This document shows, piece by piece, positions 1 to 64,000 of a stretch of DNA of 64,000 bases (the first letter of the stretch is position 1; every line of letters starts with the position of its first letter). A model generated the notes under the pieces. The model was not told the DNA's origin. It searched no databases and saw only the letters and a program-made list of their open reading frames with translations. The stretch is from the NCBI RefSeq assembly GCF_003346815.1, contig NZ_CP031217.1, positions 1,674,001-1,738,000 on the forward strand, in the 5' to 3' direction. The stretch is from Halarcobacter bivalviorum (GTDB lineage Bacteria; Campylobacterota; Campylobacteria; Campylobacterales; Arcobacteraceae). Both the position numbers and the translations under genes were made by a program.

Positions 1-682
1 TGATATTCCAAAAGTTGCTATCTTTTTTCACTAAACTTTTATATTTTTCTTCAATAAATAGTGTATAAAAAATATTATCATTCTTCAGGTTTTTCTTTAC
101 TACTTTACCAACTACAAAACTTTTATATAAAATAGGTGTACCTACTTCTAAACTACCCTTTGAAGATTTTAAAGTTAAAAACAACCCCTCTTCAAAATAG
201 TTAATTGGTCTTTCAAAAGCTGCTTCAAAAGTATATTGTTCCTCTAATTTTTCTATCTCTTCTATACTTTGAGCATTTGGCATTGCTTCAATATAAATAC
301 CACTTAAAATAGTATTTAAACCTGAAATCTCTGTAAGTGAAGCTTTAGGTTCCACTTTCCAAAACTTTGTTCCCTCTTTTGCAACTAAAGATAAAGCATT
401 TTTATCAACTTCTATTTTTACTAAAAATCTATTTAAATTTGTCTCATCAACATCAATACTTGTCACAACTCCTATTTTTATTCCCTTATATTTCAAAGGT
501 GTTTTATCAACAAGAAAACCTTCTGCATTATCAAAATAAACACCTATTTCTTCTCCTTGCTTATCAAAATGTTTATATAACATTGATGCAGAAATAAGTA
601 AAGCAATAAAAGGTAGAAGCCAAATTAAAAATACTATTTTTTTACTCTTTTTTACACTTTCATGTTCTATTTCTTCATTCAT
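1..682 (-). CDS. pqiB: PqiB-like MCE-domain protein (partial, 3' end off window)
   Basis: The N-terminal ~227 residues are present; the gene runs off the left edge. It begins MNEEIEHESVKKSKK, followed by one membrane segment (about residues 15-36) and then MCE-type repeats containing a YKGIKIGVV motif and later VGTPILYKSFVVGKV. PqiB proteins are membrane-anchored stacks of MCE rings that carry lipid across the periplasm. The gene starts 3 bases after the second pqiA half, so the three genes form one operon. Family assignment is good; the number of MCE domains cannot be counted here. Confidence 0.8.
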   Translation of the reverse strand, partial: MNEEIEHESVKKSKKIVFLIWLLPFIALLISASMLYKHFDKQGEEIGVYFDNAEGFLVDKTPLKYKGIKIGVVTSIDVDETNLNRFLVKIEVDKNALSLVAKEGTKFWKVEPKASLTEISGLNTILSGIYIEAMPNAQSIEEIEKLEEQYTFEAAFERPINYFEEGLFLTLKSSKGSLEVGTPILYKSFVVGKVVKKNLKNDNIFYTLFIEEKYKSLVKKDSNFWNI

Positions 683-685
683 TTA

Positions 686-1303
686 TTAATCCTTATCCCA
701 TAATGTTCGTGTATCAAAACTCTCGGTTGCTAGCATTGTTGAAATAACAACAATAGTAAAAGCCACAGCAGCTAATCCTGCTGTAATATTTGATAAATTT
801 CCAAATTGAACCATTACTATCATTAAAGCAACAACAAAGATATCAAGCATTGACCACTTACCTATAAATTTTATAATCCTATAATATTTTGTAGCATTTT
901 TAGCTAATGATATTTTATTATACTTAGTTATATACAAAAGATATAATAAAACTACTAATTTAAATATTGGTACAGCAATACTAGCGACAAAGATAACAAA
1001 AGCTATTAAATAAGATTTTGTTTGAAAAAAGTAAACAATACCATCAAAAATTGTATTTGCTTCAACAACACCTAAAGTAGTAACTTCCATCATTGGTAAA
1101 ATATTTGCTGGAAACAAAAAAATAATTGCTACAATAGTAAAACTAAATGTTTTAACTAACGAATATTCATCCCTTTGTTTTAATTTACTCTTACATTTTC
1201 TACAAACTTTTTCTTTTACCTTTGAAACACTATTACAATGTTTACACAAAACTAAGCCTAAGTCTTTATCACTTTTGTATTTCATTTTCATTCCAAACAT
1301 CAT
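686..1303 (-). CDS. pqiA: PqiA-type membrane protein, second half-length copy
   Basis: A 205-residue integral membrane protein with two CxxC pairs (C20/C23 and C34/C37) in front of four hydrophobic segments. This is the layout of one PqiA half. In Escherichia coli PqiA is a single chain with two such halves; here each half is its own gene. It overlaps the upstream half gene by 35 bases. A start at the seventh codon (base 1285) has a better-placed GGA than the first ATG, so the true N-terminus may be six residues shorter. PqiA is thought to be the inner-membrane partner of PqiB. Confidence 0.75.
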   Translation of the reverse strand: MMFGMKMKYKSDKDLGLVLCKHCNSVSKVKEKVCRKCKSKLKQRDEYSLVKTFSFTIVAIIFLFPANILPMMEVTTLGVVEANTIFDGIVYFFQTKSYLIAFVIFVASIAVPIFKLVVLLYLLYITKYNKISLAKNATKYYRIIKFIGKWSMLDIFVVALMIVMVQFGNLSNITAGLAAVAFTIVVISTMLATESFDTRTLWDKD

Positions 1304-1880
1304 AAGGATTAAATAATGCCATAGTCAAAGACATCATCAGTAAAAAACATAAAAAGAAATAAAAACCCATACCTATATCTAAAGTTGCCATTTTTTGAAG
1401 TTTAATAATTGCTACTACAATACTAATCATATATATTTCACCCATCTGCCACTCTAAAAGATGTTCGTAAAACTTCAATGGTTTGGAAACATATTTAGCA
1501 CTTTTACCTAATTTTAAAGGAATTAAAATAGACATAATTAATATTAACATACAAAGAGGAACTATTATTCCAATAAAAGTAATCAATATAGAAACAGCGG
1601 TATATCCATTTTTAAAAAATATTAATAGAGTCTCTACTAAAGTTGTAGTCTGCTTCAAATCTAATATTTCAAGACTTAATAGAGGTAAAAAGATTGCTGG
1701 TATAAAAAGAATTATTGAAGTTATTGCAAAAAGTAATACTGTTAAGTAATCTTGTCCATACTTATAAATCAAAGCATTACATCTTGGACAATGAAATTGA
1801 TGATTGTAATCTAATTGTGGTTTATTTAAAACAAGACCACAATCTTTACAAATAGTTATTTTCTCTAACTCTTCGGACAA
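1269..1880 (-). CDS. pqiA: PqiA-type membrane protein, first half-length copy
   Basis: A 203-residue protein with two CxxC pairs (C11/C14 and C31/C34) followed by about four membrane segments, including a proline-rich FIPAIFLPLLSLEIL stretch typical of PqiA. It is the first gene of the pqiA-pqiA-pqiB operon. Its start lies about 70 bases from the divergent efflux operon start at 1952, so the promoters of the two operons must be packed into that gap. The two PqiA halves are similar in plan but clearly diverged, so this looks like an old split and not a recent frameshift. Confidence 0.75.
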   Translation of the reverse strand: MSEELEKITICKDCGLVLNKPQLDYNHQFHCPRCNALIYKYGQDYLTVLLFAITSIILFIPAIFLPLLSLEILDLKQTTTLVETLLIFFKNGYTAVSILITFIGIIVPLCMLILIMSILIPLKLGKSAKYVSKPLKFYEHLLEWQMGEIYMISIVVAIIKLQKMATLDIGMGFYFFLCFLLMMSLTMALFNPYDVWNENEIQK

Positions 1881-1951
1881 TGTATTTCCTTTTTTTCTTA
1901 AAGGTATATTATAGTATATTATTAATAATTAAAATATCAAAGGTAAAAGAT

Positions 1952-3085
1952 ATGAAATTAAAAAAACTATTTATATTTAGCTTAACGATTATTACTTTAG
2001 TTGTTTTTTCTGCTTGTAGCGATAAAAAAGAAGAACAAAAACTTCCCCTTGAAGAAAAAAAAGTTAAGGTTGATGTTCATACTATAAAAAAACAGACTTA
2101 TCCTATTTGGGTAAATTTTTCTGGAAAAACAGAAGCATTTAAAGATGTATCTATTACGTCAAGAGTTACAGGTGAATTAAAAAATAGATATTTTGAAGCT
2201 GGAGACCAAGTAAAAAAAGATCAACTTCTATTTAAAATAGATGATATCAAATATAAAAATATTGTTGAGCAAAAAGAGGCTTCATTACAAAAAGATAAAG
2301 CAAGTTTAAATCTGGCTATTGCAAATGTAAAAAGATATTCTCCTTTAGTAGAAAAAGGTCTTGCTCCAAAAGAGAAACTTGACCAATTAATTGCTGAACA
2401 AAAACAGTTAAAAGCTGTAGTTGATGCAGATATTGCAACTTTAAAACAAGCAAAACTTGATGTTGAATATACAGAGATAAAAGCTACGATTGATGGAGTT
2501 ATTGGAAAACCTTTAGTTGATATTGGAAATATGATAAATGCTTCTTCTACAGAGTTAGCAAAAGTTGTTCAATCAAACCCTTTATATACAAATTTTAATC
2601 CTAGTACAGATGAAGTTTCATTAATCAAAAAATATAAATCTGAAGAGAAACCAAAGGTTGAAGTTATTCAGTCTCAAAATGAATACAACACTGTAAAAAC
2701 AACTGGTTATGTAGATTTTATTGATAGTGTTACAAATGAAACTACAGGAACAGTTGCTATGAGAGCTATAATTAATAATGATGATAATCTTCTACTTCCA
2801 GGAACTTTTGTAGAGATTAATCTATTTATTACTGATCAAATTCCTGTAATTGCTATTAGTCCTAATAATTTAGGTCAAAACCAATTAGGACCTTATGTTC
2901 TAGTTGTAAATGCTGAAAATAAAATAGAGACAAGACAATTAAAATTAAATTATAGTAATAATGACTTAGTAATTATCTCTGAAGGTTTACAAGAAGGAGA
3001 TAAAGTTGTTGTAAGTGATATTACTAAACTTAGAAACAGTATGAGTGTAGAGGCTACCCAAGTAGCAAACCCAATTAAATTTTAG
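1952..3085 (+). CDS. RND efflux periplasmic adaptor lipoprotein (AcrA/MexA type)
   Basis: A membrane-fusion protein that links an inner-membrane RND pump to an outer-membrane channel. The start at 1952 is chosen because it gives a lipoprotein signal (MKLKKLFIF..., lipobox FSAC, Cys22) and has AAAGG eight bases upstream; the longer frame from 1880 would read through the promoter. The mature part shows the adaptor order: a lipoyl/barrel strand region, an alpha-helical hairpin (about residues 75-140 of the lipoprotein, rich in K, A and Q), then a beta-barrel region. The length of 377 residues is normal. It is the first gene of an operon with the pump and channel. Confidence 0.88.
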   Translation: MKLKKLFIFSLTIITLVVFSACSDKKEEQKLPLEEKKVKVDVHTIKKQTYPIWVNFSGKTEAFKDVSITSRVTGELKNRYFEAGDQVKKDQLLFKIDDIKYKNIVEQKEASLQKDKASLNLAIANVKRYSPLVEKGLAPKEKLDQLIAEQKQLKAVVDADIATLKQAKLDVEYTEIKATIDGVIGKPLVDIGNMINASSTELAKVVQSNPLYTNFNPSTDEVSLIKKYKSEEKPKVEVIQSQNEYNTVKTTGYVDFIDSVTNETTGTVAMRAIINNDDNLLLPGTFVEINLFITDQIPVIAISPNNLGQNQLGPYVLVVNAENKIETRQLKLNYSNNDLVIISEGLQEGDKVVVSDITKLRNSMSVEATQVANPIKF

Positions 3086-3094
3086 GAGAATTTT

Positions 3095-6000
3095 ATGTTC
3101 TCAATATTTTTTATAGACCGTCCTATTTTTGCAAAAGTTATCTCAATCTTTATTATGATTGTAGGACTTATTGCACTTTATTTATTACCTGTTGCACAGT
3201 TTCCACAAATAACACCACCTACTATACAAGTTAGTGCAACTTTTACAGGTGGAAGTGCACAAGTAGTTGAAAGTTCTGTTACAACTCCTATAGAAGAGCA
3301 GTTAAATGGTATTGAAGGTATGATTTATATGGATTCAACTTCCTCTTCAGATGGAAACTCTACTATAAATTTATACTTTGAATCAGGCTATGATTTAGAT
3401 GTAGCTGCAATTGATGTACAAAATAGAGTTGCTCTTGCTACACCAATTTTACCAGATAGTGTAAAACAAAGGGGAGTTACAACAAAGAAAAAGTCAACTT
3501 CAATGGTTCAAATTCTTACAATAGAATCAAACGATCCAAGCCATGACGCTCTATTTTTATCAAACTTTGCAAGTATTAATATTTCAGAAGAATTAAAAAG
3601 AATTGATGGAGTGGGAGATGTTCAAAACTTAGGAGAAAGAAAATACTCTATGAGAATTTGGATGAATCCTGATAAATTATCAAGTTTAAACCTTGGTATT
3701 AATGAAGTTATTGCCGCAATTAAAGAACAAAATACAGAAGCAGCTTTAGGTTCTATTGGTTCAAGTCCAAATAGCTCTTCAAATAAATTTCAATACACTC
3801 TTACTTCAAAAACAAAACTTGAATCAGCACAAGAGTTTGAAGACATCATAGTAAGACATAATAATGATGGAAGTAAAGTAAGAATTAAAGATATAGCAAG
3901 GGTTGAATTAGGAGCAGAAAACTATAGCTGGTCTGCAAAACTAAACAATAAACCTACTGCATTGTTAGGTATTTATCAATTACCTGGAGCAAATGCTTTA
4001 GATGTAGCAAAACAAGTTGGAGAAAAGATAGAACAACTAAAACAAAGATTTCCTGAAGGCGTAGTAGTAAAACCAACTTATGATACTACAAAATTCGTAG
4101 AGATTTCTATTAAAGAGGTTATTGTTACACTATTTGAAGCTTTACTTCTTGTTTTACTTGTAGTTTACTTCTTCTTACAATCATTTAGAACAACAATTAT
4201 TCCAGCAATTGCTATTCCTGTATCTTTAATAGGTACTTTTGCCCTACTTCTAGCTATGGATTTTTCAATTAATACCTTAACTTTATTTGGTCTAATCTTA
4301 GCAATTGGTATTGTTGTTGATGATGCTATTATTGTAGTTGAAAATGTTGAATCAAACTTAGAAAAAAATCCTGACTTAAGTGTAAAAGAGGCTACAAAAA
4401 CAGCTATGAAAGAGGTTTTTGCACCTGTTATTTCTACAACCTTAGTACTTCTTGCCGTATTTGTTCCTGTAACTTTTATTCCAGGAATTTCAGGAGCTTT
4501 ATATCAACAATTTGCAACAACAATTGCTTTTGCAGTAATTATCTCTTCTATTAATGCACTTACACTTTCACCTGCTCTTTGTGCAACACTTTTAAAAAGA
4601 AAACAAAAAAACTCACAAGAAGATAAAAAAAATATTATCTTTGAGAAATTTGATAATGCCTTAGAGAGTTTTAAAGTAATCTATAAAAAAATCTTAGAAA
4701 AGATTATAAAGTACTGGCAAGTTGCAGCATTTGTATATATTATTTTATTAGGATTAACATATTTTGCTTTTAAAACTTTACCAACTGGATTTATTCCAAA
4801 TGAAGACCAAGGAACACTTGTAGCTTCAGTTGCTTTACAAGCAGGAACAACTTTAAATAAAACAGAAGATACAGCAAATAAAGTAGTTGAATTAATGAAA
4901 GAGACAAAAGGGGTAAAAGATGTTATCTCTGTTTCAGGATTCAATCTAATTAGTGGAGCTTTAGACTCATCTAATGCAACAATATTCTTAGTTTTAGAGG
5001 ATTGGGAAAAAAGAACTACAAAAGAGACTTCTGTTGATTCTATTACAAATATAATAAATAAAAAAGCTAGTGAGCAAATTGAAAATGCTACTATTCAAGT
5101 ATTTAATATGCCTTCAATTCCAGGAATTTCAGCAGTTGGAGGTTTTGAAGTAAAACTTCAAAATCTTCAATCAATGAATATTAAAGAGTTTGAACAAAGA
5201 GCACATGATTTTATACAAAAATTAAATGAAGAAAAATCTATTATGATGGCATATACTAGTTTTAATAGTAACTATCCTCAATACTATATTGATATAAATA
5301 GAGATAAAGTTGCTTCTTTAGAATTAAAACTAAATGATGTTTTCTCTGTACTTCAAACCTACCTTGGTTCTTTATATGTAAATGATTTTAATAAATATGG
5401 AAAAACATATAGAGTTTTTATTCAAGCTGACCAAAACTTTAGAGAAGAAAAGAACTCAATAAATAACTTCTTTGTAAAAAATTCTAAAGGAGATATTGTT
5501 CCTTTAAGTGCTATTGTTGAGATTAAAAGAACAAGTGGAGTTAGTACAATTACTCACTTTAATTCATACCAAAGTATTGCAATAAATGGAGTTCATAATA
5601 TCAAAGATGGCTATAGTTCAGGAGATGCAATTAAAGCAATTGAAAAAGTTGCAAAAGAGACTTTAGGAAGTGAAGTAGGATATGAGTTTGCAGGTATGAG
5701 CTTACAAGAAAAAGAAGCAGGAAATGCAGCAATGTATATCTTCTTATTATCGATTTTAATGGTATTTTTATTCCTTTCAGCACAATATGAATCATGGATG
5801 ATGCCTTTAATGATTATGCTTCCTATTCCAACAGTTATGTTTGGAGCTTTAGGCGCTAATATGATGGCAGGACTTTTAAATAATACTTATACTCAAATAG
5901 GACTTGTACTTCTTATTGGTATGAGTTCAAAAAATGCTATTTTAATTGTAGAGTTTGCAAAAGAGTTAAGAGATAAAGGACAAACTATAGTTGATGCAGC

Positions 6001-6241
6001 AATAAATGCCTCTCTTCTTAGACTTAGAGCTATTTTAATGACTATTTTCTCATTTTTACTTGGTATTTTACCTCTTGTTTTTGCAAGTGGTGCAGGAGCT
6101 GTATCAAGACAATCTTTAGGTACTGCTGTATTTGGAGGGATGATTATGTCTACATTTTTAACTCTACTATTAACCCCTGTACTTTTTGTAGTTTTACAAA
6201 GATTAAGAGAAGCAAGAAAGGAGAAAACAGATGTTCAATAA
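3095..6241 (+). CDS. RND multidrug efflux pump permease (AcrB/CmeB type, HAE1)
   Basis: A 1048-residue inner-membrane proton-driven exporter of the hydrophobe/amphiphile efflux family. It starts MFSIFFIDRPIFAKV, the usual first helix, and carries the paired aspartates of the proton relay in IGIVVDDAIIVVEN (Asp409/Asp410). Two large periplasmic loops and 12 predicted membrane helices fit the family length. It begins nine bases after the adaptor stop with AGGAG upstream. Its end overlaps the channel gene by 11 bases. Substrates cannot be told from sequence; bile salts, dyes and antibiotics are usual for relatives in Campylobacterota. Confidence 0.93.
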   Translation: MFSIFFIDRPIFAKVISIFIMIVGLIALYLLPVAQFPQITPPTIQVSATFTGGSAQVVESSVTTPIEEQLNGIEGMIYMDSTSSSDGNSTINLYFESGYDLDVAAIDVQNRVALATPILPDSVKQRGVTTKKKSTSMVQILTIESNDPSHDALFLSNFASINISEELKRIDGVGDVQNLGERKYSMRIWMNPDKLSSLNLGINEVIAAIKEQNTEAALGSIGSSPNSSSNKFQYTLTSKTKLESAQEFEDIIVRHNNDGSKVRIKDIARVELGAENYSWSAKLNNKPTALLGIYQLPGANALDVAKQVGEKIEQLKQRFPEGVVVKPTYDTTKFVEISIKEVIVTLFEALLLVLLVVYFFLQSFRTTIIPAIAIPVSLIGTFALLLAMDFSINTLTLFGLILAIGIVVDDAIIVVENVESNLEKNPDLSVKEATKTAMKEVFAPVISTTLVLLAVFVPVTFIPGISGALYQQFATTIAFAVIISSINALTLSPALCATLLKRKQKNSQEDKKNIIFEKFDNALESFKVIYKKILEKIIKYWQVAAFVYIILLGLTYFAFKTLPTGFIPNEDQGTLVASVALQAGTTLNKTEDTANKVVELMKETKGVKDVISVSGFNLISGALDSSNATIFLVLEDWEKRTTKETSVDSITNIINKKASEQIENATIQVFNMPSIPGISAVGGFEVKLQNLQSMNIKEFEQRAHDFIQKLNEEKSIMMAYTSFNSNYPQYYIDINRDKVASLELKLNDVFSVLQTYLGSLYVNDFNKYGKTYRVFIQADQNFREEKNSINNFFVKNSKGDIVPLSAIVEIKRTSGVSTITHFNSYQSIAINGVHNIKDGYSSGDAIKAIEKVAKETLGSEVGYEFAGMSLQEKEAGNAAMYIFLLSILMVFLFLSAQYESWMMPLMIMLPIPTVMFGALGANMMAGLLNNTYTQIGLVLLIGMSSKNAILIVEFAKELRDKGQTIVDAAINASLLRLRAILMTIFSFLLGILPLVFASGAGAVSRQSLGTAVFGGMIMSTFLTLLLTPVLFVVLQRLREARKEKTDVQ

Positions 6242-7517
6242 AAAATTCTTAATTACAAGCTTTTGTTGTTTTTTTCTAGTATCAGCAAATGCAAAAGAGT
6301 TATCTTTAGAGGAGCTAATAGATATTGCTTTAAATAATAATACAAATATTCAAATAACTAAAAATCAAAAAGATGTAAGTGAACAAAAACTTAGGCAAGC
6401 TAAAGCTTTATATCTTCCTCAAGTTACTTCTGTAGCAAATACAGGAGAGTATGATATTAAACAAAATGGAATAAAAGAAGATGGTACTGTAAATAGTGTA
6501 ACCCTTAGTGCAAATCAACTTATTTATGATTTCGGTAAAACAACAAGTGCTATTAAAGCTTCAAGTTATAATGTTGAAGCTTCAAGTAATGATGTTACTT
6601 CTACAGTACAAGAGATAGTATTAGCAGTAAAAAAAGCATATTTTGAGATTTTAAATAAATACCAACAAATAATTGTGGCAAAAGAGGCTGTTAAGCTTGA
6701 TGAATTACAACTCTCTCAAGCAGAAGAGTACTTTAAAGCAGGTATTAGAACTCAAATAGATATTACAAATGCCCAACTTCAATTATCAAACTCAAATTTA
6801 AAACTTATTCAAGCTCAATATGATTTAAAAAGAGCAAAAACAAATCTTATCTCTATCTTAGGAAAAAATATAAGTGAAGATTTAAGTGTTCAAGTAGATA
6901 AAGGAAATATTAACTCTCTTGCAAAAAATGCTACTTTAAATTATCAAGATACTAATAATCTAATTGGAATTGCGCTAAAAAATAGAGCTGAAATAAAAAA
7001 ATATGATTCATTGATTAATGCAAATAAACAAAATCTTAAAAATGCAACTTATCAATATTTACCAACTATTGATGTGAGTGCTTCTTATAATGAACAAGAT
7101 TCTGATGATATTACTTCTTTAGATTCAAATCAAACTGCTGTTTTATTAAATCTAAAATGGGATATTTTTACAGGCTTTTCAAGGGATGCAAATAGAAAAA
7201 TTGCCCTTTCAAATCTTAGCTCTTCATATAAACAAAAAGAGCAACAAGAATTAGCAATAATCGAAGCAGTGACAAATGCTCATCTAAATACAAAACAAAG
7301 CTTTGAAACTATAAAGATTAGCTTACTTAGTTTAGATTTAGCTACAAGAAACTTAGATTTAGCACAACAAAGATATAAAGCAGGTTTAAATGATTTACTT
7401 GAATTAAATGATGCTAAATTAGAGTATACACAAGCAAAATCAAACCTTGTAAACACCTATTATGCTCATTTAGTAAATAGTGCAAACTTAGAGTATAGTT
7501 TAGGAATTATAAAATGA
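6231..7517 (+). CDS. TolC-family outer-membrane efflux channel
   Basis: A 428-residue outer-membrane factor with a signal peptide ending near SANA (residue 21) and two long repeated helical regions typical of TolC, each with a run like YFKAGIRTQIDITNAQLQLS and RYKAGLNDLLELNDAKL. It completes the tripartite pump with the adaptor and permease just upstream, with which it overlaps by 11 bases. Its last bases overlap the phospholipase start by four bases (ATGA), so translation of the next gene is probably coupled to it. Confidence 0.9.
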   Translation: MFNKKFLITSFCCFFLVSANAKELSLEELIDIALNNNTNIQITKNQKDVSEQKLRQAKALYLPQVTSVANTGEYDIKQNGIKEDGTVNSVTLSANQLIYDFGKTTSAIKASSYNVEASSNDVTSTVQEIVLAVKKAYFEILNKYQQIIVAKEAVKLDELQLSQAEEYFKAGIRTQIDITNAQLQLSNSNLKLIQAQYDLKRAKTNLISILGKNISEDLSVQVDKGNINSLAKNATLNYQDTNNLIGIALKNRAEIKKYDSLINANKQNLKNATYQYLPTIDVSASYNEQDSDDITSLDSNQTAVLLNLKWDIFTGFSRDANRKIALSNLSSSYKQKEQQELAIIEAVTNAHLNTKQSFETIKISLLSLDLATRNLDLAQQRYKAGLNDLLELNDAKLEYTQAKSNLVNTYYAHLVNSANLEYSLGIIK

Positions 7518-8494
7518 AAAAACTTTTATTATTACCTCTTTTTTGTTTACTTTTAAATGCTCAAGATAAAGAAGAGCTTTTAAAGCAAGCACAAGAATAT
7601 GAAAAAAAACAAGACTATAAAAATGCAATGCTTATTTATAAAAAAATTGCAGAAAATAAAACAATAGAGTTTCCAAAAGAAGAAGCTATTGCAATAGTTG
7701 AAAAACCAGAGATTAAACCAATAAAGAAGAATCTTAATACAATTGAAGATAAAGAGACAAAATCTACAATTGAGCAAATTTTAGAATCATCTTTTGATAT
7801 TTATCCTTATCAAGAAAACTACTTCTTTCCTATCTCATATGATACAAAATCAAGAGATGATAGAAAAAGAAATGAAACAAAATTTCAATTAAGTATAAAA
7901 AAACCAATCATTCATGACTTCTTTGGTCTTGATGAAACTTTCTATTTTGGTTATACCCAAACTTCATGGTGGCAGTTATACCATGATTCATCTCCTTTTA
8001 GAGAGACAAATTATAAACCTGAAGTTTTTGTAACTATTCCATATGGGAAAAAAGACAAAACAGCCTTAAAAGCTTTTAAAGCAGGTTTTTTACATGAATC
8101 AAATGGACAAAGTGAAGAGAAGTCAAGGTCATGGAATAGAATCTATTTAGAAAGCTTTTTTCAATATGAAAACTTATTTATAGTCCCTAGAGTTTGGTAT
8201 AGAATAAAAGAGGATAAAAATAGCGATGATAACCATGATATTCAAGACTATTTAGGTTATGGGGATGTAACTTTTGTTTATCCATATAAAGAGCATACTT
8301 TTAAACTTCTATTTAGAAATAATTTAAAATCAAATAATAATAGAAGCTATGGACAACTTGATTGGACTTTCCCATTTTTTGGTTCAAAAAACACTTTTGG
8401 ACATATTCAACTTTCAAGTGGTTATGGAGATAGTTTAATTGATTATAATGAAGATATTACAAGAATAAATTTTGGTATCTCTTTATCAAGATAG
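7514..8494 (+). CDS. pldA: Outer-membrane phospholipase A (OMPLA) with N-terminal extension
   Basis: A 326-residue outer-membrane lipase that would hydrolyse phospholipids misplaced in the outer leaflet. A signal peptide (to about LLLNAQ, residue 16) precedes a charged helical stretch (about 17-50) resembling a single tetratricopeptide-like unit, then the barrel. The catalytic triad is visible: His194 and Ser196 in HESNGQ and Asn208 in SRSWNR, with the same 14-residue His-Asn spacing as E. coli His142/Ser144/Asn156. It sits in the efflux operon, overlapping tolC by four bases, which is an unusual partner for this enzyme. Confidence 0.9.
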   Translation: MKKLLLLPLFCLLLNAQDKEELLKQAQEYEKKQDYKNAMLIYKKIAENKTIEFPKEEAIAIVEKPEIKPIKKNLNTIEDKETKSTIEQILESSFDIYPYQENYFFPISYDTKSRDDRKRNETKFQLSIKKPIIHDFFGLDETFYFGYTQTSWWQLYHDSSPFRETNYKPEVFVTIPYGKKDKTALKAFKAGFLHESNGQSEEKSRSWNRIYLESFFQYENLFIVPRVWYRIKEDKNSDDNHDIQDYLGYGDVTFVYPYKEHTFKLLFRNNLKSNNNRSYGQLDWTFPFFGSKNTFGHIQLSSGYGDSLIDYNEDITRINFGISLSR

Positions 8495-8501
8495 GAAAAG
8501 A

Positions 8502-8891
8502 ATGTTAACTATTAAAAACTTAGACCATTTTGTTTTAACAGTAAAGGATATAGCTAAAACAGTAGAGTTTTATACAAATGTTTTAGGTATGGAAAAAGAG
8601 ATTTTCAAAGAGTCAAGAGTTGCTTTAAAATATGGTAACTCTAAAATAAACTTACATCAGTTAGGAAAAGAGTTTGAACCAAAAGCTTTTAATGTAAAAG
8701 AAGGAAGTGCAGACTTATGTTTTATTATAAATTGCTCTTTAGAAGAAGCAAAAAAACATATCAATAGTTTTGGAATAGAACTTGAATATGATATTGTAAA
8801 AAGAACCGGAGCTTTAGGAGAGATTGAATCTATTTACATAAGAGACCCAGATAAAAATCTAATAGAGCTTTCAAACTATCAAAAAGGATAA
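8502..8891 (+). CDS. VOC-superfamily protein (glyoxalase/dioxygenase fold)
   Basis: A 129-residue vicinal-oxygen-chelate protein starting MLTIKNLDHFVLTV, with a candidate metal ligand His9, a second in INLHQ and a terminal Glu in NLIELSNY. The start at 8502 is preferred to the longer frame from 8472 because it avoids running inside pldA and has AGGA upstream. Substrate is unknown; close families include small dioxygenase-like or virulence-associated VOC proteins. It follows pldA by seven bases and precedes the LysE exporter by four, so it is part of the same transcript. Confidence 0.82.
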   Translation: MLTIKNLDHFVLTVKDIAKTVEFYTNVLGMEKEIFKESRVALKYGNSKINLHQLGKEFEPKAFNVKEGSADLCFIINCSLEEAKKHINSFGIELEYDIVKRTGALGEIESIYIRDPDKNLIELSNYQKG

Positions 8892-8895
8892 AGAT

Positions 8896-9510
8896 ATGGA
8901 TTTATTAAATATTTTAGCCTTTTCCTCAGCTATGTTTTTGTTAGCTATAACACCAGGTCCTGGTGTATTTGCAACTATATCAAGAGGTTTGGCTAGTGGT
9001 TTTTCTCATGCTGCGATTTTAGTTGCAGGCTTAGTTCTTGGGGATATTATCTTCTTATTACTTGCTATTTATGGTTTAAATGCCATTGCCTCAATTTTAG
9101 GAGAACTTTTTGTTCTTGTTAAATATCTAGGTGGAGCATATTTAATCTATTTAGGATATAAAATCCTAACTTCAAAGGAAGAAAAAACTAATGTAGATGC
9201 AGTAAAAGAATTATCTTGGAAAAAAAACTTTATGACAGGACTAATAATAACTCTAGCTAATCCTAAAGTTATTCTCTTTTATCTTGGTTTTTTACCTACA
9301 TTTATGAATTTACAAACCTTGACTCTTAGTGATATTTTTATTGTTTGTTTACTTGTTATACTTGTACTTGGCTCAGTAATGCTAACTTATGCTTATAGTG
9401 CAAGTGGAGCAAAAAAGTTATTCAAAAGTAAAAAAGCAAAAAGAAAAATGAATCTTGCAGCCGGTTCTGTTATGATAACTGCAGGAGGAGCATTAATAAT
9501 AAAAGCTTGA
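8896..9510 (+). CDS. LysE/RhtB-family amino-acid exporter
   Basis: A 204-residue membrane protein with about six hydrophobic helices and the family motif AITPGPGVFATISRG near residues 17-31, plus the mid-protein signature ANPKVILFYLGFLP. These exporters remove amino acids such as lysine, homoserine or threonine, or small analogues, from the cell. It is the last gene of the efflux-pldA-VOC operon and ends in a hairpin shared with the convergent potassium channel. Substrate cannot be told from the sequence. Confidence 0.88.
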   Translation: MDLLNILAFSSAMFLLAITPGPGVFATISRGLASGFSHAAILVAGLVLGDIIFLLLAIYGLNAIASILGELFVLVKYLGGAYLIYLGYKILTSKEEKTNVDAVKELSWKKNFMTGLIITLANPKVILFYLGFLPTFMNLQTLTLSDIFIVCLLVILVLGSVMLTYAYSASGAKKLFKSKKAKRKMNLAAGSVMITAGGALIIKA

Positions 9511-9526
9511 TTTATAAGCTTTTATT
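9498..9526. terminator. Bidirectional terminator between lysE-like and K+ channel genes
   Basis: An 11-bp perfect inverted repeat, AATAAAAGCTT at 9498-9508 and AAGCTTTTATT at 9516-9526 with a 7-base loop, covers the last codons of the exporter and the gap to the convergent channel gene. T-rich tracts lie on both sides. Confidence 0.6.
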
Positions 9527-10252
9527 ACTTTTATTCTTTCTTTTTTCATTTATTTTATCAAGTAGACTACTTGTAAAAATACTTCCTGGAATTGCATAAA
9601 AAGCAATCCCTAAAACACTAACTATTGTTGTTAATATTCTTCCTACAGTAGTTATAGGATACATATCACCATAGCCTACAGTTGTAAAAGTTGTAATAGA
9701 CCACCATAAAGTACTTGACATACTTGTAAAAACATCAGGTTGAGCTTTTGATTCCACAAAATATACTAAAGGAGTTAGTGTAAAAAGTAAAATAAATAAA
9801 ACTACAACTATGTATAATAGTTCTTCTTTCTTTTCTTTTATTATTTCAATAATCATTTTATCAAAATCATTAAACTTGGCAAGTCTAAAAAGTTTAAAAA
9901 TTCTAAGTATTCTTAGACCTCTTAAGAAACCTAAATCTATATTTAAAAAAGATAAATAAAAAGGAATAAGAACTATTAAATCAATAATCATTAATGGTGT
10001 AAACATATATTTTAATTTATTATTACTTTTTGAATAAATCCTTAAAAGATACTCAATAGTAAATAGAAAAATATTAATAGTATTAATCATTTTAAATATA
10101 TCAAAATACTCTACTAACTCTTTTTCTGTTTCTAAAAACATTACAACTATACTTACTAGAATATTTAAGTATATAAAAAACTGTACAAAGTACCCATACC
10201 TATGTTTAGAAGGATTTTCAAATATTAAATTAAGTTGTGTAGAAAAACTCAT
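9512..10252 (-). CDS. Voltage-gated potassium channel
   Basis: A 246-residue six-helix channel subunit. The S4 segment shows regularly spaced arginines (FLRGLRILRIFKLFRLAKF split over about residues 108-127). The pore carries the potassium filter TTVGYGD followed by the usual YP. This is a Kv-type bacterial channel with short cytoplasmic tails and no RCK or cyclic-nucleotide domain. It is transcribed alone, convergent with the LysE-type exporter and facing away from nirS. The ion selectivity call is strong because of the GYGD filter. Confidence 0.9.
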   Translation of the reverse strand: MSFSTQLNLIFENPSKHRYGYFVQFFIYLNILVSIVVMFLETEKELVEYFDIFKMINTINIFLFTIEYLLRIYSKSNNKLKYMFTPLMIIDLIVLIPFYLSFLNIDLGFLRGLRILRIFKLFRLAKFNDFDKMIIEIIKEKKEELLYIVVVLFILLFTLTPLVYFVESKAQPDVFTSMSSTLWWSITTFTTVGYGDMYPITTVGRILTTIVSVLGIAFYAIPGSIFTSSLLDKINEKRKNKSNKSL

Positions 10253-10373
10253 TTTATAGCCTTAGAAAAAATATTAAAATTATTATATAATAATAAATAT
10301 ATACCTTTTCAATAACTATGACTGTTTATAAAACTATTTTGATAAAGTTCACTTTTGTAATACTTTTCTATTG

Positions 10374-10546
10374 TTTTCCATAAACCACATAAAAGCAAAC
10401 ATTAGTCCAGGTGTTTTTGCTTTTGTTTCATCATAAATTTCTCCACCTTTATGATTTTTCATACTATCATCTATTTTTGCATAATAAAGATATTGACAAT
10501 CTCCACTAACTCCAACATTAGTATAAAATCTCTTTTAAATGTACAT
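10374..10546 (-). pseudogene. Decayed 3' fragment of the NUDIX hydrolase gene (5'-truncated, two deletions)
   Basis: This stretch aligns to 20869-21115 inside the intact NUDIX gene in the same orientation. Bases 10374-10435 match with one mismatch; 10435-10528 match 20987-21080 with seven mismatches; 10529-10546 match again with one mismatch. Relative to the intact copy it lacks 57 bases, lost between two copies of TTCATCAT, and 17 bases (21081-21097), which shifts the frame. Only the part after the Nudix box is represented (about residues 105-190). It cannot encode a working enzyme and is best read as a scar bordering the nir island. Confidence 0.88.
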
Positions 10547-10558
10547 ATCTGACAATAA

Positions 10559-10578
10559 ATTGTATAAATCAGTTATTG
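10559..10578 (+). promoter_or_regulatory. Conserved 20-bp motif upstream of nirS
   Basis: ATTGTATAAATCAGTTATTG. The same motif, 17 of 20 bases identical and in the same orientation to its gene, lies upstream of nirC at 18852-18871. ACAA occurs three bases before it in both places. It ends 18 bases before a TATAAG that could be the -10. The position fits an activator site overlapping the -35 region; the AraC-type proteins of this cluster are the obvious candidate binders, which is inference. Confidence 0.5.
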
Positions 10579-10658
10579 TTTAATATTAATTTTTAATATA
10601 AGATTTTAATGTTATTTAAAGAAATAGTAAAATCAGTTTAGTTTTTAAAGGAGAAAAA

Positions 10659-12236
10659 ATGAAAACTAATAAATTAATCAGTAATGTAAAACATAGTTTA
10701 CTTGCCATATCTACACTTGGTGTATTACTAGGTACTACAACAAATGTTTTAGCTGAAGATTTTGATAAATCTGCCGCTGATGCTTTATATATTGAAAATT
10801 GTGCATCTTGTCATGGAGCTGATAGAGGTGGATTTATTGGCCCTAAATTAACAATTGAAAAGTATGATATGATGCCAATATCTGGTTTAGAAGCAATGAT
10901 TGCTGAAGGAACAGCAAATACACTGATGCCTTCATGGAAACATAGATTAAATAAACAGCAAATTAATACACTTGCAAAACTAATCAAAAACTACCCACAA
11001 GAAAATTTAAAATGGGATAAAAGAGATATTCAGCACTCTTTAATTGTTAATATAGCGGATGAAGCTAAATTACCTAAAAAACCATTTAAAGAAATTGGTG
11101 AAATCAATGACTTAATGGCTGTAGTTAGTAGAGGAACATACTCTAATGGTAAAGATTCAAAAGTTGTTTTCTTTAATAAAAAGAATGAAATAGTTGGTGA
11201 AATTATTACAAGAGATGCCCCACATGTAGTTAACTTTGATCCAAAAAATAGAAGATGGGCTTATATTAAAACTGATGGAGGTAGAGTATTTAAAGTTGAT
11301 TTATACTCAATGCAAGTGGTAAGAAGTGTAAAAGTTGGTTACACAGGTCCGTCTTTAGCAGTTTCATATGATGGTAAATATATCGCTGCTGGCTCTTTCG
11401 TTCCAAATACTGCAGTTATTTTAGATTCTAAAACACTTATGCCTGTAAAATATTTAGAACTTGAAGGCATGGATCTTGATGGCAAATATGTTGAGTCAGA
11501 TTCTGGAAGTATCACAGCAACCCCATATAATAATCATATTGCCTTTGCATTAGAACAATCTGGTCAAGTTTGGTTAGTTGATGCAAGTAAAGAATCTTTA
11601 CCTATCAAAAAGATTAAAAATGTAGGAAGACATCTTCATGATGCAATGTTAACTCCAGATGGGAAGAAGATGATAATTGCTTCATATGATGACAATAAAC
11701 TTGCTGTTATTGATTTTGAGAAAAAAACAAAAATTAAAGACATAAAAGCTGGTTGTCAACCACATACAGGTTCAGGAGCTATTACGAAGATTGGTTCAAG
11801 ACTTGTTGGTTTTGGTACAAATATTGGAAGTGGGCCTTCTTGTGATAAATCAGTTGTTACCGCATTTGATGCAAAAACCTTTGAAGTAATTAAACAAATA
11901 AAGGTATCAGGAGCTACAGAGTCACCTGCTGCTCACCCAAAAGCTCCTTATGTAGCTGTTGATATTGTTAGTAATAAAGGAAAAGATGATGGAAGAATTG
12001 AATTTATTGATAAGAAAACTTTAGAAGTTGTAAAAACTATTGATATAGGTGGACATTCACACTTCCCTGAGTATACATCTGATGGTAAATATCTATATGT
12101 CAGTTCTGGATATCAAGGAAACAAACTTGTAATTATAGATTCAAAAACACTTAAAACTGTTAAAACTGTAGATATGGAAGTGCCAGCTGGTATTTTCTCT
12201 GCTGCTAGACCTGATAATGTAGTTGTTGGTAATTAA
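10659..12236 (+). CDS. nirS: Cytochrome cd1-type nitrite reductase (NirS-like)
   Basis: A 525-residue periplasmic protein: signal peptide to about residue 32 (NVLA), a cytochrome c domain with CASCH (48-52) and likely Met ligand in NTLMPSW (Met90), then an eight-bladed d1-heme propeller. His189 (DAPHVV) matches the proximal d1 ligand position. His327 (RHLHD) and His369 (CQPHTG) match the two distal catalytic histidines of NirS with the same 42-residue spacing as in Pseudomonas aeruginosa. The adjacent heme d1 synthesis operon supports nitrite reduction to NO. It is short and diverged for NirS, and the related d1 dehydrogenase NirN cannot be fully excluded. It is a single-gene unit ending in a strong terminator. 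Confidence 0.72.
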   Translation: MKTNKLISNVKHSLLAISTLGVLLGTTTNVLAEDFDKSAADALYIENCASCHGADRGGFIGPKLTIEKYDMMPISGLEAMIAEGTANTLMPSWKHRLNKQQINTLAKLIKNYPQENLKWDKRDIQHSLIVNIADEAKLPKKPFKEIGEINDLMAVVSRGTYSNGKDSKVVFFNKKNEIVGEIITRDAPHVVNFDPKNRRWAYIKTDGGRVFKVDLYSMQVVRSVKVGYTGPSLAVSYDGKYIAAGSFVPNTAVILDSKTLMPVKYLELEGMDLDGKYVESDSGSITATPYNNHIAFALEQSGQVWLVDASKESLPIKKIKNVGRHLHDAMLTPDGKKMIIASYDDNKLAVIDFEKKTKIKDIKAGCQPHTGSGAITKIGSRLVGFGTNIGSGPSCDKSVVTAFDAKTFEVIKQIKVSGATESPAAHPKAPYVAVDIVSNKGKDDGRIEFIDKKTLEVVKTIDIGGHSHFPEYTSDGKYLYVSSGYQGNKLVIIDSKTLKTVKTVDMEVPAGIFSAARPDNVVVGN

Positions 12237-12264
12237 TATTCATACAATATATTCTTTCTGTCTT

Positions 12265-12299
12265 AAACGATACTACCCTTTGGTAGTATCGTTTTTTTA
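12265..12299 (+). terminator. Rho-independent terminator after nirS
   Basis: A 13-bp perfect stem (AAACGATACTACC at 12265-12277, mate 12282-12294) with a CTTT loop, followed by a run of T. It separates nirS from the downstream MATE gene, which therefore probably has its own promoter or relies on read-through. Confidence 0.88.
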
Positions 12300-12311
12300 T
12301 TAAGGTTAATC

Positions 12312-13658
12312 ATGATAAGGGCAAATAAACTTATTACAGAAGATATTGATGTTTTATTGAGAAACATAGCATTCCCTGCGGCAACTGGACTTTTATTTAA
12401 TATTTTATATCACATTGTAGATACGTTTTATGTAAGTAGAATATCTACTCACACTCTCTCATCTCTTTCTTTTAGTTCAATGCTTTTGTTTTTTATTTTA
12501 GCAATAAATTTTGGTTTCAGCATTGCAACCAGAGTTCATATTGGATTTTGTATTGGAAAGAGAAAAAATAAACTAAAAAGTGTTTTTATTCAAAATAGCA
12601 TTTTTTTAGTATTTTCTTTAGCCTTTTTTTTAAGTTTATTCATTTATATCTTTTTAGAAGATATTTTTATACTTATGAATGCAAAAGAAGAATCAATAAT
12701 TTTTGCAATTAATTATATGCAAATTATGTTATTTAGTATTATTCCAATGTTTTTAAGTTTAAATATAAATGCCATTCTAGCTGCACATGGAGATACCAAA
12801 AGCTATAGAAATATTTTAGCAATAGGATTGATCTTAAATATAATTTTAACTCCTATTTTTATATATGGATTTACTTTTATTCCTAGTTTAGGGTTTTCTG
12901 GAGTTGCATTTTCAACTTCGTTAATTTACTATATTATTTTTATTTATATGTTAAAAAAGTTACTTGATAAAAAACTAATAAATTGCTCTAATATATTTAA
13001 ATTTAAACCATCAAAAAAGCCAATAATAAAGCTATTACAACAAGCATATCCATCAAGCTTAAATATGATTATTATGTCTTTTGGAAATATACTTTTAATC
13101 TACTTTATTTCTTACTATGGATATAAGGCAGTTGCAGCTTTTGGAATAGGATATAGAATTGAACAATTAATACTTTTACCAATACTTGGAATCAATGTTG
13201 CTATTACCATTCTTGTATCAAGTAGCCTTGCAGCCAAAAAGATCAATCGTATAAAAGAGATATTTTATAAAGCGATTAAATATACTTTAACATTTAGTAT
13301 CATTGGTATTGCGATTTTAACTCTTTTAGGAGAGTATATACTTCTACTTTTTGATAAAGATAGTAGTGTAATAAATATGGCTTATGAGTATATAATTTAT
13401 AAATCATTAGCTTTAATAGGGACATCATTAATATTTGTTTGCATTGCAATGTTACAAGGTTTGAAAAAACCAAAAATCATTCCTACAGTAAACTTCCTTA
13501 GACAAATCATCATATCTCCTATAGTTTTCTATATGATTATTTCTATTCTAAATTTAGATATTACAAAAATCTGGATAAGTATCCTTATGATCACTTATTT
13601 AACTGCATTATTTTTAATTTATTATTTAAAAAACCAATTAAATAAACTAAAAAATTAG
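12312..13658 (+). CDS. MATE-family efflux transporter
   Basis: A 448-residue membrane protein with about 12 hydrophobic segments and the two-fold MATE plan, including early PAATGLLFNILYHIVDTFYV and a second-half counterpart near AYPSSLNMIIMSFGNILLIYF. MATE proteins export drugs or metabolites using sodium or proton gradients. It lies between nirS and the convergent heme d1 operon. A role in nitrite or nitric-oxide metabolism is not indicated by the sequence; it may simply be cargo of the island. Confidence 0.85.
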   Translation: MIRANKLITEDIDVLLRNIAFPAATGLLFNILYHIVDTFYVSRISTHTLSSLSFSSMLLFFILAINFGFSIATRVHIGFCIGKRKNKLKSVFIQNSIFLVFSLAFFLSLFIYIFLEDIFILMNAKEESIIFAINYMQIMLFSIIPMFLSLNINAILAAHGDTKSYRNILAIGLILNIILTPIFIYGFTFIPSLGFSGVAFSTSLIYYIIFIYMLKKLLDKKLINCSNIFKFKPSKKPIIKLLQQAYPSSLNMIIMSFGNILLIYFISYYGYKAVAAFGIGYRIEQLILLPILGINVAITILVSSSLAAKKINRIKEIFYKAIKYTLTFSIIGIAILTLLGEYILLLFDKDSSVINMAYEYIIYKSLALIGTSLIFVCIAMLQGLKKPKIIPTVNFLRQIIISPIVFYMIISILNLDITKIWISILMITYLTALFLIYYLKNQLNKLKN

Positions 13659-13701
13659 GTGTATATAATTTACACAAAAAAGAACTTTACCTTCTTGAAG
13701 A

Positions 13702-14700
13702 TTAGGGAAAATATTTTTTTTCCCATTTTTCTTCACTATCTGTAAAATATTCTAATCTAACCTTTTTAAACTCTCTTGACGAATATAAGGGCATATAAGA
13801 TTTTGCTTTTACTTCTTTATTTATTTCATCAATTACAGCTTGTGTATCTTCGTTTGTTTTTCCGTGAATCATTGTAAATAAACTATATGGCCAATTTTTA
13901 TATCTAGGTCTTAAGTAACAATGACTTACTGCAGTAAAAGTAGATGCAAGTTTACCAGCCTCCATTGAATCTTTATCTTTTAACTCCCAAACTACCATTG
14001 CATTTGCATTAAATCCTGCATTTCTATGATATAAAATTGCAGAAAATCTTCGCATGATACCACTTTTTTTCAAGTCATCAATTATTTCAAATAGTTTAGT
14101 ATAAGAGATTTTATACTTTTCTATAATCTTTTTAAAAGGTTCTGAAACAATATCTAAATCATATTGTAAATCTTTTATCAAAGTATAATGTAATGGTGTT
14201 ATTTCAACGTCTATCCTTTTATGTTTTTTAACAAATTCTTTCTTCTTTTCTTTACCTGTTGTATCTAGTTTTACAGCAATTTTGAACATCTCTAGTGTTG
14301 GTAATACTATATACTCTTTAGCTCTTGTAAGTTCAGCTAATTTTTTAACTGTATTTTCAAGTCCTAATTTACTACTTGGAGAGACAGCAACAGTAAACCA
14401 AATATTAAAAGAATGATCTCTTTCATAATTATGAGAAACTCCAGGATGAGCATTAATTATTGATGTTGATTTTTCAATATTTGATTCATCTATTTTAAAT
14501 GCAACTAAAGATGATTTGTATCCTAAACTTTTTGTATCAAAGATTGCAGAAATTTGTCTAATCATCTTTTTATCTTTTTGCTCTTTTATTATTGAAATAA
14601 CTTCATCTTCACTTATACCAATTTTTTTTCCTATATTTTCAAATGGCTTCTTAACCATTGGAAAATCTTTTTGAATAATATATAAAATTTCATCTATCAT
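13702..14700 (-). CDS. Fused siroheme decarboxylase (AhbA-AhbB / NirDL-NirGH type)
   Basis: A 332-residue protein made of two AsnC/Lrp-like units: residues about 1-165 (winged helix, then HPGVSHNYERDHSFNIWFTV) and about 170-332 (RRFSAILYHRNAGF, then VSHCYLRPRYKNWPYSLF). This pairing is the siroheme decarboxylase fold, which removes two acetate carboxyls from siroheme to give 12,18-didecarboxysiroheme, an intermediate of heme d1. In many bacteria the halves are separate chains; here one gene carries both. It is the last gene of the nirC-nirJ-nirF-nirE-araC operon, starting four bases after the AraC gene. Confidence 0.85.
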   Translation of the reverse strand: MIDEILYIIQKDFPMVKKPFENIGKKIGISEDEVISIIKEQKDKKMIRQISAIFDTKSLGYKSSLVAFKIDESNIEKSTSIINAHPGVSHNYERDHSFNIWFTVAVSPSSKLGLENTVKKLAELTRAKEYIVLPTLEMFKIAVKLDTTGKEKKKEFVKKHKRIDVEITPLHYTLIKDLQYDLDIVSEPFKKIIEKYKISYTKLFEIIDDLKKSGIMRRFSAILYHRNAGFNANAMVVWELKDKDSMEAGKLASTFTAVSHCYLRPRYKNWPYSLFTMIHGKTNEDTQAVIDEINKEVKAKSYMPLYSSREFKKVRLEYFTDSEEKWEKKYFP

Positions 14701-14703
14701 TAT

Positions 14704-15516
14704 CTATCCTATTAGATTATTTTTATTTCTAAAAGCTTGTGGACAAGAACCATTATATTTTTTAAAATATCTTGAGAAATGACCCACTTCTTGGAAACCA
14801 AGCTTTTCTGACACCTCTTTAATAGTCAAATCACTACTATGAATAAGTTCTCTTTTTGCTTCTACAATAACTCTCTCAATAATCAAAGAGGACAATGTTT
14901 TATCCAAGTCTTTTTTTGTTAATTCATTTAATCTTTTTGTAGTGAGTTCTAATTTATCCGCATAGAACTTTGCTGATTTTTCTTCTACAAAATTTGCTTC
15001 AATGAGAGAATTTAATTTATAAATTCTTTGATCTTTTGATATTGATTTATTATTCTTTACTTTATTTCTATTTATATAAAACAAAAATAAATTAAATATC
15101 CTAGATGTTAATTCCTTTGTATTATTTAATTCATATTCCATCATTTTAATCAAACAATTTAATTGATTTGTTGTTTCTTCATCAACTTCAATTAAGCAAG
15201 TATGGATATCAAATAATTTTGTTAATATCTTTTTATGGAAAAGAAAGTTTTCAGAAAACCAAAGAATATATCCATCATATTGACTATCAAATTCATCTAG
15301 TATCCATTCATGAACCTGATGGGGTCTTATTAAATAGATTGAGTTTTCTTTCATTTCATAAGTCTCAAAATCTATTTTATGTATCCCTGTTCCTTTTGTT
15401 ATATAAATAATTTCATAGAATTCATGACGATGGGCTTTGAAGAACTCTTTTTTATGTTCTTTCCCAATATTTATCATTTTAAATGAATCATATGAATCAA
15501 AAGTTAAGTGTTCCAT
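14704..15516 (-). CDS. AraC-family regulator embedded in the heme d1 operon
   Basis: A 270-residue protein with an N-terminal cupin-like sensor domain (HRHEFYEIIYITKGTG, then IYLIRPHQVHEW) and a C-terminal AraC helix-turn-helix pair (IKEVSEKLGFQEVGHFSRYFKKY). It is clearly paralogous to the protein at 19119-19922; both share KFYA-x-x-L-x-LTTKRLNELTKK. It starts one base after the nirE stop and is followed within four bases by the siroheme decarboxylase, so it is co-transcribed with the genes it may control. The ligand is unknown. Use of AraC proteins for a cd1 nitrite reductase locus is unusual, since FNR/CRP-type regulators are the norm. Confidence 0.87.
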   Translation of the reverse strand: MEHLTFDSYDSFKMINIGKEHKKEFFKAHRHEFYEIIYITKGTGIHKIDFETYEMKENSIYLIRPHQVHEWILDEFDSQYDGYILWFSENFLFHKKILTKLFDIHTCLIEVDEETTNQLNCLIKMMEYELNNTKELTSRIFNLFLFYINRNKVKNNKSISKDQRIYKLNSLIEANFVEEKSAKFYADKLELTTKRLNELTKKDLDKTLSSLIIERVIVEAKRELIHSSDLTIKEVSEKLGFQEVGHFSRYFKKYNGSCPQAFRNKNNLIG

Positions 15517-15517
15517 C

Positions 15518-16246
15518 TCATTTAAACCAATTTAATTCTTCTCTTAAATTCACAACATTACCAACAACTATTAACGCAGGAGTTGGTAAACCTTTTGCCT
15601 TTTCCACAATATTTTCTAGAGTTCCTACCACAACAATTTGTTCACTTGTTGTCCCTTTACTAATTACTGCAATAGGTAAAGTCACTTCTTTTCCTATTTT
15701 TATTAGATTTTTGGCAATTTTTCTGATATTATGTAAGCCCATTAAAAAAACTAAAGTCTCATCTGTTTTAAAAGATTCCCAATTAATCTGAGATTTACAT
15801 TTTTTACATTCATGACCTGTAATAACTCTAAAAGAGCTTGTAATACCTCTTTGCGTAATTGGTATCCCTGCATATGCAGGAACTGCAACAGAAGAACTGA
15901 TCCCTGGAATAATATCAAATTCAATTCCTCTGTTTTTTAAATAAAGGGCTTCTTCTCCACCACGACCAAAGACAAAAGGATCTCCACCTTTTAACCTAAC
16001 GATATTGTCATATTTATTAGTTAGTGTATAAAGTATCTTATTTATTTCATCCTGTTTTACAGGGTGATGTCCATCTGTTTTACCAACATCAATAAATTTA
16101 CAGCATTTAGGTGCAAGTTCAAGTATTTTAGAGTTTGCAAGTCTGTCAAATACAATTACTTCTGCTTCTTTTATTAATTTATGAGCCTTTATTGTTAAAA
16201 GTTCTATATCTCCTGGCCCAGCCCCTATTAAATGTACTTTTTTCAT
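15518..16246 (-). CDS. nirE: Uroporphyrinogen-III C-methyltransferase (NirE/CobA type)
   Basis: A 242-residue SAM-dependent methyltransferase making precorrin-2, the first committed step to siroheme and heme d1. Motifs are complete: VHLIGAGPGDIELLT at the N-terminus, VRLKGGDPFVFGRGGEE in the middle, IPGISSS and AGIPITQRG. There is no CysG-type dehydrogenase/ferrochelatase domain, so precorrin-2 to siroheme conversion must be done by another gene outside the window. The position between nirF and the AraC gene in a tight operon supports naming it NirE and not a cobalamin enzyme. Confidence 0.88.
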   Translation of the reverse strand: MKKVHLIGAGPGDIELLTIKAHKLIKEAEVIVFDRLANSKILELAPKCCKFIDVGKTDGHHPVKQDEINKILYTLTNKYDNIVRLKGGDPFVFGRGGEEALYLKNRGIEFDIIPGISSSVAVPAYAGIPITQRGITSSFRVITGHECKKCKSQINWESFKTDETLVFLMGLHNIRKIAKNLIKIGKEVTLPIAVISKGTTSEQIVVVGTLENIVEKAKGLPTPALIVVGNVVNLREELNWFK

Positions 16247-16247
16247 A

Positions 16248-17339
16248 CTATTTTTCCTTTATTTCATATAGAAAAATCCCTGATGGTTTTTCTATATTCT
16301 CTATTTGATTAACTACATTCCAACTTTTTGAATCTACAACTGCTACATAATTTGTATCATTTACAGATATATATAGATTTGGTGTCTGTTTTGACCATCT
16401 AAGATGTAAAACTTTTCCCTTAAACTCAAATCTTTTTATAACTTTTAATTCTTGAGTATCAATTATTTGAACTACTGGAAACTTATCACCACTATGTGTT
16501 ACAGCTAAATATCTTTGATTTGGGCTTAAACTTGTAAAAACAGGCAAACCTTCTATTTCTATATTTTTTACAAAATTAAAATCTAAGTCATATACAAGAA
16601 CTTTATTGTCTCCTACAGCTGGTACAAAAACTTTACTATTTGAAATAGACCATAAGCCAAAATGAGGTACTTTTAATACTAATTTCCTATCAGCTAAATA
16701 TATTTGTACTTTTTTATAAGTCATTGTGTCTAAATCAATAGTTCCAAAGAAACTTGATTTAAAAAAACCTACTATATATTTATTATCTTTTATCATGGCA
16801 TCAAAAGGCATAATTCCAATATTTTTAAAATTCTTTACTAATCTAAAATCTGGTAATTTTTCTCCCTTCGTTATATCCTCATATACAGATAAGGTATCAC
16901 TATCCATTTGTGCAAAAACTAAATAATTTTTATAAATTTTAATGCCCACATTTCTTGAACCTGTTTGTATTTTTTTTATTAAGTTTAAATCTTTATCTAA
17001 AATATCAACACTAGTATCATCATAATTTGCAACGGCTACATATTTTTTGCCAATTGTAAAACCAATTGCACTATTACTTGTTTTATATCTTGCTTCTATT
17101 TTTTCAGTATTATTATCAAATTTTATAATATATCCATCACGGCTTATAATAAAACCTTTATCACCATCAAATTTAATTAAACTATGGTTTGTGTTCCCCA
17201 TATCATTCATCCTAGATACTTTCTTTTCATTCTTTATAACTGCAACTGAGTTTGTTTCTCTTTCAATAATAAAAAGCTTCTCCTCTGATAGAAGAGTATT
17301 TACTAACAAAAGAGTAAGTAATATAAATATTTTTTTCAT
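16248..17339 (-). CDS. nirF: Heme d1 biosynthesis protein NirF
   Basis: A 363-residue protein with a signal peptide (to about residue 18) and a beta-propeller similar to the d1 domain of NirS but without a cytochrome c domain. Repeated blade motifs include YVAVANYDDTSVDILDK, VFVPAVGDNKVLVYDLD and LYISVNDTNYVAVVDSK. NirF is a periplasmic late-stage heme d1 enzyme. It starts three bases after the nirJ stop and ends two bases before nirE. The propeller alone could also suggest a generic YVTN-repeat protein, but the neighbours make NirF the likely call. Confidence 0.82.
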   Translation of the reverse strand: MKKIFILLTLLLVNTLLSEEKLFIIERETNSVAVIKNEKKVSRMNDMGNTNHSLIKFDGDKGFIISRDGYIIKFDNNTEKIEARYKTSNSAIGFTIGKKYVAVANYDDTSVDILDKDLNLIKKIQTGSRNVGIKIYKNYLVFAQMDSDTLSVYEDITKGEKLPDFRLVKNFKNIGIMPFDAMIKDNKYIVGFFKSSFFGTIDLDTMTYKKVQIYLADRKLVLKVPHFGLWSISNSKVFVPAVGDNKVLVYDLDFNFVKNIEIEGLPVFTSLSPNQRYLAVTHSGDKFPVVQIIDTQELKVIKRFEFKGKVLHLRWSKQTPNLYISVNDTNYVAVVDSKSWNVVNQIENIEKPSGIFLYEIKEK

Positions 17340-17341
17340 TT

Positions 17342-18463
17342 TTATGCCTTTATTTCTTCATTTGTTAAATAACATGATGGATCTTCTGCCCATAAATCAT
17401 TATGAATCACATAAGCTCTACTTCGACTTCCACCATTACAAATTGATATATATTTACAATTTTCACATTTACCTGATATTTTTCTTGGAATCTCTCGAAG
17501 CTTATTAACTATCTCATCATCTGTATTACTCCAAATATTTTCAAATGGTTGTTTTAAATAATTACCGATAACTTTTGGGAAAAAAGGGTCAGGTTTAACA
17601 TCTCCTTTCCAATCCATATTTCCTATTCTAATACCTGAATTATTACCACCCCAAAGTTTTAACCTTCTCATTAAATCATCAACTTTTCTTGGATAATTTT
17701 TTTCAAATCTTTTTAATAATAATATAGAATCCATTTCCATATTTCCAGTTACAAGGTCTATACCTTTTTTTGAGTTATAGTAGTCAAAAGCTTTATCAAT
17801 TATGTACTCAACACACTCACGTCTTTCCTCTTTTGTCAAGTCAATCTTTAAATTATCCTCTCCACGTCCTGAATAAACAAGATGAGAAATATAAAACTTA
17901 TTTACATTTAAATTCTCCACAAGCTCAAATATTGAGTAAAAATCATCTTTTGTCTCTTTTGTAAGAGTAAATCTAACTCCTGCATTTCCACCATTCTTTT
18001 GGATTAATTTAATTGCTTTTATTGCTTTTTTATATGAACCTTTTTGTCCTCTAAAATAATCATGTACTTCTTCTTTACCATCAATACTTATTCCTATGTA
18101 GTTAAATGTAGTGATGATTTTTTCTACATTCTTCTCATTTATGTACATTCCATTTGTAGATAGATATGTCATGATCTTATGCTTCTTCATCTCTTGGGCA
18201 ATATCATAAATATCACTTCTAATTAAGGGTTCTCCACCACTAAAAATAACAAATCTAATACCTGATTCTATAAGTTGTGGTATTGTTTTTCTTATTTCAT
18301 CAAAACTTAATAAATCCATATTATTTGGATCTGCCTTACTATAACAATGATGGCAAAATAGATTACACCTATTTGTAAAATTCCATATCATAATCGAACC
18401 ACTATGTCCTCTACTTGGAATATCTTCTAAGGTTGATTTTATTAGTTCAGATAATCTAAACAT
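17342..18463 (-). CDS. nirJ: Radical SAM heme d1 synthase NirJ
   Basis: A 373-residue radical SAM enzyme that replaces propionate side chains of didecarboxysiroheme by oxo groups. The iron-sulfur motif CX3CX2C is at Cys33, Cys37 and Cys40 (RCNLFCHHC), with a GGEP-like SGGEPL SAM segment after it. A C-terminal SPASM-like cysteine set (Cys333, Cys336, Cys342 and Cys364) indicates a second cluster, as in NirJ. It overlaps the upstream cytochrome gene by one base. Related maturases such as AhbD are similar; the context decides for NirJ. Confidence 0.87.
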   Translation of the reverse strand: MFRLSELIKSTLEDIPSRGHSGSIMIWNFTNRCNLFCHHCYSKADPNNMDLLSFDEIRKTIPQLIESGIRFVIFSGGEPLIRSDIYDIAQEMKKHKIMTYLSTNGMYINEKNVEKIITTFNYIGISIDGKEEVHDYFRGQKGSYKKAIKAIKLIQKNGGNAGVRFTLTKETKDDFYSIFELVENLNVNKFYISHLVYSGRGEDNLKIDLTKEERRECVEYIIDKAFDYYNSKKGIDLVTGNMEMDSILLLKRFEKNYPRKVDDLMRRLKLWGGNNSGIRIGNMDWKGDVKPDPFFPKVIGNYLKQPFENIWSNTDDEIVNKLREIPRKISGKCENCKYISICNGGSRSRAYVIHNDLWAEDPSCYLTNEEIKA

Positions 18464-18819
18464 TACTTATCCTCCTTAAAAGAAATAATATAATCTGCTA
18501 TTACATCTAACTCTTTTGCTGATAGATGATTTGCAAATGATGGCATCACACTTCTTTTATAGCCTTGCTCTTTATATAATGAAAGGGGACTTGCTATATA
18601 TCCCATAATTTCTCCTTTCTCTCTTTTATTTGCTATTTCTTTAAAAGAAGGTCCAAATGCAATTGAGGTTTGATGATGACAACCCCAACAATAGGTTTTA
18701 AAAACTTTTTCAGCAGACTCTTTTAACTGCGAATCCAAATTAGTTTGTGCAAATAAACTACTTGTACTTAGTAGTGCAAAAACAATTTGTTTTACTGTTT
18801 TATTATTTATCAAATTCAT
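18463..18819 (-). CDS. nirC: Small periplasmic cytochrome c (NirC-like)
   Basis: A 118-residue monoheme cytochrome c with a signal peptide (cleavage near LFAQ, residue 25), CWGCH heme site at 44-48 and a likely axial Met92 in SVMPSF. It is the first gene of the heme d1 operon. Small cytochromes in nir clusters (NirC, NirM) pass electrons to NirS or NirF. Which one this matches cannot be settled. The start at 18819 has TAGGA seven bases upstream; another ATG four bases earlier opens only a short frame. Confidence 0.75.
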   Translation of the reverse strand: MNLINNKTVKQIVFALLSTSSLFAQTNLDSQLKESAEKVFKTYCWGCHHQTSIAFGPSFKEIANKREKGEIMGYIASPLSLYKEQGYKRSVMPSFANHLSAKELDVIADYIISFKEDK

Positions 18820-18824
18820 ACATC

Positions 18825-18847
18825 TATCCTACAAGAGGTATAGGATA
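18825..18847 (-). promoter_or_regulatory. Inverted repeat over the nirC ribosome-binding site
   Basis: TATCCTA (18825-18831) and TAGGATA (18841-18847) are perfect 7-base complements. In the nirC transcript the downstream arm contains the TAGGA ribosome-binding sequence, so a hairpin would hide it. Alternatively the same bases (TAGGAT) could act as a -10 box and make the mRNA leaderless. Both readings are inference. Confidence 0.3.
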
Positions 18848-18851
18848 TTTT

Positions 18852-18871
18852 CAATAGCAGATTCATACAAT
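18852..18871 (-). promoter_or_regulatory. Conserved 20-bp motif upstream of nirC
   Basis: ATTGTATGAATCTGCTATTG on the minus strand, matching the nirS upstream motif at 17 of 20 bases (differences at positions 8, 13 and 15). It lies 32 bases before the nirC start. A short palindrome, ATACAA-TGAG-TTGTAT (18865-18880), overlaps its upstream edge. It is a candidate regulator site for the nir genes. Confidence 0.5.
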
Positions 18872-18981
18872 GAGTTGTATAATTTGAACATTTTAGTTTT
18901 TTTAGTAATAAAAATATACTAATTTAATATTTTAAGATTTATTTAATAAGTAGAATAATTTTTCCTATTTTTTCTAATACT

Positions 18982-19110
18982 ATGAAGTTTCCTTTATTAA
19001 TTTATATTGTGTTTCTAACTACATTTATTTATATCTTGATAAGTCTATTATTTTTAAAATCCGTAGAATTAAAACTTTCATTAAAAGAAATATATAAACT
19101 AAAATGTTAA
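18982..19110 (+). CDS. Possible 42-residue membrane peptide
   Basis: A short frame starting MKFPLLIYIVFLTTFIYI and ending KEIYKLKC, with one strong hydrophobic segment of about 20 residues and a charged tail. It lies eight bases upstream of the second AraC gene in the same direction. There is no clear ribosome-binding site, and hydrophobic frames arise easily in AT-rich DNA, so this is only a candidate small protein. Confidence 0.25.
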   Translation: MKFPLLIYIVFLTTFIYILISLLFLKSVELKLSLKEIYKLKC

Positions 19111-19118
19111 AATAATAT

Positions 19119-19922
19119 ATGGAAAAAGAATCAAATAAGACTATATTTAATAAGTCATTTAATATAAAAAAAATTAATAATCTTGATTTTAATTTGCATC
19201 AACACTCTTTATATGAGCTTGTTTGTATATCAAAAGGAGAATTAAAATTAACTATTGATTTTCAAGTATATAATTTAAAACCAAATACTATATATATAAT
19301 AAAACCCGGACAAGTACATCAGTGGATTCAAGATGGATTTCCAGATGATTGTAAAGGAATCATCTTTCACTTCTCAAAAGATTTTCTACCTTCTTATAAT
19401 ATGGTAAATCAACTTTATGAAGAGAGTTCTTTTCCAATTATTGAATTACCCAAACACACCTTTGATAATATTAGTTTACTAATATTAATGCTAGAAGAAG
19501 AACAAAACAATTCTTTAAATGCATATTTATTTGGTTCAATTTTAGAATATGTCTTAAAATTTAAAAAATCTTCTGAAAATCTTTACTATAAAGATGAACG
19601 AATATATCTGCTGTTAGACTTAATTGAAAAAAATTTTATAAATGAAAAATCAGCAGCTTTTTATGCAAGAGAACTAGATTTGACTACAAAAAGATTAAAT
19701 GAGTTAACAAAAAAATACCTAAATAAAACTGTTTCTTCATTAATTTTTGAAAGAAATATTATTGAAATAAAAAGAGAGCTAACTTATAGTAATTTAACTA
19801 TTGCAAAAATTTCAGATAAATTAGGATTTAACACAAGTTCACACTTTTCAAAATTCTTCAAACAAAATACTTCATATTCTCCATTAGAATTTAGGGAACA
19901 AAAAAAACTGATGTACAAATAA
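19119..19922 (+). CDS. AraC-family regulator, paralogue of the one in the heme d1 operon
   Basis: A 267-residue protein with an N-terminal cupin-like domain (LHQHSLYELVCISKGEL, IYIIKPGQVHQW) and a C-terminal AraC DNA-binding domain (IAKISDKLGFNTSSHFSKFFKQN). It is strongly similar to the protein at 14704-15516, above all in the linker and first DNA-binding helix region (AAFYARELDLTTKRLNELTKK). It is divergent from nirC and about 300 bases from it, a common place for a regulator of the neighbouring operon. Two paralogues suggest either two signals or a heteromeric control of nirS and nirC operons; this is inferred. Confidence 0.87.
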   Translation: MEKESNKTIFNKSFNIKKINNLDFNLHQHSLYELVCISKGELKLTIDFQVYNLKPNTIYIIKPGQVHQWIQDGFPDDCKGIIFHFSKDFLPSYNMVNQLYEESSFPIIELPKHTFDNISLLILMLEEEQNNSLNAYLFGSILEYVLKFKKSSENLYYKDERIYLLLDLIEKNFINEKSAAFYARELDLTTKRLNELTKKYLNKTVSSLIFERNIIEIKRELTYSNLTIAKISDKLGFNTSSHFSKFFKQNTSYSPLEFREQKKLMYK

Positions 19923-20006
19923 TATATATTTATGTTTATTTTATACCTTCCATTTAGTTATCAACTACAATATACTATCTATATAAAATTAGATTAAAGG
20001 TTATGA

Positions 20007-20786
20007 ATGAAAATTGTATTAAGTATAGCAGGTAGTGATTGTAGTGGTGGAGCAGGATTACAAGCTGATTTAAAAACATTTGAAGCATTTAATGTTTTTG
20101 GATGTACAGTATTAACAGTACTTACTGCTGGAAATACAACTGGAGTTAGAAGTATAAAAGAGATTAAGCCATCTTTTGTAAAAGAACAACTTGAAATGAT
20201 ATTCAAAGATTTTGACATAAGTGCAATAAAAATAGGAATGCTTTATTCAAATGAAATAATTAATCTAATTAGAGAGTTCATAAAAGATTTACAAATTCCT
20301 ATAGTTTTAGATCCTGTATGTATATCAAAAAACGGTTCTGTATTATTAAATGAAAATGCACTTTTAAATTTGAAAACACTTTTTGACTATGTAACTATTA
20401 TAACTCCAAATCAGTTTGAAGCAAAAGCACTTTTAAACTATCAAATTAATTGTAAGAAATCAATAGAGGAAATAGAAAATTTAAAATGTTCTACATTGAT
20501 AAAAAATTATATTGAAAAAGAAAAAAGTGTTGATATCTTATATATAAACAAGAGAGTTAAAAAATATAAGACACTCTATATTAAATCAAAAAATACACAT
20601 GGTACAGGATGTAGTTTTTCAAGTGCAATAACAGCAAATTTAGCCCTTGGAAAAAGTTTAGAAGAATCAATTATCATATCTAATAAATTTATCTATGAAG
20701 CAATTAAAAATGCACCAAACCTTGGTAAGGGTATAGGTCCTATTTCACATAAAAATGGTGCATTATATCTCTCATATAATAAATAG
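20007..20786 (+). CDS. thiD: Hydroxymethylpyrimidine/phosphomethylpyrimidine kinase
   Basis: A 259-residue ribokinase-fold kinase that phosphorylates HMP and HMP-P for thiamine synthesis. It begins MKIVLSIAGSDCSGGAGLQADLKTF split over residues 1-25, the ThiD hallmark. Near the C-terminus NTHGTGCSFSSAI supplies the anion hole and catalytic Cys/Asp-equivalent region. The start has AAAGG upstream. No thiamine riboswitch is seen in the 84 bases before it. Its place between the AraC gene and NUDIX gene has no clear link to denitrification. Confidence 0.92.
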   Translation: MKIVLSIAGSDCSGGAGLQADLKTFEAFNVFGCTVLTVLTAGNTTGVRSIKEIKPSFVKEQLEMIFKDFDISAIKIGMLYSNEIINLIREFIKDLQIPIVLDPVCISKNGSVLLNENALLNLKTLFDYVTIITPNQFEAKALLNYQINCKKSIEEIENLKCSTLIKNYIEKEKSVDILYINKRVKKYKTLYIKSKNTHGTGCSFSSAITANLALGKSLEESIIISNKFIYEAIKNAPNLGKGIGPISHKNGALYLSYNK

Positions 20787-20855
20787 AAATTATTTTTATA
20801 TTTTTTATATTATAATTTATTAATAATAATTTTGTCTCTTTAAGTATTAAATTAA

Positions 20856-21428
20856 TTATTTTAATTTATTTTCCATAAACCACATAAAAGCAAACATTAA
20901 TCCAGGTGTTTTTGCTTTTGTTTCATCATACATAAACTCTTTATACTCTTCAATGGGTAAATACATAAGTTCTATTTGTTCATCATGAATTCCACCACCC
21001 TCATGAATTTTCATACTATCATCTATTTTTGCATAATAAAGATATTGACAACCTCCACTAACTCCAACATTAGTATAAAATGAGGTAATCTTTTCAATCT
21101 CTTTTAAAGGTACATCAAAGCCACACTCTTCATCTATTTCTTCTTTCGCTATTTGAACTAAAGAGGCATCTTTATCTACTAATCCTGCACACAATTCATA
21201 AGTAAATTTTTTACTATTATCATTTAAATAAACTGCTGGTCTAAACTGCTTTACCAATAAAAAAGATTTCTTCTCTTCATGATAAATTAGAATTGATACC
21301 GAGTCAAAATTTCTTACTGCTTCCCAAGTTTTATCTTTACCATTTTGTTTATATTCTATCTTAACTGGATGTACATATTTTGGTTCAATTAAGGGTTTTA
21401 TTTTAAACTCTTCTATTTTATTATTCAT
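20856..21428 (-). CDS. NUDIX hydrolase, UDP-sugar/ADP-ribose diphosphatase type
   Basis: A 190-residue nucleoside-diphosphate-X hydrolase. The Nudix box spans about residues 82-104, but two consensus positions differ: the first Glu is Ala88 and the Arg is Glu96. The catalytic EExxEE core (Glu96, Glu97, Glu100, Glu101) is kept. The preceding YELCAGLVD resembles the NUDT14 (UDP-glucose diphosphatase) group, whose box is similarly altered. A decayed partial copy of this gene lies at 10374-10546, on the other side of the nir island. The gene is convergent with thiD. Confidence 0.85.
   Translation of the reverse strand: MNNKIEEFKIKPLIEPKYVHPVKIEYKQNGKDKTWEAVRNFDSVSILIYHEEKKSFLLVKQFRPAVYLNDNSKKFTYELCAGLVDKDASLVQIAKEEIDEECGFDVPLKEIEKITSFYTNVGVSGGCQYLYYAKIDDSMKIHEGGGIHDEQIELMYLPIEEYKEFMYDETKAKTPGLMFAFMWFMENKLK
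20869..21115 (-). repeat. Right-hand direct repeat of the nir island (within NUDIX gene)
   Basis: This part of the intact NUDIX gene is repeated at 10374-10546 in the same orientation at about 95% identity over aligned bases, with 57-bp and 17-bp gaps in the left copy. The two copies bracket about 10.3 kb that includes every nir gene in the window. The 57-bp gap is flanked here by TTCATCAT at 20922-20929 and 20979-20986, which explains it as slippage or recombination between short repeats. Confidence 0.85.
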
Positions 21429-21515
21429 TTTTAACCTTTATACCTAATTTTATATAGTTTTAAATAAAATGCTAGTAAATTAAATTATCTAGATTTTTAT
21501 TATAAAAGGTTATAA

Positions 21516-22121
21516 ATGCAATTAAAATATACAGGACCTAAAGAGATTATTTCTCCCCATGGTATTGATTTTAAAGATGGGAAAGAAGATAAGTATGTAT
21601 ATATATCTTATGCCATGCAAATTTTCTATGCTATTCATCATGATTATGAAAGAAATAGAATCTATACTCATACAGTGGAAAAAGACCTTTTAAAAGATGA
21701 ACTTATATTAAATAAAATAATAAATCTAAAACCTGATTTTAAAAGAGTTTGTAAAGAGCAAATTGAACTTTTAGAGCAAGAATTAGACAAAGAAATTGAA
21801 GAAGTAAAAGAACATACAGAATTAGTTCCTGAAGAGCAAACAGCTTATAAAAACAATCTAATTATTATGAAAAACTATAGACTTCAAAGACAAACTAATA
21901 AAATAATATACCACCATTTAATTGAGATTATAGTAGATGATATTTTTGAACATCAATTAAGACAAATAAGTACACCTTTTAATGAAAAGTTCTGGCATGT
22001 CTTACAAACAATCCAAGGAGAGTTGTCTTGTCATAATAAAAGGTCAATAGGCTCTACACTTGCAGTAAGTGACTCAGAACCTATTATAATTACACTAAAA
22101 ATTAATCCTATAGGCAAATAA
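21516..22121 (+). CDS. Hypothetical protein, 201 residues
   Basis: Not recognised. A soluble, charged protein with a central helical, glutamate- and lysine-rich stretch (LLEQELDKEIEEVKEH, about residues 77-92) and several histidine pairs, including IYHHLIEII (about 130-138). A Ser/Thr-rich tail ends in a beta-like IIITLKINPIGK. There is no signal peptide or membrane segment. It has AAAGG before the start and its last 14 bases overlap the convergent histidine kinase gene. Its size and normal codon use suggest a real gene. Confidence 0.7.
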   Translation: MQLKYTGPKEIISPHGIDFKDGKEDKYVYISYAMQIFYAIHHDYERNRIYTHTVEKDLLKDELILNKIINLKPDFKRVCKEQIELLEQELDKEIEEVKEHTELVPEEQTAYKNNLIIMKNYRLQRQTNKIIYHHLIEIIVDDIFEHQLRQISTPFNEKFWHVLQTIQGELSCHNKRSIGSTLAVSDSEPIIITLKINPIGK

Positions 22122-23277
22122 CAGAATTAAAGTCTATTGAAAAGGTTGAACCTTGATTTACTTTTGATTCAAGGTTTAACTTTAAATTATAAGATTTACA
22201 TACTCTATTTACAATATCTAAACCAATACCAAAACCACCTTCAATATTTTTTCCTCTTTTAAATCTCTTGAAAATCTCTTTTTGGTCTTCTTCACTTACA
22301 CCTATTCCAAAATCTTCAACCCTTAATATTCCATCAATAAGAGTAACTTTTATAGTTGAATTAAAACCACTATATTTTATTGCATTTGAAATCAAATTAT
22401 TTACTAATTTTTGTGCCTTTGTTCTATCCATAAAAACTTTTAAATCTCGAACATCAGATTTGATTTTAATATTTTTAGTAACAGAAATATCATTAAAAAA
22501 GTCTACACTATCTTCTACTAATTGAGCTAAATTAAATTTCTCTTCTAGACTCTCATTTATATCATTAAAAGCAGAGAAGTGAATATCATTATAAATCTGA
22601 GAAATTTGCTTTGAACTACTTAAAATATACTTCATCATCTTTTCTGGGTTTTTCCCATTTTTTAACATTGAAACAGAAGTCATTAAGACAGAAACTGGTG
22701 TATTTAATTCATGGGCAGAGTCTTTTATAAAGTTATCCATTGAAACAACTTTTTCCCGTACTGGTTTTAGTAAAAGTTTTGCTAAGAAAAATGCAACAAA
22801 ACCAATAAAAATAGAACTTAAGAAAAAGATAATTGTAAGATAAACCTTTAATCTATTAATACTCTCTACACCTTGACAAGTCTCAATAACAATATATTTT
22901 ATAGGAATATTATCTTCTTCAAGTTTTTGTATAAAGAAGTGTTGTTCTGCTTTTTCATAAAATCTTCTTGTAAAATCAACTGCATCTTCTCTATCTAAAT
23001 TTGAAAATAAATAGTTTTTATCTTTATCATAAAGAGCATATCTAATATCTTTATTATCAAAAGCTACGGGAATATATTTTTCATTATTCATATAGGCATT
23101 TAAAATATCAGTTTTTACCTTCATTGAAGCATTGATTAACTCCATACTACAACTCTTTTGTAAAGACTTATATTGCTCTTTATAATAAAAATAAAACAAC
23201 ACTCCTAAAAGAAGCATTGCAGAACTTATATATATTGATAAAAAACTAAGTAATGCGTTTCTTTCACTTTTATTCAA
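22108..23277 (-). CDS. Two-component sensor histidine kinase
   Basis: A 389-residue membrane kinase: helix at about 10-30, a short periplasmic sensor (about 31-143), second helix at about 145-168, then a dimerisation domain with phospho-acceptor His189 in SAHELNTP, and an ATPase domain with NLISNAIKYS (N box), VEDFGIGV (G1) and GGFGIGLDI (G2). It overlaps the response regulator gene by eight bases and is translated second. No HAMP domain is obvious. The stimulus is unknown. Confidence 0.9.
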   Translation of the reverse strand: MNKSERNALLSFLSIYISSAMLLLGVLFYFYYKEQYKSLQKSCSMELINASMKVKTDILNAYMNNEKYIPVAFDNKDIRYALYDKDKNYLFSNLDREDAVDFTRRFYEKAEQHFFIQKLEEDNIPIKYIVIETCQGVESINRLKVYLTIIFFLSSIFIGFVAFFLAKLLLKPVREKVVSMDNFIKDSAHELNTPVSVLMTSVSMLKNGKNPEKMMKYILSSSKQISQIYNDIHFSAFNDINESLEEKFNLAQLVEDSVDFFNDISVTKNIKIKSDVRDLKVFMDRTKAQKLVNNLISNAIKYSGFNSTIKVTLIDGILRVEDFGIGVSEEDQKEIFKRFKRGKNIEGGFGIGLDIVNRVCKSYNLKLNLESKVNQGSTFSIDFNSVICL

Positions 23278-23929
23278 ATTTATACCCTATTCCCCTAATT
23301 GTTTGTATCTTATCTTTACCCAAAGCTTCTCTTAAATTCTTTATATAAACCCTTATTGTAGCATCAGTTGGCATCTCTTCATATGCCCAAATATTCTGTA
23401 ATAACTCTTCACTAGAAATCACTCTATTTTTATGTTTACAAAAATAACTAAGAATATCTCTCTCTTTTTGAGCTAAGTGTTTAATTGTACCTTTGTAATG
23501 TAACTGGCAAAGTTCAGGTAAAAAAGTCATCTCTTCTGAGATTTTTATCTCACTATTATTATCCAAGTTAAACTGTTTGCATAACTTTTTTATTCTTTGG
23601 TCTAACTCTTCTAAATCAAAAGGTTTTTTAATATAATCATCTACTCCACTCTCAAAAGACTCTTTTAGATGCTTCATATCTTGAAAAGCTGTTAAAATAA
23701 TAACTGGTGTTTGATTTTTATAATCAGTTCGAATAGTTTTTAAAACATCAATACCTGAAAGTATTGGAGTATTTATATCTAAAAGTGCAAAATCAAAAAC
23801 ATCATCAACTAAATACTCTAAGGCTTCTTGACCATTTATGCATAAAGTTACATCAAAACCTTGGTCAACTAGATGTTCATTTAATAAATCATTTAGTGCG
23901 GGGTCATCTTCTAGAAGTAGAACTTTCAA
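23270..23929 (-). CDS. OmpR-family response regulator
   Basis: A 219-residue regulator: receiver domain (about 1-118; acidic pocket Glu7/Asp8/Asp9, phospho-acceptor Asp51, Lys in YIKKPFD) and a winged-helix OmpR-type DNA-binding domain (about 130-219, ending IRGIGYKFE). The start codon is TTG at 23929, preceded by AGGA at good spacing; no ATG fits the receiver N-terminus MKVLLLEDD. It forms an operon with the histidine kinase. Target genes are not evident. Confidence 0.9.
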   Translation of the reverse strand: MKVLLLEDDPALNDLLNEHLVDQGFDVTLCINGQEALEYLVDDVFDFALLDINTPILSGIDVLKTIRTDYKNQTPVIILTAFQDMKHLKESFESGVDDYIKKPFDLEELDQRIKKLCKQFNLDNNSEIKISEEMTFLPELCQLHYKGTIKHLAQKERDILSYFCKHKNRVISSEELLQNIWAYEEMPTDATIRVYIKNLREALGKDKIQTIRGIGYKFE

Positions 23930-23989
23930 GTATAATCCTTTTTTAAAACTAAAAAATTATACTGAAAGTTTGTTTACTAAGTGTAAAGA

Positions 23990-25795
23990 CTAATCTACAT
24001 AAGTATCTCTAATCTTTAAGAAGTCATCTAAATTATTGAAAAATAAATCCACTAAAGTAGGATCAAAATGTTTTCCTCTCTCTTCTTTAAAAAGCTCAAG
24101 AATTCTATCTAATTCCCAAGCTTTTTTATAACATCTATCACTACCTAAAGCATCAAAAACATCTGCTATTGCTGTTATTCTTCCAAAGATATGAATTTCA
24201 TCACCTTTTAAACCTTGAGGATAACCTGCTCCATTCCATTTTTCATGGTGATGATAAGAGATAATTGCAGCTGCTTTTAAAATCTCTCTTTTTGAGTTTT
24301 TAAGAATATTATATCCAAGCTCACTATGCTCTTTCATAATCTCCCACTCTTCTTCATTTAATTTTCCAGGTTTATTTAAGACACTATCAGGAATACCTAC
24401 TTTCCCAATATCATGCATTGGAGAAGCCATAAATAGTATCTCTATTTCTAAATCAGGTAATCCAGAAAGTTTACCTAAAAGTTTAGAATACTCAGCAACC
24501 CTTTTTACATGGTTTCCAGTCTCTTTAGACCTAGTTTCCCCTATTTCACCCATTCTATAAATAATTTCTCTTTGAGTATCTTCTAGCTCTTTATGTAGTT
24601 CAATAATTGAAGTGATATTATGACAAACAGAAATAAACTCTATAATTTCATTGTTTTGATTAAAAATAGGAGAGATAACAGCGTCTAAATGAAAAGTCTT
24701 ACCTGTTTTTGACTTATTCATTAATTTTCCACTCCAAGGCTTTCCACTTTTAACAGTTTTCCACATCTGTCTTGATGTCTCTATTTTTGTTTTTTCATGC
24801 CTTATTTTTTTGAAAGTTTGACCTATAAGTTCCTCTTTTGTATATTCAATTAACTTACAAAATCTTTTATTTACATAGGTTATTCTTCCTTGTAAATCAA
24901 ATCTTGAAACTATATTTATTTGATTAATTACATTTTCATACTGTTCTTGATTTTTTAGGGCATCATTTAAATTTGAGATTTTTTCAAAATTTTGTTTTTG
25001 TAAGAACTTTCTCGTCTTTTCTTGAGGAGTAATATCTTGTCTTATTGCAATATATTCAATAATTTTACCATTTACATCCAAAATAGGTTTAATGGTTGAC
25101 CTTACATAATATGATTTACCTTGTTTAGAGAGATTTTTAACTACACCTTGCCATACTTGCTTTTTATTTGCAATTGTATCCCACATTTTTTTGAAAACTT
25201 CACTAGGAGTATCTGGATGTCTAATTATATTATGATGTTTCCCAATTAATTCCTCTTTTGAATAACCAGAAATATCTATAAATCGCTCATTTACATAAGT
25301 GATGATTCCATTTTTATCAGTTTTAGAAACAATAGAATCTGTATCAACAATATTTTTATATTGTTCTAAAAGGTTTGTTACATTAACTTTTTCATTTTTA
25401 TTACAAATATTCTCAGCAAATTCAGTAACAATTTGAATTAAATCAGAGATATTTAAAGGTTTTAAAATAAATCTACTAATCCCTATTTCTATTGCTTGAA
25501 TTAAAATATTACTATCATTATGCGCACTAATTACAATAATAGGTATTTCACTATTACTTTTTCTTACCTCTTTTGCAAAGTCTATACCATTCATATTTGG
25601 CATCGTTATATCTGTAATAATAATATCAATATTACTATTTTCATAAAATTCAATTGCTTCCTTCCCACAATTAGCAATATGAACTTCTTTTACTAAACTT
25701 TGTAAAATACCTGCTGTTTGTTTTTGAATTACAAGATCATCTTCTGCATATAAAATTGTAATCTCTTTTAAACACTTTAAATTTAAATCTTTCAC
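23990..25795 (-). CDS. Response regulator with two PAS domains and HD-GYP phosphodiesterase domain
   Basis: A 601-residue c-di-GMP phosphodiesterase candidate. Order: receiver (1-125, Asp62 in ITDITMPNMNG), PAS 1 (about 140-265, with HHNIIRHPDTP), PAS 2 (about 285-400), HD-GYP (about 405-595). The HD-GYP signature is intact: MHDIGKVGIPD near 460, HHHEKWNGAGYP near 515 and RITAIADVFDAL after it. The RHPD-type PAS is common in redox or aerotaxis sensors of this group. The start codon is GTG. It probably lowers c-di-GMP in response to a phosphorelay and a PAS ligand. Confidence 0.88.
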   Translation of the reverse strand: MKDLNLKCLKEITILYAEDDLVIQKQTAGILQSLVKEVHIANCGKEAIEFYENSNIDIIITDITMPNMNGIDFAKEVRKSNSEIPIIVISAHNDSNILIQAIEIGISRFILKPLNISDLIQIVTEFAENICNKNEKVNVTNLLEQYKNIVDTDSIVSKTDKNGIITYVNERFIDISGYSKEELIGKHHNIIRHPDTPSEVFKKMWDTIANKKQVWQGVVKNLSKQGKSYYVRSTIKPILDVNGKIIEYIAIRQDITPQEKTRKFLQKQNFEKISNLNDALKNQEQYENVINQINIVSRFDLQGRITYVNKRFCKLIEYTKEELIGQTFKKIRHEKTKIETSRQMWKTVKSGKPWSGKLMNKSKTGKTFHLDAVISPIFNQNNEIIEFISVCHNITSIIELHKELEDTQREIIYRMGEIGETRSKETGNHVKRVAEYSKLLGKLSGLPDLEIEILFMASPMHDIGKVGIPDSVLNKPGKLNEEEWEIMKEHSELGYNILKNSKREILKAAAIISYHHHEKWNGAGYPQGLKGDEIHIFGRITAIADVFDALGSDRCYKKAWELDRILELFKEERGKHFDPTLVDLFFNNLDDFLKIRDTYVD

Positions 25796-25932
25796 TCTTC
25801 ACCAAAATTTTTTCATTCATTGTAACAGATTTTTTTAAATATTATATATATTTTAGCTAGATAATTTTAGTTTTTTAAAAAGTTTTTTTATTGAAGAATA
25901 GCTTTAAAATAGCATTTGTAGAGATTATTTAT

Positions 25933-25952
25933 AGTACTCTAAGAAGAGTACT
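25933..25952 (-). terminator. Hairpin at the end of yajQ
   Basis: AGTACTCT (25933-25940) and AGAGTACT (25945-25952) form an 8-bp stem touching the yajQ stop codon. There is no long T run after it on the minus strand, so termination may be weak. Confidence 0.4.
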
Positions 25953-26448
25953 ACTTAAAGTTATCAAAAACTAAAGGAGATTTAAATTCAAGTGATTTTA
26001 AATGTCTCATAATTGTTTGTAAATCATCAATATTTTTTCCAGTAACTCTAATTTCATCACCTTGATTTACTGCTTTTACTTTTACTTTTAATTTTTTAAT
26101 TTCAACTTGGATTTGTTTTGCTTCATCTGCTTTAATTGAATCAACAATAGAATAAACAAATCTTCTATTAGCTCCAGAGCTATCCTCTTTTTTTAACTCT
26201 TCTAAAGAGTTAATAGATAAACCTCTTTTGTTCATTTTTGCTATTAAAATATCATACATTGCATCAATTTTATTATCACTTGAACTTACTAAAGTTAAAG
26301 TTTTTGCACCTTGATTAAAATCTATTTCTTTTGTTACACCTTTAAAATCATATCTATTATCTATCTCTTTTTGAGCTTGTATAACTGCATTTTTCATCTC
26401 TTGCATATCAAGTTTAGCAGAGATATCGAAACTATGTTCTTTTGCCAT
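25951..26448 (-). CDS. YajQ-family nucleotide-binding protein
   Basis: A 165-residue protein with the YajQ N-terminus (AKEHSFDISAKLDMQEMKNA at the start) and the C-terminal GDEIRVTGKNIDDLQTIM. Members fold as two RNP-like domains; a Xanthomonas relative binds c-di-GMP and others bind tRNA or nucleotides. Its full length matches the family. It lies next to an HD-GYP gene but is separated by 150 bases, so a functional link through c-di-GMP is only suggestive. Confidence 0.88.
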   Translation of the reverse strand: MAKEHSFDISAKLDMQEMKNAVIQAQKEIDNRYDFKGVTKEIDFNQGAKTLTLVSSSDNKIDAMYDILIAKMNKRGLSINSLEELKKEDSSGANRRFVYSIVDSIKADEAKQIQVEIKKLKVKVKAVNQGDEIRVTGKNIDDLQTIMRHLKSLEFKSPLVFDNFK

Positions 26449-26516
26449 ATAAGAACTCCTATTATTAATTTAAATTTTATTATAGAAAAAATATTATGTA
26501 GAATTAATTAAGAACT

Positions 26517-26548
26517 ATTATATAGTTAGATTACTCTAACTATATAAT
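26517..26548 (-). terminator. Hairpin at the end of the uracil permease gene
   Basis: A perfect 14-bp stem (ATTATATAGTTAGA, 26517-26530; mate 26535-26548) with a four-base loop covers the uraA stop codon. Downstream on the minus strand the sequence is AT-rich without a continuous T run. Confidence 0.5.
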
Positions 26549-27790
26549 ATGGTCTTCTTTTCTTGCTTTAGGTAAAATAAGATTTAAGAAAATACCAATA
26601 ATTGCACCAAGCCCAATTCCTGAGAAAGGAACTCCTGCAAAGTTAAAAGTCATTCCTCCAATTGAGAAAACTAAAATCATTGATACAATAACTAAATTTC
26701 TTGGACAATTAAAATCAATATCAGCCCTAACTAAAGTAGAGATACCAATACTTGCAATAATTCCAAATAATAAAAGCATAATTCCACCCATAACTGGAAC
26801 TGGAATTGTTGCTAATAAACCACCTAATTTACCAACAAAAGCTAATAAAATAGCACAAATTGCTGCCCAAGTCATAATTGCTGGATTATAAGCTTTTGTA
26901 ACTGTTACAGCACCTGTTACTTCTGAATACGTTGTATTTGGTGGTCCACCAAAAAGTGAAGCAATTGATGTTGCTAAACCATCTCCTAATAGAGTGTTTT
27001 TAAGCCCTGGCTTTTTTAAATAATCTTTTTTTGTAACATTTGAAATAGCTAACATATCTCCAATATGCTCTATTGCTGGTGCAATTGCAATTGGTAAAAT
27101 AAATAAAATAGCTTGCCAGTTAAACTCTGGTGCAGTAAAATTAGGCATAGCAAACCAAGTAGCTTTTTCAACTGCTGAAAAATCAATTACCCCATAAAAT
27201 AATGCTGTAATATATCCTGCAATAATACCACCTAAAATAGGAACTAATTTAAAAATTCCTTTTCCTAATAGTGAGATAAATACCATTGTAAATAGTGCTA
27301 CCATTGAAATAACAATAGCTTTATCAAAAGCAATTAACTCAATTGCACCATCTCCTGTTTTTCCCATAGCCATATTAACAGCAACAGGAGAAAGAATAAG
27401 ACCAATAGACATAATAACTGGCCCTACAACAACAGGTGGTAATAATTTATGTAAAAATCCATCACCTTTTAATCTAATTAAAAAACTAAGGGCTACATAT
27501 AAAAGACCTGCTGCTACAAGTCCTGACATAGTTGCTGCTATTCCCCAAGTCTTTACACCATGTGCAATTGGAGCAATAAAAGCGAACGAAGAAGCTAGAA
27601 AGATTGGAGGAATTGCACCTCTATTCACAAATTGAAAAACTAAAGTACCAATTCCTGCTGTAAATAATGCAACATTTGGGTCAAGTCCAGTTAAGATGGG
27701 AACTAAAACAAGTGCACCAAAAGCAACAAATAGAAATTGAATACCTAGAAGAGAGTCTTTAACTCTAAAGTTATAGTCAGTAGGTTTCAT
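26540..27790 (-). CDS. uraA: Uracil permease, NCS2 (nucleobase:cation symporter) family
   Basis: A 416-residue membrane protein with about 14 predicted segments. It has the NCS2 features LPPVVVGPVIMSIGL, AIAPAIEHIGDMLAIS and a GDGLATSIASLFGGPPNTTYSE region that forms the substrate site. It is divergent from upp, the enzyme that uses imported uracil, which supports uracil as substrate. UraA-type proteins work with a proton gradient. Confidence 0.9.
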   Translation of the reverse strand: MKPTDYNFRVKDSLLGIQFLFVAFGALVLVPILTGLDPNVALFTAGIGTLVFQFVNRGAIPPIFLASSFAFIAPIAHGVKTWGIAATMSGLVAAGLLYVALSFLIRLKGDGFLHKLLPPVVVGPVIMSIGLILSPVAVNMAMGKTGDGAIELIAFDKAIVISMVALFTMVFISLLGKGIFKLVPILGGIIAGYITALFYGVIDFSAVEKATWFAMPNFTAPEFNWQAILFILPIAIAPAIEHIGDMLAISNVTKKDYLKKPGLKNTLLGDGLATSIASLFGGPPNTTYSEVTGAVTVTKAYNPAIMTWAAICAILLAFVGKLGGLLATIPVPVMGGIMLLLFGIIASIGISTLVRADIDFNCPRNLVIVSMILVFSIGGMTFNFAGVPFSGIGLGAIIGIFLNLILPKARKEDHII

Positions 27791-27926
27791 CAGTCCTCTT
27801 TAGTAAAAATTTAAACTAATTATAGTAGCTAAGTTTAGGTTAATTTTTAGTAAACTTATCTGCAATTTATAAGTAATTTTTAGCTATGATAAACCCCATA
27901 AAACTAAAATAATCAGGAATTATATT

Positions 27927-28550
27927 ATGTATAAAGAAAGTACAAATGTGGTTGTTAAACATCTTGTAAATAGACTAAGAGATGTTAGAACTGCTTCAAA
28001 TGAATTTAGACTTACTATAGAAGAAATCTCAAGAATTATTGCAGCTGAAGCTTTACAAGATTTTCAAACTATTACTACAAATATTGAAACATGGCAAGGT
28101 CCTTTAGATGTGGAGATGTTAGAAGTTCAAAAACTTGTTCTTGTTCCAATTTTAAGAGCTGGAGAACCAATGCTTACTGGTATTTTAAGAACTCTTCCAT
28201 ATGCAAAAAGTGGATTCTTAGCAATGAAAAGAGATGAAGAGACTGCTTTATCTAAACTATTTTATGAAAATATACCAAACTTAGAAGGTAAAACTGTTTT
28301 ATTATTAGATCCAATGATTGCTACAGGTGGTTCTTTAATTGATGGTATTGATTATTTAAAAGAAAAAGGTGCTCAAAGAATTGTTTCTTTAAATATTTTA
28401 GGTGCACCTGAAGGTATTGAAGCTGTTCAAAAAGCTCATCCTGATGTAGATATATATATTGCACAAATTGACGAAAGACTAGATGATAATAAATATATTA
28501 GACCAGGTCTTGGAGATGCAGGAGATAGAGCATTTAATACTAACGCTTAG
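27927..28550 (+). CDS. upp: Uracil phosphoribosyltransferase
   Basis: A 207-residue enzyme making UMP from uracil and PRPP. The PRPP loop LLLDPMIATGGSL and the C-terminal uracil-binding PGLGDAGDRAFNT are both present, and length is normal. It lies divergent from the uracil permease across 136 bases. A GCTATGATAA near 27880 could be its -10. It ends overlapping the convergent epimerase-like gene by four bases. Confidence 0.95.
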   Translation: MYKESTNVVVKHLVNRLRDVRTASNEFRLTIEEISRIIAAEALQDFQTITTNIETWQGPLDVEMLEVQKLVLVPILRAGEPMLTGILRTLPYAKSGFLAMKRDEETALSKLFYENIPNLEGKTVLLLDPMIATGGSLIDGIDYLKEKGAQRIVSLNILGAPEGIEAVQKAHPDVDIYIAQIDERLDDNKYIRPGLGDAGDRAFNTNA

Positions 28551-29317
28551 TATTTATACTCTAAAGGGTTTGGATATTTATATTTAAACCCTACTTTCTC
28601 TATTTTACTTCCATCTATTAATCTCTCAAGATATCTCTTTTTTTCACTAAAAATTGGTTTATCAAAACCGAACTCTTCTGCATTTTTAAAATAAAGATCT
28701 TTTCTTGTTGGATGTTCATGGCTACAAAGATTAAAAATTCCTTCTAAATCTTTTTCTATTACAAAATGAGTTGCTAATATAACATCATCCAAATGAACAT
28801 AGTTTACTTTTACATCTTCACAATCAAGCTCTTTACCAGCAAAATATCTTCCAGATATTCTTTTTGCACCCATAAGACCAGCACATCTAAAAATAATATC
28901 TGTTTTATCCTCTATCAATTTTTCAATCTCATAAATTTTTTGTGATTTAGGATTTGTAAAAACTTCATCTTCTGTAAATGTTTTTTCCTCATCTGGATAA
29001 ATAGAAGTAGAACTTACAAAAATAATTTTTTTAATCTTTGTTAATTTTTCATGGGAATAAATTTTTTCTAAAAAACTTTTAAAATCTTTAAATTTTGAAG
29101 GTGGGAAATTGATAAAAAGATAGTCTGTTTCAAGAAGTTCATCTAAAAAATCTAACTTCTCTTCATTTAATAAATAAGGGATAAATCCCTCATTTATATA
29201 CTCTTGTTTTTTTGTTTCATCTCTCATAGAGACTTTTACATTAAACTCTTTTTGGAAGGATTTAGCAAGGGGAAAACCTAGCCAACCTGTACCTAATATT
29301 GAAACTGTTTTTTTCAT
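28547..29317 (-). CDS. NAD(P)-binding SDR/epimerase-like protein (YeeZ type)
   Basis: A 256-residue Rossmann protein with an N-terminal dinucleotide motif in a TGWLGFPLA form (residues about 9-17) and IFVSSTSIYP in the extended-SDR position. The usual YxxxK pair is not clear: the region reads SIYPDEEKTF, so catalysis may differ or be absent. Relatives are annotated as YeeZ or nucleoside-diphosphate-sugar epimerases of unknown role. It follows the ion channel gene with a one-base overlap. Confidence 0.78.
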   Translation of the reverse strand: MKKTVSILGTGWLGFPLAKSFQKEFNVKVSMRDETKKQEYINEGFIPYLLNEEKLDFLDELLETDYLFINFPPSKFKDFKSFLEKIYSHEKLTKIKKIIFVSSTSIYPDEEKTFTEDEVFTNPKSQKIYEIEKLIEDKTDIIFRCAGLMGAKRISGRYFAGKELDCEDVKVNYVHLDDVILATHFVIEKDLEGIFNLCSHEHPTRKDLYFKNAEEFGFDKPIFSEKKRYLERLIDGSKIEKVGFKYKYPNPLEYKY

Positions 29318-30117
29318 TACTCTTTTTTCTTTAATTCTTTAATCTCTTCTTTTAAAGTTCTCATCTCTTCTAAAAGAATATCTAATTTTTTGCTATCTTC
29401 GTGAACTTCATCATGGAAGTCTGCTTCTTGAATTTTTTGCATCTCTCCAATAATAACTGCAACAAACAAATTGAAAAATACAAAAGCTGCAATAATTACA
29501 AAAGATACAAAATATATCCAAGCCATTGGATAAACTTCCATTGCTTCATACATTACATCCGTCCAGTCTTCAAAAGTAAGAACCCTAAATAGTGTAAGCA
29601 TTGAAACTAAGAAATCTTTCCATAATCCAGATGGTAAATCTTGGAAATAGAAGTTTCCTATAATTGCATAAATATAGAAAATAATAAACATTAAAATCAC
29701 AATATCAATTATTGAAGGAATAGCTTTAATTAGCATATCAATAATTGCTTTTAATTCTGGTCTTGCAGTAAATAATCTTAATACTCTAAATACTCTTAGC
29801 ATCCTTGCAATTGCTGCAAATCCTGATTGTTCTAAAGGTAATAAAGTTATTACAACAATAGTGAAATCAAAAACATTCCAACCTGATTTAAAGAAGTTTA
29901 TAAACTTCTTTTCTGCTGCCATCTTAATAGCTATTTCAAAAATGAAATATATAGTTACAAAAGCATCTGCAAACTGTAAAAATATTGCATAATTTGCTTC
30001 TACTTCATCAATTGTTTTAAATCCTAAAACTGAAGCATAAGCTAAAATAATAAAAGTTGTTAGATTAGAGAACCACTTAGCGTCTCTAATTTTTTCAATC
30101 TTTTCAATTACACTCAT
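29317..30117 (-). CDS. Voltage-gated cation channel of NaChBac type with acidic, Cav-like filter
   Basis: A 266-residue single-domain channel (six helices; works as a tetramer). S4 carries spaced arginines (ARMLRVFRVLRLFTAR, about 104-119). The pore filter reads TFEDWTD (181-187). In NavAb of Arcobacter butzleri it is TLESWSM; here acids occupy the three positions (Glu183, Asp184, Asp187) that were changed to make the calcium-selective mutant CavAb. The C-terminus (about 232-266) is a charged coiled coil, typical for tetramer assembly. Calcium selectivity is inferred. The gene lies between a DUF423 gene and the epimerase-like gene in a compact minus-strand run. Confidence 0.88.
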   Translation of the reverse strand: MSVIEKIEKIRDAKWFSNLTTFIILAYASVLGFKTIDEVEANYAIFLQFADAFVTIYFIFEIAIKMAAEKKFINFFKSGWNVFDFTIVVITLLPLEQSGFAAIARMLRVFRVLRLFTARPELKAIIDMLIKAIPSIIDIVILMFIIFYIYAIIGNFYFQDLPSGLWKDFLVSMLTLFRVLTFEDWTDVMYEAMEVYPMAWIYFVSFVIIAAFVFFNLFVAVIIGEMQKIQEADFHDEVHEDSKKLDILLEEMRTLKEEIKELKKKE

Positions 30118-30120
30118 CTA

Positions 30121-30510
30121 CTACTTTTCCTTATAAAATGAAATTGCTAACATTATCCATGCGATAATTAAAAGTGTTCCTCCAATAGGAGTAATTGCAC
30201 CTAAAATAGGCATATTTAATAATACTAACGCATACAATGAAAATGAAAAAATTATCATTCCTATTAAAATAAGCCATGCAGATACTCTTACACTTTTTGA
30301 TTCTGGTTTTAAATAGATCATAAAAGTTGCTGCAAATAAACCTAAAGTATTATAGAAATGATATTCAACACCAGTATTGTATGTAACTAAAAGTTGTTCT
30401 GATACAATTGATTTTAAACCATGAGCTCCAAAAGCCCCGATTGCAATGGCTAAAGCCATCATAATAGAAGAAATTGTTAGAAAGAATCTAACATTTTTAT
30501 TTATTTCCAT
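30121..30510 (-). CDS. DUF423 small membrane protein
   Basis: A 129-residue protein with four hydrophobic segments and the DUF423 signature IAIGAFGAHGLKS near residues 20-32 followed by YNTGVEYHFYNTLGL. The function of the family is not established. It ends three bases before the channel gene. Confidence 0.87.
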   Translation of the reverse strand: MEINKNVRFFLTISSIMMALAIAIGAFGAHGLKSIVSEQLLVTYNTGVEYHFYNTLGLFAATFMIYLKPESKSVRVSAWLILIGMIIFSFSLYALVLLNMPILGAITPIGGTLLIIAWIMLAISFYKEK

Positions 30511-30565
30511 ATACTTTCCCTAAAATTTTTTGGGAAGTATAGCTAAAAAAGATTAATCGTTTTCT

Positions 30566-30832
30566 TTATTTTTTATCTTTCTTTTTTGAAGAAAAACCTG
30601 CACCTTTTTTCTCTTTTTTAATTAAATCTAAATCATTAATTAAAGTTTTATAATCAATTCCCTCTTGATTCATTTTTGCAAAACATGCAGCTACAGCAGC
30701 TATTGCATTGGGAACTTGCTCTTTTTTCTTATAAGATTGAATGTTTTTTTCACTAACTTTAATTAAAGCTGTAAATTTTGGTATCGTAAGTTCTGCATCT
30801 AATAAAAGTTTTTTAAATTCGATAAAAGTCAT
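30566..30832 (-). CDS. Small helix-turn-helix-like protein with lysine-rich tail
   Basis: 88 residues. The first ~55 (FKKLLLDAELTIPKFTALIK, then VSEKNIQSYKKKEQVPNAIA) look like a Cro-type helix-turn-helix; the last ~20 are rich in lysine. This may bind nucleic acid, but no partner or target is evident. The gene stands alone between the phosphoribosyltransferase and the DUF423 gene. Assignment rests on pattern only. Confidence 0.65.
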   Translation of the reverse strand: MTFIEFKKLLLDAELTIPKFTALIKVSEKNIQSYKKKEQVPNAIAAVAACFAKMNQEGIDYKTLINDLDLIKKEKKGAGFSSKKKDKK

Positions 30833-30943
30833 AATGTCCTATTCCATAATTAAAAATTTGTGAAAACATTATACTATAAAATCTCTTGAAAGTAATCTGA
30901 AATAGTAAAGATTTATGTAGAAAGTATATAATTTATAGAGAAC

Positions 30944-30969
30944 AACAGTTTAGAATAATCTAAACTGTT
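30944..30969 (-). terminator. Hairpin at the end of the phosphoribosyltransferase gene
   Basis: A perfect 11-bp stem (AACAGTTTAGA, 30944-30954; mate 30959-30969) with a four-base loop adjoining the stop codon. It is not followed by a strong T run on the minus strand. Confidence 0.45.
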
Positions 30970-31414
30970 ATTTAACGTCAACTTCCCAAAAGAAGTCAAT
31001 CCATTTGTCAGCTTCTTTTACTGAATAATCAGGTTGTAAAACTGCTGTTTCTTTTCTAAAAATTGTTGCTAATTTGAATTCAACTGTTGGAAACTTTTCA
31101 TGTAATACTTTTAAAATTTCTCTCATTGTTTCACCAGAATCAACAATATCATCAATAATTAATACTCTTTTTGCATGAGATACATCAGGAATATTAAAAA
31201 TGTTAAATGTATCAAGTTTTAATTCACCTTCATAATGAATTGAATTTAATGCATATAAATTTCTCATATCTAGTGCTTGTGACATTAGATGTGCTAAAGT
31301 TAAACCTCCTCTAGCTACTGCTAGAAGAATATCTGGTTCAAAATCTCTACACTTATCAACTAAAACTTGAGTATCGTCTCTAAACTCTTCGTATCCGTAA
31401 TAATACTTTTCCAA
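30968..31414 (-). CDS. Purine phosphoribosyltransferase (xanthine/guanine type)
   Basis: A 148-residue type I phosphoribosyltransferase with the PRPP motif VLIIDDIVDSGETM and an early AVARGGLTLAHLMSQ. It probably converts guanine, xanthine or hypoxanthine to nucleotides. It starts nine bases after the NCS2 purine permease stop, so the pair forms an import-and-salvage operon. The exact base cannot be told from the sequence. Confidence 0.85.
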   Translation of the reverse strand: MEKYYYGYEEFRDDTQVLVDKCRDFEPDILLAVARGGLTLAHLMSQALDMRNLYALNSIHYEGELKLDTFNIFNIPDVSHAKRVLIIDDIVDSGETMREILKVLHEKFPTVEFKLATIFRKETAVLQPDYSVKEADKWIDFFWEVDVK

Positions 31415-31423
31415 ATAAAACCC

Positions 31424-32710
31424 TTATAAAATAAATGCTAATAAACTTATGAATGTTATTACTAAAATTCCTATGTTTAAATCTTTGTATTCATTTTTAG
31501 CTACTTTAATTATTGTATAAACTAAAAATCCTGCAGCAATACCATTTGTAATTGAAAATGTTAATGGCATTAAAAATACAATAAAAAATGCTCCTGCACT
31601 TGTTGCTAAATCTGTCTCTTCAAAATTAATTTTACCTAATTCTGTAAACATTAATACACCAACTACAACCAATACTGGATAAATTGCATTTCCTGGAATT
31701 GACTTAAATAATGGTAACATAAAAAGCGTACAAACAAAAAACATTGCTGTAAATACAGCTGTTAATCCTGTTCTACCACCCTCTTCAACTCCAGATGCAC
31801 TTTCAATAAATGCTGTTGTTGTAGATACACCTATTAAAGAACCTGCTGTTGTAGCAATAGCATCAGCTTCTAATGTTTTTTGTAAAGATTTATCATCTTT
31901 ATTATTCTCTTGAAATAGTTTTGCTCTTGTTCCAACACCAGTTAGTGTACCTAATGTATCAAACATATCAGTAATTAAGAATGTAATAATTACAGGAAGT
32001 AATGATAGTGTTAATGCACTTGCAATATCAAGCTCAAATGCAATTGGAGCAATTGAAGCAGGAGCACTTAATAACTCTTTTGGTAATTCCCCAAGTCCAA
32101 ATGACCAAGCTACTATTGAAGTAATAGCAATAGAAAGAACAAAAGCTCCTTTTACTCTATACGAATAAAAAGCAAAAGATAATACTAATCCTAAAACACC
32201 AAGTAATACATTAGAGTTTGAGAAATCTCCAAGTGAAACTAATGTTGCTTGATTATCTACAATCATTCCCATTTGTTTTAAACCAATAAATGCAATAAAA
32301 GTACCAATACCAGCAGAGATAGCTCGTCTTAAATTCATTGGAATAGAAGTCATAATCCAAACCCTAAAGTTTGTAAAAGATAAAATTACGAAAAGTACCC
32401 CAGAAAGAAATACGATACCTAATGCACTTTGCCAAGGTATTTTCATTCCTAATACTAATCCATAAGAGAAATATGCATTTAGTCCCATACCAACTGACAT
32501 AGCAATTGGTGTATTAGACCATAATCCACTAAATAGCGTTGCTAAAATAGTAATCAATGCAGTAGCAGTAATTACAGCTTCCATTGGAAGTCCTGCATCG
32601 GCTAGAATAAAACCATTTACAGGAACTATATACATCATTGTTAAAAATGTTGTAAATCCAGCGGAAAATTCTGTAAAAACATTTGTTTTATGTTCTTTTA
32701 GCTTAAACAT
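31424..32710 (-). CDS. NCS2-family purine permease (AzgA type)
   Basis: A 428-residue membrane protein of the adenine/guanine/hypoxanthine permease group: N-terminal TEFSAGFTTFLTMMYIVPVN, then SVGMGLNAYFSYGLV, and FLITDMFDTLGTLTGVG in the middle. It is distinct from the uracil permease at 26540-27790. It is co-transcribed with the purine phosphoribosyltransferase. No purine riboswitch was recognised in the 106-base leader. Confidence 0.88.
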   Translation of the reverse strand: MFKLKEHKTNVFTEFSAGFTTFLTMMYIVPVNGFILADAGLPMEAVITATALITILATLFSGLWSNTPIAMSVGMGLNAYFSYGLVLGMKIPWQSALGIVFLSGVLFVILSFTNFRVWIMTSIPMNLRRAISAGIGTFIAFIGLKQMGMIVDNQATLVSLGDFSNSNVLLGVLGLVLSFAFYSYRVKGAFVLSIAITSIVAWSFGLGELPKELLSAPASIAPIAFELDIASALTLSLLPVIITFLITDMFDTLGTLTGVGTRAKLFQENNKDDKSLQKTLEADAIATTAGSLIGVSTTTAFIESASGVEEGGRTGLTAVFTAMFFVCTLFMLPLFKSIPGNAIYPVLVVVGVLMFTELGKINFEETDLATSAGAFFIVFLMPLTFSITNGIAAGFLVYTIIKVAKNEYKDLNIGILVITFISLLAFIL

Positions 32711-32816
32711 AAAGTTGTCCTTAAAATTGAAAATTAAGGAGCAATTATACAGAATGTTAGCTCTATTTTTACTAAAAAACTGTATAAAATATGTAACTTA
32801 TTGATATAAAATAATA

Positions 32817-33917
32817 TTAAGATTTACTTATTATTTCTGCAATTAATTTAATACCTCTTTTTACCTGCTTTCTAGATGTATTTGTGAAGTTAAATCTTGC
32901 ATAAGTAGATTTTTCCTCATTTACATCAAATACACAAGCTGGAACAAAAGCTACATTTTTTTCAAGAGCTTTTTTTGCTAATTCTAAACTATCAACTTCA
33001 AATTTGCCATAAATAAACATTCCACCTTTGGGTTTTTCAAACTCAAAAGAAGGCAGATACTCTTTCATACATTTTGCCATATACTGCATCTTTTTTTCAT
33101 ATTCAAAAGAGATAGTTTTAATATGTCTAAATAAATCATTATCTTCTAAATATTGATTTATAATCATTTGACTTAATGTTGAAGTGTGTAAATCAAGTGA
33201 CTCTTTTGCAATTAGTAGTTTTTCAATATTCTCTTTTGAAGTTCTAATCCAACCTACTCTAAGACCTGGTGCTACTATTTTTGAAAATGAACCTAAATGA
33301 AAACTCTTTTTATATGCAGAAGCAATTGGTTTTTTAATTTTCCCATTAAAACTTAACAGACTATAAGCTCCATCTTCTATTAAATAGGCACTCTTTTTAC
33401 TTAATAAGTTTACATACTCTACTCTTTGTTTATTTGTCATACAAATAGAAGTAGGATTTGAAAAATCACTCATTAAATATAAAGTATCATCTTCATTAAG
33501 TCTTCCTTCTAAGTTTTCAATTGTTTCAAAATCTTCTAACTTTTTATTTAAAATTTTAAATGCACCTAAAGCACCAATATAACTAGGTTTTTGTACAAAT
33601 AGTGTTTTATCAACAAAAGTTTTACTAATAATGTCAAATGATTGTTGAGAACCTGTTGTTATTAAAATCTCATCTTCTTTTGTAGGAAAATCTAATTTTT
33701 CAGTATAAATTTTTGCAATCTTTTTTCTTAGATTAATATCTCCTATTGATTTACTATATTGTAAAGCATTTACATTTTTTAATACTTTATTTGTAGCTTT
33801 TTTAATCTGTTTTAATGGAAATAACTTCTCATTTGGCAAACCACCTGCAAAAGAGATTGTCTCTTCAGTTGTTGCATCAAGAATTTCTCTAATATATGAT
33901 CTTTTTAGTGTTTTCAT
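32817..33917 (-). CDS. PLP-dependent aminotransferase (2-aminoadipate/aromatic type, class I/II)
   Basis: A 366-residue fold-type I aminotransferase with an ISFAGGLPNEKLFPL opening, the pyridoxal lysine in LGSFSKIVAPGLRVGWI, and an FNFTNTSR C-terminal arginine region. The start ATG at 33917 has GAGG at good spacing; a longer frame begins at a TTG (33941) without one. Relatives include LysN-like 2-aminoadipate and multiple-substrate aminotransferases. It is divergent from an AraC-type gene, which may regulate it. Confidence 0.83.
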   Translation of the reverse strand: MKTLKRSYIREILDATTEETISFAGGLPNEKLFPLKQIKKATNKVLKNVNALQYSKSIGDINLRKKIAKIYTEKLDFPTKEDEILITTGSQQSFDIISKTFVDKTLFVQKPSYIGALGAFKILNKKLEDFETIENLEGRLNEDDTLYLMSDFSNPTSICMTNKQRVEYVNLLSKKSAYLIEDGAYSLLSFNGKIKKPIASAYKKSFHLGSFSKIVAPGLRVGWIRTSKENIEKLLIAKESLDLHTSTLSQMIINQYLEDNDLFRHIKTISFEYEKKMQYMAKCMKEYLPSFEFEKPKGGMFIYGKFEVDSLELAKKALEKNVAFVPACVFDVNEEKSTYARFNFTNTSRKQVKRGIKLIAEIISKS

Positions 33918-34027
33918 CTCTTCCCTCTTTTTTATATACAATACTTTACTATATTTTCAAAATTTATTCTTTATCTTAAATTTCATTTTTTTTGTCTTAT
34001 ATTGCTATTTTTAGATATAATTAAGAT

Positions 34028-34888
34028 ATGAAAAAAGATACTAAAATGATTCGTTCTAAAATTATTAATGACACTATATATTTTATTAATAAAAATATTG
34101 AACTAAATATTACCCTTGAAGAATTAGCACATAATAACTCTATTAGTAAATATCATCTTCATAGAATTTTCAAAGAAGAAACAGGACTTAATCTTTTTGA
34201 AATGATTACTTCAATTAGATTACAAAAAGCTGCAAATCTTTTAATAGTAAATAAATACTCAACAATAAGTGAAATAGCAAATGCTTGTGGTTTTAACTCT
34301 CATTCTTCTTTTATTAAAGCTTTTAAAAAGAAATTTAATTTTACTCCAAAAGAGTGGAAAAAAGATGGCTATAAAAAATTTTCCTCAAAAATTATTAAAA
34401 GCTATGAAAGCTTAGAGATAAAAGAAAAAATTGAACCTACAATAAAAGTGTGTGAAAAAATCAAATGTTTGTATATAAGACATAAAGGTTATAATGAAGA
34501 TATCAAATATACTTGGCAAAGATTAATCTCTTTAGCACATGAATTAAAAATAGAAAACCCTATTCAAATAGGAATCCAACATGATAATCCAACAATTACT
34601 CATAAAAACGAAGCTTCATATATTGCTTGTATTAAAATCGATGATCAAAAATTTAAAAACCTTCCTATACTTGAACTACCTAGTACTACTTGTGCTATTT
34701 TTACTTTAAAGGGTAAATATGGAGATGTTTTAAAATATATGTCATATATTTACAATGATTGGCTTCCTAATTCAGGTTATGAAGCTAAAACAATTCCTTC
34801 ATATTCTATTTACAAAAAAAATCATTTTATTAACAATAATGAATACTTTGAATTAGATTTTTATCTACCTATAAGTGTCATTTACTAG
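34028..34888 (+). CDS. AraC-family regulator with GyrI-like effector domain
   Basis: A 286-residue protein with an N-terminal AraC DNA-binding domain (about 10-110: LEELAHNNSISKYHLHRIFK, then ISEIANACGFNSHSSFIKAF) and a C-terminal GyrI-like small-molecule domain (about 130-286), the Rob/SoxS-plus-BmrR layout. Such proteins respond to drugs or metabolites. A TATAAT at 34016-34021 sits only seven bases before the ATG, so the message may be leaderless or start at the Met seven codons in. Confidence 0.87.
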   Translation: MKKDTKMIRSKIINDTIYFINKNIELNITLEELAHNNSISKYHLHRIFKEETGLNLFEMITSIRLQKAANLLIVNKYSTISEIANACGFNSHSSFIKAFKKKFNFTPKEWKKDGYKKFSSKIIKSYESLEIKEKIEPTIKVCEKIKCLYIRHKGYNEDIKYTWQRLISLAHELKIENPIQIGIQHDNPTITHKNEASYIACIKIDDQKFKNLPILELPSTTCAIFTLKGKYGDVLKYMSYIYNDWLPNSGYEAKTIPSYSIYKKNHFINNNEYFELDFYLPISVIY

Positions 34889-34929
34889 ATTATCGGTCAT
34901 AAAAGTAACAAAAAATAATAATTAGTATC

Positions 34930-34949
34930 AACACCATATAATGGGTGTT
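34930..34949 (+). terminator. Hairpin after the AraC/GyrI-type gene
   Basis: AACACC (34930-34935) and GGTGTT (34944-34949) form a 6-bp GC-containing stem followed by a T-rich stretch. Confidence 0.5.
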
Positions 34950-34984
34950 CTCTTAATCATTTTATAAAAAATAAAAAAAAATTA

Positions 34985-34993
34985 TGCTATAAT
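34985..34993 (+). promoter_or_regulatory. Extended -10 promoter of the dCache chemoreceptor gene
   Basis: TGCTATAAT, an extended -10 box that matches the consensus used by sigma70 in Campylobacterota, 35 bases before the chemoreceptor start. The upstream region is A/T-rich with no clear -35 box, as usual in this group. Confidence 0.6.
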
Positions 34994-35027
34994 TTTATAT
35001 ATGTGACAAAAATATAAAGGATAAATA

Positions 35028-37382
35028 ATGATAAATAATGCTTCTATCAAAGTTAAGCTTTTATCAACTGTTATTATAGCAATACTTGTTGTTGCATTTT
35101 ATATGTTGTTTGAATTAATTTCTTCATTAAAACATGAAGCTCAAATAGTAACTACACAAACAGAAAAAACTGCTTATGAGAATAAAGAACAAGAATTAAA
35201 AAACTATGTATCTTTAGCTTTTGAAACAGTTGAATCATACTATGAAAGAACTTCTAAAGAGAAAGTAAAAAGCGAAGTAGAAAGTTATATTACAGAACAA
35301 TCGGGATTCTTATTCTCTATCATTGAAGCTGAATATGAAAAGAATAAAAATATTTTAAGTGAACAAGCATTAAAAGAAAAAATAATGTCTATCGTAGAAA
35401 GTACTAGGTATGGTACTTCTGGTTATTTTTGGATTAATGACTTTAACTATAAAATGGTAATGCATCCAATAAAAAAAGAACTTAGTGGACAATATTTTAA
35501 AAATACACCAAAAGTTCCTTTTGTAGAACTTGGTGTTGATGCTTTGAAAAAAGTAAAAGAAGATCAAACTTTTATTGAATACTCTTTTTATAATCCAAGT
35601 AGTAAAAAAACTGTATTTAAAGCTTCTATTGTAAAAGTTTTTAAACCTTACAACTGGATTATAGGTACAGGAGCTTATATCGATGATATAAGTGAAAAGA
35701 TGAAGCAAGAGGCTTTAAAAGCAATTGCGTCAATGAAATATGGAGATAATGGATATTTTTGGGTAAATGACTCAAATCATGTTGTTACTGCACATGGAGC
35801 AAGTGATGCTTTAGTTGGTAAAAATATGAAAGATTTACAGGATAAAAAAGGTAAATATCTTTATCAAGAAATTGTAAAAACTGCAAATGCATCAAAAGAA
35901 GGTGGTTTAGTTAAATACTTCTGGACTATTCCAGGAAGAGAAGGAGATTTTGAAAAATTCTCTTATGTTCAAAGGTTTGAACCTTGGGATATGATTATAG
36001 GAACTGGTTCATATATCGTAGATACAGAAGAGCAATTACAAAAGCTAAATAAACTAACAGAAGAGAATATCTCTTCTTCTATTTTAAATTCAGTTATTAC
36101 AGTTTTAATTTTACTTGTTGTTTTAACAGTTTTAGTAATTTTTATTCTAAATAAAGTTGTATTTAACCCATTAAGTTATTTCCAAAATGGATTATTAGAT
36201 TTCTTTAAATATGTTAATAAAGAAACAGAGAATATTAATCCTATTGAAGTTACTGCAAATGATGAAATTGGAAAGATGGCTTCATTAATTAATGAAAATA
36301 TCAATAAAACAAAGACTATCATTGAGCAAGACAACAAAGTTATAAGTGATGTAAAAACTATTGTAAATAGAGTTAGTGACGGTTATTTAGAAAATAGAAT
36401 TTCATCAACTACAAATAATGAATCATTAGAAGAGCTTAAAAATCTTCTTAATAATATGCTTGATAATCTTGAAAAACTAGTTGGTAAAAATATTAATGCT
36501 CTAAGTGAAGTTCTTGAACAATATGCAAATAGAGACTTTACTAAAACTTTAGATTCTTCTACAAGTGGAAAAATTGGAAATGATATTTTAAATCTAAATA
36601 AAATGATTACAACTATCTTACAAGATAATAAAGAAGATGGAGAGACATTACAAGATAAATCAACAGAATTATCTACTAATGTTAGAACTTTAAGTGAAAA
36701 TGCAACAAGTCAAGCTGCTTCATTAGAAGAGACTGCTGCTTCTATTGAAGAGATTACTGGTAATATTAGACAAACAAATGAGAAAGCACAACAGATGTTA
36801 AAAATCTCTTCTCAAACGCAAAATTCTGCACATAAAGGTAAAGATTTAGCAACTAGAACTTCTGTTTCTATGGAAGAGATAAATGAAAAAGTTACAATGA
36901 TTAATGAAGCAATTACAGTAATTGACCAAATTGCTTTCCAAACAAATATTCTTTCATTAAATGCAGCTGTTGAAGCAGCAACTGCTGGTGAAGCTGGTAA
37001 AGGTTTTGCTGTTGTTGCAGCTGAAGTTAGAAACCTTGCAAGTAGGTCAGCTGAAGCAGCTAAAGAGATTAAAGAGTTAGTTGAAGATGCCACAATTAAA
37101 GCTAATGATGGTAAAAATATTAGTTCTGAAATGATTAATGGCTTCCAAGAATTAGAAGAAAATATCAAATTAACTAATAATTTAATCAATGATGTAACAA
37201 ATGCAGCAAATGAACAAAGTTCAGGAATGAACCAAATTAGTGATGCAGTAAATCAATTAGATAGATTTACTCAAGAAAATGCTTCAATTGCAGATAAAAC
37301 AAACTTCATTGCACAAGAGACAAACTCAATTGCAAATGATATTGTTGAAGCTGTAAATAGAAATAAATTTAATCAAAAATAA
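35028..37382 (+). CDS. Methyl-accepting chemotaxis protein with double Cache sensor
   Basis: A 784-residue chemoreceptor. A first membrane helix (about 10-31), then two repeated Cache_2 units, each with a GYFWxND and WxxGTGxYI motif (about 125-220 and 235-335), a second helix (about 352-378), a HAMP-like linker, and a cytoplasmic signalling domain with the conserved tip [20 protein letters not shown] near residue 632. dCache_2 domains bind small organic acids or similar ligands. The C-terminus lacks a CheR-tether pentapeptide. It shares its cytoplasmic design, including a LLDFFKYVN segment, with the receptor at 61170. Confidence 0.92.
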
Positions 37383-37387
37383 AAAAG

Positions 37388-37424
37388 AATCAAACTAGAT
37401 GAAATCTTTCACTCTAGTTTGATT
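37388..37424. terminator. Bidirectional terminator overlapping the GGDEF gene end
   Basis: A perfect 12-bp stem (AATCAAACTAGA, 37388-37399; mate 37413-37424), preceded by A6 and followed by T-rich sequence, just after the chemoreceptor stop. Its bases also encode the last codons and stop of the convergent PAS-GGDEF gene. Confidence 0.65.
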
Positions 37425-38387
37425 TCTTCCATTCTCTTTAGATTCATACAATAATTTATCTACTTTATTATATAAATCCCTTGTTGTAAAATCTCTATTT
37501 GCTTTTAAAATATTTCCCAATCCAATAGAAACAGTAAGGTATTGAGAGATTGAATTATTTGCTGCTTCAATCTTTTTATCTATGATTTTTGTTCTAAGTT
37601 TTTCCATTAAGAAAAATGAATCTTCTACAGAATTTGTATTAAATAGTAAACCAAACTCTTCTCCACCAAGTCTAAAACAAAAATCATTTTCTCTTGTTAG
37701 GGTATCTTGTATTATTGAGGCAACTTCTGCTAATACCTCATCACCTCTTTGGTGTCCAAAAGTATCATTATAGTCTTTGAAAAAATCTATATCAACAAGT
37801 GCAAAAGAAAACTCTTGATTAGTTCTTTTTAGATGAGCTAACTTTTTTGAAAAGATATTTTCAAAATATCTTCGATTTCCTAAGTTAGTTAAATAATCAG
37901 TATTACTAAGACTAGACAATAACTTATTTTTATTATCTAACTCTTCTAAAGCTTCTTTATAAGAAGTTATATCTAACATAACTCCTACTAAACCTAATAC
38001 ATCATCATTTTCTACAAAAGTTGCTTTATAAAAATTATAGTGTCTAACTTGTGAATCTGCACACTTAACTTTTGTTTCATAATTTTGAACACCTGGATTA
38101 TTAAATAGCTCTTCATCCATTTTGTAATAAATATCTGCATACTCTGTAGGTATAAGATCAGGTAAATCATATAAAGATTTTCCTTCTATCTCTTCTTTAC
38201 TAATACCCAAAATTGTTTTTGAAAAAGCATCATTACAGTATAAGTATTTACCTTTTCTATCTTTATAAAACATTGGATTAGGAACTGTATCAAATAATGT
38301 TTGTAAAAAAGAGTTATTAGACTTTAAACTATCATTAAAAAATTTAAGATGTTTTTCTAACTCTTTTTGTGTACTTCCAATTGTCAA
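37395..38387 (-). CDS. PAS-GGDEF diguanylate cyclase
   Basis: A 330-residue cytoplasmic protein: a short helix, a PAS domain (about 25-150, with FYKDRKGKYLYCNDAF), a linker helix and a GGDEF domain (about 165-330). The active site reads GGEEF near residue 240, and an intact inhibitory site RxxD (REND) lies upstream of it, so the enzyme should make c-di-GMP and be feedback-inhibited. It has no membrane segment. Confidence 0.9.
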   Translation of the reverse strand: MTIGSTQKELEKHLKFFNDSLKSNNSFLQTLFDTVPNPMFYKDRKGKYLYCNDAFSKTILGISKEEIEGKSLYDLPDLIPTEYADIYYKMDEELFNNPGVQNYETKVKCADSQVRHYNFYKATFVENDDVLGLVGVMLDITSYKEALEELDNKNKLLSSLSNTDYLTNLGNRRYFENIFSKKLAHLKRTNQEFSFALVDIDFFKDYNDTFGHQRGDEVLAEVASIIQDTLTRENDFCFRLGGEEFGLLFNTNSVEDSFFLMEKLRTKIIDKKIEAANNSISQYLTVSIGLGNILKANRDFTTRDLYNKVDKLLYESKENGRNQTRVKDFI

Positions 38388-38478
38388 TACAAACTCCTTT
38401 TATTCAAGGTCGTAGAATAACATAATTAAAGTTTCAAATACTTAAGTTCATTTAACTTTTTTTGGATAATATTCATTT

Positions 38479-39144
38479 ATGAAACTTTTAGAACCAGTTG
38501 AAAAAATCTATTTACTTGATGATGACAATTTTGACTTTCCCACTTTAGATATGATGAATAATGATTTAGTAGCCATAGGTGGAGACTTTCACCCTCAAAG
38601 ACTAATTAATGCTTACGAAAATGGTCTATTTCCTTGGTTTATGGATGAACACAATCATATTCATTGGTTTAGCCCTCAAAAAAGAATGGTTTTATATCCA
38701 GAGGAATTTAGAGTAACAAAAAGTCTAAAAAGAACCTTGAATAACAAGGGATATATTGTTAAGACAAATGAGAATTTTGAAGAGGTTATGAGAAACTGTG
38801 CAAATATAAAACGAAAACATGAAGATGATACTTGGATAAATGAGTATTATATTCAAGCCTATACAAACCTTAATAAACTTGGACTTGCCTACTCTATTGA
38901 AACTTATTTAGAAGATGAATTAGTAGGTGGCTTATATGGAGTATTAATTGATGATGTTTTTTGTGGAGAGAGTATGTTCGCAAAACAAAGAGATGCTTCA
39001 AAAGTAGCCTTTTACCATTTATGTAAACAAGCAAAAGAAAATGGTATAAATATTATAGACTGCCAAGTTCATAATGAACACTTAGAAAGTCTTGGAGCAA
39101 AAGAGATTTCAAGGGAAGAGTATTTTAAAATACTAAAAATATGA
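38479..39144 (+). CDS. aat: Leucyl/phenylalanyl-tRNA-protein transferase
   Basis: A 221-residue enzyme that adds Leu or Phe to N-terminal Arg or Lys of proteins, marking them for ClpAP. The family run ALINAYENGLFPWF-like segment (here RLINAYENGLFPWF) and WFSPQKRMVLYP are clear, as is GGLYGVLIDDVFCGESMF. The length is typical. Its stop overlaps yjbQ by four bases. Confidence 0.93.
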   Translation: MKLLEPVEKIYLLDDDNFDFPTLDMMNNDLVAIGGDFHPQRLINAYENGLFPWFMDEHNHIHWFSPQKRMVLYPEEFRVTKSLKRTLNNKGYIVKTNENFEEVMRNCANIKRKHEDDTWINEYYIQAYTNLNKLGLAYSIETYLEDELVGGLYGVLIDDVFCGESMFAKQRDASKVAFYHLCKQAKENGINIIDCQVHNEHLESLGAKEISREEYFKILKI

Positions 39145-39560
39145 AAACAATTCAAAAAGAGTTTACCCTTAATGCAAAAACAAGAGGTTTTCATTTAATC
39201 ACAAATGAAATTCTTTCAAAGTTACCTGAACTATCTTCTATAAATGTAGGAATATTAAATCTTTTTATTAAACATACAAGTGCAAGTCTTACAATAAATG
39301 AAAACTGTGATAGTCTTGTAAGAAGTGATATGGAAAAGTTTATGAATGATGTAGTATCAAATAAATCTTACTTTGACCATACTTATGAAGGAGAAGATGA
39401 TATGCCAGCACATATTAAATCTTCACTTTTTGGTACAAGCCTTTCAATACCTATTACAAATGGTCAACTTAATCTTGGAACTTGGCAAGGTATCTATTTA
39501 GGGGAGCATAGAGATTTTGGTGGTTCTAGAAAAATAGTTGCTACTATTATTGGAACATAA
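39141..39560 (+). CDS. YjbQ-family protein (UPF0047)
   Basis: A 139-residue protein with KHTSASLTINENCD, HTYEGEDDMPAHIKSSL and GTWQGIYLGEHRD, the three conserved blocks of UPF0047. Some members have weak thiamine-phosphate synthase activity. It is translationally coupled to aat by a four-base overlap, a combination with no known functional reason. Confidence 0.9.
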   Translation: MKTIQKEFTLNAKTRGFHLITNEILSKLPELSSINVGILNLFIKHTSASLTINENCDSLVRSDMEKFMNDVVSNKSYFDHTYEGEDDMPAHIKSSLFGTSLSIPITNGQLNLGTWQGIYLGEHRDFGGSRKIVATIIGT

Positions 39561-39562
39561 AA

Positions 39563-39679
39563 TTAAAGCACCATCTCTTTTAAATATTCACTTATCTTTG
39601 GTTGGTAGTCTTTTCTACATACCAAACATGTTGGGAAATATGCTATTTTTTTATCTAGTTTTGTAATTTTAGATATCAT
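39563..39679 (-). pseudogene. Possible gene remnant, 38 codons
   Basis: A short minus-strand frame, MISKITKLDKKIAYFPTCLV continuing CRKDYQPKISEYLKEMVL. The end resembles the tail of a LysR-type effector domain (a VCRKDYQPKI-like segment is common there), but nothing upstream continues it. It may be the 3' remnant of a lost regulator gene. The 293-base gap between yjbQ and the next gene holds nothing else besides a terminator hairpin. Confidence 0.28.
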
Positions 39680-39705
39680 TTTTATAGACTTTATCAAATA
39701 TAATA

Positions 39706-39739
39706 AATAAAAGAGTAATTTAAAAAATACTCTTTTATT
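39706..39739. terminator. Hairpin terminator in the yjbQ downstream gap
   Basis: A perfect 12-bp stem (AATAAAAGAGTA, 39706-39717; mate 39728-39739) with a 10-base loop and T-rich flank. Confidence 0.5.
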
Positions 39740-39853
39740 ACTTTAGAAATAGATTAAAATTTTAATTTTGTTATTAATACCCTATTTTAATTAACTAAAC
39801 TTTTTATAAATTTAAGAGGTAAGATTGCTATTCAGTCATTTGAAGGAGTTAGC

Positions 39854-40339
39854 ATGTTTTCATTACTTCATTTACATCTTATTACTTTTATAATAATCTA
39901 CATAAATGTTTTGATTTTTAATAAAAGTATGTCCAATGATTTAGGTTCAAAATACTTTTTTATTAACTACATTTATCATCATCACAAAAAAATTAGTTGT
40001 TTTCTAATCACTTATCCTTTTATAATCATCTTAATTTATTACTTATCTGAAAATATATTTCTAATATCCTCTTTTTTCATTTCAATCTTACATCTCTATT
40101 TTCTACATGAAATTATTTCAAAAAAAGATATTGTAAAAAGAGAGGCTTATATATATTGGTTTAAAAAAAATGTAACACATAGTTTTTCTATGCATGCACA
40201 TGATATGTTTAAAAATGATTTCAATTTTTTAAATGAAAGAATAAACAGAGCCATTTTATTTAAATTTGAAATCATCTTTTTTATCTCAGTTGTAATAGAG
40301 AGTGAAGTTTTACATGAGATATTATCTATGGTTAAGTAG
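39854..40339 (+). CDS. Hypothetical membrane protein, 161 residues
   Basis: Not recognised. Three to four hydrophobic segments (about 5-22, 50-66, 70-90 and 138-152) with histidine-rich loops (YIYHHHKK near 40 and SFSMHAHDMF near 115). A strong GAAGGAG ribosome-binding site five bases upstream supports the start. It overlaps the end of the convergent GlxA-type regulator by eight bases. The histidines might bind metal, but this is guesswork. Confidence 0.65.
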   Translation: MFSLLHLHLITFIIIYINVLIFNKSMSNDLGSKYFFINYIYHHHKKISCFLITYPFIIILIYYLSENIFLISSFFISILHLYFLHEIISKKDIVKREAYIYWFKKNVTHSFSMHAHDMFKNDFNFLNERINRAILFKFEIIFFISVVIESEVLHEILSMVK

Positions 40340-41276
40340 TTATTACTTGTTGAAACTTTTTTCTAAACTCTATAGGATTTAAAGAAGTATGTTTTTTAAA
40401 TAGTTTTCTAAAGCTATTCTCATCAAAATAACCTACCTCAAAAGTGATTTCACTAAAACTTTTATTTGTACAAATCAATAACTCTTTTGCCTTTTCAGCT
40501 CTTAAAATCTGTAAATACTTTATTGGTGAAATATTTAAAGCCTTATTAAATCTTCTTGTAAAGGTTTTAGAAGAAGAATCTATTTGTTTGGCTAAATCCT
40601 CTATCGATATTTGCTGATGTAGATTTTCTTTCAACCAAAAAACAAGCTCTTTTATCTCTTTGTCATCATATAAAAAAACTGTAGAAAAACTTTTATATGA
40701 TTGTTGAGACTCCCTACCCTTATCAACAACTAGTAAATTTGCAAGTTGAGTAGCAGTTCTATTGCTAAAATATTTTTCAATAAGATATAGACATAAATCC
40801 ACATAAGCAGTTACTCCACCAGCAGTTATAATATCTTTTTCATCAATTAAAATTTTATTTACATCAATATTAATTTTGGGAAAATTAAGTTTAAAATACT
40901 CTTCATATGCCCAATGAGTTGTAGCTTTTTTTCTATCAAGTAGTTTTGTTTTTGCTAAAACTATACTTCCAAGACAAGCAGAAGCTAAAAGAGCTTTTTT
41001 TGAATGTTGAAACTTTAACCAAGAGATTAACTCTTTTGTAATTAACTCCTCAAGTCTATCTTTTAACATAGGAGGAATAATCACGATATCATAAACTATC
41101 CTTTCATCAAAAGGTTTACAATCAAAATATTTAAACTCTTCAGAACCTACAAAAGTAGTCTCTATCTCCTCTTCCTCTTTTGACTTACAAAGCTTATTAT
41201 TAAAAGAAAATATCTCCTCTATTCCATAAGCTGTTGACTTTAATACATTCTTTAAAACTACTATTGCAATCTTCAT
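40332..41276 (-). CDS. GlxA-type AraC regulator with DJ-1/PfpI domain
   Basis: A 314-residue regulator: an N-terminal DJ-1/PfpI-like domain (about 1-180, including LLASACLGSIVLAKTKLLD with the nucleophile-elbow cysteine) and a C-terminal AraC helix-turn-helix domain (about 215-310: IEDLAKQIDSSSKTFTRRFN, ITFEVGYFDENSFRKLFKKH). The start at 41276 is chosen because AGGA lies just upstream; the frame could extend ten codons further. The effector is unknown. It is divergent from the copper operon. Confidence 0.87.
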   Translation of the reverse strand: MKIAIVVLKNVLKSTAYGIEEIFSFNNKLCKSKEEEEIETTFVGSEEFKYFDCKPFDERIVYDIVIIPPMLKDRLEELITKELISWLKFQHSKKALLASACLGSIVLAKTKLLDRKKATTHWAYEEYFKLNFPKINIDVNKILIDEKDIITAGGVTAYVDLCLYLIEKYFSNRTATQLANLLVVDKGRESQQSYKSFSTVFLYDDKEIKELVFWLKENLHQQISIEDLAKQIDSSSKTFTRRFNKALNISPIKYLQILRAEKAKELLICTNKSFSEITFEVGYFDENSFRKLFKKHTSLNPIEFRKKFQQVITT

Positions 41277-41324
41277 TTTTGTCCTAAATGACTTTTTATA
41301 AGTCAAATTTTACCCAAAAAAACC

Positions 41325-41351
41325 TTGACATTTATTTCACATGATGATAAT
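41325..41351 (+). promoter_or_regulatory. Promoter of the copper operon
   Basis: A perfect -35 box TTGACA (41325-41330) and a -10 region in GATAATAT (41346-41353), spacing 15-17 bases depending on the hexamer chosen. A consensus -35 is rare in this AT-rich genome. Confidence 0.65.
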
Positions 41352-41363
41352 ATCATATGAAAT
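41334..41363 (+). promoter_or_regulatory. Operator-like inverted repeat for the ArsR-type regulator
   Basis: ATTTCACATGAT (41334-41345) and ATCATATGAAAT (41352-41363) are inverted repeats matching at 11 of 12 bases, separated by GATAAT, the likely -10. The ATATGAA/TTCAT half-site character fits ArsR/SmtB operators. Binding here would block RNA polymerase until metal releases the repressor encoded by the second gene. Confidence 0.65.
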
Positions 41364-41387
41364 ATTTATCATATAAAAGGATTAAAG

Positions 41388-41594
41388 ATGAAAAAACTAT
41401 ATAGAGCAAATAATATAGCTTGTGGAAGTTGTTCAAACCTTATTAAAGCTTCACTTGAAGAGGAGTTTGGAGAAATTACAATTGATTTAAGTAAAGAACC
41501 AAGAGAAGTATCTGTTGAAATAAAAGATGAAAAACAAGAGATAAAGTTTAAAGAAGAAATGAAAGAACTTGGATTTGAGATTATAGAAGAATAA
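41388..41594 (+). CDS. Heavy-metal-associated (HMA) domain copper chaperone, CopZ-like
   Basis: A 68-residue ferredoxin-like HMA protein with a CGSC metal site (Cys13 and Cys16) after the first strand. It would carry Cu(I) to the P-type ATPase encoded two genes downstream, which has its own similar N-terminal domain. AAAGG lies before the start. The stop is two bases before the regulator start. Confidence 0.82.
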   Translation: MKKLYRANNIACGSCSNLIKASLEEEFGEITIDLSKEPREVSVEIKDEKQEIKFKEEMKELGFEIIEE

Positions 41595-41595
41595 A

Positions 41596-41955
41596 ATGTC
41601 TTGTTGTAAAGAAAAAAAACTAATCAGGTCTTGTTGTGAAGATATCAGTTTTATTTCTGATATAAATAAGATACTTCCCTCACAAGAGACTTTAGTTGAT
41701 ATTTCAAATGTCTTCAAAGCTTTAGCAGACCCAACAAGGGCAAAAATATTATACGCTTTAATTGATTATGAGATTTGTGTAGGAGAGATGACAAACTTAC
41801 TTCAAATCCCTCAATCTCATGTTTCTCATCAACTAAGAATATTAAAAAAATATGGAATAGTTGATTTTGAAAAAGATAAAAAGATGTCTTTTTATTTTAT
41901 AAAAGATGAATATATAAAAGAGTTGCTCAAACTAATACTCAAAGAAAAGAAGTAA
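41596..41955 (+). CDS. ArsR/SmtB-family metal-responsive repressor
   Basis: A 119-residue winged-helix repressor (VFKALADPTRAKILYALID, then IPQSHVSHQLRILKKYGIV). It has two N-terminal cysteine pairs (Cys3/Cys4 and Cys13/Cys14) and a cysteine in the alpha3 motif YEICVGEM, the plan of CadC-like sensors that bind thiophilic metals. It is between the copper chaperone and the copper ATPase, so it probably senses Cu(I) and represses through the operator at 41334-41363. Cd or Zn sensing is possible. Confidence 0.86.
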   Translation: MSCCKEKKLIRSCCEDISFISDINKILPSQETLVDISNVFKALADPTRAKILYALIDYEICVGEMTNLLQIPQSHVSHQLRILKKYGIVDFEKDKKMSFYFIKDEYIKELLKLILKEKK

Positions 41956-41957
41956 TC

Positions 41958-44132
41958 ATGTCTAAAGAAAAAATAAACTTAAATATTTCAGGAATGACTT
42001 GTGTAAACTGTTCTAATGGAATAGAAAAATTTTTAAATAAACAAAAAGGTGTGCAAAGTTCAAAAGTAAGTTTTGCTTCTAGTGAAGGAGAATTTACTAT
42101 TGATACTGAAACTATGTCAAAAGAGAGTTTAATAAAAAAAATTGAACAGTTAGGATATAAAGTAGAAGAGGATTTTTCTCATCTTGAAAAAGCACAAGAA
42201 AAAGAGTTTAAAAAACTAAAAAATCTTTTCTCTATTTCTATGACGATAACTGCTTTTATGTTTGTAATTATGTTTTCAAGTATAGTTGATGCATCTGTTA
42301 AACAATATGCTATCTTTGCCCTTGCCACAGTTGTGCAGTTCTTTTGTGGAGCAAGATTTTATAAGTTAACATATAAGGCTTTAAGTAATAAAAACTATGA
42401 TATGAATGTTTTAGTCGCCCTTGGAACTAGTGCTGCATATTTCTATTCTACTTTTGTTGTTTTCTTTCCATCTTTTTTCCCTGAACATTTAAAGTTTATG
42501 TACTTTGATGGAGCAGCTGTTATTATCTCCTTTGTATTATTAGGAAGATTTTTAGAGGAACGTTCAAAACAAAAAGCGAGTGATTTTTTAAAAAAGTTAA
42601 TGACTTTAGCTCCTCAAATTGCAAACTTATTTGATGAAAAAGAGAATATTAAAGAAGTACTAGCTAGTGAACTAAAACTAGAGGATAAGATTTTAGTTAA
42701 AACTGGCGAAAAGATACCTGCTGATGGAGAGATTATAAAAGGTAGTGCAGATATTGATACTTCTATGATAACCGGGGAATCAATGCCAGTATTTAAAGAA
42801 ATAGGAGCTGAAGTATTATCTGGAACTTTAAATACAAATGGAGTAATCACTGTAAAAGTGACAAAACTAGCAAGTGATACTACTTTATCTAAGATTATTA
42901 AGCTTCTAAAATCAGCACAAAGTAAACAAATACCTATTAGTAGATTTGCTGATAAAATTGCAAATATTTTTGTTCCTGCTGTTATTATTATAGCCCTTGC
43001 TACTTTTATAATTTGGGCTACTTTTGGAGATATGCAAAATGCTATTTTAGCAAGTATTTCTGTACTTATTATCTCTTGCCCTTGTGCTTTAGGACTTGCA
43101 ACTCCAATTGCTATTGTAAGTTCAGTTAGTAAAGGTGCAAAGGAAGGTATTCTAATCAAAAACCCTGAAATCTTAGAGATTATAAAAGATATAAAATATG
43201 CTGTTTTTGATAAAACTGGAACACTTACAAAAGGCGAAATAGCAGTAACAAAAACAGATATAGATGAAAAGTATTTTTCTAAAATCTTTGCTATTGAAAG
43301 CTTAAGTGAACACCCTATTTCTAAAGCAATAGTAACTTATTTAAAAGATATAAAAAAAGAGTCTTTTGAGATAGAAGAGTTAGAGATTATTGCAGGAAGA
43401 GGAATAAAAGCAAAAATAGATAAAAAGCTAATTCTACTTGGAAATATACAACTTTTAGAAGAGAATAATATCAAAATAAAAACTTCTCATTTAGAGTTTT
43501 ATAAAGAGAGATTAGAATTAGCAAATGGTGTTATTTTAGCTTCATTTGAAGATGAAAGTATTGGCTCTTTTGCCCTTGAAGATGAGTTAAAAGAGAATGC
43601 TAAAGAGTTAATTGAAAATCTAAAAAAAGAAAATATAAAACCTATTTTACTTACAGGTGATAATAAAATTACTGCTTCTAAAATAGCCTCTAAAATTGGT
43701 ATTGAAAAAGTTTATAGTGAAGTTATTCCAACTCAAAAATATGATGTAATAAAAGAGGTTCAAAAAAAAGGCAAGGTCATGTTTGTAGGAGATGGAATAA
43801 ATGATGCTCCATCAATCAAACAAGCTGATATTGGTGTTACTCTAAATTCAGGAGCTGATATAAGTAAAGATGCTGGAGATATAATTTTAATAAACAATGA
43901 ACTTAACTCTATAACTAAAAGTATCAAGCTTTCAATTGAGACAATGAAGATTATCAAACAAAATCTTTTTTGGGCCTTTATTTATAATGCAATAGGTATT
44001 CCATTAGCAGCAGGAGTTTTATATCCATTTTTTGGTTTAATGCTTTCTCCTGTTTATGCAGGAATTGCTATGAGTTTTAGTTCTGTTACAGTTGTATTAA
44101 ACTCACTTAGACTTAAACTAAAAAAACTTTAA
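41958..44132 (+). CDS. copA: Copper-exporting P1B-type ATPase
   Basis: A 724-residue metal pump. One N-terminal HMA domain (GMTCVNC, Cys15/Cys18), a CPC motif in the sixth transmembrane helix (374-376), phosphorylated Asp418 in DKTGTLTKG, an SEHPISKAI nucleotide-binding motif and GDGINDAP. The last two helices carry YNAIGIPLAAG and MSFSSVTVVLNS, the P1B-1 signature for Cu(I). It is the last gene of the chaperone-repressor-ATPase operon and ends in a strong hairpin. Confidence 0.93.
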   Translation: MSKEKINLNISGMTCVNCSNGIEKFLNKQKGVQSSKVSFASSEGEFTIDTETMSKESLIKKIEQLGYKVEEDFSHLEKAQEKEFKKLKNLFSISMTITAFMFVIMFSSIVDASVKQYAIFALATVVQFFCGARFYKLTYKALSNKNYDMNVLVALGTSAAYFYSTFVVFFPSFFPEHLKFMYFDGAAVIISFVLLGRFLEERSKQKASDFLKKLMTLAPQIANLFDEKENIKEVLASELKLEDKILVKTGEKIPADGEIIKGSADIDTSMITGESMPVFKEIGAEVLSGTLNTNGVITVKVTKLASDTTLSKIIKLLKSAQSKQIPISRFADKIANIFVPAVIIIALATFIIWATFGDMQNAILASISVLIISCPCALGLATPIAIVSSVSKGAKEGILIKNPEILEIIKDIKYAVFDKTGTLTKGEIAVTKTDIDEKYFSKIFAIESLSEHPISKAIVTYLKDIKKESFEIEELEIIAGRGIKAKIDKKLILLGNIQLLEENNIKIKTSHLEFYKERLELANGVILASFEDESIGSFALEDELKENAKELIENLKKENIKPILLTGDNKITASKIASKIGIEKVYSEVIPTQKYDVIKEVQKKGKVMFVGDGINDAPSIKQADIGVTLNSGADISKDAGDIILINNELNSITKSIKLSIETMKIIKQNLFWAFIYNAIGIPLAAGVLYPFFGLMLSPVYAGIAMSFSSVTVVLNSLRLKLKKL

Positions 44133-44155
44133 AAGAGAAGATTTTCTTCTCTTTT
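44131..44155 (+). terminator. Terminator after copA
   Basis: A perfect 11-bp stem (AAAAGAGAAGA, 44131-44141; mate 44145-44155) with a TTT loop and a T-rich tail, starting at the copA stop. Confidence 0.8.
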
Positions 44156-44255
44156 TATAATTTGTCTAAAATAACCTTTTTTATGTCATTTTTACCTCTT
44201 TTGCAAAAACTCTTACTATGAAATAATAAAATCCACAAAAGAAAAAGGATTTATT

Positions 44256-45026
44256 ATGAAATTTACACAAATAAGAAACGCAACAGCACATGTTTATTTT
44301 GCAGGGAAAAAGTTTTTAATAGACCCCGTTTTAGCAAAAAAAGAAGCCTATACTGGATTTGAAAATACTTTAAATAGCCACCTTTCTTGGCCAAGGGTTG
44401 AACTTCCAATAAGAATAGATGAAATAGTTGACTGTGATGCTGTTATTGTAACTCATACTCATCCAGATCATCTTGATGAAGTAGCTATTCAAAACTTAGA
44501 TAAAAACAAAACTATATTCGTACAAAATCAAAAAGATAAAGAGTTTTTAGCCCATAAAGGTTTTAATAATATAAAAATACTAAGTGAAGATAGCTATTTT
44601 GAAGAGATAGCACTTATTATTACAAAGGGTCAACATGGCTCTGATGAACTTATAAAAAACTATAAAGAAAAACTTGGTGTTGTAAGTGGTGTTATTTTTT
44701 CCCATAAAAATGAAAAAACAACTTATCTTGCAGGAGATACTATTTGGTGTAAAGAAGTAGAAAATACAATAAACAAGTATCAACCGGAAGTTATAATTTT
44801 AAATGCAGGAGATGCACAACTTGCAGATGGAAGTTCTATAATTATGGGAAAAGAGGATACTTTAAAAGCTCATTTAACTTTACCTAAAGCAACAATTATT
44901 GCAACACATTTAGAAGCAGTAGGACATAGTGCCATCACAAGAAAAGAGTTAAAAGAGTTTATTGAAAAAAACAATATTGAAAAATCTGTTTTAGTTCCAG
45001 AAGATGGAGAAACAATAGGGATATAA
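44256..45026 (+). CDS. Metallo-beta-lactamase-fold hydrolase
   Basis: A 256-residue protein with the metal-binding HTHPDHLDE motif (near residues 68-76), further metal ligands near GQHGSDE, YLAGDTIW and ATHLEAVGH. It resembles the UlaG-like/YcaD group of cytoplasmic MBL hydrolases; substrate unknown. It stands alone between copA and dapD, each side closed by a hairpin. Confidence 0.85.
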   Translation: MKFTQIRNATAHVYFAGKKFLIDPVLAKKEAYTGFENTLNSHLSWPRVELPIRIDEIVDCDAVIVTHTHPDHLDEVAIQNLDKNKTIFVQNQKDKEFLAHKGFNNIKILSEDSYFEEIALIITKGQHGSDELIKNYKEKLGVVSGVIFSHKNEKTTYLAGDTIWCKEVENTINKYQPEVIILNAGDAQLADGSSIIMGKEDTLKAHLTLPKATIIATHLEAVGHSAITRKELKEFIEKNNIEKSVLVPEDGETIGI

Positions 45027-45049
45027 AAGAGAAGAAACTTCTCTTTTAT
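45023..45049. terminator. Bidirectional terminator between MBL and dapD genes
   Basis: A perfect 12-bp stem (ATAAAAGAGAAG, 45023-45034; mate 45038-45049) with an AAA loop fills the gap between two convergent genes. Confidence 0.8.
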
Positions 45050-46237
45050 TTAGTGTAAGTCAGCGTTTAATTTAACTTCTCTAGTTGATCTCATCGCAAC
45101 TGTTTGACCATTTTGAGAATTTACTCTAAAGTGAACTCCATTTACACCTAAGAAATCCATACCTTTCATAACAGTAGAAATCTCTTTACCTGGGTTAATC
45201 TCTTTTAATTGCTCAACAGCTTTTTCTGAAAGAGTAATTTTTGTACCTGGTAAAATTGTTACTCCTGCATCAAGAATACAAGAATCTCCAATAGAAGTAC
45301 CAGTACAAGAGTTAGCACCTAATAGTGTATTATCTCCAATAGTTACAGGAACACCATCTGTTCCAGAAAGAACACCAAGAATTGAAGCTCCTCCACCAAC
45401 ATCAGAACCAGCACCAACTTTAGCTGAAGAAGAGATTCTACCTTCAACCATTACAGCACCTTCTGTTCCAGCATTAAAGTTAACATATGCAGCACCTGGC
45501 ATTACAGTAGTTCCAGCTGCTAATTGAGCACCCATTCTTACTTTATTTGTGTCTAAAATTCTTGTGTTATCAGCAGGAATTACATGGTCTAAAAATTGTG
45601 GGAATTTATCAACTTTTGTGATACTTGGATATTTACCAGATAATTTTAATGTAATTTCATTCTCTCTTAACCACTCTAATTCAATTGGTTTATTTCCAAC
45701 CCATGCACTATTATGTAATTGACCAAATGCACCATTTAGATTTAAGCTTCTTAATGCAGCTTTTCCAGTTGATAAAGCATAAAGTTTTAAATATACAGAT
45801 TCTGCACTTAGAGGGTTTGCATCTTCAAAAATAAATACTACTCTATAATCATCAGCAGTAAGACCAGAGTCGATTGGTAAAGAAGCTAATGTAGAAATAA
45901 CTTGAACATTTTTATGTTCATTTCCTTTTGCTTCAGGAATATATGGCCTGAAAGATTCAATACAAGAAGTTAAAAATTTATCACTAATTTTGAATACTAA
46001 TTCTGATTTTGAAGTATCAATTTCTTCTCCTGCTTCTTTTAAAGCATTTAAGAAAATTGCTGCACTTCCATAATTTTCTTCCCAGTTAATTACTGGATAT
46101 GTAGCTTGTAAAATTTTATCAGGATTTAATTGTCCTCTATCTACTTTAGCGATACCAAAACCGATTGGGTTTTTATACCATGCTTGAGATTGGATATTTG
46201 ATACTAGTTCTTTAAAATCATCTTTTGTAAAAGCCAT
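45050..46237 (-). CDS. dapD: Tetrahydrodipicolinate N-succinyltransferase (long Campylobacterota form)
   Basis: A 395-residue enzyme of lysine and diaminopimelate synthesis. The C-terminal half is a left-handed beta-helix of hexapeptide repeats (GAQLAAGTTVMPGAAYVNFN, VGAGSDVGGGASILGVLSGT, GDNTLLGANSCTGTSIGDSC). It has a longer N-terminal region than the E. coli enzyme, which is normal for Campylobacterota and Actinobacteria-like DapD. Confidence 0.92.
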   Translation of the reverse strand: MAFTKDDFKELVSNIQSQAWYKNPIGFGIAKVDRGQLNPDKILQATYPVINWEENYGSAAIFLNALKEAGEEIDTSKSELVFKISDKFLTSCIESFRPYIPEAKGNEHKNVQVISTLASLPIDSGLTADDYRVVFIFEDANPLSAESVYLKLYALSTGKAALRSLNLNGAFGQLHNSAWVGNKPIELEWLRENEITLKLSGKYPSITKVDKFPQFLDHVIPADNTRILDTNKVRMGAQLAAGTTVMPGAAYVNFNAGTEGAVMVEGRISSSAKVGAGSDVGGGASILGVLSGTDGVPVTIGDNTLLGANSCTGTSIGDSCILDAGVTILPGTKITLSEKAVEQLKEINPGKEISTVMKGMDFLGVNGVHFRVNSQNGQTVAMRSTREVKLNADLH

Positions 46238-46291
46238 TATTTTTCCTTATTATTTTTGCTTGGATTATACAATAAAGAGACTAAAGATAAA

Positions 46292-48139
46292 TTAATATAC
46301 TGTATCCATGTCAATTGTTGCCATAGGAGAAGTAACCGAATGTAAAGCTTGAAGTAAAGCTTTTACATTTGAAGAACGCAAAATAATCTCATAACGATAT
46401 TTATTTGATAATTTAAAAATTGCAGATTGTCCAAAACCTACAACTTGGATATTCTCTTTTTGTTTTAAAAGCTTTACATATTTGTCCAATTCATCTTTAA
46501 CTTTTAAACCATTTGAATGAGCAAAAGTGATTTTAGCCATCTTTAAAAAAGGAGGATAAAGCTCTTGTCTAAACTCTAACTCCTCTTTTAAAAACTCTGC
46601 ATAATCATTTTCTTGAAGATACTCAGCAAAGAAATCTGCATTTTGAGTTTGAACAATTACTTCACCATCCCCTTTTCTTCCACTTCTACCTGCTATTTGA
46701 ATAAGTAATGAGAGAGCTTTTTCCCTTGCTTTATATGAGTTCATATTTAAAATAGAGTCTATTCCAAGAACTACTGCAAGTTTTACATTATGATAATCAT
46801 GACCTTTAGATAACATTTGAGTTCCAACAAGAACATCAATTTTATTATTATTAAAATCATTTAAAACTGTTTTTAGTTTATTATCAGTTTTTATCTCATC
46901 TCTATCAAATCGTTTGATTATTTTATCAGGAAAAAGTTCAATAAGTTTTTGCTCTATTTCAGCTGTCCCTACTCTTAAATTATGAATTACTCCATTATTA
47001 CAAGAAGGACAAGTATCTGGTATCTTTTGAGCAAAACCACAATAGTGGCACTTTAAGGCTAAATCATTTTTATGTAAACTCATTGAAACAGAACAATAAG
47101 GACACTCTACAGACTTTCCACAAGAGGTACAAATCTGATATTTATAGTTGGCTCTTGTTGGTAAAAAAACAATAACCTGATTTTTATTTGCTAAAGTTTG
47201 TCCTATTTTATTTAAAACTTTTGGGGATAAATCTAAAGAAGAATCATCAAACTCTATTTTTTTTCTTGTATCAAAAAAAGTCTCTTTTAATCTATAATAA
47301 GGAATTTTATTAAAAGAGGCCAAAGAAGCTGTTGCACTCCCTAAAATTAATCTTATATCATATTTTTTTGCAATATAAACACTTAAATCTTTTGCATGAT
47401 ATCTAGGTTTACTATCACTTTTATAAGACTCATCATGCTCTTCATCTACAATAATTATTTGAAGATTTTTAAAAGGTAAAAAAAGTGCTGACCTAGCTCC
47501 TGCAATTAGTTTTATTTTTCCCTCTTGTAGCTCTTGAAGAATACTCTCTTTTCTCTTTTTTGTGATTTTAGAGTGCCAAATTGCAACTGAACTAGAAAAT
47601 ACTTTTTCTAATCTTTTTTGCATTTGAGGAGTTAGTGAGATTTCTGGCATTAATAAAACTGCCTGACCACCTCTATTTAAAACCTCTTCAATAGCTTTAA
47701 TATAAACCTCTGTTTTCCCACTTCCTGTATTTGCAAAAAGAAGAGCTTGCTTTTTTTCTTTACAAAACTCATAGGCCTCTTGTTGTTTTACTGATAACTC
47801 TATTTGAGAATCAAAACTAAAAGTTAAATCTTCTTCCCTAAAATCTTTGTTGAAAGCAGAAAAAATAGATAAAGCCTCTCCCATTGAACAAACATAATAT
47901 AAAGAGATAAATCTAGCTGTTTCTAACATCTTTTCATCATAAAAAAAGTTTGTAATAGTATGAATATTAGTACATTTAAAAGTAGGTTCTTCTACTTTTT
48001 TTATAATAACTGCTTCACAAAAGTTTTTTCTATTTCTAAGTACAACTTCTACTTTAGTACCTATTTCTATCTCTTCTTCTGCTTGAAAAGTTAAAGCTTC
48101 TAAGGGAGATTTTAATATTGCTACTTCATAATAATTCAT
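46292..48139 (-). CDS. priA: Primosomal replication-restart helicase PriA
   Basis: A 615-residue superfamily 2 helicase that reloads DnaB at stalled forks. Walker A FANTGSGKTEVYI, DEEH box (VDEEHD), and the zinc-binding insertion with paired cysteines (CTSCGKSVECPYCSVS, then CHYCGF and CPSC). It is shorter than E. coli PriA because the N-terminal DNA-binding part is reduced, as usual for this phylum. Its start overlaps the pseudopilin stop by one base. Confidence 0.93.
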   Translation of the reverse strand: MNYYEVAILKSPLEALTFQAEEEIEIGTKVEVVLRNRKNFCEAVIIKKVEEPTFKCTNIHTITNFFYDEKMLETARFISLYYVCSMGEALSIFSAFNKDFREEDLTFSFDSQIELSVKQQEAYEFCKEKKQALLFANTGSGKTEVYIKAIEEVLNRGGQAVLLMPEISLTPQMQKRLEKVFSSSVAIWHSKITKKRKESILQELQEGKIKLIAGARSALFLPFKNLQIIIVDEEHDESYKSDSKPRYHAKDLSVYIAKKYDIRLILGSATASLASFNKIPYYRLKETFFDTRKKIEFDDSSLDLSPKVLNKIGQTLANKNQVIVFLPTRANYKYQICTSCGKSVECPYCSVSMSLHKNDLALKCHYCGFAQKIPDTCPSCNNGVIHNLRVGTAEIEQKLIELFPDKIIKRFDRDEIKTDNKLKTVLNDFNNNKIDVLVGTQMLSKGHDYHNVKLAVVLGIDSILNMNSYKAREKALSLLIQIAGRSGRKGDGEVIVQTQNADFFAEYLQENDYAEFLKEELEFRQELYPPFLKMAKITFAHSNGLKVKDELDKYVKLLKQKENIQVVGFGQSAIFKLSNKYRYEIILRSSNVKALLQALHSVTSPMATIDMDTVY

Positions 48140-48570
48140 TATTCAAACTCCCTACAAAGCTCTAAGCTACTTTTACATTTAAAACTATTATCAATAAATT
48201 GGTACTCTAAATATTTATCTTTTTCAAAAAATACTCTATATCTATTGTTTGAGATTTTAATCCACTTACCCAAACTTTTTTCCATTTGATTAGTAGACAA
48301 TAGAGGCTTATCTAAAACCTTTGTAAAAAGTAAAGAGTTCTTTTGATCAAAAGTTGCATTATCTAAAGAGTTGATTTTTTCTTCATTTAAAAGAGTATTT
48401 TTAGAGTTTTGTTTTGAGATTGAACTATTAATCAAAGCTATATCTGCTTTAATAGTTATTTTTGTAGAGTTAGTTAAAGAGTTAGCATATTTACCTATTA
48501 AGAAGCTTGTAACTATTGAGATAATTACAATAACAATAATAATTTCAATAAGTGAAAATGCCCTCTTCAT
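48139..48570 (-). CDS. Type II secretion/type IV pilus-like pseudopilin
   Basis: A 143-residue protein with a prepilin N-terminus (MKRAFSLIEIIIVIVIISIV): a short basic leader, cleavage after Ala4 and a following Phe, Glu at position 5 of the mature chain, and a hydrophobic helix. The C-terminal part has a possible disulfide pair (Cys in FKCKSSLELC). A class of DNA-uptake or secretion pseudopilins in Campylobacterota looks like this. It is one base overlapped with priA and five bases after the next small gene. Confidence 0.82.
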   Translation of the reverse strand: MKRAFSLIEIIIVIVIISIVTSFLIGKYANSLTNSTKITIKADIALINSSISKQNSKNTLLNEEKINSLDNATFDQKNSLLFTKVLDKPLLSTNQMEKSLGKWIKISNNRYRVFFEKDKYLEYQFIDNSFKCKSSLELCREFE

Positions 48571-48575
48571 AGATA

Positions 48576-48785
48576 CTATAAATTTGGTATCTTATTTGTT
48601 ACAGTCTCAACATCATCTTTTAATCTAAGGTATTGTTGAGACACCCTAATATAAGCTGCTAAAAGCTCTTTTGTATCTAAGTTTTTTTCTGTAGATAAAT
48701 ATCTTGTAATCTCTTCTTTCAATTTATCATCTACATTTATAGTATAAGCCATATTATTTATATGAAATGTCACTTTATTTTCCAC
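48576..48785 (-). CDS. Small protein, ZapA-like
   Basis: About 69 residues from a GTG at 48785, which has GAGG nine bases upstream; a TTG at 48800 would add five residues. The pattern VTFHINNMAYTINVDDKLKEEI then AYIRVSQQYLRLKDDVETV (parts at about 5-26 and 45-63) recalls ZapA, an FtsZ-ring protein, with an N-terminal sheet and a C-terminal helix. The match is by pattern only. It overlaps the coiled-coil gene upstream by a few bases. Confidence 0.55.
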   Translation of the reverse strand: MENKVTFHINNMAYTINVDDKLKEEITRYLSTEKNLDTKELLAAYIRVSQQYLRLKDDVETVTNKIPNL

Positions 48786-49005
48786 TACTCTTTGCCTCAA
48801 CGAAAGTTAAAGTACTATCGATTTTTAAAAGCATATCTTGGTTATTTCTCTCTAATTCATCATTTTCATTTTTTAAATCATCAAGATTTTGTTTTAATAT
48901 TTCATTCTCTTTTTTAAGAAGTTCATATTCATGTATAAGTTTTTCAATTTTTTTAGTTAACGTACTGATGATATCCATAGCAATTATTTTATCCAAATAA
49001 ACCAA
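48775..49005 (-). CDS. Small coiled-coil protein, ZapB-like
   Basis: Up to 76 residues; the start is uncertain (TTG at 49005 or ATG at 48978), with no clear ribosome-binding site for either. It is almost entirely a coiled coil with heptad leucines and many Glu/Lys/Asn (KKIEKLIHEYELLKKENEIL and onward). A tiny coiled-coil protein beside a ZapA-like one suggests a division-ring pair, which is inference. Confidence 0.5.
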   Translation of the reverse strand: MVYLDKIIAMDIISTLTKKIEKLIHEYELLKKENEILKQNLDDLKNENDELERNNQDMLLKIDSTLTFVEAKSSGK

Positions 49006-49039
49006 TTAAATTATTTAAAATGAAAAAAGTTTCATTTTA

Positions 49040-49438
49040 CTACTCTATAAATAGCTTACCTTGGGTGTATAAAGCAGCAGCAGCTTTCCCCCATTGAGAA
49101 TAAAACTCTATATCTTTTTGAGGCAATTGGAAAATTTCATTTATTTGTAAAATAAGATTTCTCTCTTGAAAATCAAATTTATCATCTGCATGAATTAAAA
49201 TCATAAGCTCCAAAAGAACAATCTTTTTACTCTTTTGGCTTTTAAAATCTTTTAAAGTAGTTTTTAAATCAAAACTCTCTAACTCAAAATCATTATCATT
49301 TTCTATCCCCATCTCTGCACAATACTCTAAAATAACTTCTTGTTCTCTTGTTCCATAATCATTGTCAATTCTCGCTAAATAGTGTGCTAGTTGTAAAAAT
49401 GAGAATTTCTCTTTTGGTTCTAATTTCATTAAAAGCAT
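49040..49438 (-). CDS. Hypothetical TerB-like protein
   Basis: A 132-residue acidic helical protein. LVLLELMILIHADDKFDFQE-like text (here IVLLELMILIHADDKFDFQE, about residues 83-102) recalls the TerB/DjlA helical domain with acidic metal-binding residues. An AGGA site five bases before the ATG supports the start. It begins the small-gene run that leads to the coiled-coil protein, pseudopilin and priA. Confidence 0.6.
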   Translation of the reverse strand: MLLMKLEPKEKFSFLQLAHYLARIDNDYGTREQEVILEYCAEMGIENDNDFELESFDLKTTLKDFKSQKSKKIVLLELMILIHADDKFDFQERNLILQINEIFQLPQKDIEFYSQWGKAAAALYTQGKLFIE

Positions 49439-49524
49439 AATAATCCTAATTAAAAAATATTTGTATTTATAAATATAAAAGTGAATTGTATAAAATTAAA
49501 GTTAATAGTAGTTAAATAAAGTGT

Positions 49525-49562
49525 ATATCTAGTGTGGTTTTTAACCACCTAGATATTTTTTT
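49525..49562 (+). terminator. Strong hairpin at the livF end, T run on the plus strand
   Basis: A 14-bp stem with one bulged T (49525-49539 against 49543-49556, loop TTT) is followed by T7 in the plus direction. It overlaps the livF stop codon. On the minus strand, where livF is read, the bases after the stem are not a T run, so the hairpin is oriented to stop plus-strand transcription. Confidence 0.6.
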
Positions 49563-50236
49563 CTAATTTCATCTGAATCAATAAGCTCTAAACCAGTTCC
49601 TTCAAGGGCTATTTCTCCATTTTCTAAAACATAAGCATAATCAGAAATTTCTAAAGCTGCAAAAGCATTTTGCTCTACTAATAAAATAGTAATTCCCTCA
49701 TCTCTTAATTTTTTAATAATCTCAAAAAGCTCTCCAACAATTTTTGGAGCAAGCCCTAAAGAGGGTTCATCAAGCATAAGAAGTTTTGGAGAACTCATTA
49801 AAGCTCTTGCAATTGCTAACATCTGTTGCTCTCCACCACTCATAGTTCCAGCAAGTTGTCCTTTTTTAGCAATAAGTCTTGGAAAAAGTTCAAACATATG
49901 GTCTTGAAGTCTTTCATAATTTTCATCATTGTTAAAAGCACCCATTCTTAGGTTTTCTTCAATTGTTAAATTTTGGAAACATCTTCTTCCTTCTGGAACT
50001 AATGCAATACTATTTTGAATAATCTTATGAGTCTTCATTTTTGAGATATTATTATTTTTAAAATCTATATCCCCTGTTTTTTTAACATCATTTACAATTG
50101 ATTGTAAAGTTGAAGTTTTTCCTGCTCCATTTGAACCAATTAGTGATACTATCTGACCTTCACCTACTTCAAAATTAATACCTTTTACGGCATTAATTAA
50201 GCCATAATATACTTTTAAATCTCTTACTTTAAGCAT
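49541..50236 (-). CDS. livF: Branched-chain amino acid ABC transporter ATPase LivF
   Basis: A 231-residue ABC ATPase: Walker A LIGSNGAGKTST, signature TMSGGEQQMLAIARAL, Walker B LLMLDEPSLGLAP. The start at 50236 is chosen because GGAGAT lies seven bases upstream; the frame extends five codons further. It is the last gene of livHMGF and ends inside a hairpin. Confidence 0.92.
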   Translation of the reverse strand: MLKVRDLKVYYGLINAVKGINFEVGEGQIVSLIGSNGAGKTSTLQSIVNDVKKTGDIDFKNNNISKMKTHKIIQNSIALVPEGRRCFQNLTIEENLRMGAFNNDENYERLQDHMFELFPRLIAKKGQLAGTMSGGEQQMLAIARALMSSPKLLMLDEPSLGLAPKIVGELFEIIKKLRDEGITILLVEQNAFAALEISDYAYVLENGEIALEGTGLELIDSDEIRKKYLGG

Positions 50237-50996
50237 GTTTAAAATCTCCAAGATAAGCTTTTATTACTTCTTCATCTTTAATAGCATCTTTAATATGCCC
50301 TTCAAAAATTGTTTTCCCATAGTCTAAAACCATTACTCTATCACAAAGTTTATTTACAAACTTCATATCATGTTCAATAAGTAAAATTGTAACATCAAAC
50401 TCATCTCTAATTTTAAAGAAAAGTTCTGCTAATTCATGGGTTTCTTGAGGATTCATACCTGCTGCTGGCTCATCAAGTAATAAGAGTTGTGGAGAAGCTG
50501 CTAAAGCTCTTGCTATTTCTACTTTTCGCTGACTTCCATATGATAAAGCAGTTGCCATCTCATCTGCATACTGGGCAATTCCAAGAACTTCCATAATCTC
50601 AAAAGCTCTTTTTTTAACTCTTTTTTCCTCTTTAAAGAATCTTGGTAATCTAAAAATAGCCTCTAAATAGCTATATTCAGCTTGATAATCAAAGCCAATT
50701 AGAATATTATCAAGTACTGACATTGAGTTAAAAAGTCTAATATTTTGAAAAGTTCTTGCTATTCCTCTATGAACAATCTTATGAGGTTTTATCCCATCAA
50801 TTCTTTGTCCATGAAACTTTACAGCACCCTCTGTTGGTTCATAGTTTCCAGTAATAATATTAAACATAGTAGTTTTACCAGCACCATTTGGACCAATCAG
50901 ACCATAAATCTCTTTTGCATTTACATGAAAAGTAGTATCTTTTATAGCAGTAACACCACCAAATTTTTTAGTTACATTTTGTACTTCTAAAATCAT
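50229..50996 (-). CDS. livG: Branched-chain amino acid ABC transporter ATPase LivG
   Basis: A 255-residue ABC ATPase with Walker A LIGPNGAGKTTMFN, signature ALSYGSQRKVEIARAL, Walker B LLLLDEPAAGMNP and the C-terminal LivG tail (VIKAYLGD). It overlaps livM by four bases and livF by eight. Confidence 0.93.
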   Translation of the reverse strand: MILEVQNVTKKFGGVTAIKDTTFHVNAKEIYGLIGPNGAGKTTMFNIITGNYEPTEGAVKFHGQRIDGIKPHKIVHRGIARTFQNIRLFNSMSVLDNILIGFDYQAEYSYLEAIFRLPRFFKEEKRVKKRAFEIMEVLGIAQYADEMATALSYGSQRKVEIARALAASPQLLLLDEPAAGMNPQETHELAELFFKIRDEFDVTILLIEHDMKFVNKLCDRVMVLDYGKTIFEGHIKDAIKDEEVIKAYLGDFKHA

Positions 50997-52042
50997 TTGC
51001 TACCACCTTTTTTCTTTTTAAACCATTTTAATTCAAATAGCTCTTTTTTACCTACTAAACCTTCTCTTGCAAATAGCATTACAATGATTAAAATTAGTGA
51101 GAATACAACCATTCTCATACCAGGTGTTCCTTCTGTTTCAAAACCAAAAATATTCATTGGCTCATCTAGGAATCTCATCCATTCTAATCCTGCCATAACA
51201 AATATTGTTCCTAAAATTGCTCCTGTTGTAGAACCAAGTCCACCAAGAACGATAATAATTAATAGTTGGAAAGTTAAGAAGAATGTAAATAAATCTGGAC
51301 TAATTGAAGTTAATAAAGCAGCTAATAATCCACCACCTACACCTTCAAAAAATGCTGAAGTAGTAAAAGCATAAGTTTTGATTTTAAAAGTATTTACACC
51401 CATTGCAGTTGCTGCATCTTCATCATCTCGAACTGCTTTCATAGCACGACCATATTTTGAGTAGATAATATTTAAAATAGCAAGAACTGTAAAAATAGCA
51501 ATACCACCAGTCCAATATAGATTTGAATACTCAGGAATATCATTCATCCCTAAAGAACCATTTGTGATTTGAGGATTATTAATTGCTAAGATTTTAATAA
51601 TAAAACCAAAACCAAGAGTAACAATTGCAAGATAATCTCCTCTTACTCTAAATACTGGAAAAGAGAGTGCTAAAGCAACTAATGCAGTAAAACAACCAGC
51701 TATTAATAAAGCCCAAGCAAAATCAGCTTGTAAAGCTAAAACCCACTCAGAAGGGTCAGCAATATCATATTGATAAAGCATAGTATCTGCATCAACAATT
51801 AAAATAGCTGTAACATAAGCACCAATTGCAACAAATCCATTTGGCTCTAAAGAAAACTGTCCAGTAACCCCATTGATAAGGTTATATGAAACAGCTAAAA
51901 TTATAAAAATAGCAACATTATTTATAATTCTTACAGTATATGGGTCGAAAGTAACTTGTGCAAAATGAGTAAACCATATTGCAACAACTATTAAAGCTAA
52001 ATTTATTAATCTTTGTTTTGTGAAAATAGTATCGTTCATCAT
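50993..52042 (-). CDS. livM: Branched-chain amino acid ABC transporter permease LivM
   Basis: A 349-residue inner-membrane permease with about 9-10 helices and the LivM run GRAMKAVRDDEDAATAMGVN, which docks on the ATPases, followed by LGGLGSTTGAILG. A second ATG three bases downstream is an equally good start. It follows livH by two bases. Confidence 0.92.
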   Translation of the reverse strand: MMNDTIFTKQRLINLALIVVAIWFTHFAQVTFDPYTVRIINNVAIFIILAVSYNLINGVTGQFSLEPNGFVAIGAYVTAILIVDADTMLYQYDIADPSEWVLALQADFAWALLIAGCFTALVALALSFPVFRVRGDYLAIVTLGFGFIIKILAINNPQITNGSLGMNDIPEYSNLYWTGGIAIFTVLAILNIIYSKYGRAMKAVRDDEDAATAMGVNTFKIKTYAFTTSAFFEGVGGGLLAALLTSISPDLFTFFLTFQLLIIIVLGGLGSTTGAILGTIFVMAGLEWMRFLDEPMNIFGFETEGTPGMRMVVFSLILIIVMLFAREGLVGKKELFELKWFKKKKGGSK

Positions 52043-52044
52043 GA

Positions 52045-52941
52045 TTAAAACCTACTCTTTTCTAAATCTTCACCCATAATTCCAGTTGGTTTAAAAATTA
52101 ATACAAAAATTAAGAAAATAAAAGCAAAAGCATCTTTAAAACCACCTAATTCAGGCCAAAAAGCGATAACAACAACTTCAGTAAATCCAATAATAAATCC
52201 ACCTAAAACAGCACCAGTTACAGAACCAATACCTCCAACAACTGCTGCGGCAAAGGCTTTAAGTCCAACTAAAACACCCATCATAGGTTCAACAGAAGGA
52301 TAATTTACAACCCAGAAAATTCCACCAACAGCTGCAAGTGCAGAACCAAGTGCAAAAACAATAGAGATAATCATATTTGCATCAATTCCCATTAGATTTA
52401 CTGTTTTTATATCAAATGATAAAGCTCTAATTGCCATTCCGTATTTTGTTCTATATAAAACAAATAAAATTCCTACTAATAAAAATAAAGTAACAGCTGG
52501 AACCATAATAGAAGAGACTGAAAAAGTGATATTAGCTACAGTAAAGATATTTTCCATATATTCGGGAACTGGGAAAGCTCTTGGAACTCCACCAGCAAAT
52601 ACTGTAAAGGCATTTTCTAAGAAAAAAGAGATACCAATTGCTGTAATTAATAAAGAAATTCTAGGTGCATCTCTTAAAGGTTTATATGCAATTTTATCTG
52701 TGATAATACCTGCTAAAGCTGATAAAACTACTGCAAGTAAAACTGCAATAGGAAAAGGTAATCCTAAAATTGAAATAAATGTATAACCTAAAAAGGCACC
52801 AACCATCATAATATCACCATGTGCAAAGTTAATAAGCCTTAACACCCCATAAACCATTGTGTAACCGATTGCAATAAGGGCATACATACTACCCAAACTA
52901 AAACCGTTTACCATTTGTTGTATAAACGTTGTTATATCCAT
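52045..52941 (-). CDS. livH: Branched-chain amino acid ABC transporter permease LivH
   Basis: A 298-residue permease with the LivH N-terminus (FIQQMVNGFSLGSMYALIAI, then GYTMVYGVLRLINFAHGDIM) and the coupling-helix region YGMAIRALSFDIKTVNLMGI. It is separated from livK by a 126-base gap with a terminator-like hairpin, which would lower its expression relative to the binding protein. Confidence 0.93.
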   Translation of the reverse strand: MDITTFIQQMVNGFSLGSMYALIAIGYTMVYGVLRLINFAHGDIMMVGAFLGYTFISILGLPFPIAVLLAVVLSALAGIITDKIAYKPLRDAPRISLLITAIGISFFLENAFTVFAGGVPRAFPVPEYMENIFTVANITFSVSSIMVPAVTLFLLVGILFVLYRTKYGMAIRALSFDIKTVNLMGIDANMIISIVFALGSALAAVGGIFWVVNYPSVEPMMGVLVGLKAFAAAVVGGIGSVTGAVLGGFIIGFTEVVVIAFWPELGGFKDAFAFIFLIFVLIFKPTGIMGEDLEKSRF

Positions 52942-53023
52942 TCTTTTCCCCGATTCTTGTCATAATAAATACAATAAAAAAAGTAATTTGTAATTGTAAT
53001 GTAATAACTTTTTTTATTGTAAA

Positions 53024-53053
53024 AAAAAAGTCTAGCATTTGCTAGACTTTTTT
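53024..53053 (-). terminator. Attenuating hairpin between livK and livHMGF
   Basis: A 13-bp stem (AAAAAAGTCTAGC, 53024-53036; mate 53041-53053) with an ATTT loop and T-tract on the minus strand. It lies just after the livK stop, the usual way to keep binding-protein mRNA in excess over permease mRNA. Confidence 0.8.
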
Positions 53054-53067
53054 GAAGTAAAAATAAA

Positions 53068-54183
53068 TTATGGATTTACAGTTGCTTTAAAACCTGCTTG
53101 TCCATTTTTAATCTCTTTGATAACTGCTGATCTTGTTGCATTACCTTCATTATTAATAGTGATTTTCCCTGAAACACCATCAAAATTTGTAGTCTTTTTA
53201 ATTTCATTATTAACACAAATTGAATCAGTTGGATCTTCACATCTGTTCATTGCATCAATTAAGATATTATAAGTATCTGCTCCAAGTGCTGTAAATGAGT
53301 TAACCTCTTTTTTACCAGTCTCTTTTTCATGGAATTTAATAAATTCTGCTGAAGTTTGTGATGGAGGATTTGTATAATCAAAGAAGTCTGTAAACATATA
53401 ACCTTCTACTGACTCTCCACCTAAATCAATAAATGTTTGATTTGCAACACCATCTCCACTAAACATTGGTTTTTCTAAACCTAACTGTTTAGATTGTCTA
53501 GCAATCATAGAAGCTTCTGGATGATATAAAGGTAAAAATAAGAAGTCTGGATTTAATGTTTTAATTTGAGAAACAACTGCTTTAAAATCTTTGTCCCCAG
53601 ATGTAACTTTAATTTTCTTTAATAGTTTTCCACCATTATCTTTAAATGCTTTTTCAAAAGCTTTAGATAAACCTAAAGAGTAAACTTGTGCTTGGTCAAC
53701 TACAACAACTGCTGTCTTATAACCTTGCTCTTTTGCATAATTTGCAACTACTTCCCCTTGGAATGAATCAGTAAAACAAACTCTATTTGCAAATGTTCTT
53801 CTTGCTGTTAATTTATCATTTGTAGCAACAGAAGCAATTACTGGAACTTTTTTCTTGTCTGCAATTGCAATTGTTTGTGCTGTATTTGTAGATGTTAATG
53901 CACCTAAAATAGCTACTACATTATCAGATGAAATAAGTCTTGTCGTTGCATTTGCAGTTTCAACTTTATCACCTTTATTATCAATAAGTACTATTTTAAC
54001 TGTATCCCCATTTTTTAACGTAGGCTGTAGTTTGTGTGCTAACTCAACACCTAAGTTTGTTACTTGTCCGTATGCAGCTAAAGGACCTGACATAGGCATA
54101 ACTGCACCAACTTTAATCTCCTTTGCCATTGCTACACCAGCAGTTAATGCTGAAGCAAGAGCTAAACTAATTACTTTTTTCAT
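53068..54183 (-). CDS. livK: Branched-chain amino acid ABC transporter substrate-binding protein
   Basis: A 371-residue periplasmic binding protein: signal peptide of about 20 residues (cleaved after VAMA), then the two-lobe Leu/Ile/Val-binding fold (KVGAVMPMSGPLAAYGQ-like opening IKVGAVMPMSGPLAAYGQVT). It is first in the operon and is followed by a hairpin and livHMGF. The ligand could be any branched-chain or related amino acid. Confidence 0.92.
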   Translation of the reverse strand: MKKVISLALASALTAGVAMAKEIKVGAVMPMSGPLAAYGQVTNLGVELAHKLQPTLKNGDTVKIVLIDNKGDKVETANATTRLISSDNVVAILGALTSTNTAQTIAIADKKKVPVIASVATNDKLTARRTFANRVCFTDSFQGEVVANYAKEQGYKTAVVVVDQAQVYSLGLSKAFEKAFKDNGGKLLKKIKVTSGDKDFKAVVSQIKTLNPDFLFLPLYHPEASMIARQSKQLGLEKPMFSGDGVANQTFIDLGGESVEGYMFTDFFDYTNPPSQTSAEFIKFHEKETGKKEVNSFTALGADTYNILIDAMNRCEDPTDSICVNNEIKKTTNFDGVSGKITINNEGNATRSAVIKEIKNGQAGFKATVNP

Positions 54184-54254
54184 ACACTCTCCTTAAAAAA
54201 AATACTTAATACATTAGCATAAAAAAGCAAAAAGTTTTTATAAATTGTGTATAA

Positions 54255-54260
54255 ATTATA
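54255..54260 (-). promoter_or_regulatory. -10 box of the liv operon
   Basis: TATAAT on the minus strand, about 72 bases before the livK start, in an AT-rich gap after hypA. Confidence 0.5.
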
Positions 54261-54278
54261 GAAAAATAGTATAAAAAA

Positions 54279-54620
54279 TTAGTTCATTTCCAAACTCATT
54301 AAATACATATCCTCTCCATCTATAACTTTTACTTGTGTTGAGTTACATTTGGGACAAGCAAACTCATTTTTTTCAAGAGTTGATTCTTCATCACAGGATA
54401 AACAAGTAATTACAACTTTTTGTCTATTTATTATAAAGTCGGCATTTTCACATACTGTTTTCTCTTTAAATGTATCAAATGCAGTTTGTAATAAGTCTGG
54501 TTCTACTCCTGATAATACTCCTATTTTAACAATAACTTTTGTTACATTTGTTGATTCATTTTGTCTTGCATGCTCTTCACAAGACTCTAAAAGTGATTGA
54601 ACAATTGAATATTCATGCAT
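54279..54620 (-). CDS. hypA: Hydrogenase nickel-insertion protein HypA
   Basis: A 113-residue nickel chaperone with the N-terminal Ni-binding MHE (His2, Glu3) and a zinc site of two CxxC pairs (Cys73/Cys76 and Cys89/Cys92). It passes nickel to the large subunit with HypB. It is the last gene of the hyp operon and overlaps hypX by eight bases. Confidence 0.94.
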   Translation of the reverse strand: MHEYSIVQSLLESCEEHARQNESTNVTKVIVKIGVLSGVEPDLLQTAFDTFKEKTVCENADFIINRQKVVITCLSCDEESTLEKNEFACPKCNSTQVKVIDGEDMYLMSLEMN

Positions 54621-56265
54621 TTGATAACTCCTTTAATCTTTCTAAACTCTCTTTATGCTCTTTTTTATAAATGAACTCATTTCTTAATTTATGAAAGGTA
54701 CTACTCTTATCCCAAAATTCTGGATACATTATTTTTAGTTCTTTCTCTTTACATAATTCTATCTTAGACTCATTTTCAAAAAGAAAATCACTCTTTTTTT
54801 CTATAAAAATTTCAAAACTCTCTTCATCTTCGATTAGGCTTTGACAAAACTTTTCTAAGTTTTGTTCATAGTCCTCTTCTTTATATACCTCATCAAGCAT
54901 TCCTATCTCTTTTGCTCTTTTACTTCCTATAGGAATAGTTTTTGTAAGAATCTCATCAGCTACACTTTTTTCTACTCTTTTATAAAAAGTATATGTATGA
55001 TATTCACTGCCAGTTAATCCCATAGTTTTATAATGAGGATTAAAAACTACGCCCTCTTTTGCAATAGTATAATCACAGCTAAGTCCTAAAAAAACTCCCC
55101 CTGCTCCAGAGTTCTTTGAAAAAGAGGCAACTGTTATAATATCTTCTGCAAAAAGAATTGATTTAACTACATCATTCATTGCATTTATATTACTCCAGCC
55201 ATCTTCTCCTTGTTTTTTACTATCTTCAAGAATATTAAGATGTATTCCATTTGAAAAGAACTCTTCTCCTCCACAAAGAACTAGAACTTTACAATTCTCT
55301 TTTAAAAAATCAATTGCATATTTTAGTCTTATTGCTTGTTCTGAATTCATAGCTCCATTATGAAAATTAAAATATAAGTAAGCAATCTCAGCTTCTCTTT
55401 TTACATATATCTCATAAAAGGTTTCTTCTTTATTTTCTAGGATTAAAGGTATTCTTTGTTCTTTTACACCTTTTAACTTCTCTTTTAAAACATAAGTAGC
55501 AGGTAATTTAAACCTATTCTCTTCTTTTAAATGACTTATCCAAACAGCTCCATCAATTGTTCCAACACAAATAGCTCCATCTCTTTTAGCTATTATCTCT
55601 TTGGGTTTGCCTCTAAAATTACTCTCTTTGTGTACTCCATAAAGAAAACAAGTGATTCCAAAAAACTCCTCTTTTACGCCAGGATAAGAGTCGCTCATAT
55701 TTATTTTTTTGATAATATCTTGAGTTGTATCTTTTTCCCAAACTATTTTTCTATTCTCTTGTGTTAATCTTGGATGTATCTCATTTTTTATTTGTGGTAT
55801 GGGTTTAAACTCTGTGTTTTTTAGATTAATAAGTAACTCTTTTAAAGCTTTTGAAGTAGCATCACAAACTTCATTTCTATAGATTGAAGCTTTACTTGTA
55901 TCTCTCATAAAAAAGTTAGAACTTGCATAAATATCTCCTGCATCTAACTCTTCATTTGCTTTTAATATTACCACACCCCATTGTTTTTTTTCATCATTAA
56001 TAGCATGGTCTAAAGATTGATGACCTCTATCTCCAATAATTCCAGGGTGTAAAATAAAAGTAGAATAGTTTGAAGTTATATCTTCTTTTAAATACTCTTT
56101 TAAAAAGGGACAAAAAATAAGTGAAGGGTTAAACTCTTTTATCTCTTCTATTAAGTTTTCTTGTGAAGATAAACATATACGAACTTCATAGTTTAACTCT
56201 TTTAATTCACAAAATACTCTTTGAGATAAGGAATTAAAAGAGCTAATAAGAAGTAGGATTTTCAT
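54613..56265 (-). CDS. hypX: Hydrogenase maturation protein HypX (CO-ligand synthesis)
   Basis: A 550-residue two-part enzyme: an N-terminal formyltransferase-like region (about 1-270, with HPGIIGDRGHQSLDHAI) and a C-terminal enoyl-CoA hydratase-like region (about 290-520, with CGGEEFFSNGIHLN and NSGAGGVFLGLSCDY). In aerobic hydrogen oxidisers HypX makes the active-site CO from a formyl-tetrahydrofolate one-carbon unit. It lies between hypE (eight-base gap) and hypA, so it is part of the maturation operon. Its presence suggests hydrogenase assembly in the presence of oxygen. Confidence 0.88.
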   Translation of the reverse strand: MKILLLISSFNSLSQRVFCELKELNYEVRICLSSQENLIEEIKEFNPSLIFCPFLKEYLKEDITSNYSTFILHPGIIGDRGHQSLDHAINDEKKQWGVVILKANEELDAGDIYASSNFFMRDTSKASIYRNEVCDATSKALKELLINLKNTEFKPIPQIKNEIHPRLTQENRKIVWEKDTTQDIIKKINMSDSYPGVKEEFFGITCFLYGVHKESNFRGKPKEIIAKRDGAICVGTIDGAVWISHLKEENRFKLPATYVLKEKLKGVKEQRIPLILENKEETFYEIYVKREAEIAYLYFNFHNGAMNSEQAIRLKYAIDFLKENCKVLVLCGGEEFFSNGIHLNILEDSKKQGEDGWSNINAMNDVVKSILFAEDIITVASFSKNSGAGGVFLGLSCDYTIAKEGVVFNPHYKTMGLTGSEYHTYTFYKRVEKSVADEILTKTIPIGSKRAKEIGMLDEVYKEEDYEQNLEKFCQSLIEDEESFEIFIEKKSDFLFENESKIELCKEKELKIMYPEFWDKSSTFHKLRNEFIYKKEHKESLERLKELSNA

Positions 56266-56273
56266 CTAAACTC

Positions 56274-57263
56274 TTAACAAATTCTTGGTAGTAATTCACC
56301 AGTTGGTAACTCTAAAAATCTTTTTGTTCCCCAAGCAGAGTTTAATACAACTTTTCCAAGATGTTCAGCAGATACAGAACCTATAATTGAAGCTGTTTCA
56401 TTTGTCTGTTTTAAAATCTCTAAAGCTTTTTGTGCATCTTCATTTTTAATAGCAAGTACAAATGTTCCTTCATTTGCTAAAGCCATTGCTTCAAAACCAA
56501 GTAATTCACAAATACCAGTTACCTCATCAGATATTGGAATAGAAGCCTCTTCTACTTCGATACAGATATTAGATTGTTTTGCCCACTCATTTAAAACGGC
56601 ACTAACTCCACCTCTTGTAGCATCTCTTAAAGCAGTTATTTTAAGGTCTGCATCAATTAAAGCTTTTACTTGTGGATAAAGTGAAGCACAATCAGATTTT
56701 AGGTTTGTATTCATATCAATACCTTCTCTGCTTGCAAAAATAGTTGCTCCATGTGCTCCTATATCTCTGCTTACTAAGATAGTATCTTCACTTGTAATAT
56801 TGTTTGAACTAATACCTTTATATTGTATTTCTCCAATACCAGTTGTATTTATAAAGATTTTATCTACACTACCTCTTGGTACTACCTTTGTATCACCACT
56901 TACAATAATTGCACCATTTACTTCAAGCTCCTCTTTCATACTCTTTACAATCTTGTCTAAAGTTCTTTTATCAAAACCCTCTTCAATAATAACAGAGCAA
57001 GTTAAATATTTAGGTTTTGCACCCATCATAGCTAAGTCATTACAAGTTCCACAAATGGCTAATTTTCCTATATCTGCTCCATTGAAAAATAGAGGGCTTA
57101 CAGTAAAAGAGTCAGTTGAAAAAGCTAAATTACCATCTTCAATAACTGCTGCATCTTCACTTTTGTCTAAAATATCATTTTTAAAGGCTTTATAAAAAAC
57201 CTTTGAAATAAGTTCATTGTTCTCTTGTCCACCGTTTCCATGGGCTAAAGTTATTGTTTTCAT
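56274..57263 (-). CDS. hypE: Hydrogenase maturation protein HypE
   Basis: A 329-residue PurM-like enzyme that dehydrates thiocarboxamide on its own C-terminal cysteine to make the cyanide ligand. The C-terminus is intact: it ends PRIC with the carrier Cys329. The N-terminal LAHGNGGQENNELISKVF is typical. It follows hypD across a 186-base gap with a nested inverted repeat. Confidence 0.94.
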   Translation of the reverse strand: MKTITLAHGNGGQENNELISKVFYKAFKNDILDKSEDAAVIEDGNLAFSTDSFTVSPLFFNGADIGKLAICGTCNDLAMMGAKPKYLTCSVIIEEGFDKRTLDKIVKSMKEELEVNGAIIVSGDTKVVPRGSVDKIFINTTGIGEIQYKGISSNNITSEDTILVSRDIGAHGATIFASREGIDMNTNLKSDCASLYPQVKALIDADLKITALRDATRGGVSAVLNEWAKQSNICIEVEEASIPISDEVTGICELLGFEAMALANEGTFVLAIKNEDAQKALEILKQTNETASIIGSVSAEHLGKVVLNSAWGTKRFLELPTGELLPRIC

Positions 57264-57305
57264 TTCTTTTCTCTTTAACTATTTATTCTTAATTATTCTT
57301 CTTAT

Positions 57306-57453
57306 ATAAAAGGATAGTAGATTTTATATTTTATTTCTAGTTCAAGACAGAGCTAAAAATTTAAGTAGAAGTTTACTTCTAGTAAATGACTATTTAAATT
57401 TTTAGATTCAACGATGAAATAATATATAAAGATGAAGTCTAATATCCTTTTAT
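57306..57453. repeat. Nested inverted-repeat element between hypD and hypE
   Basis: Three nested pairs: an outer pair ATAAAAGGATAGTAGA (57306-57321) with 57438-57453, 15 of 16 complementary; a middle pair CTAAAAATTTAA (57353-57364) with 57394-57405, perfect; and an inner hairpin TAGAAGT-TT-ACTTCTA (57366-57381). It begins 43 bases past the hypE start and ends at the hypD stop codon. It could be an RNA processing or attenuation structure, or a remnant of a small inverted-repeat element. Confidence 0.75.
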
Positions 57454-58595
57454 AAGAGATTACCATATTTATAGTATGCCGCACAAGCACCTTCACTGCT
57501 CACCATACAAGAACCAATAGGAGTACTTGGTTTACATGCTGTTCCAAAAATAGTACACTCAGGAGGAGTTGCCATTCCCCTTAAAATATCTCCACAAATA
57601 CAAAGTTTATGGTCTTCTATTTCCCCTATAGGTAAAATATCTTTATAAATATGTTCTGCATCATATGTTAAATATTCATCTCTAAGTTTAAGTCCAGAAT
57701 CTTTGATATTTCCTAAACCTCTCCATTTAAATAAAGAGCTTTTTTTAAAATATTTATTGATTAATTCTTGTGCTTTTATATTTCCCTCATAAGAGACTAA
57801 TCTTTTATACTCTATTTCAAGTTCACATCTATTTTCAATAAATTGTTTAATTATCATTAAGATTGATTGCATTACATCTACTGGCTCAAAACCTGCAACT
57901 ACTACTGGTTTATTATAATCTCTTGGAAACTCTTCATATATTTTACTTCCACTAATAACAGAAACATGAGAAGGTCCTAAAAAAGCATCTATTTGATGGT
58001 TATATGAATCAACATGTTCATCTCTACTATCTATCAACTCTTTCATTACCTCAGGAACTGTCACATGATTTATATGAAAGTATATATTTTTTATATCTTG
58101 TTTTATTACAACATCTAATAAAGCAGCAGTCATAGGTGTAGTTGTCTCAAAACCAATAGCAAAGAAGATAACTTTTTTATTTGGATTTTCATTTGCAATT
58201 TTTATGCAATCCATAGGAGAGTATACAAATCTTACATCAGCACCTTTACTTCTTGCATCTTGCAGACTTCCATTACTTCCAGGTACTTTTATCATATCCC
58301 CTAAAGTTACTAAGATTACATCCTCTTGCATACTTAAAATATATGCATGGTCTATTCTCTCTTTTGGCATAATACAAACAGGACATCCAGGACCATGTAT
58401 AAAGTTTATGTTTGAAGGTAATAATTGAGGTATTCCATACTTCATAATAGTATGAGTATGTCCACCACAAACCTCCATAATATTTATTGGTTTTTCAAGT
58501 TTTTTAGCATCTTCTTCAATGATTTTTTTAAAAGCTTTTATTGTCTCAGGGTCTCTAAACCCATCATATAAATCCTTTAGCTTTAATTGACTCAT
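57450..58595 (-). CDS. hypD: Hydrogenase maturation protein HypD
   Basis: A 381-residue iron-sulfur scaffold for assembly of Fe(CN)2CO with HypC. Conserved cysteines are all present: CGGHTHTIMKYGI (early), GPGCPVCIMP, and a C-terminal CICGDILRGMATPPEC...C...C...C set. The start at 58595, one base after the hypC stop, is chosen because GAGG precedes it in hypC; the frame could extend nine codons. Confidence 0.93.
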   Translation of the reverse strand: MSQLKLKDLYDGFRDPETIKAFKKIIEEDAKKLEKPINIMEVCGGHTHTIMKYGIPQLLPSNINFIHGPGCPVCIMPKERIDHAYILSMQEDVILVTLGDMIKVPGSNGSLQDARSKGADVRFVYSPMDCIKIANENPNKKVIFFAIGFETTTPMTAALLDVVIKQDIKNIYFHINHVTVPEVMKELIDSRDEHVDSYNHQIDAFLGPSHVSVISGSKIYEEFPRDYNKPVVVAGFEPVDVMQSILMIIKQFIENRCELEIEYKRLVSYEGNIKAQELINKYFKKSSLFKWRGLGNIKDSGLKLRDEYLTYDAEHIYKDILPIGEIEDHKLCICGDILRGMATPPECTIFGTACKPSTPIGSCMVSSEGACAAYYKYGNLL

Positions 58596-58596
58596 T

Positions 58597-58881
58597 TTAG
58601 CCTCTATTTGCGCAAGCATCATCTTCTAGTATAGCTTGCCTACGCTCCTCTTCTTCCATTTTTTCTATTATTTCTTTATAAACTTCCAAAGAGGCTAAAG
58701 CATCCTCTTCATCTATTTTATTCATTGCAAAACCAATATGGATTAATACATAATCTCCAACAACAACTGGTTGATCTATTAAGTCTAAAGAAGCTTTTCT
58801 TTCAACTCCCATAGTATCTACAGTTGCAATATTATTCTCCTCATCTATATGAGTTACTTTTGAAGGGATTGATAAACACAC
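58597..58881 (-). CDS. hypC: Hydrogenase assembly chaperone HypC
   Basis: A 94-residue chaperone beginning MCLSIPSKV with essential Cys2. The start codon is GTG at 58881, preceded by AAGGAG. The first half is the HypC barrel; the last ~35 residues are an acidic helix. It binds HypD and the hydrogenase large-subunit precursor. Confidence 0.93.
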   Translation of the reverse strand: MCLSIPSKVTHIDEENNIATVDTMGVERKASLDLIDQPVVVGDYVLIHIGFAMNKIDEEDALASLEVYKEIIEKMEEEERRQAILEDDACANRG

Positions 58882-58903
58882 CTTTTAATTCTCCTTAAAA
58901 AAT

Positions 58904-59044
58904 GTCCCATTATCGGTGCCTAAAAAAATCATCAGATTTTTTTAGGGTACCTTGCAAGGGACCTATATATTTAATAACTTCTTTTACCAATGGAAATAAA
59001 TTCCATTTAAAGAAGCAAACTCTAAAGGGCGTAATGAATTACGC
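58904..59044. repeat. Three hairpins filling the hypB-hypC gap
   Basis: Three structures in order: (1) a perfect 12-bp stem CCTAAAAAAATC (58919-58930) with 58935-58946, enclosed by GTCCC/GGGAC (58904-58908/58958-58962); (2) CTTCTTT (58978-58984) with AAAGAAG (59009-59015) enclosing ATGGAA/TTCCAT (58990-58995/59001-59006); (3) GCGTAAT-GA-ATTACGC (59029-59044), directly beside the hypB stop. None is a normal terminator on the minus strand. They may stabilise or process the hyp mRNA. Confidence 0.7.
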
Positions 59045-59833
59045 TTATCTCATCTTTCTTTTAAAATTAATCCACTCAACAACAGCTTTTAAACTATCTT
59101 CATCTTTTGTAGAAACTTCTAAAATATCAACGCTTGGTTTTAATTTTCTTGCACACTCTTTCTCTTTTTCTAAATCATATTCAAAATATGGAAGTAAGTC
59201 TACTTTTGTAAACAGAATTAAATCAGCAGTTCTAAACATTACTGGATACTTAGCAATTTTATCTTCCCCTTCTGGTACAGATACTAAAACTATATTTAAA
59301 TGAGTTCCCACATCATAAGAAGCTGGACAAACTAAGTTACCAACATTTTCTACAAAACATACATCTAAGTCCTCTAAAGGCATATCATGTAAACCTTTAT
59401 GAACCATAAAGGCATCTAAGTGACAAGCACTTCCTGTTTGAATTTGAACAGCTTTAATTCCCTTTGCTTTTAATCTATCAGCATCTTTATTTGTCTCTAA
59501 ATCCCCTTCAACTACACCAAATTTAAAATCAACTAAAGGTGCTAAATGCTCTAGTAGAGTTGTTTTTCCACTTCCTGGGCTTGACATAAGATTGATACCT
59601 AAAACATTTTGTTTATCAAAATGTGCTCTATTATGAGCAGCTTCATGGTCATTTTTATCTAAAATCTTTTTTATAACTGCAACTGTTTTACTATCATTTA
59701 ATTGTGGGTTATGATGAAGTGTTTCATGAGCAGCTTGATGAGAAGCTGAATCAGAATGACTATGGTCATGAGAGTGTTCATGACTATGATGATGGTGATG
59801 GTCTGTGATGCTACAACCGCAATCTTTACACAT
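59045..59833 (-). CDS. hypB: Hydrogenase nickel-incorporation GTPase HypB
   Basis: A 262-residue GTPase. N-terminal CXXCGC (MCKDCGCS) and a histidine-rich nickel-storage stretch (about residues 12-27) precede the G domain with P-loop SSPGSGKTT (84-92) and later switch motifs. The start at 59833 is clear from the family N-terminus and AAGGAA upstream; the frame extends 52 codons further without meaning. It is the first gene of the hyp operon, divergent from the transposase-like gene. Confidence 0.94.
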   Translation of the reverse strand: MCKDCGCSITDHHHHHSHEHSHDHSHSDSASHQAAHETLHHNPQLNDSKTVAVIKKILDKNDHEAAHNRAHFDKQNVLGINLMSSPGSGKTTLLEHLAPLVDFKFGVVEGDLETNKDADRLKAKGIKAVQIQTGSACHLDAFMVHKGLHDMPLEDLDVCFVENVGNLVCPASYDVGTHLNIVLVSVPEGEDKIAKYPVMFRTADLILFTKVDLLPYFEYDLEKEKECARKLKPSVDILEVSTKDEDSLKAVVEWINFKRKMR

Positions 59834-59846
59834 ATTTTTTCCTTTT

Positions 59847-59860
59847 AATGAATATTCATT
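59847..59860. promoter_or_regulatory. 14-bp palindrome in the hypB promoter
   Basis: AATGAATATTCATT, a perfect palindrome, lies between a TATATA -10-like sequence (about 59864-59872 on the minus strand, in TGCTATATATA) and the hypB ribosome-binding site. A regulator binding here would affect the hyp operon and possibly the divergent gene. Confidence 0.45.
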
Positions 59861-59953
59861 TATATATAGCAGTTTATTTACAGAAAACTGAAATTTAGCT
59901 AATATCATCCTAGACTTATGTACTTTTAGGACAAAAATAGTAGAATTGTTACC

Positions 59954-60604
59954 ATGATAAAAAGATGTCCCTTTTGCAACAACAAACATTTATATGACTT
60001 ACAAGACAATTACAAAAAATGCTCCTTTTGTAAAAGAAAGTTTTCTGTAAAAAAATTCGAAACAGATATTAATGTAATAGAGTTTTTTTGTAATCAAGTT
60101 AGTGCAAACAAATGTGCAAAACTTTTAAATGTAAATTACCGTACAATCAAAAATAGATATGACCTTTTTAGAAAACTTATTGCAAACTATCTAGAAGATG
60201 CTTATCATTCTTCAATCAAAGATAATAGTTCATATGAAGAGTTTTATTATTTTACAGATAAACAGAAAAAAATCAAAAAAAAGTCTTTATACAATGCAAT
60301 AAATATTATAGGTTTTTATTCAAATGAAAAAATCTATACTCTACTTATGCCAAAACTTCCAGTTTATAACAATGAAGAAGACAACAAAACTTTTGAAAAC
60401 TTTTTAAGATGGCATAAAGTTTTTTCAAAAGATTCATACTCTACTCCTTTAAATATTTTTTGGAAATATTTAGAAAAGAATCTTCGTAAGTATAAAGGAA
60501 TAGATGAAGAAAACTTCTTCTTCTATTTAAAAGAGTGTGAATTCAAATTTAATTATCTACAAAATGAGCAAATAAAAATCCTAAAAAATCTATACTTTAA
60601 TTAG
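59954..60604 (+). CDS. Zinc-ribbon/HTH protein related to IS1595-family transposases, catalytic core degraded
   Basis: A 216-residue protein. An N-terminal zinc ribbon (Cys5/Cys8 and Cys23/Cys26), a helix-turn-helix (about 40-75, SANKCAKLLNVNYRTIKNRY), a shrunken middle and a C-terminus LNIFWKYLEKNLRKYKGID then FFFYLKECEFKFN that match the end of ISXO2/IS1595 transposases. The expected DDE acids and GG-rich core are not present: the first position reads YEEFYYF and the second Asp region is missing. No terminal inverted repeats were found. It is divergent from hypB, so it may be a domesticated DNA-binding regulator. Confidence 0.65.
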   Translation: MIKRCPFCNNKHLYDLQDNYKKCSFCKRKFSVKKFETDINVIEFFCNQVSANKCAKLLNVNYRTIKNRYDLFRKLIANYLEDAYHSSIKDNSSYEEFYYFTDKQKKIKKKSLYNAINIIGFYSNEKIYTLLMPKLPVYNNEEDNKTFENFLRWHKVFSKDSYSTPLNIFWKYLEKNLRKYKGIDEENFFFYLKECEFKFNYLQNEQIKILKNLYFN

Positions 60605-60679
60605 TACACTTAATTTCCACTCTAAACAAAGTATAATCCTTTTACAATATAATTTCATAAAAAGTTGAGGAAAAATTAG

Positions 60680-60979
60680 ATGCTTAGTAATGCTTTAGGA
60701 CGATTTAGAGTAATTTCTGCTATTGAAGGTTTATCATTTTTAATTTTAGTATTTATAGCTATGCCAATAAAATATATTGGTGGAGAACCATCATTAGTTA
60801 AAATTGTAGGAATGGCTCACGGAGTTTTATTTATTATTTTTATGATTTCTCTTTTAGAAGCAAAAATTAAAGAAGAGTGGGAAAATGGATTTATTTTACA
60901 ACTATTTGTTTTATCTTTAATTCCTTTTGGAGCTTTTATTATTGAAAGAAGAGTAAAGCCTCTTAAAATCAATAGTTAA
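60680..60979 (+). CDS. DUF3817 small membrane protein
   Basis: A 99-residue protein with three hydrophobic segments and the family plan FRVISAIEGLSFLILVFIAM and MPIKYIGGEPSLVKIVGMAH, then GVLFIIFMISLLEA. The function is unknown; relatives sit in diverse contexts. TGAGG lies before the start, and it is closed by a good terminator. Confidence 0.88.
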   Translation: MLSNALGRFRVISAIEGLSFLILVFIAMPIKYIGGEPSLVKIVGMAHGVLFIIFMISLLEAKIKEEWENGFILQLFVLSLIPFGAFIIERRVKPLKINS

Positions 60980-61000
60980 GCTACATAATTCCTACATAAT

Positions 61001-61024
61001 AAAACCACTAAAAAAGTGGTTTTA
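61001..61024 (+). terminator. Terminator after the DUF3817 gene
   Basis: A 9-bp stem (AAAACCACT, 61001-61009; mate 61015-61023) with a five-base A loop and T-rich tail. Confidence 0.75.
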
Positions 61025-61169
61025 TTATTAATTTGTTATCTTTATAATATATTCTAATATTTATAATCAAAATACCTTATTTTTAAGCTAGTTTTTTTAT
61101 TTTTTAATTATTATTTTACTTTTTATTAATTCTTTTTGATATTCATTATCAATTTTAATCGGAGTAAAA

Positions 61170-63365
61170 ATGAATAATTTTTCTATTAAAAGAAAACTAA
61201 CTATCGCTTTTTCGATAATCTCTATTTTACTTATACTTGTAAGTGCATATAGTATTTTTGGAATTGACAAATCTATAACTGGGTTTAAAACCTATAGAAC
61301 TATGTCAAATGAAACCCACTTAATAAATCAAATTCAAGCTAATATGCTTATTTTAAAAATGAATGTAAAAGATTTTATAAGTACAGGCTCACAAAAAAAC
61401 ATTGATGAATTTATGACTTATTTTAATATAAATGAAAAATATATAAAAGAAGTAAAAAGTAGCGTAGAAGATAAGAGAAGAGCTACTTTAATCAAAGAGA
61501 TGGAAACTGATTTGAATGAGTACAAAAAACAGTTTGCAGATGTAATTATTTATATGAGTCTAAGAGATGAACTCTTTACAAACCTAAGTGTATATGGAAA
61601 AAATATTGAATCACTTTTAACTTCAATTATGAAAGAAGTTGAAAAAAGCAATAACTCAAATACTGCATTAGAAGTAGCACAAAGTATTAGAACTTTGCTT
61701 CTAGCAAGATTACATACAACAAAGTTTCTAATTTCAAGTAAGGAAGTAGATAATCAAGAAGCAAAAAAAGAGTTTACCTTACTTAAAAAAAGAATTGCCA
61801 TAATAAATGAACAACTTCAAAATAAAAATAATATTGAAAGTTTTGAAGAGGCTACTAAGTTTATAAACTTTTATATTAGTGATTTAAAAGGTATTACAGA
61901 AGCAATTAATATAACAAATAGTTTTATTGATAAGATGAATATTTTAGAACCAAAAATAGCTCAAACAGCAGAAACAATAAAAGAGTCTGTTAAAAAAGAA
62001 CAAACTTTTATAGGAAATGATGTTTCAAGTACTAATAGTGCTATTCAAATTATTTTAACTCTTGTTTCTATTATTGTTCTTACTTTTATTGCATTAATAG
62101 CAATTTTTATTCCTAGAAATATTAGTAGTGAATTAAAAGAGTTCCAAGAAGGTTTATTAAACTTTTTTAAATATGTTAATAGAGAAATATCTGATATTGA
62201 ATTATTTAAAAGTAATTCAAAAACAGAGATTGGAATTATGGCAGAAATAGTAAATAAAAATATTTTAAAAACTAAAAAGAGTATTGAAGAAGATAAAAAG
62301 ATAATAGAAGAGACTGTTTTAGTTCTAAGTGAGTTTGAACAAGGAGACTTATGTCAAAGAATCACTACTGAAGTATCTAATCCCTCTTTAAATAAATTAA
62401 AAGATGTATTAAATAATATGGGAAATACTTTAGAAAATAATATTGAGAATATTTTAGATGTTTTAGAAGAATTCTCAAACTACAACTATCTTAAAAAAGT
62501 CGATACAAAAGGGATAAAAGAGCATTTAGAAAAACTTGCTACAGGAGTAAATAGTTTGGGTATCTCTATTACAAAAATGTTAATTGAAAACAAAAAAAAT
62601 GGTTTAGTTTTAAATGATAGTGCAAAAACTCTTTTAGGAAATGTTGATATTTTAAATAGAAGTTCAAATGAAGCAGCAACATCATTAGAAGAGACAGCTT
62701 CTGCTTTAGAAGAGATTACAAGTAATATTGCTCTTACAACAAATAAAATCTCTCAAATGAATAACTTAACAAAAAATGTAACAAACTCTGCAAATAAAGG
62801 AGAAAGCTTAGCCCTTAAAACAAATGAAGCTATGAATGAAATAGATAAACAAGTTAGTTCCATAAATGAAGCTATTTCTGTAATAGACCAAATTGCTTTT
62901 CAAACAAATATTCTTTCTCTTAATGCAGCAGTTGAAGCTGCAACAGCTGGAGAAGCAGGTAAAGGTTTTGCTGTGGTATCAGCAGAAGTAAGAAATCTTG
63001 CAAATAGATCAGCAGAAGCTGCAAAACAGATAAAAACCTTAGTAGAAACTGCAACAATAAAAGCAAATGAAGGTAAAGAAATAGCAAATGAGATGAAAGA
63101 AGGATATTCAAATTTAAAAGAGAATATCAATGAAACTGTAGAACTTATTTCTGATATTTCAAATGCATCAAGAGAACAGCAAATAGGTATTTTACAAATA
63201 AATAGTGCTATTAACTCTTTAGATACACAAACACAAAACAATGTACAAATTGCTAGCAAGACACAAAATATTGCAATCAATACCTCAGAAATTGCCAATA
63301 CTATTGTAAAAAATGCTGATGAAAAAGAGTTTGAAGGGAAAAATACAATTAAGATAAATAGTTAG
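61170..63365 (+). CDS. Methyl-accepting chemotaxis protein with helical-bundle sensor
   Basis: A 731-residue chemoreceptor: first membrane helix (about 10-32), an all-helical periplasmic domain (about 33-285) of the HBM/4HB kind, second helix (about 292-315), a HAMP-like linker, and a signalling domain with the [20 protein letters not shown] tip near residue 571. The cytoplasmic half is strongly similar to the receptor at 35028, while the sensor parts differ. CGGAG precedes the start. No CheR tether is seen at the end. Confidence 0.91.
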
Positions 63366-63381
63366 AAAATTCTAACTATTT
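63356..63381 (+). terminator. Terminator at the end of the second chemoreceptor gene
   Basis: A perfect 12-bp stem (AAATAGTTAGAA, 63356-63367; mate 63370-63381) with an AA loop, spanning the stop codon of the chemoreceptor and the gap to the convergent gene. Confidence 0.65.
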
Positions 63382-63383
63382 AT

Positions 63384-63800
63384 TTAAAATACAAAAGCAA
63401 TATCACTTATTGAGATATTATAAATATTTACTTTTACTCCAGAATTATCTAAAATACTATATGAAATAATTAACTCAGCTGGATTTTCAATTGTCTCATT
63501 TAAAGCTACAAACTCTTTATACTTATCAAAATCAATAATGCTATAAATAAATTTTGCTTTATCTTTGAAATTTTGATTATTGATATATCTTTCATAAACT
63601 TCTTTATATGCTACTTCATCATATTTATCATAAAAGTTTTGTTTATACATCTCTTCACAATACTCATCTCTATCAAAATCTTTAGTTCCATATTTTTGAT
63701 AATCTTTATGAATTATAGCTTCTAAATCTGGATGTATTTCAAAAAAATTATATCTTGAATATCCATCTTCAGTTGAGATTTCATTAGTTGTTTTAATCAT
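63384..63800 (-). CDS. Hypothetical protein, 138 residues
   Basis: Not recognised. An acidic, tyrosine-rich soluble protein (many D, E and Y; for example KYGTKDFDRDEYCEEMYKQN) with a beta-like C-terminus. It has no signal peptide or membrane segment. It lies alone, convergent with the chemoreceptor gene. Confidence 0.65.
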   Translation of the reverse strand: MIKTTNEISTEDGYSRYNFFEIHPDLEAIIHKDYQKYGTKDFDRDEYCEEMYKQNFYDKYDEVAYKEVYERYINNQNFKDKAKFIYSIIDFDKYKEFVALNETIENPAELIISYSILDNSGVKVNIYNISISDIAFVF

Positions 63801-63824
63801 CTGTTTCCTTTTTAAAGTTTATAA

Positions 63825-63854
63825 AAAAAGCAGAGACCTAAGCCTCTGCTTTTT
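63825..63854 (-). terminator. Terminator for the minus-strand gene at the right edge
   Basis: An 11-bp stem (AAAAAGCAGAG, 63825-63835; mate 63844-63854) with an eight-base loop and a T run on the minus strand. It stops the partial transporter gene before the next gene begins. Confidence 0.75.
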
Positions 63855-63882
63855 ATTTTTTCTAATTGTACATTTTTTTAGA

Positions 63883-64000
63883 TTAGAATTTAAAAATTCC
63901 TGTCTCATTTAAAATTACAATGATTAGTGCAAATGGAATTACAAATCTAACCATAAAGAACCAGAATTTTGTTAAAGCAGTACCCATTAATGGAATAAGC
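63883..64000 (-). CDS. C-terminal end of a probable sodium-dependent (NSS-type) transporter, partial
   Basis: Only the last ~38 codons are inside the window, reading ...GTALTKFWFFMVRFVIPFAL and ending NETGIFKF. A final membrane helix preceded by W and R, with IPFALIIVILN, matches the tail of neurotransmitter:sodium symporter family proteins. The assignment rests on this short tail and is tentative. Confidence 0.45.
   Translation of the reverse strand, partial: LIPLMGTALTKFWFFMVRFVIPFALIIVILNETGIFKF

Follow-up and report, generated by a model that had tools for sequence, protein, structure and literature searches.

The DNA analysed here, called the window throughout, is a stretch of 64,000 nucleotides from Halarcobacter bivalviorum. 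It carries a hyp operon, hypBCDE-A with a HypX-like gene in it, and facing hypB on the opposite strand a gene whose only recognisable family is that of transposases (Table 1). The start codons of hypB and of this divergent gene are 120 bp apart, and the gene is present in one copy in the 2.68-Mb genome. It is followed by a gene for a DUF3817 protein of 99 amino acids (window 60680-60979), an adjacency conserved in most Halarcobacter genomes. The first-pass annotation of the locus, made from the letters alone, had read the gene as a dead IS1595-type transposase recruited as a regulator at hyp, with an intact frame, a divergent position with respect to the hyp operon and a palindrome in the shared promoter. 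The intact frame and the divergent arrangement were confirmed.

Table 1. Genes and sequence elements at the hyp locus, in window coordinates
Feature	Coordinates	Strand	Basis
Transposase-like ORF, predicted nickel/hydrogenase regulator	59954..60604	+	ATG start, 216 aa, no internal stops
Zinc ribbon CPFC...CSFC, C5/C8/C23/C26	59966..60031	+	Cys conservation and AlphaFold2
Helix-turn-helix, approximately residues 39-75	60068..60178	+	profile match to intact IS1595 helix-turn-helix and predicted helices
Degenerate DDE/RNase-H-like region	60236..60598	+	aligned to intact IS1595 transposases and to basal members of the family
18-bp box CTTATGTACTTTTAGGAC	59915..59932	+	conserved in most homolog upstream regions
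Perfect palindrome AATGAATATTCATT, hypB promoter region	59847..59860	.	probable TetR-type operator; genome-wide recurrence
hypB, divergent neighbour	59045..59833	-	TIGR00073, 276.8 bits
hypC	58597..58881	-	ORF and conserved synteny
hypD	57450..58622	-	ORF and conserved synteny
hypE	56274..57263	-	ORF and conserved synteny
HypX-like gene (formyltransferase/enoyl-CoA hydratase-like), in hyp operon	54613..56265	-	ORF; sequence pattern, not profile
hypA	54279..54620	-	ORF and conserved synteny

With respect to its origin, the resemblance of the window protein to IS1595 transposases is real but weak, as judged from profile comparisons. The NCBIfam profile for IS1595 (NF033547) gives 27.1 bits (E 3.3e-6), which is below its cut-off of 75, the best stretch being residues 166-201 against profile positions 178-214. 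Pfam Zn_ribbon_IS1595 matches the window protein at E 0.089 and an ortholog at 1.4e-4, and the Pfam domain scores of the window protein all lie under the gathering score. When a profile of the family was compared by hhalign with intact IS1595 transposases from Arcobacteraceae, it aligned with 93.8% probability (E 1.8e-7) over a span comprising the zinc ribbon and the helix-turn-helix. The claim that the ends of the protein match this transposase type is upheld by these comparisons. Common to the window protein and the IS1595 transposases (NF033547, PF12762, PF12760) are the zinc ribbon, the helix-turn-helix and the tail FW..LK....KG....YLKE.EF.FN, which appears in conserved form as FWKYLE...YLKECEFKFN, and the length is about that of the short IS1595 transposases. 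The four ribbon cysteines are retained in 95-96 of 96 aligned homologs, and F45, T64 and R73 of the helix-turn-helix region in 94-96 of them. AlphaFold2 models of six sequences are confident for the zinc ribbon and the helix-turn-helix only (pLDDT 85-93 for residues 1-40 of the window protein; helices at 32-46, 51-58 and 62-89 in the N-terminal half), with low confidence for the DDE-like region, and a Foldseek search with the predicted structures returned no significant match.

Unlike IS1595 transposases, the window protein has an altered active site and is encoded by a single-copy gene that has no terminal repeats, is inherited vertically at hyp or nickel genes and is linked to an operator-like box recurring in the genome. 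By alignment, the positions of the first Asp, the Asn and the Lys are taken by E95, T164 and E174, and the second catalytic Asp was not recognisable when aligned with intact IS1595 transposases, in agreement with the reported loss of the catalytic acids. Position 95 is D in 29 and position 164 is N in 25 of the 96 homologs. Since basal homologs in other families keep both D95 and N164, loss of the active site seems to have proceeded in steps. These same two residues might be taken to indicate a domesticated transposase that has kept nuclease or recombinase activity at a site of the host, but the window clade has replaced all three alignable catalytic residues and no rearrangement substrate was seen, and we hold retained catalysis to be very improbable. 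As had been stated before, terminal repeats are missing: no inverted repeats bracket the gene in the scanned region 59600-60900. Where the box was compared with terminal repeats, the region shared by intact IS copies reached past the DNA compared.

The distribution of the gene is that of an old and stable resident. Orthologs were found in 15 of 16 genomes of the same genus. Within the Arcobacteraceae, 76 of 104 genomes gave some match and 73 a full-length homolog, with G052, G053 and G087 showing weak partial or diverged matches only, and across the Campylobacterales 195 of 398 genomes match at E<=1e-6, approximately 174 of them strongly (leaving out matches weaker than ~1e-17). Nearly all genomes have one copy, with an intact frame of ~206-226 amino acids. 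Selection on the frame, which the first-pass annotation had proposed to measure, is purifying, dN/dS being 0.03-0.10 in 15 of 17 computable close pairs and 0.20-0.26 in the other two. The gene is not a young insertion. The sole homolog with an in-frame stop (L049 6223-6747, TAG after 174 codons) is either a pseudogene or the product of a sequencing error. Four genomes carry a second paralog, 38-40% identical (L098, L100, L101, L102).

These data also bear on the simplest explanation, an ordinary transposase decaying beside hyp by chance. Its IS1595 homology, the missing catalytic residues and the in-frame stop of the one family member mentioned above are what such a remnant might display. However, the gene occurs order-wide at a conserved position, practically always as a single copy, under purifying selection and without terminal repeats, and the signs of mobility, namely multiple copies, sporadic occurrence and variable sites, were not seen. 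Two observations named beforehand as fatal to a regulatory role were looked for and not found, namely intact multicopy relatives with catalytic acids and sporadic frameshifted copies (one in-frame stop among 76 sequences). A decaying insertion sequence was thus rejected; the conservation data refute it, and we give it next to no credence.

The neighbourhood of the gene is as conserved as its frame. At most of the family loci examined it is divergent from hypB, either directly or with genes in between, and at nearly all of them it lies at hyp or nickel-transport genes. Most of the intervening genes, and of the divergent partners at sites away from hyp, are concerned with nickel: a DUF4198-CbiM-NikL-CbiQ-ATPase ECF operon, HupE/UreJ, NicO-like permeases or a His-rich NifX-like protein, with a chemoreceptor at a few other loci. 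The His-rich protein (130 amino acids, NifX/Nitro_FeMo-Co-like, with a weak match to PF02579) is encoded between hypB and the gene at L063, L064, L067, L084 and L087, and is possibly a nickel-handling protein. Some Halarcobacter genomes (L041-L044, L046, L050) have at this place a gene for a membrane protein of ~370 amino acids, which reads towards the transposase-like gene and is likely co-transcribed with it. The second paralogs are each divergent from a nickel ECF operon and have their own variant of the box. At 20 loci from other Campylobacterales families, most have hypB, or NicO/HupE/ECF plus hyp genes, on one side, and many have hypF convergent on the opposite side. The expectation that the gene would recur at the same place in other hyp loci of Campylobacterota was therefore borne out, at hyp or nickel genes and within the Campylobacterales. 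Gene and hypB also co-occur in the 104 family genomes (both 71, gene only 2, hypB only 11, neither 20; p 1e-11), an association that synteny shared for other reasons could inflate; some of the 11 hypB-only genomes are assemblies with hypB at a contig edge.

Comparison of the homolog upstream regions brought out an element that the first-pass annotation had missed and that is more informative than the palindrome: a common 18-bp box with the consensus CTTATRTAYTTTTAGRAC. In the window, the box overlaps the -35 region of the gene itself (TAGAAT at 59941-59946 being the putative -10 element) and precedes the start of hypB by 81 bp. Matches to the box with no more than one mismatch number only four in the own genome, and every one of them is upstream of a nickel or NiFe gene. 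The first lies between the transposase-like gene and hypB. The second precedes nikA, in a NikABCDE-type operon, by 62 bp (NikA scoring 589.7 bits against a profile cut-off of 393), the third is in front of a DUF4198 gene with a NikL-like gene after it, and the fourth is 171 bp ahead of the gene for a [NiFe] hydrogenase small subunit. Eight sites with two mismatches were inspected in this genome, and all fall in unrelated coding regions. When three mismatches are allowed, the pattern is about as frequent as its reversed control (53/49 vs 48/45), hence the signal lies in the near-perfect sites.

At the level of the family, the box follows the gene. The 73 genomes with the gene contain 169 boxes at no more than one mismatch as compared to 35 control sites, an approximately five-fold enrichment, while the 29 genomes without it contain 6 boxes and 5 control sites, which is background. 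G012 and G039 were left out of this gene-less set, as hypB is near a contig edge in both and the gene has possibly been lost to assembly. Boxes are missing from nine genomes that have hypB but lack the gene. In a few others (e.g., G021, G022, G043, G061) the gene is present without a box at this stringency, in part because the consensus drifts between clades. Forty sites away from the gene were sampled by match quality and irrespective of annotation, and 37 of them precede nickel transporter or hydrogenase genes: 24 DUF4198-type nickel genes (those beyond the tested ones being assigned by sequence likeness), 4 nikA and 9 hydrogenase small subunits. Of the other three sites, two are in front of further uptake genes, for a TonB receptor and a periplasmic binding protein, and one falls inside a coding gene.

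Orientation and distance of the box are constant for each type of target. At transporter genes it is reversed and ~42-76 bp before the start (mostly 58-76 bp for nikA and DUF4198/NikK), at hypB it is likewise reversed and 80-99 bp before the start, and at the hydrogenase small-subunit operon it is forward and 125-196 bp upstream. Where hypB has moved more than 500 bp away from the gene (35 loci), 18 hypB genes keep a box 80-99 bp before their start in the same orientation, compared with 1.6% of random 200-bp windows that contain one; several of the separated hypB genes without a box follow closely behind an upstream gene and have no promoter of their own. The sequence of the box also varies with the protein. 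D95-type proteins mostly go with TTTTGG boxes and E95-type proteins with TTTTAG or TTTTTG, a division that also separates two paralogs of one genome (L098 vs L055, G085). This covariation is supportive of recognition, not proof of it, the species being related.

The palindrome in the shared promoter is real as well, but it is probably not a site of the window protein, which is where the earlier reading of it fails. The own genome has two exact copies of AATGAATATTCATT and five with one mismatch. Three of these, the second exact copy and two with one mismatch, are in the hydrogenase cluster (genome positions 1749073, 1755167 and 1758287), two of them at small-subunit genes and one ~60 bp ahead of a TetR-family gene (genome ~1757637-1758227; L167 10638-11228), and because the sites recur at these places the palindrome is better read as a TetR-type operator. 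It is absent at nikA and at the DUF4198 operon of this genome, it differs in sequence from the box common to those two, and its half-site spacing varies within the genus. A role as the operator of the transposase-like protein is thus unsupported. The palindrome is probably the operator of a separate TetR-type regulator that would add a further level of control to the hyp and hydrogenase genes. Such a regulator would resemble the window protein in acting on hyp and hydrogenase promoters, yet it belongs to another protein family and uses another DNA element.

The presence of a TetR-type regulator in the hydrogenase cluster raises the question whether the box, too, belongs to another protein, with the transposase-derived gene being a passive member of the regulon, for instance a nucleoid or maturation accessory; as with the other targets, the promoter of the gene does contain a box. 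We consider this rather improbable, since box enrichment is confined to genomes with the gene and is missing from the nine hypB genomes that lack it, the box covaries with protein clade and paralog, it is the palindrome and not the box that sits upstream of the TetR gene, and NikR is absent. The indirect evidence (co-distribution, a box in the own promoter, box-less hypB genomes and covariation) rather suggests that the window protein reads the box. What one would look for in a regulator made from a domesticated transposase, namely purifying selection and a recurrent site at coherent genes that is co-distributed with the protein, is present here.

We therefore consider it quite probable, on the grounds of comparative sequence evidence, that the gene encodes a transposase domesticated in the distant past, now an autoregulated transcription factor in charge of a nickel/[NiFe]-hydrogenase regulon. 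Conservation, purifying selection, synteny and the co-distributed box lend strong support to the core of the first-pass proposal, a dead transposase recruited as a regulator at hyp, but the restriction to hyp does not stand, as the box sites predict a regulon that includes nickel uptake and [NiFe] hydrogenase as well. Such a regulator would have derived from an IS1595-family transposase early in the history of the Campylobacterales, and its zinc ribbon and helix-turn-helix, formerly used on transposon ends, would now recognise the asymmetric 18-bp box. It would tie the import of nickel to its HypB-dependent insertion and to the synthesis of hydrogenase, a task that NikR performs elsewhere, the signal being nickel or the demand for hydrogenase. 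Direct sensing of nickel by the window protein is not evident, because there is no near-invariant His or Cys beyond the ribbon among the 96 homologs.

As to the direction of control, binding to the box over its own -35 element would repress the gene itself, and boxes upstream of the hypB, nikA, DUF4198 and hydrogenase starts point to activation of nik, hyp and hup. We lean moderately towards the activator role, which is read from the position of the box relative to apparent promoters; simple scans for -35/-10 elements are of no help in DNA this rich in AT. The regulator could instead be a repressor that shuts off nik, hyp and hup when nickel is replete, a variant of the same proposal whose probability overlaps with it. 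Box-to-ATG distances alone leave the position of the promoter unfixed, the overlap with the own -35 element is what a repressor would show, and NikR, the functional analogue, is mainly a repressor of nickel uptake. However, at nikA and hypB the box is upstream of the apparent -35/-10 elements and not over them, and the products of hydrogenase and maturation genes would normally be needed when nickel is at hand, so that a repressor acting on all of them in response to nickel would work against the need. Repression of the targets appears to us the less probable reading, and activation is preferred.

In this context, the distribution of NikR is of interest. No NikR_C domain (PF08753) was found in any of the 104 Arcobacteraceae genomes, and the window protein itself has no Pfam NikR match. 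In the order outside family f20, 56 genomes have NikR, and just 1 of them has a strong homolog of the gene as well (a hand count over related and thus less independent genomes). The f20 genomes have both, with the NikR gene immediately downstream of the transposase-like gene and convergent with it (L294, L295), hence the gene is no simple NikR replacement there. Both proteins are known or predicted to control nickel uptake and NiFe enzymes, but NikR has a ribbon-helix-helix/ACT-like architecture with its own nickel site and no sequence relation to the window protein, whose box is asymmetric and in which no dedicated nickel site is apparent. The more far-reaching scenario, for which we see slightly better than even chances, is that a single domestication of an IS1595 transposase, near the base of the Campylobacterales, gave rise to a master regulator of nickel uptake and [NiFe] hydrogenase, which took over the role of NikR in several families and works beside it in another. 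A parallel among other domesticated-transposase regulators is, for example, TldR of bacteria, a nuclease-dead TnpB-like transcription factor that is likewise a catalytically dead mobile-element protein recruited for regulation. TldR is RNA-guided and derived from TnpB, whereas the window protein stems from a DDE transposase, has its own helix-turn-helix and is predicted to control a metal/hydrogenase regulon.

We found no description of the gene in the literature, in a search whose scope ended short of preprints and most subscription papers; a preprint may already name an A. butzleri hydrogenase regulator 'HydR', and an earlier description of the gene is possible. The gene is easily overlooked, given that transposase is all that its sequence readily suggests. 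A study of the Sulfurospirillum multivorans hydrogenases states that the regulation of hydrogenases in these bacteria is almost unknown, and NikR is the only regulatory protein it names (PMC5357620). In the paper on the A. butzleri genome, neither IS elements nor an obvious system for nickel uptake are reported (PMC2147049). The regulator, its 18-bp site and its list of targets are specific proposals for many species. If they are right, they provide an ancient bacterial case of a DDE transposase turned transcription factor, and they would explain how nickel supply and hydrogenase are coordinated in hydrogen-using bacteria without NikR.

There is also a second degenerate IS1595-like family, which lacks the zinc ribbon (L109 6019-6573, L110 ~5920-6519, L111 5920-6552, L112 ~6018-6653) and aligns by hhalign with the family of the window gene at 98% (E 3.7e-14). 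At L109 its neighbours are a TonB receptor, ArsR, a heavy-metal ATPase and RND-type genes, and at L111 it is located at the end of a TonB/ExbBD-like operon. This second family is possibly another domestication, in that case as a regulator of metal uptake.
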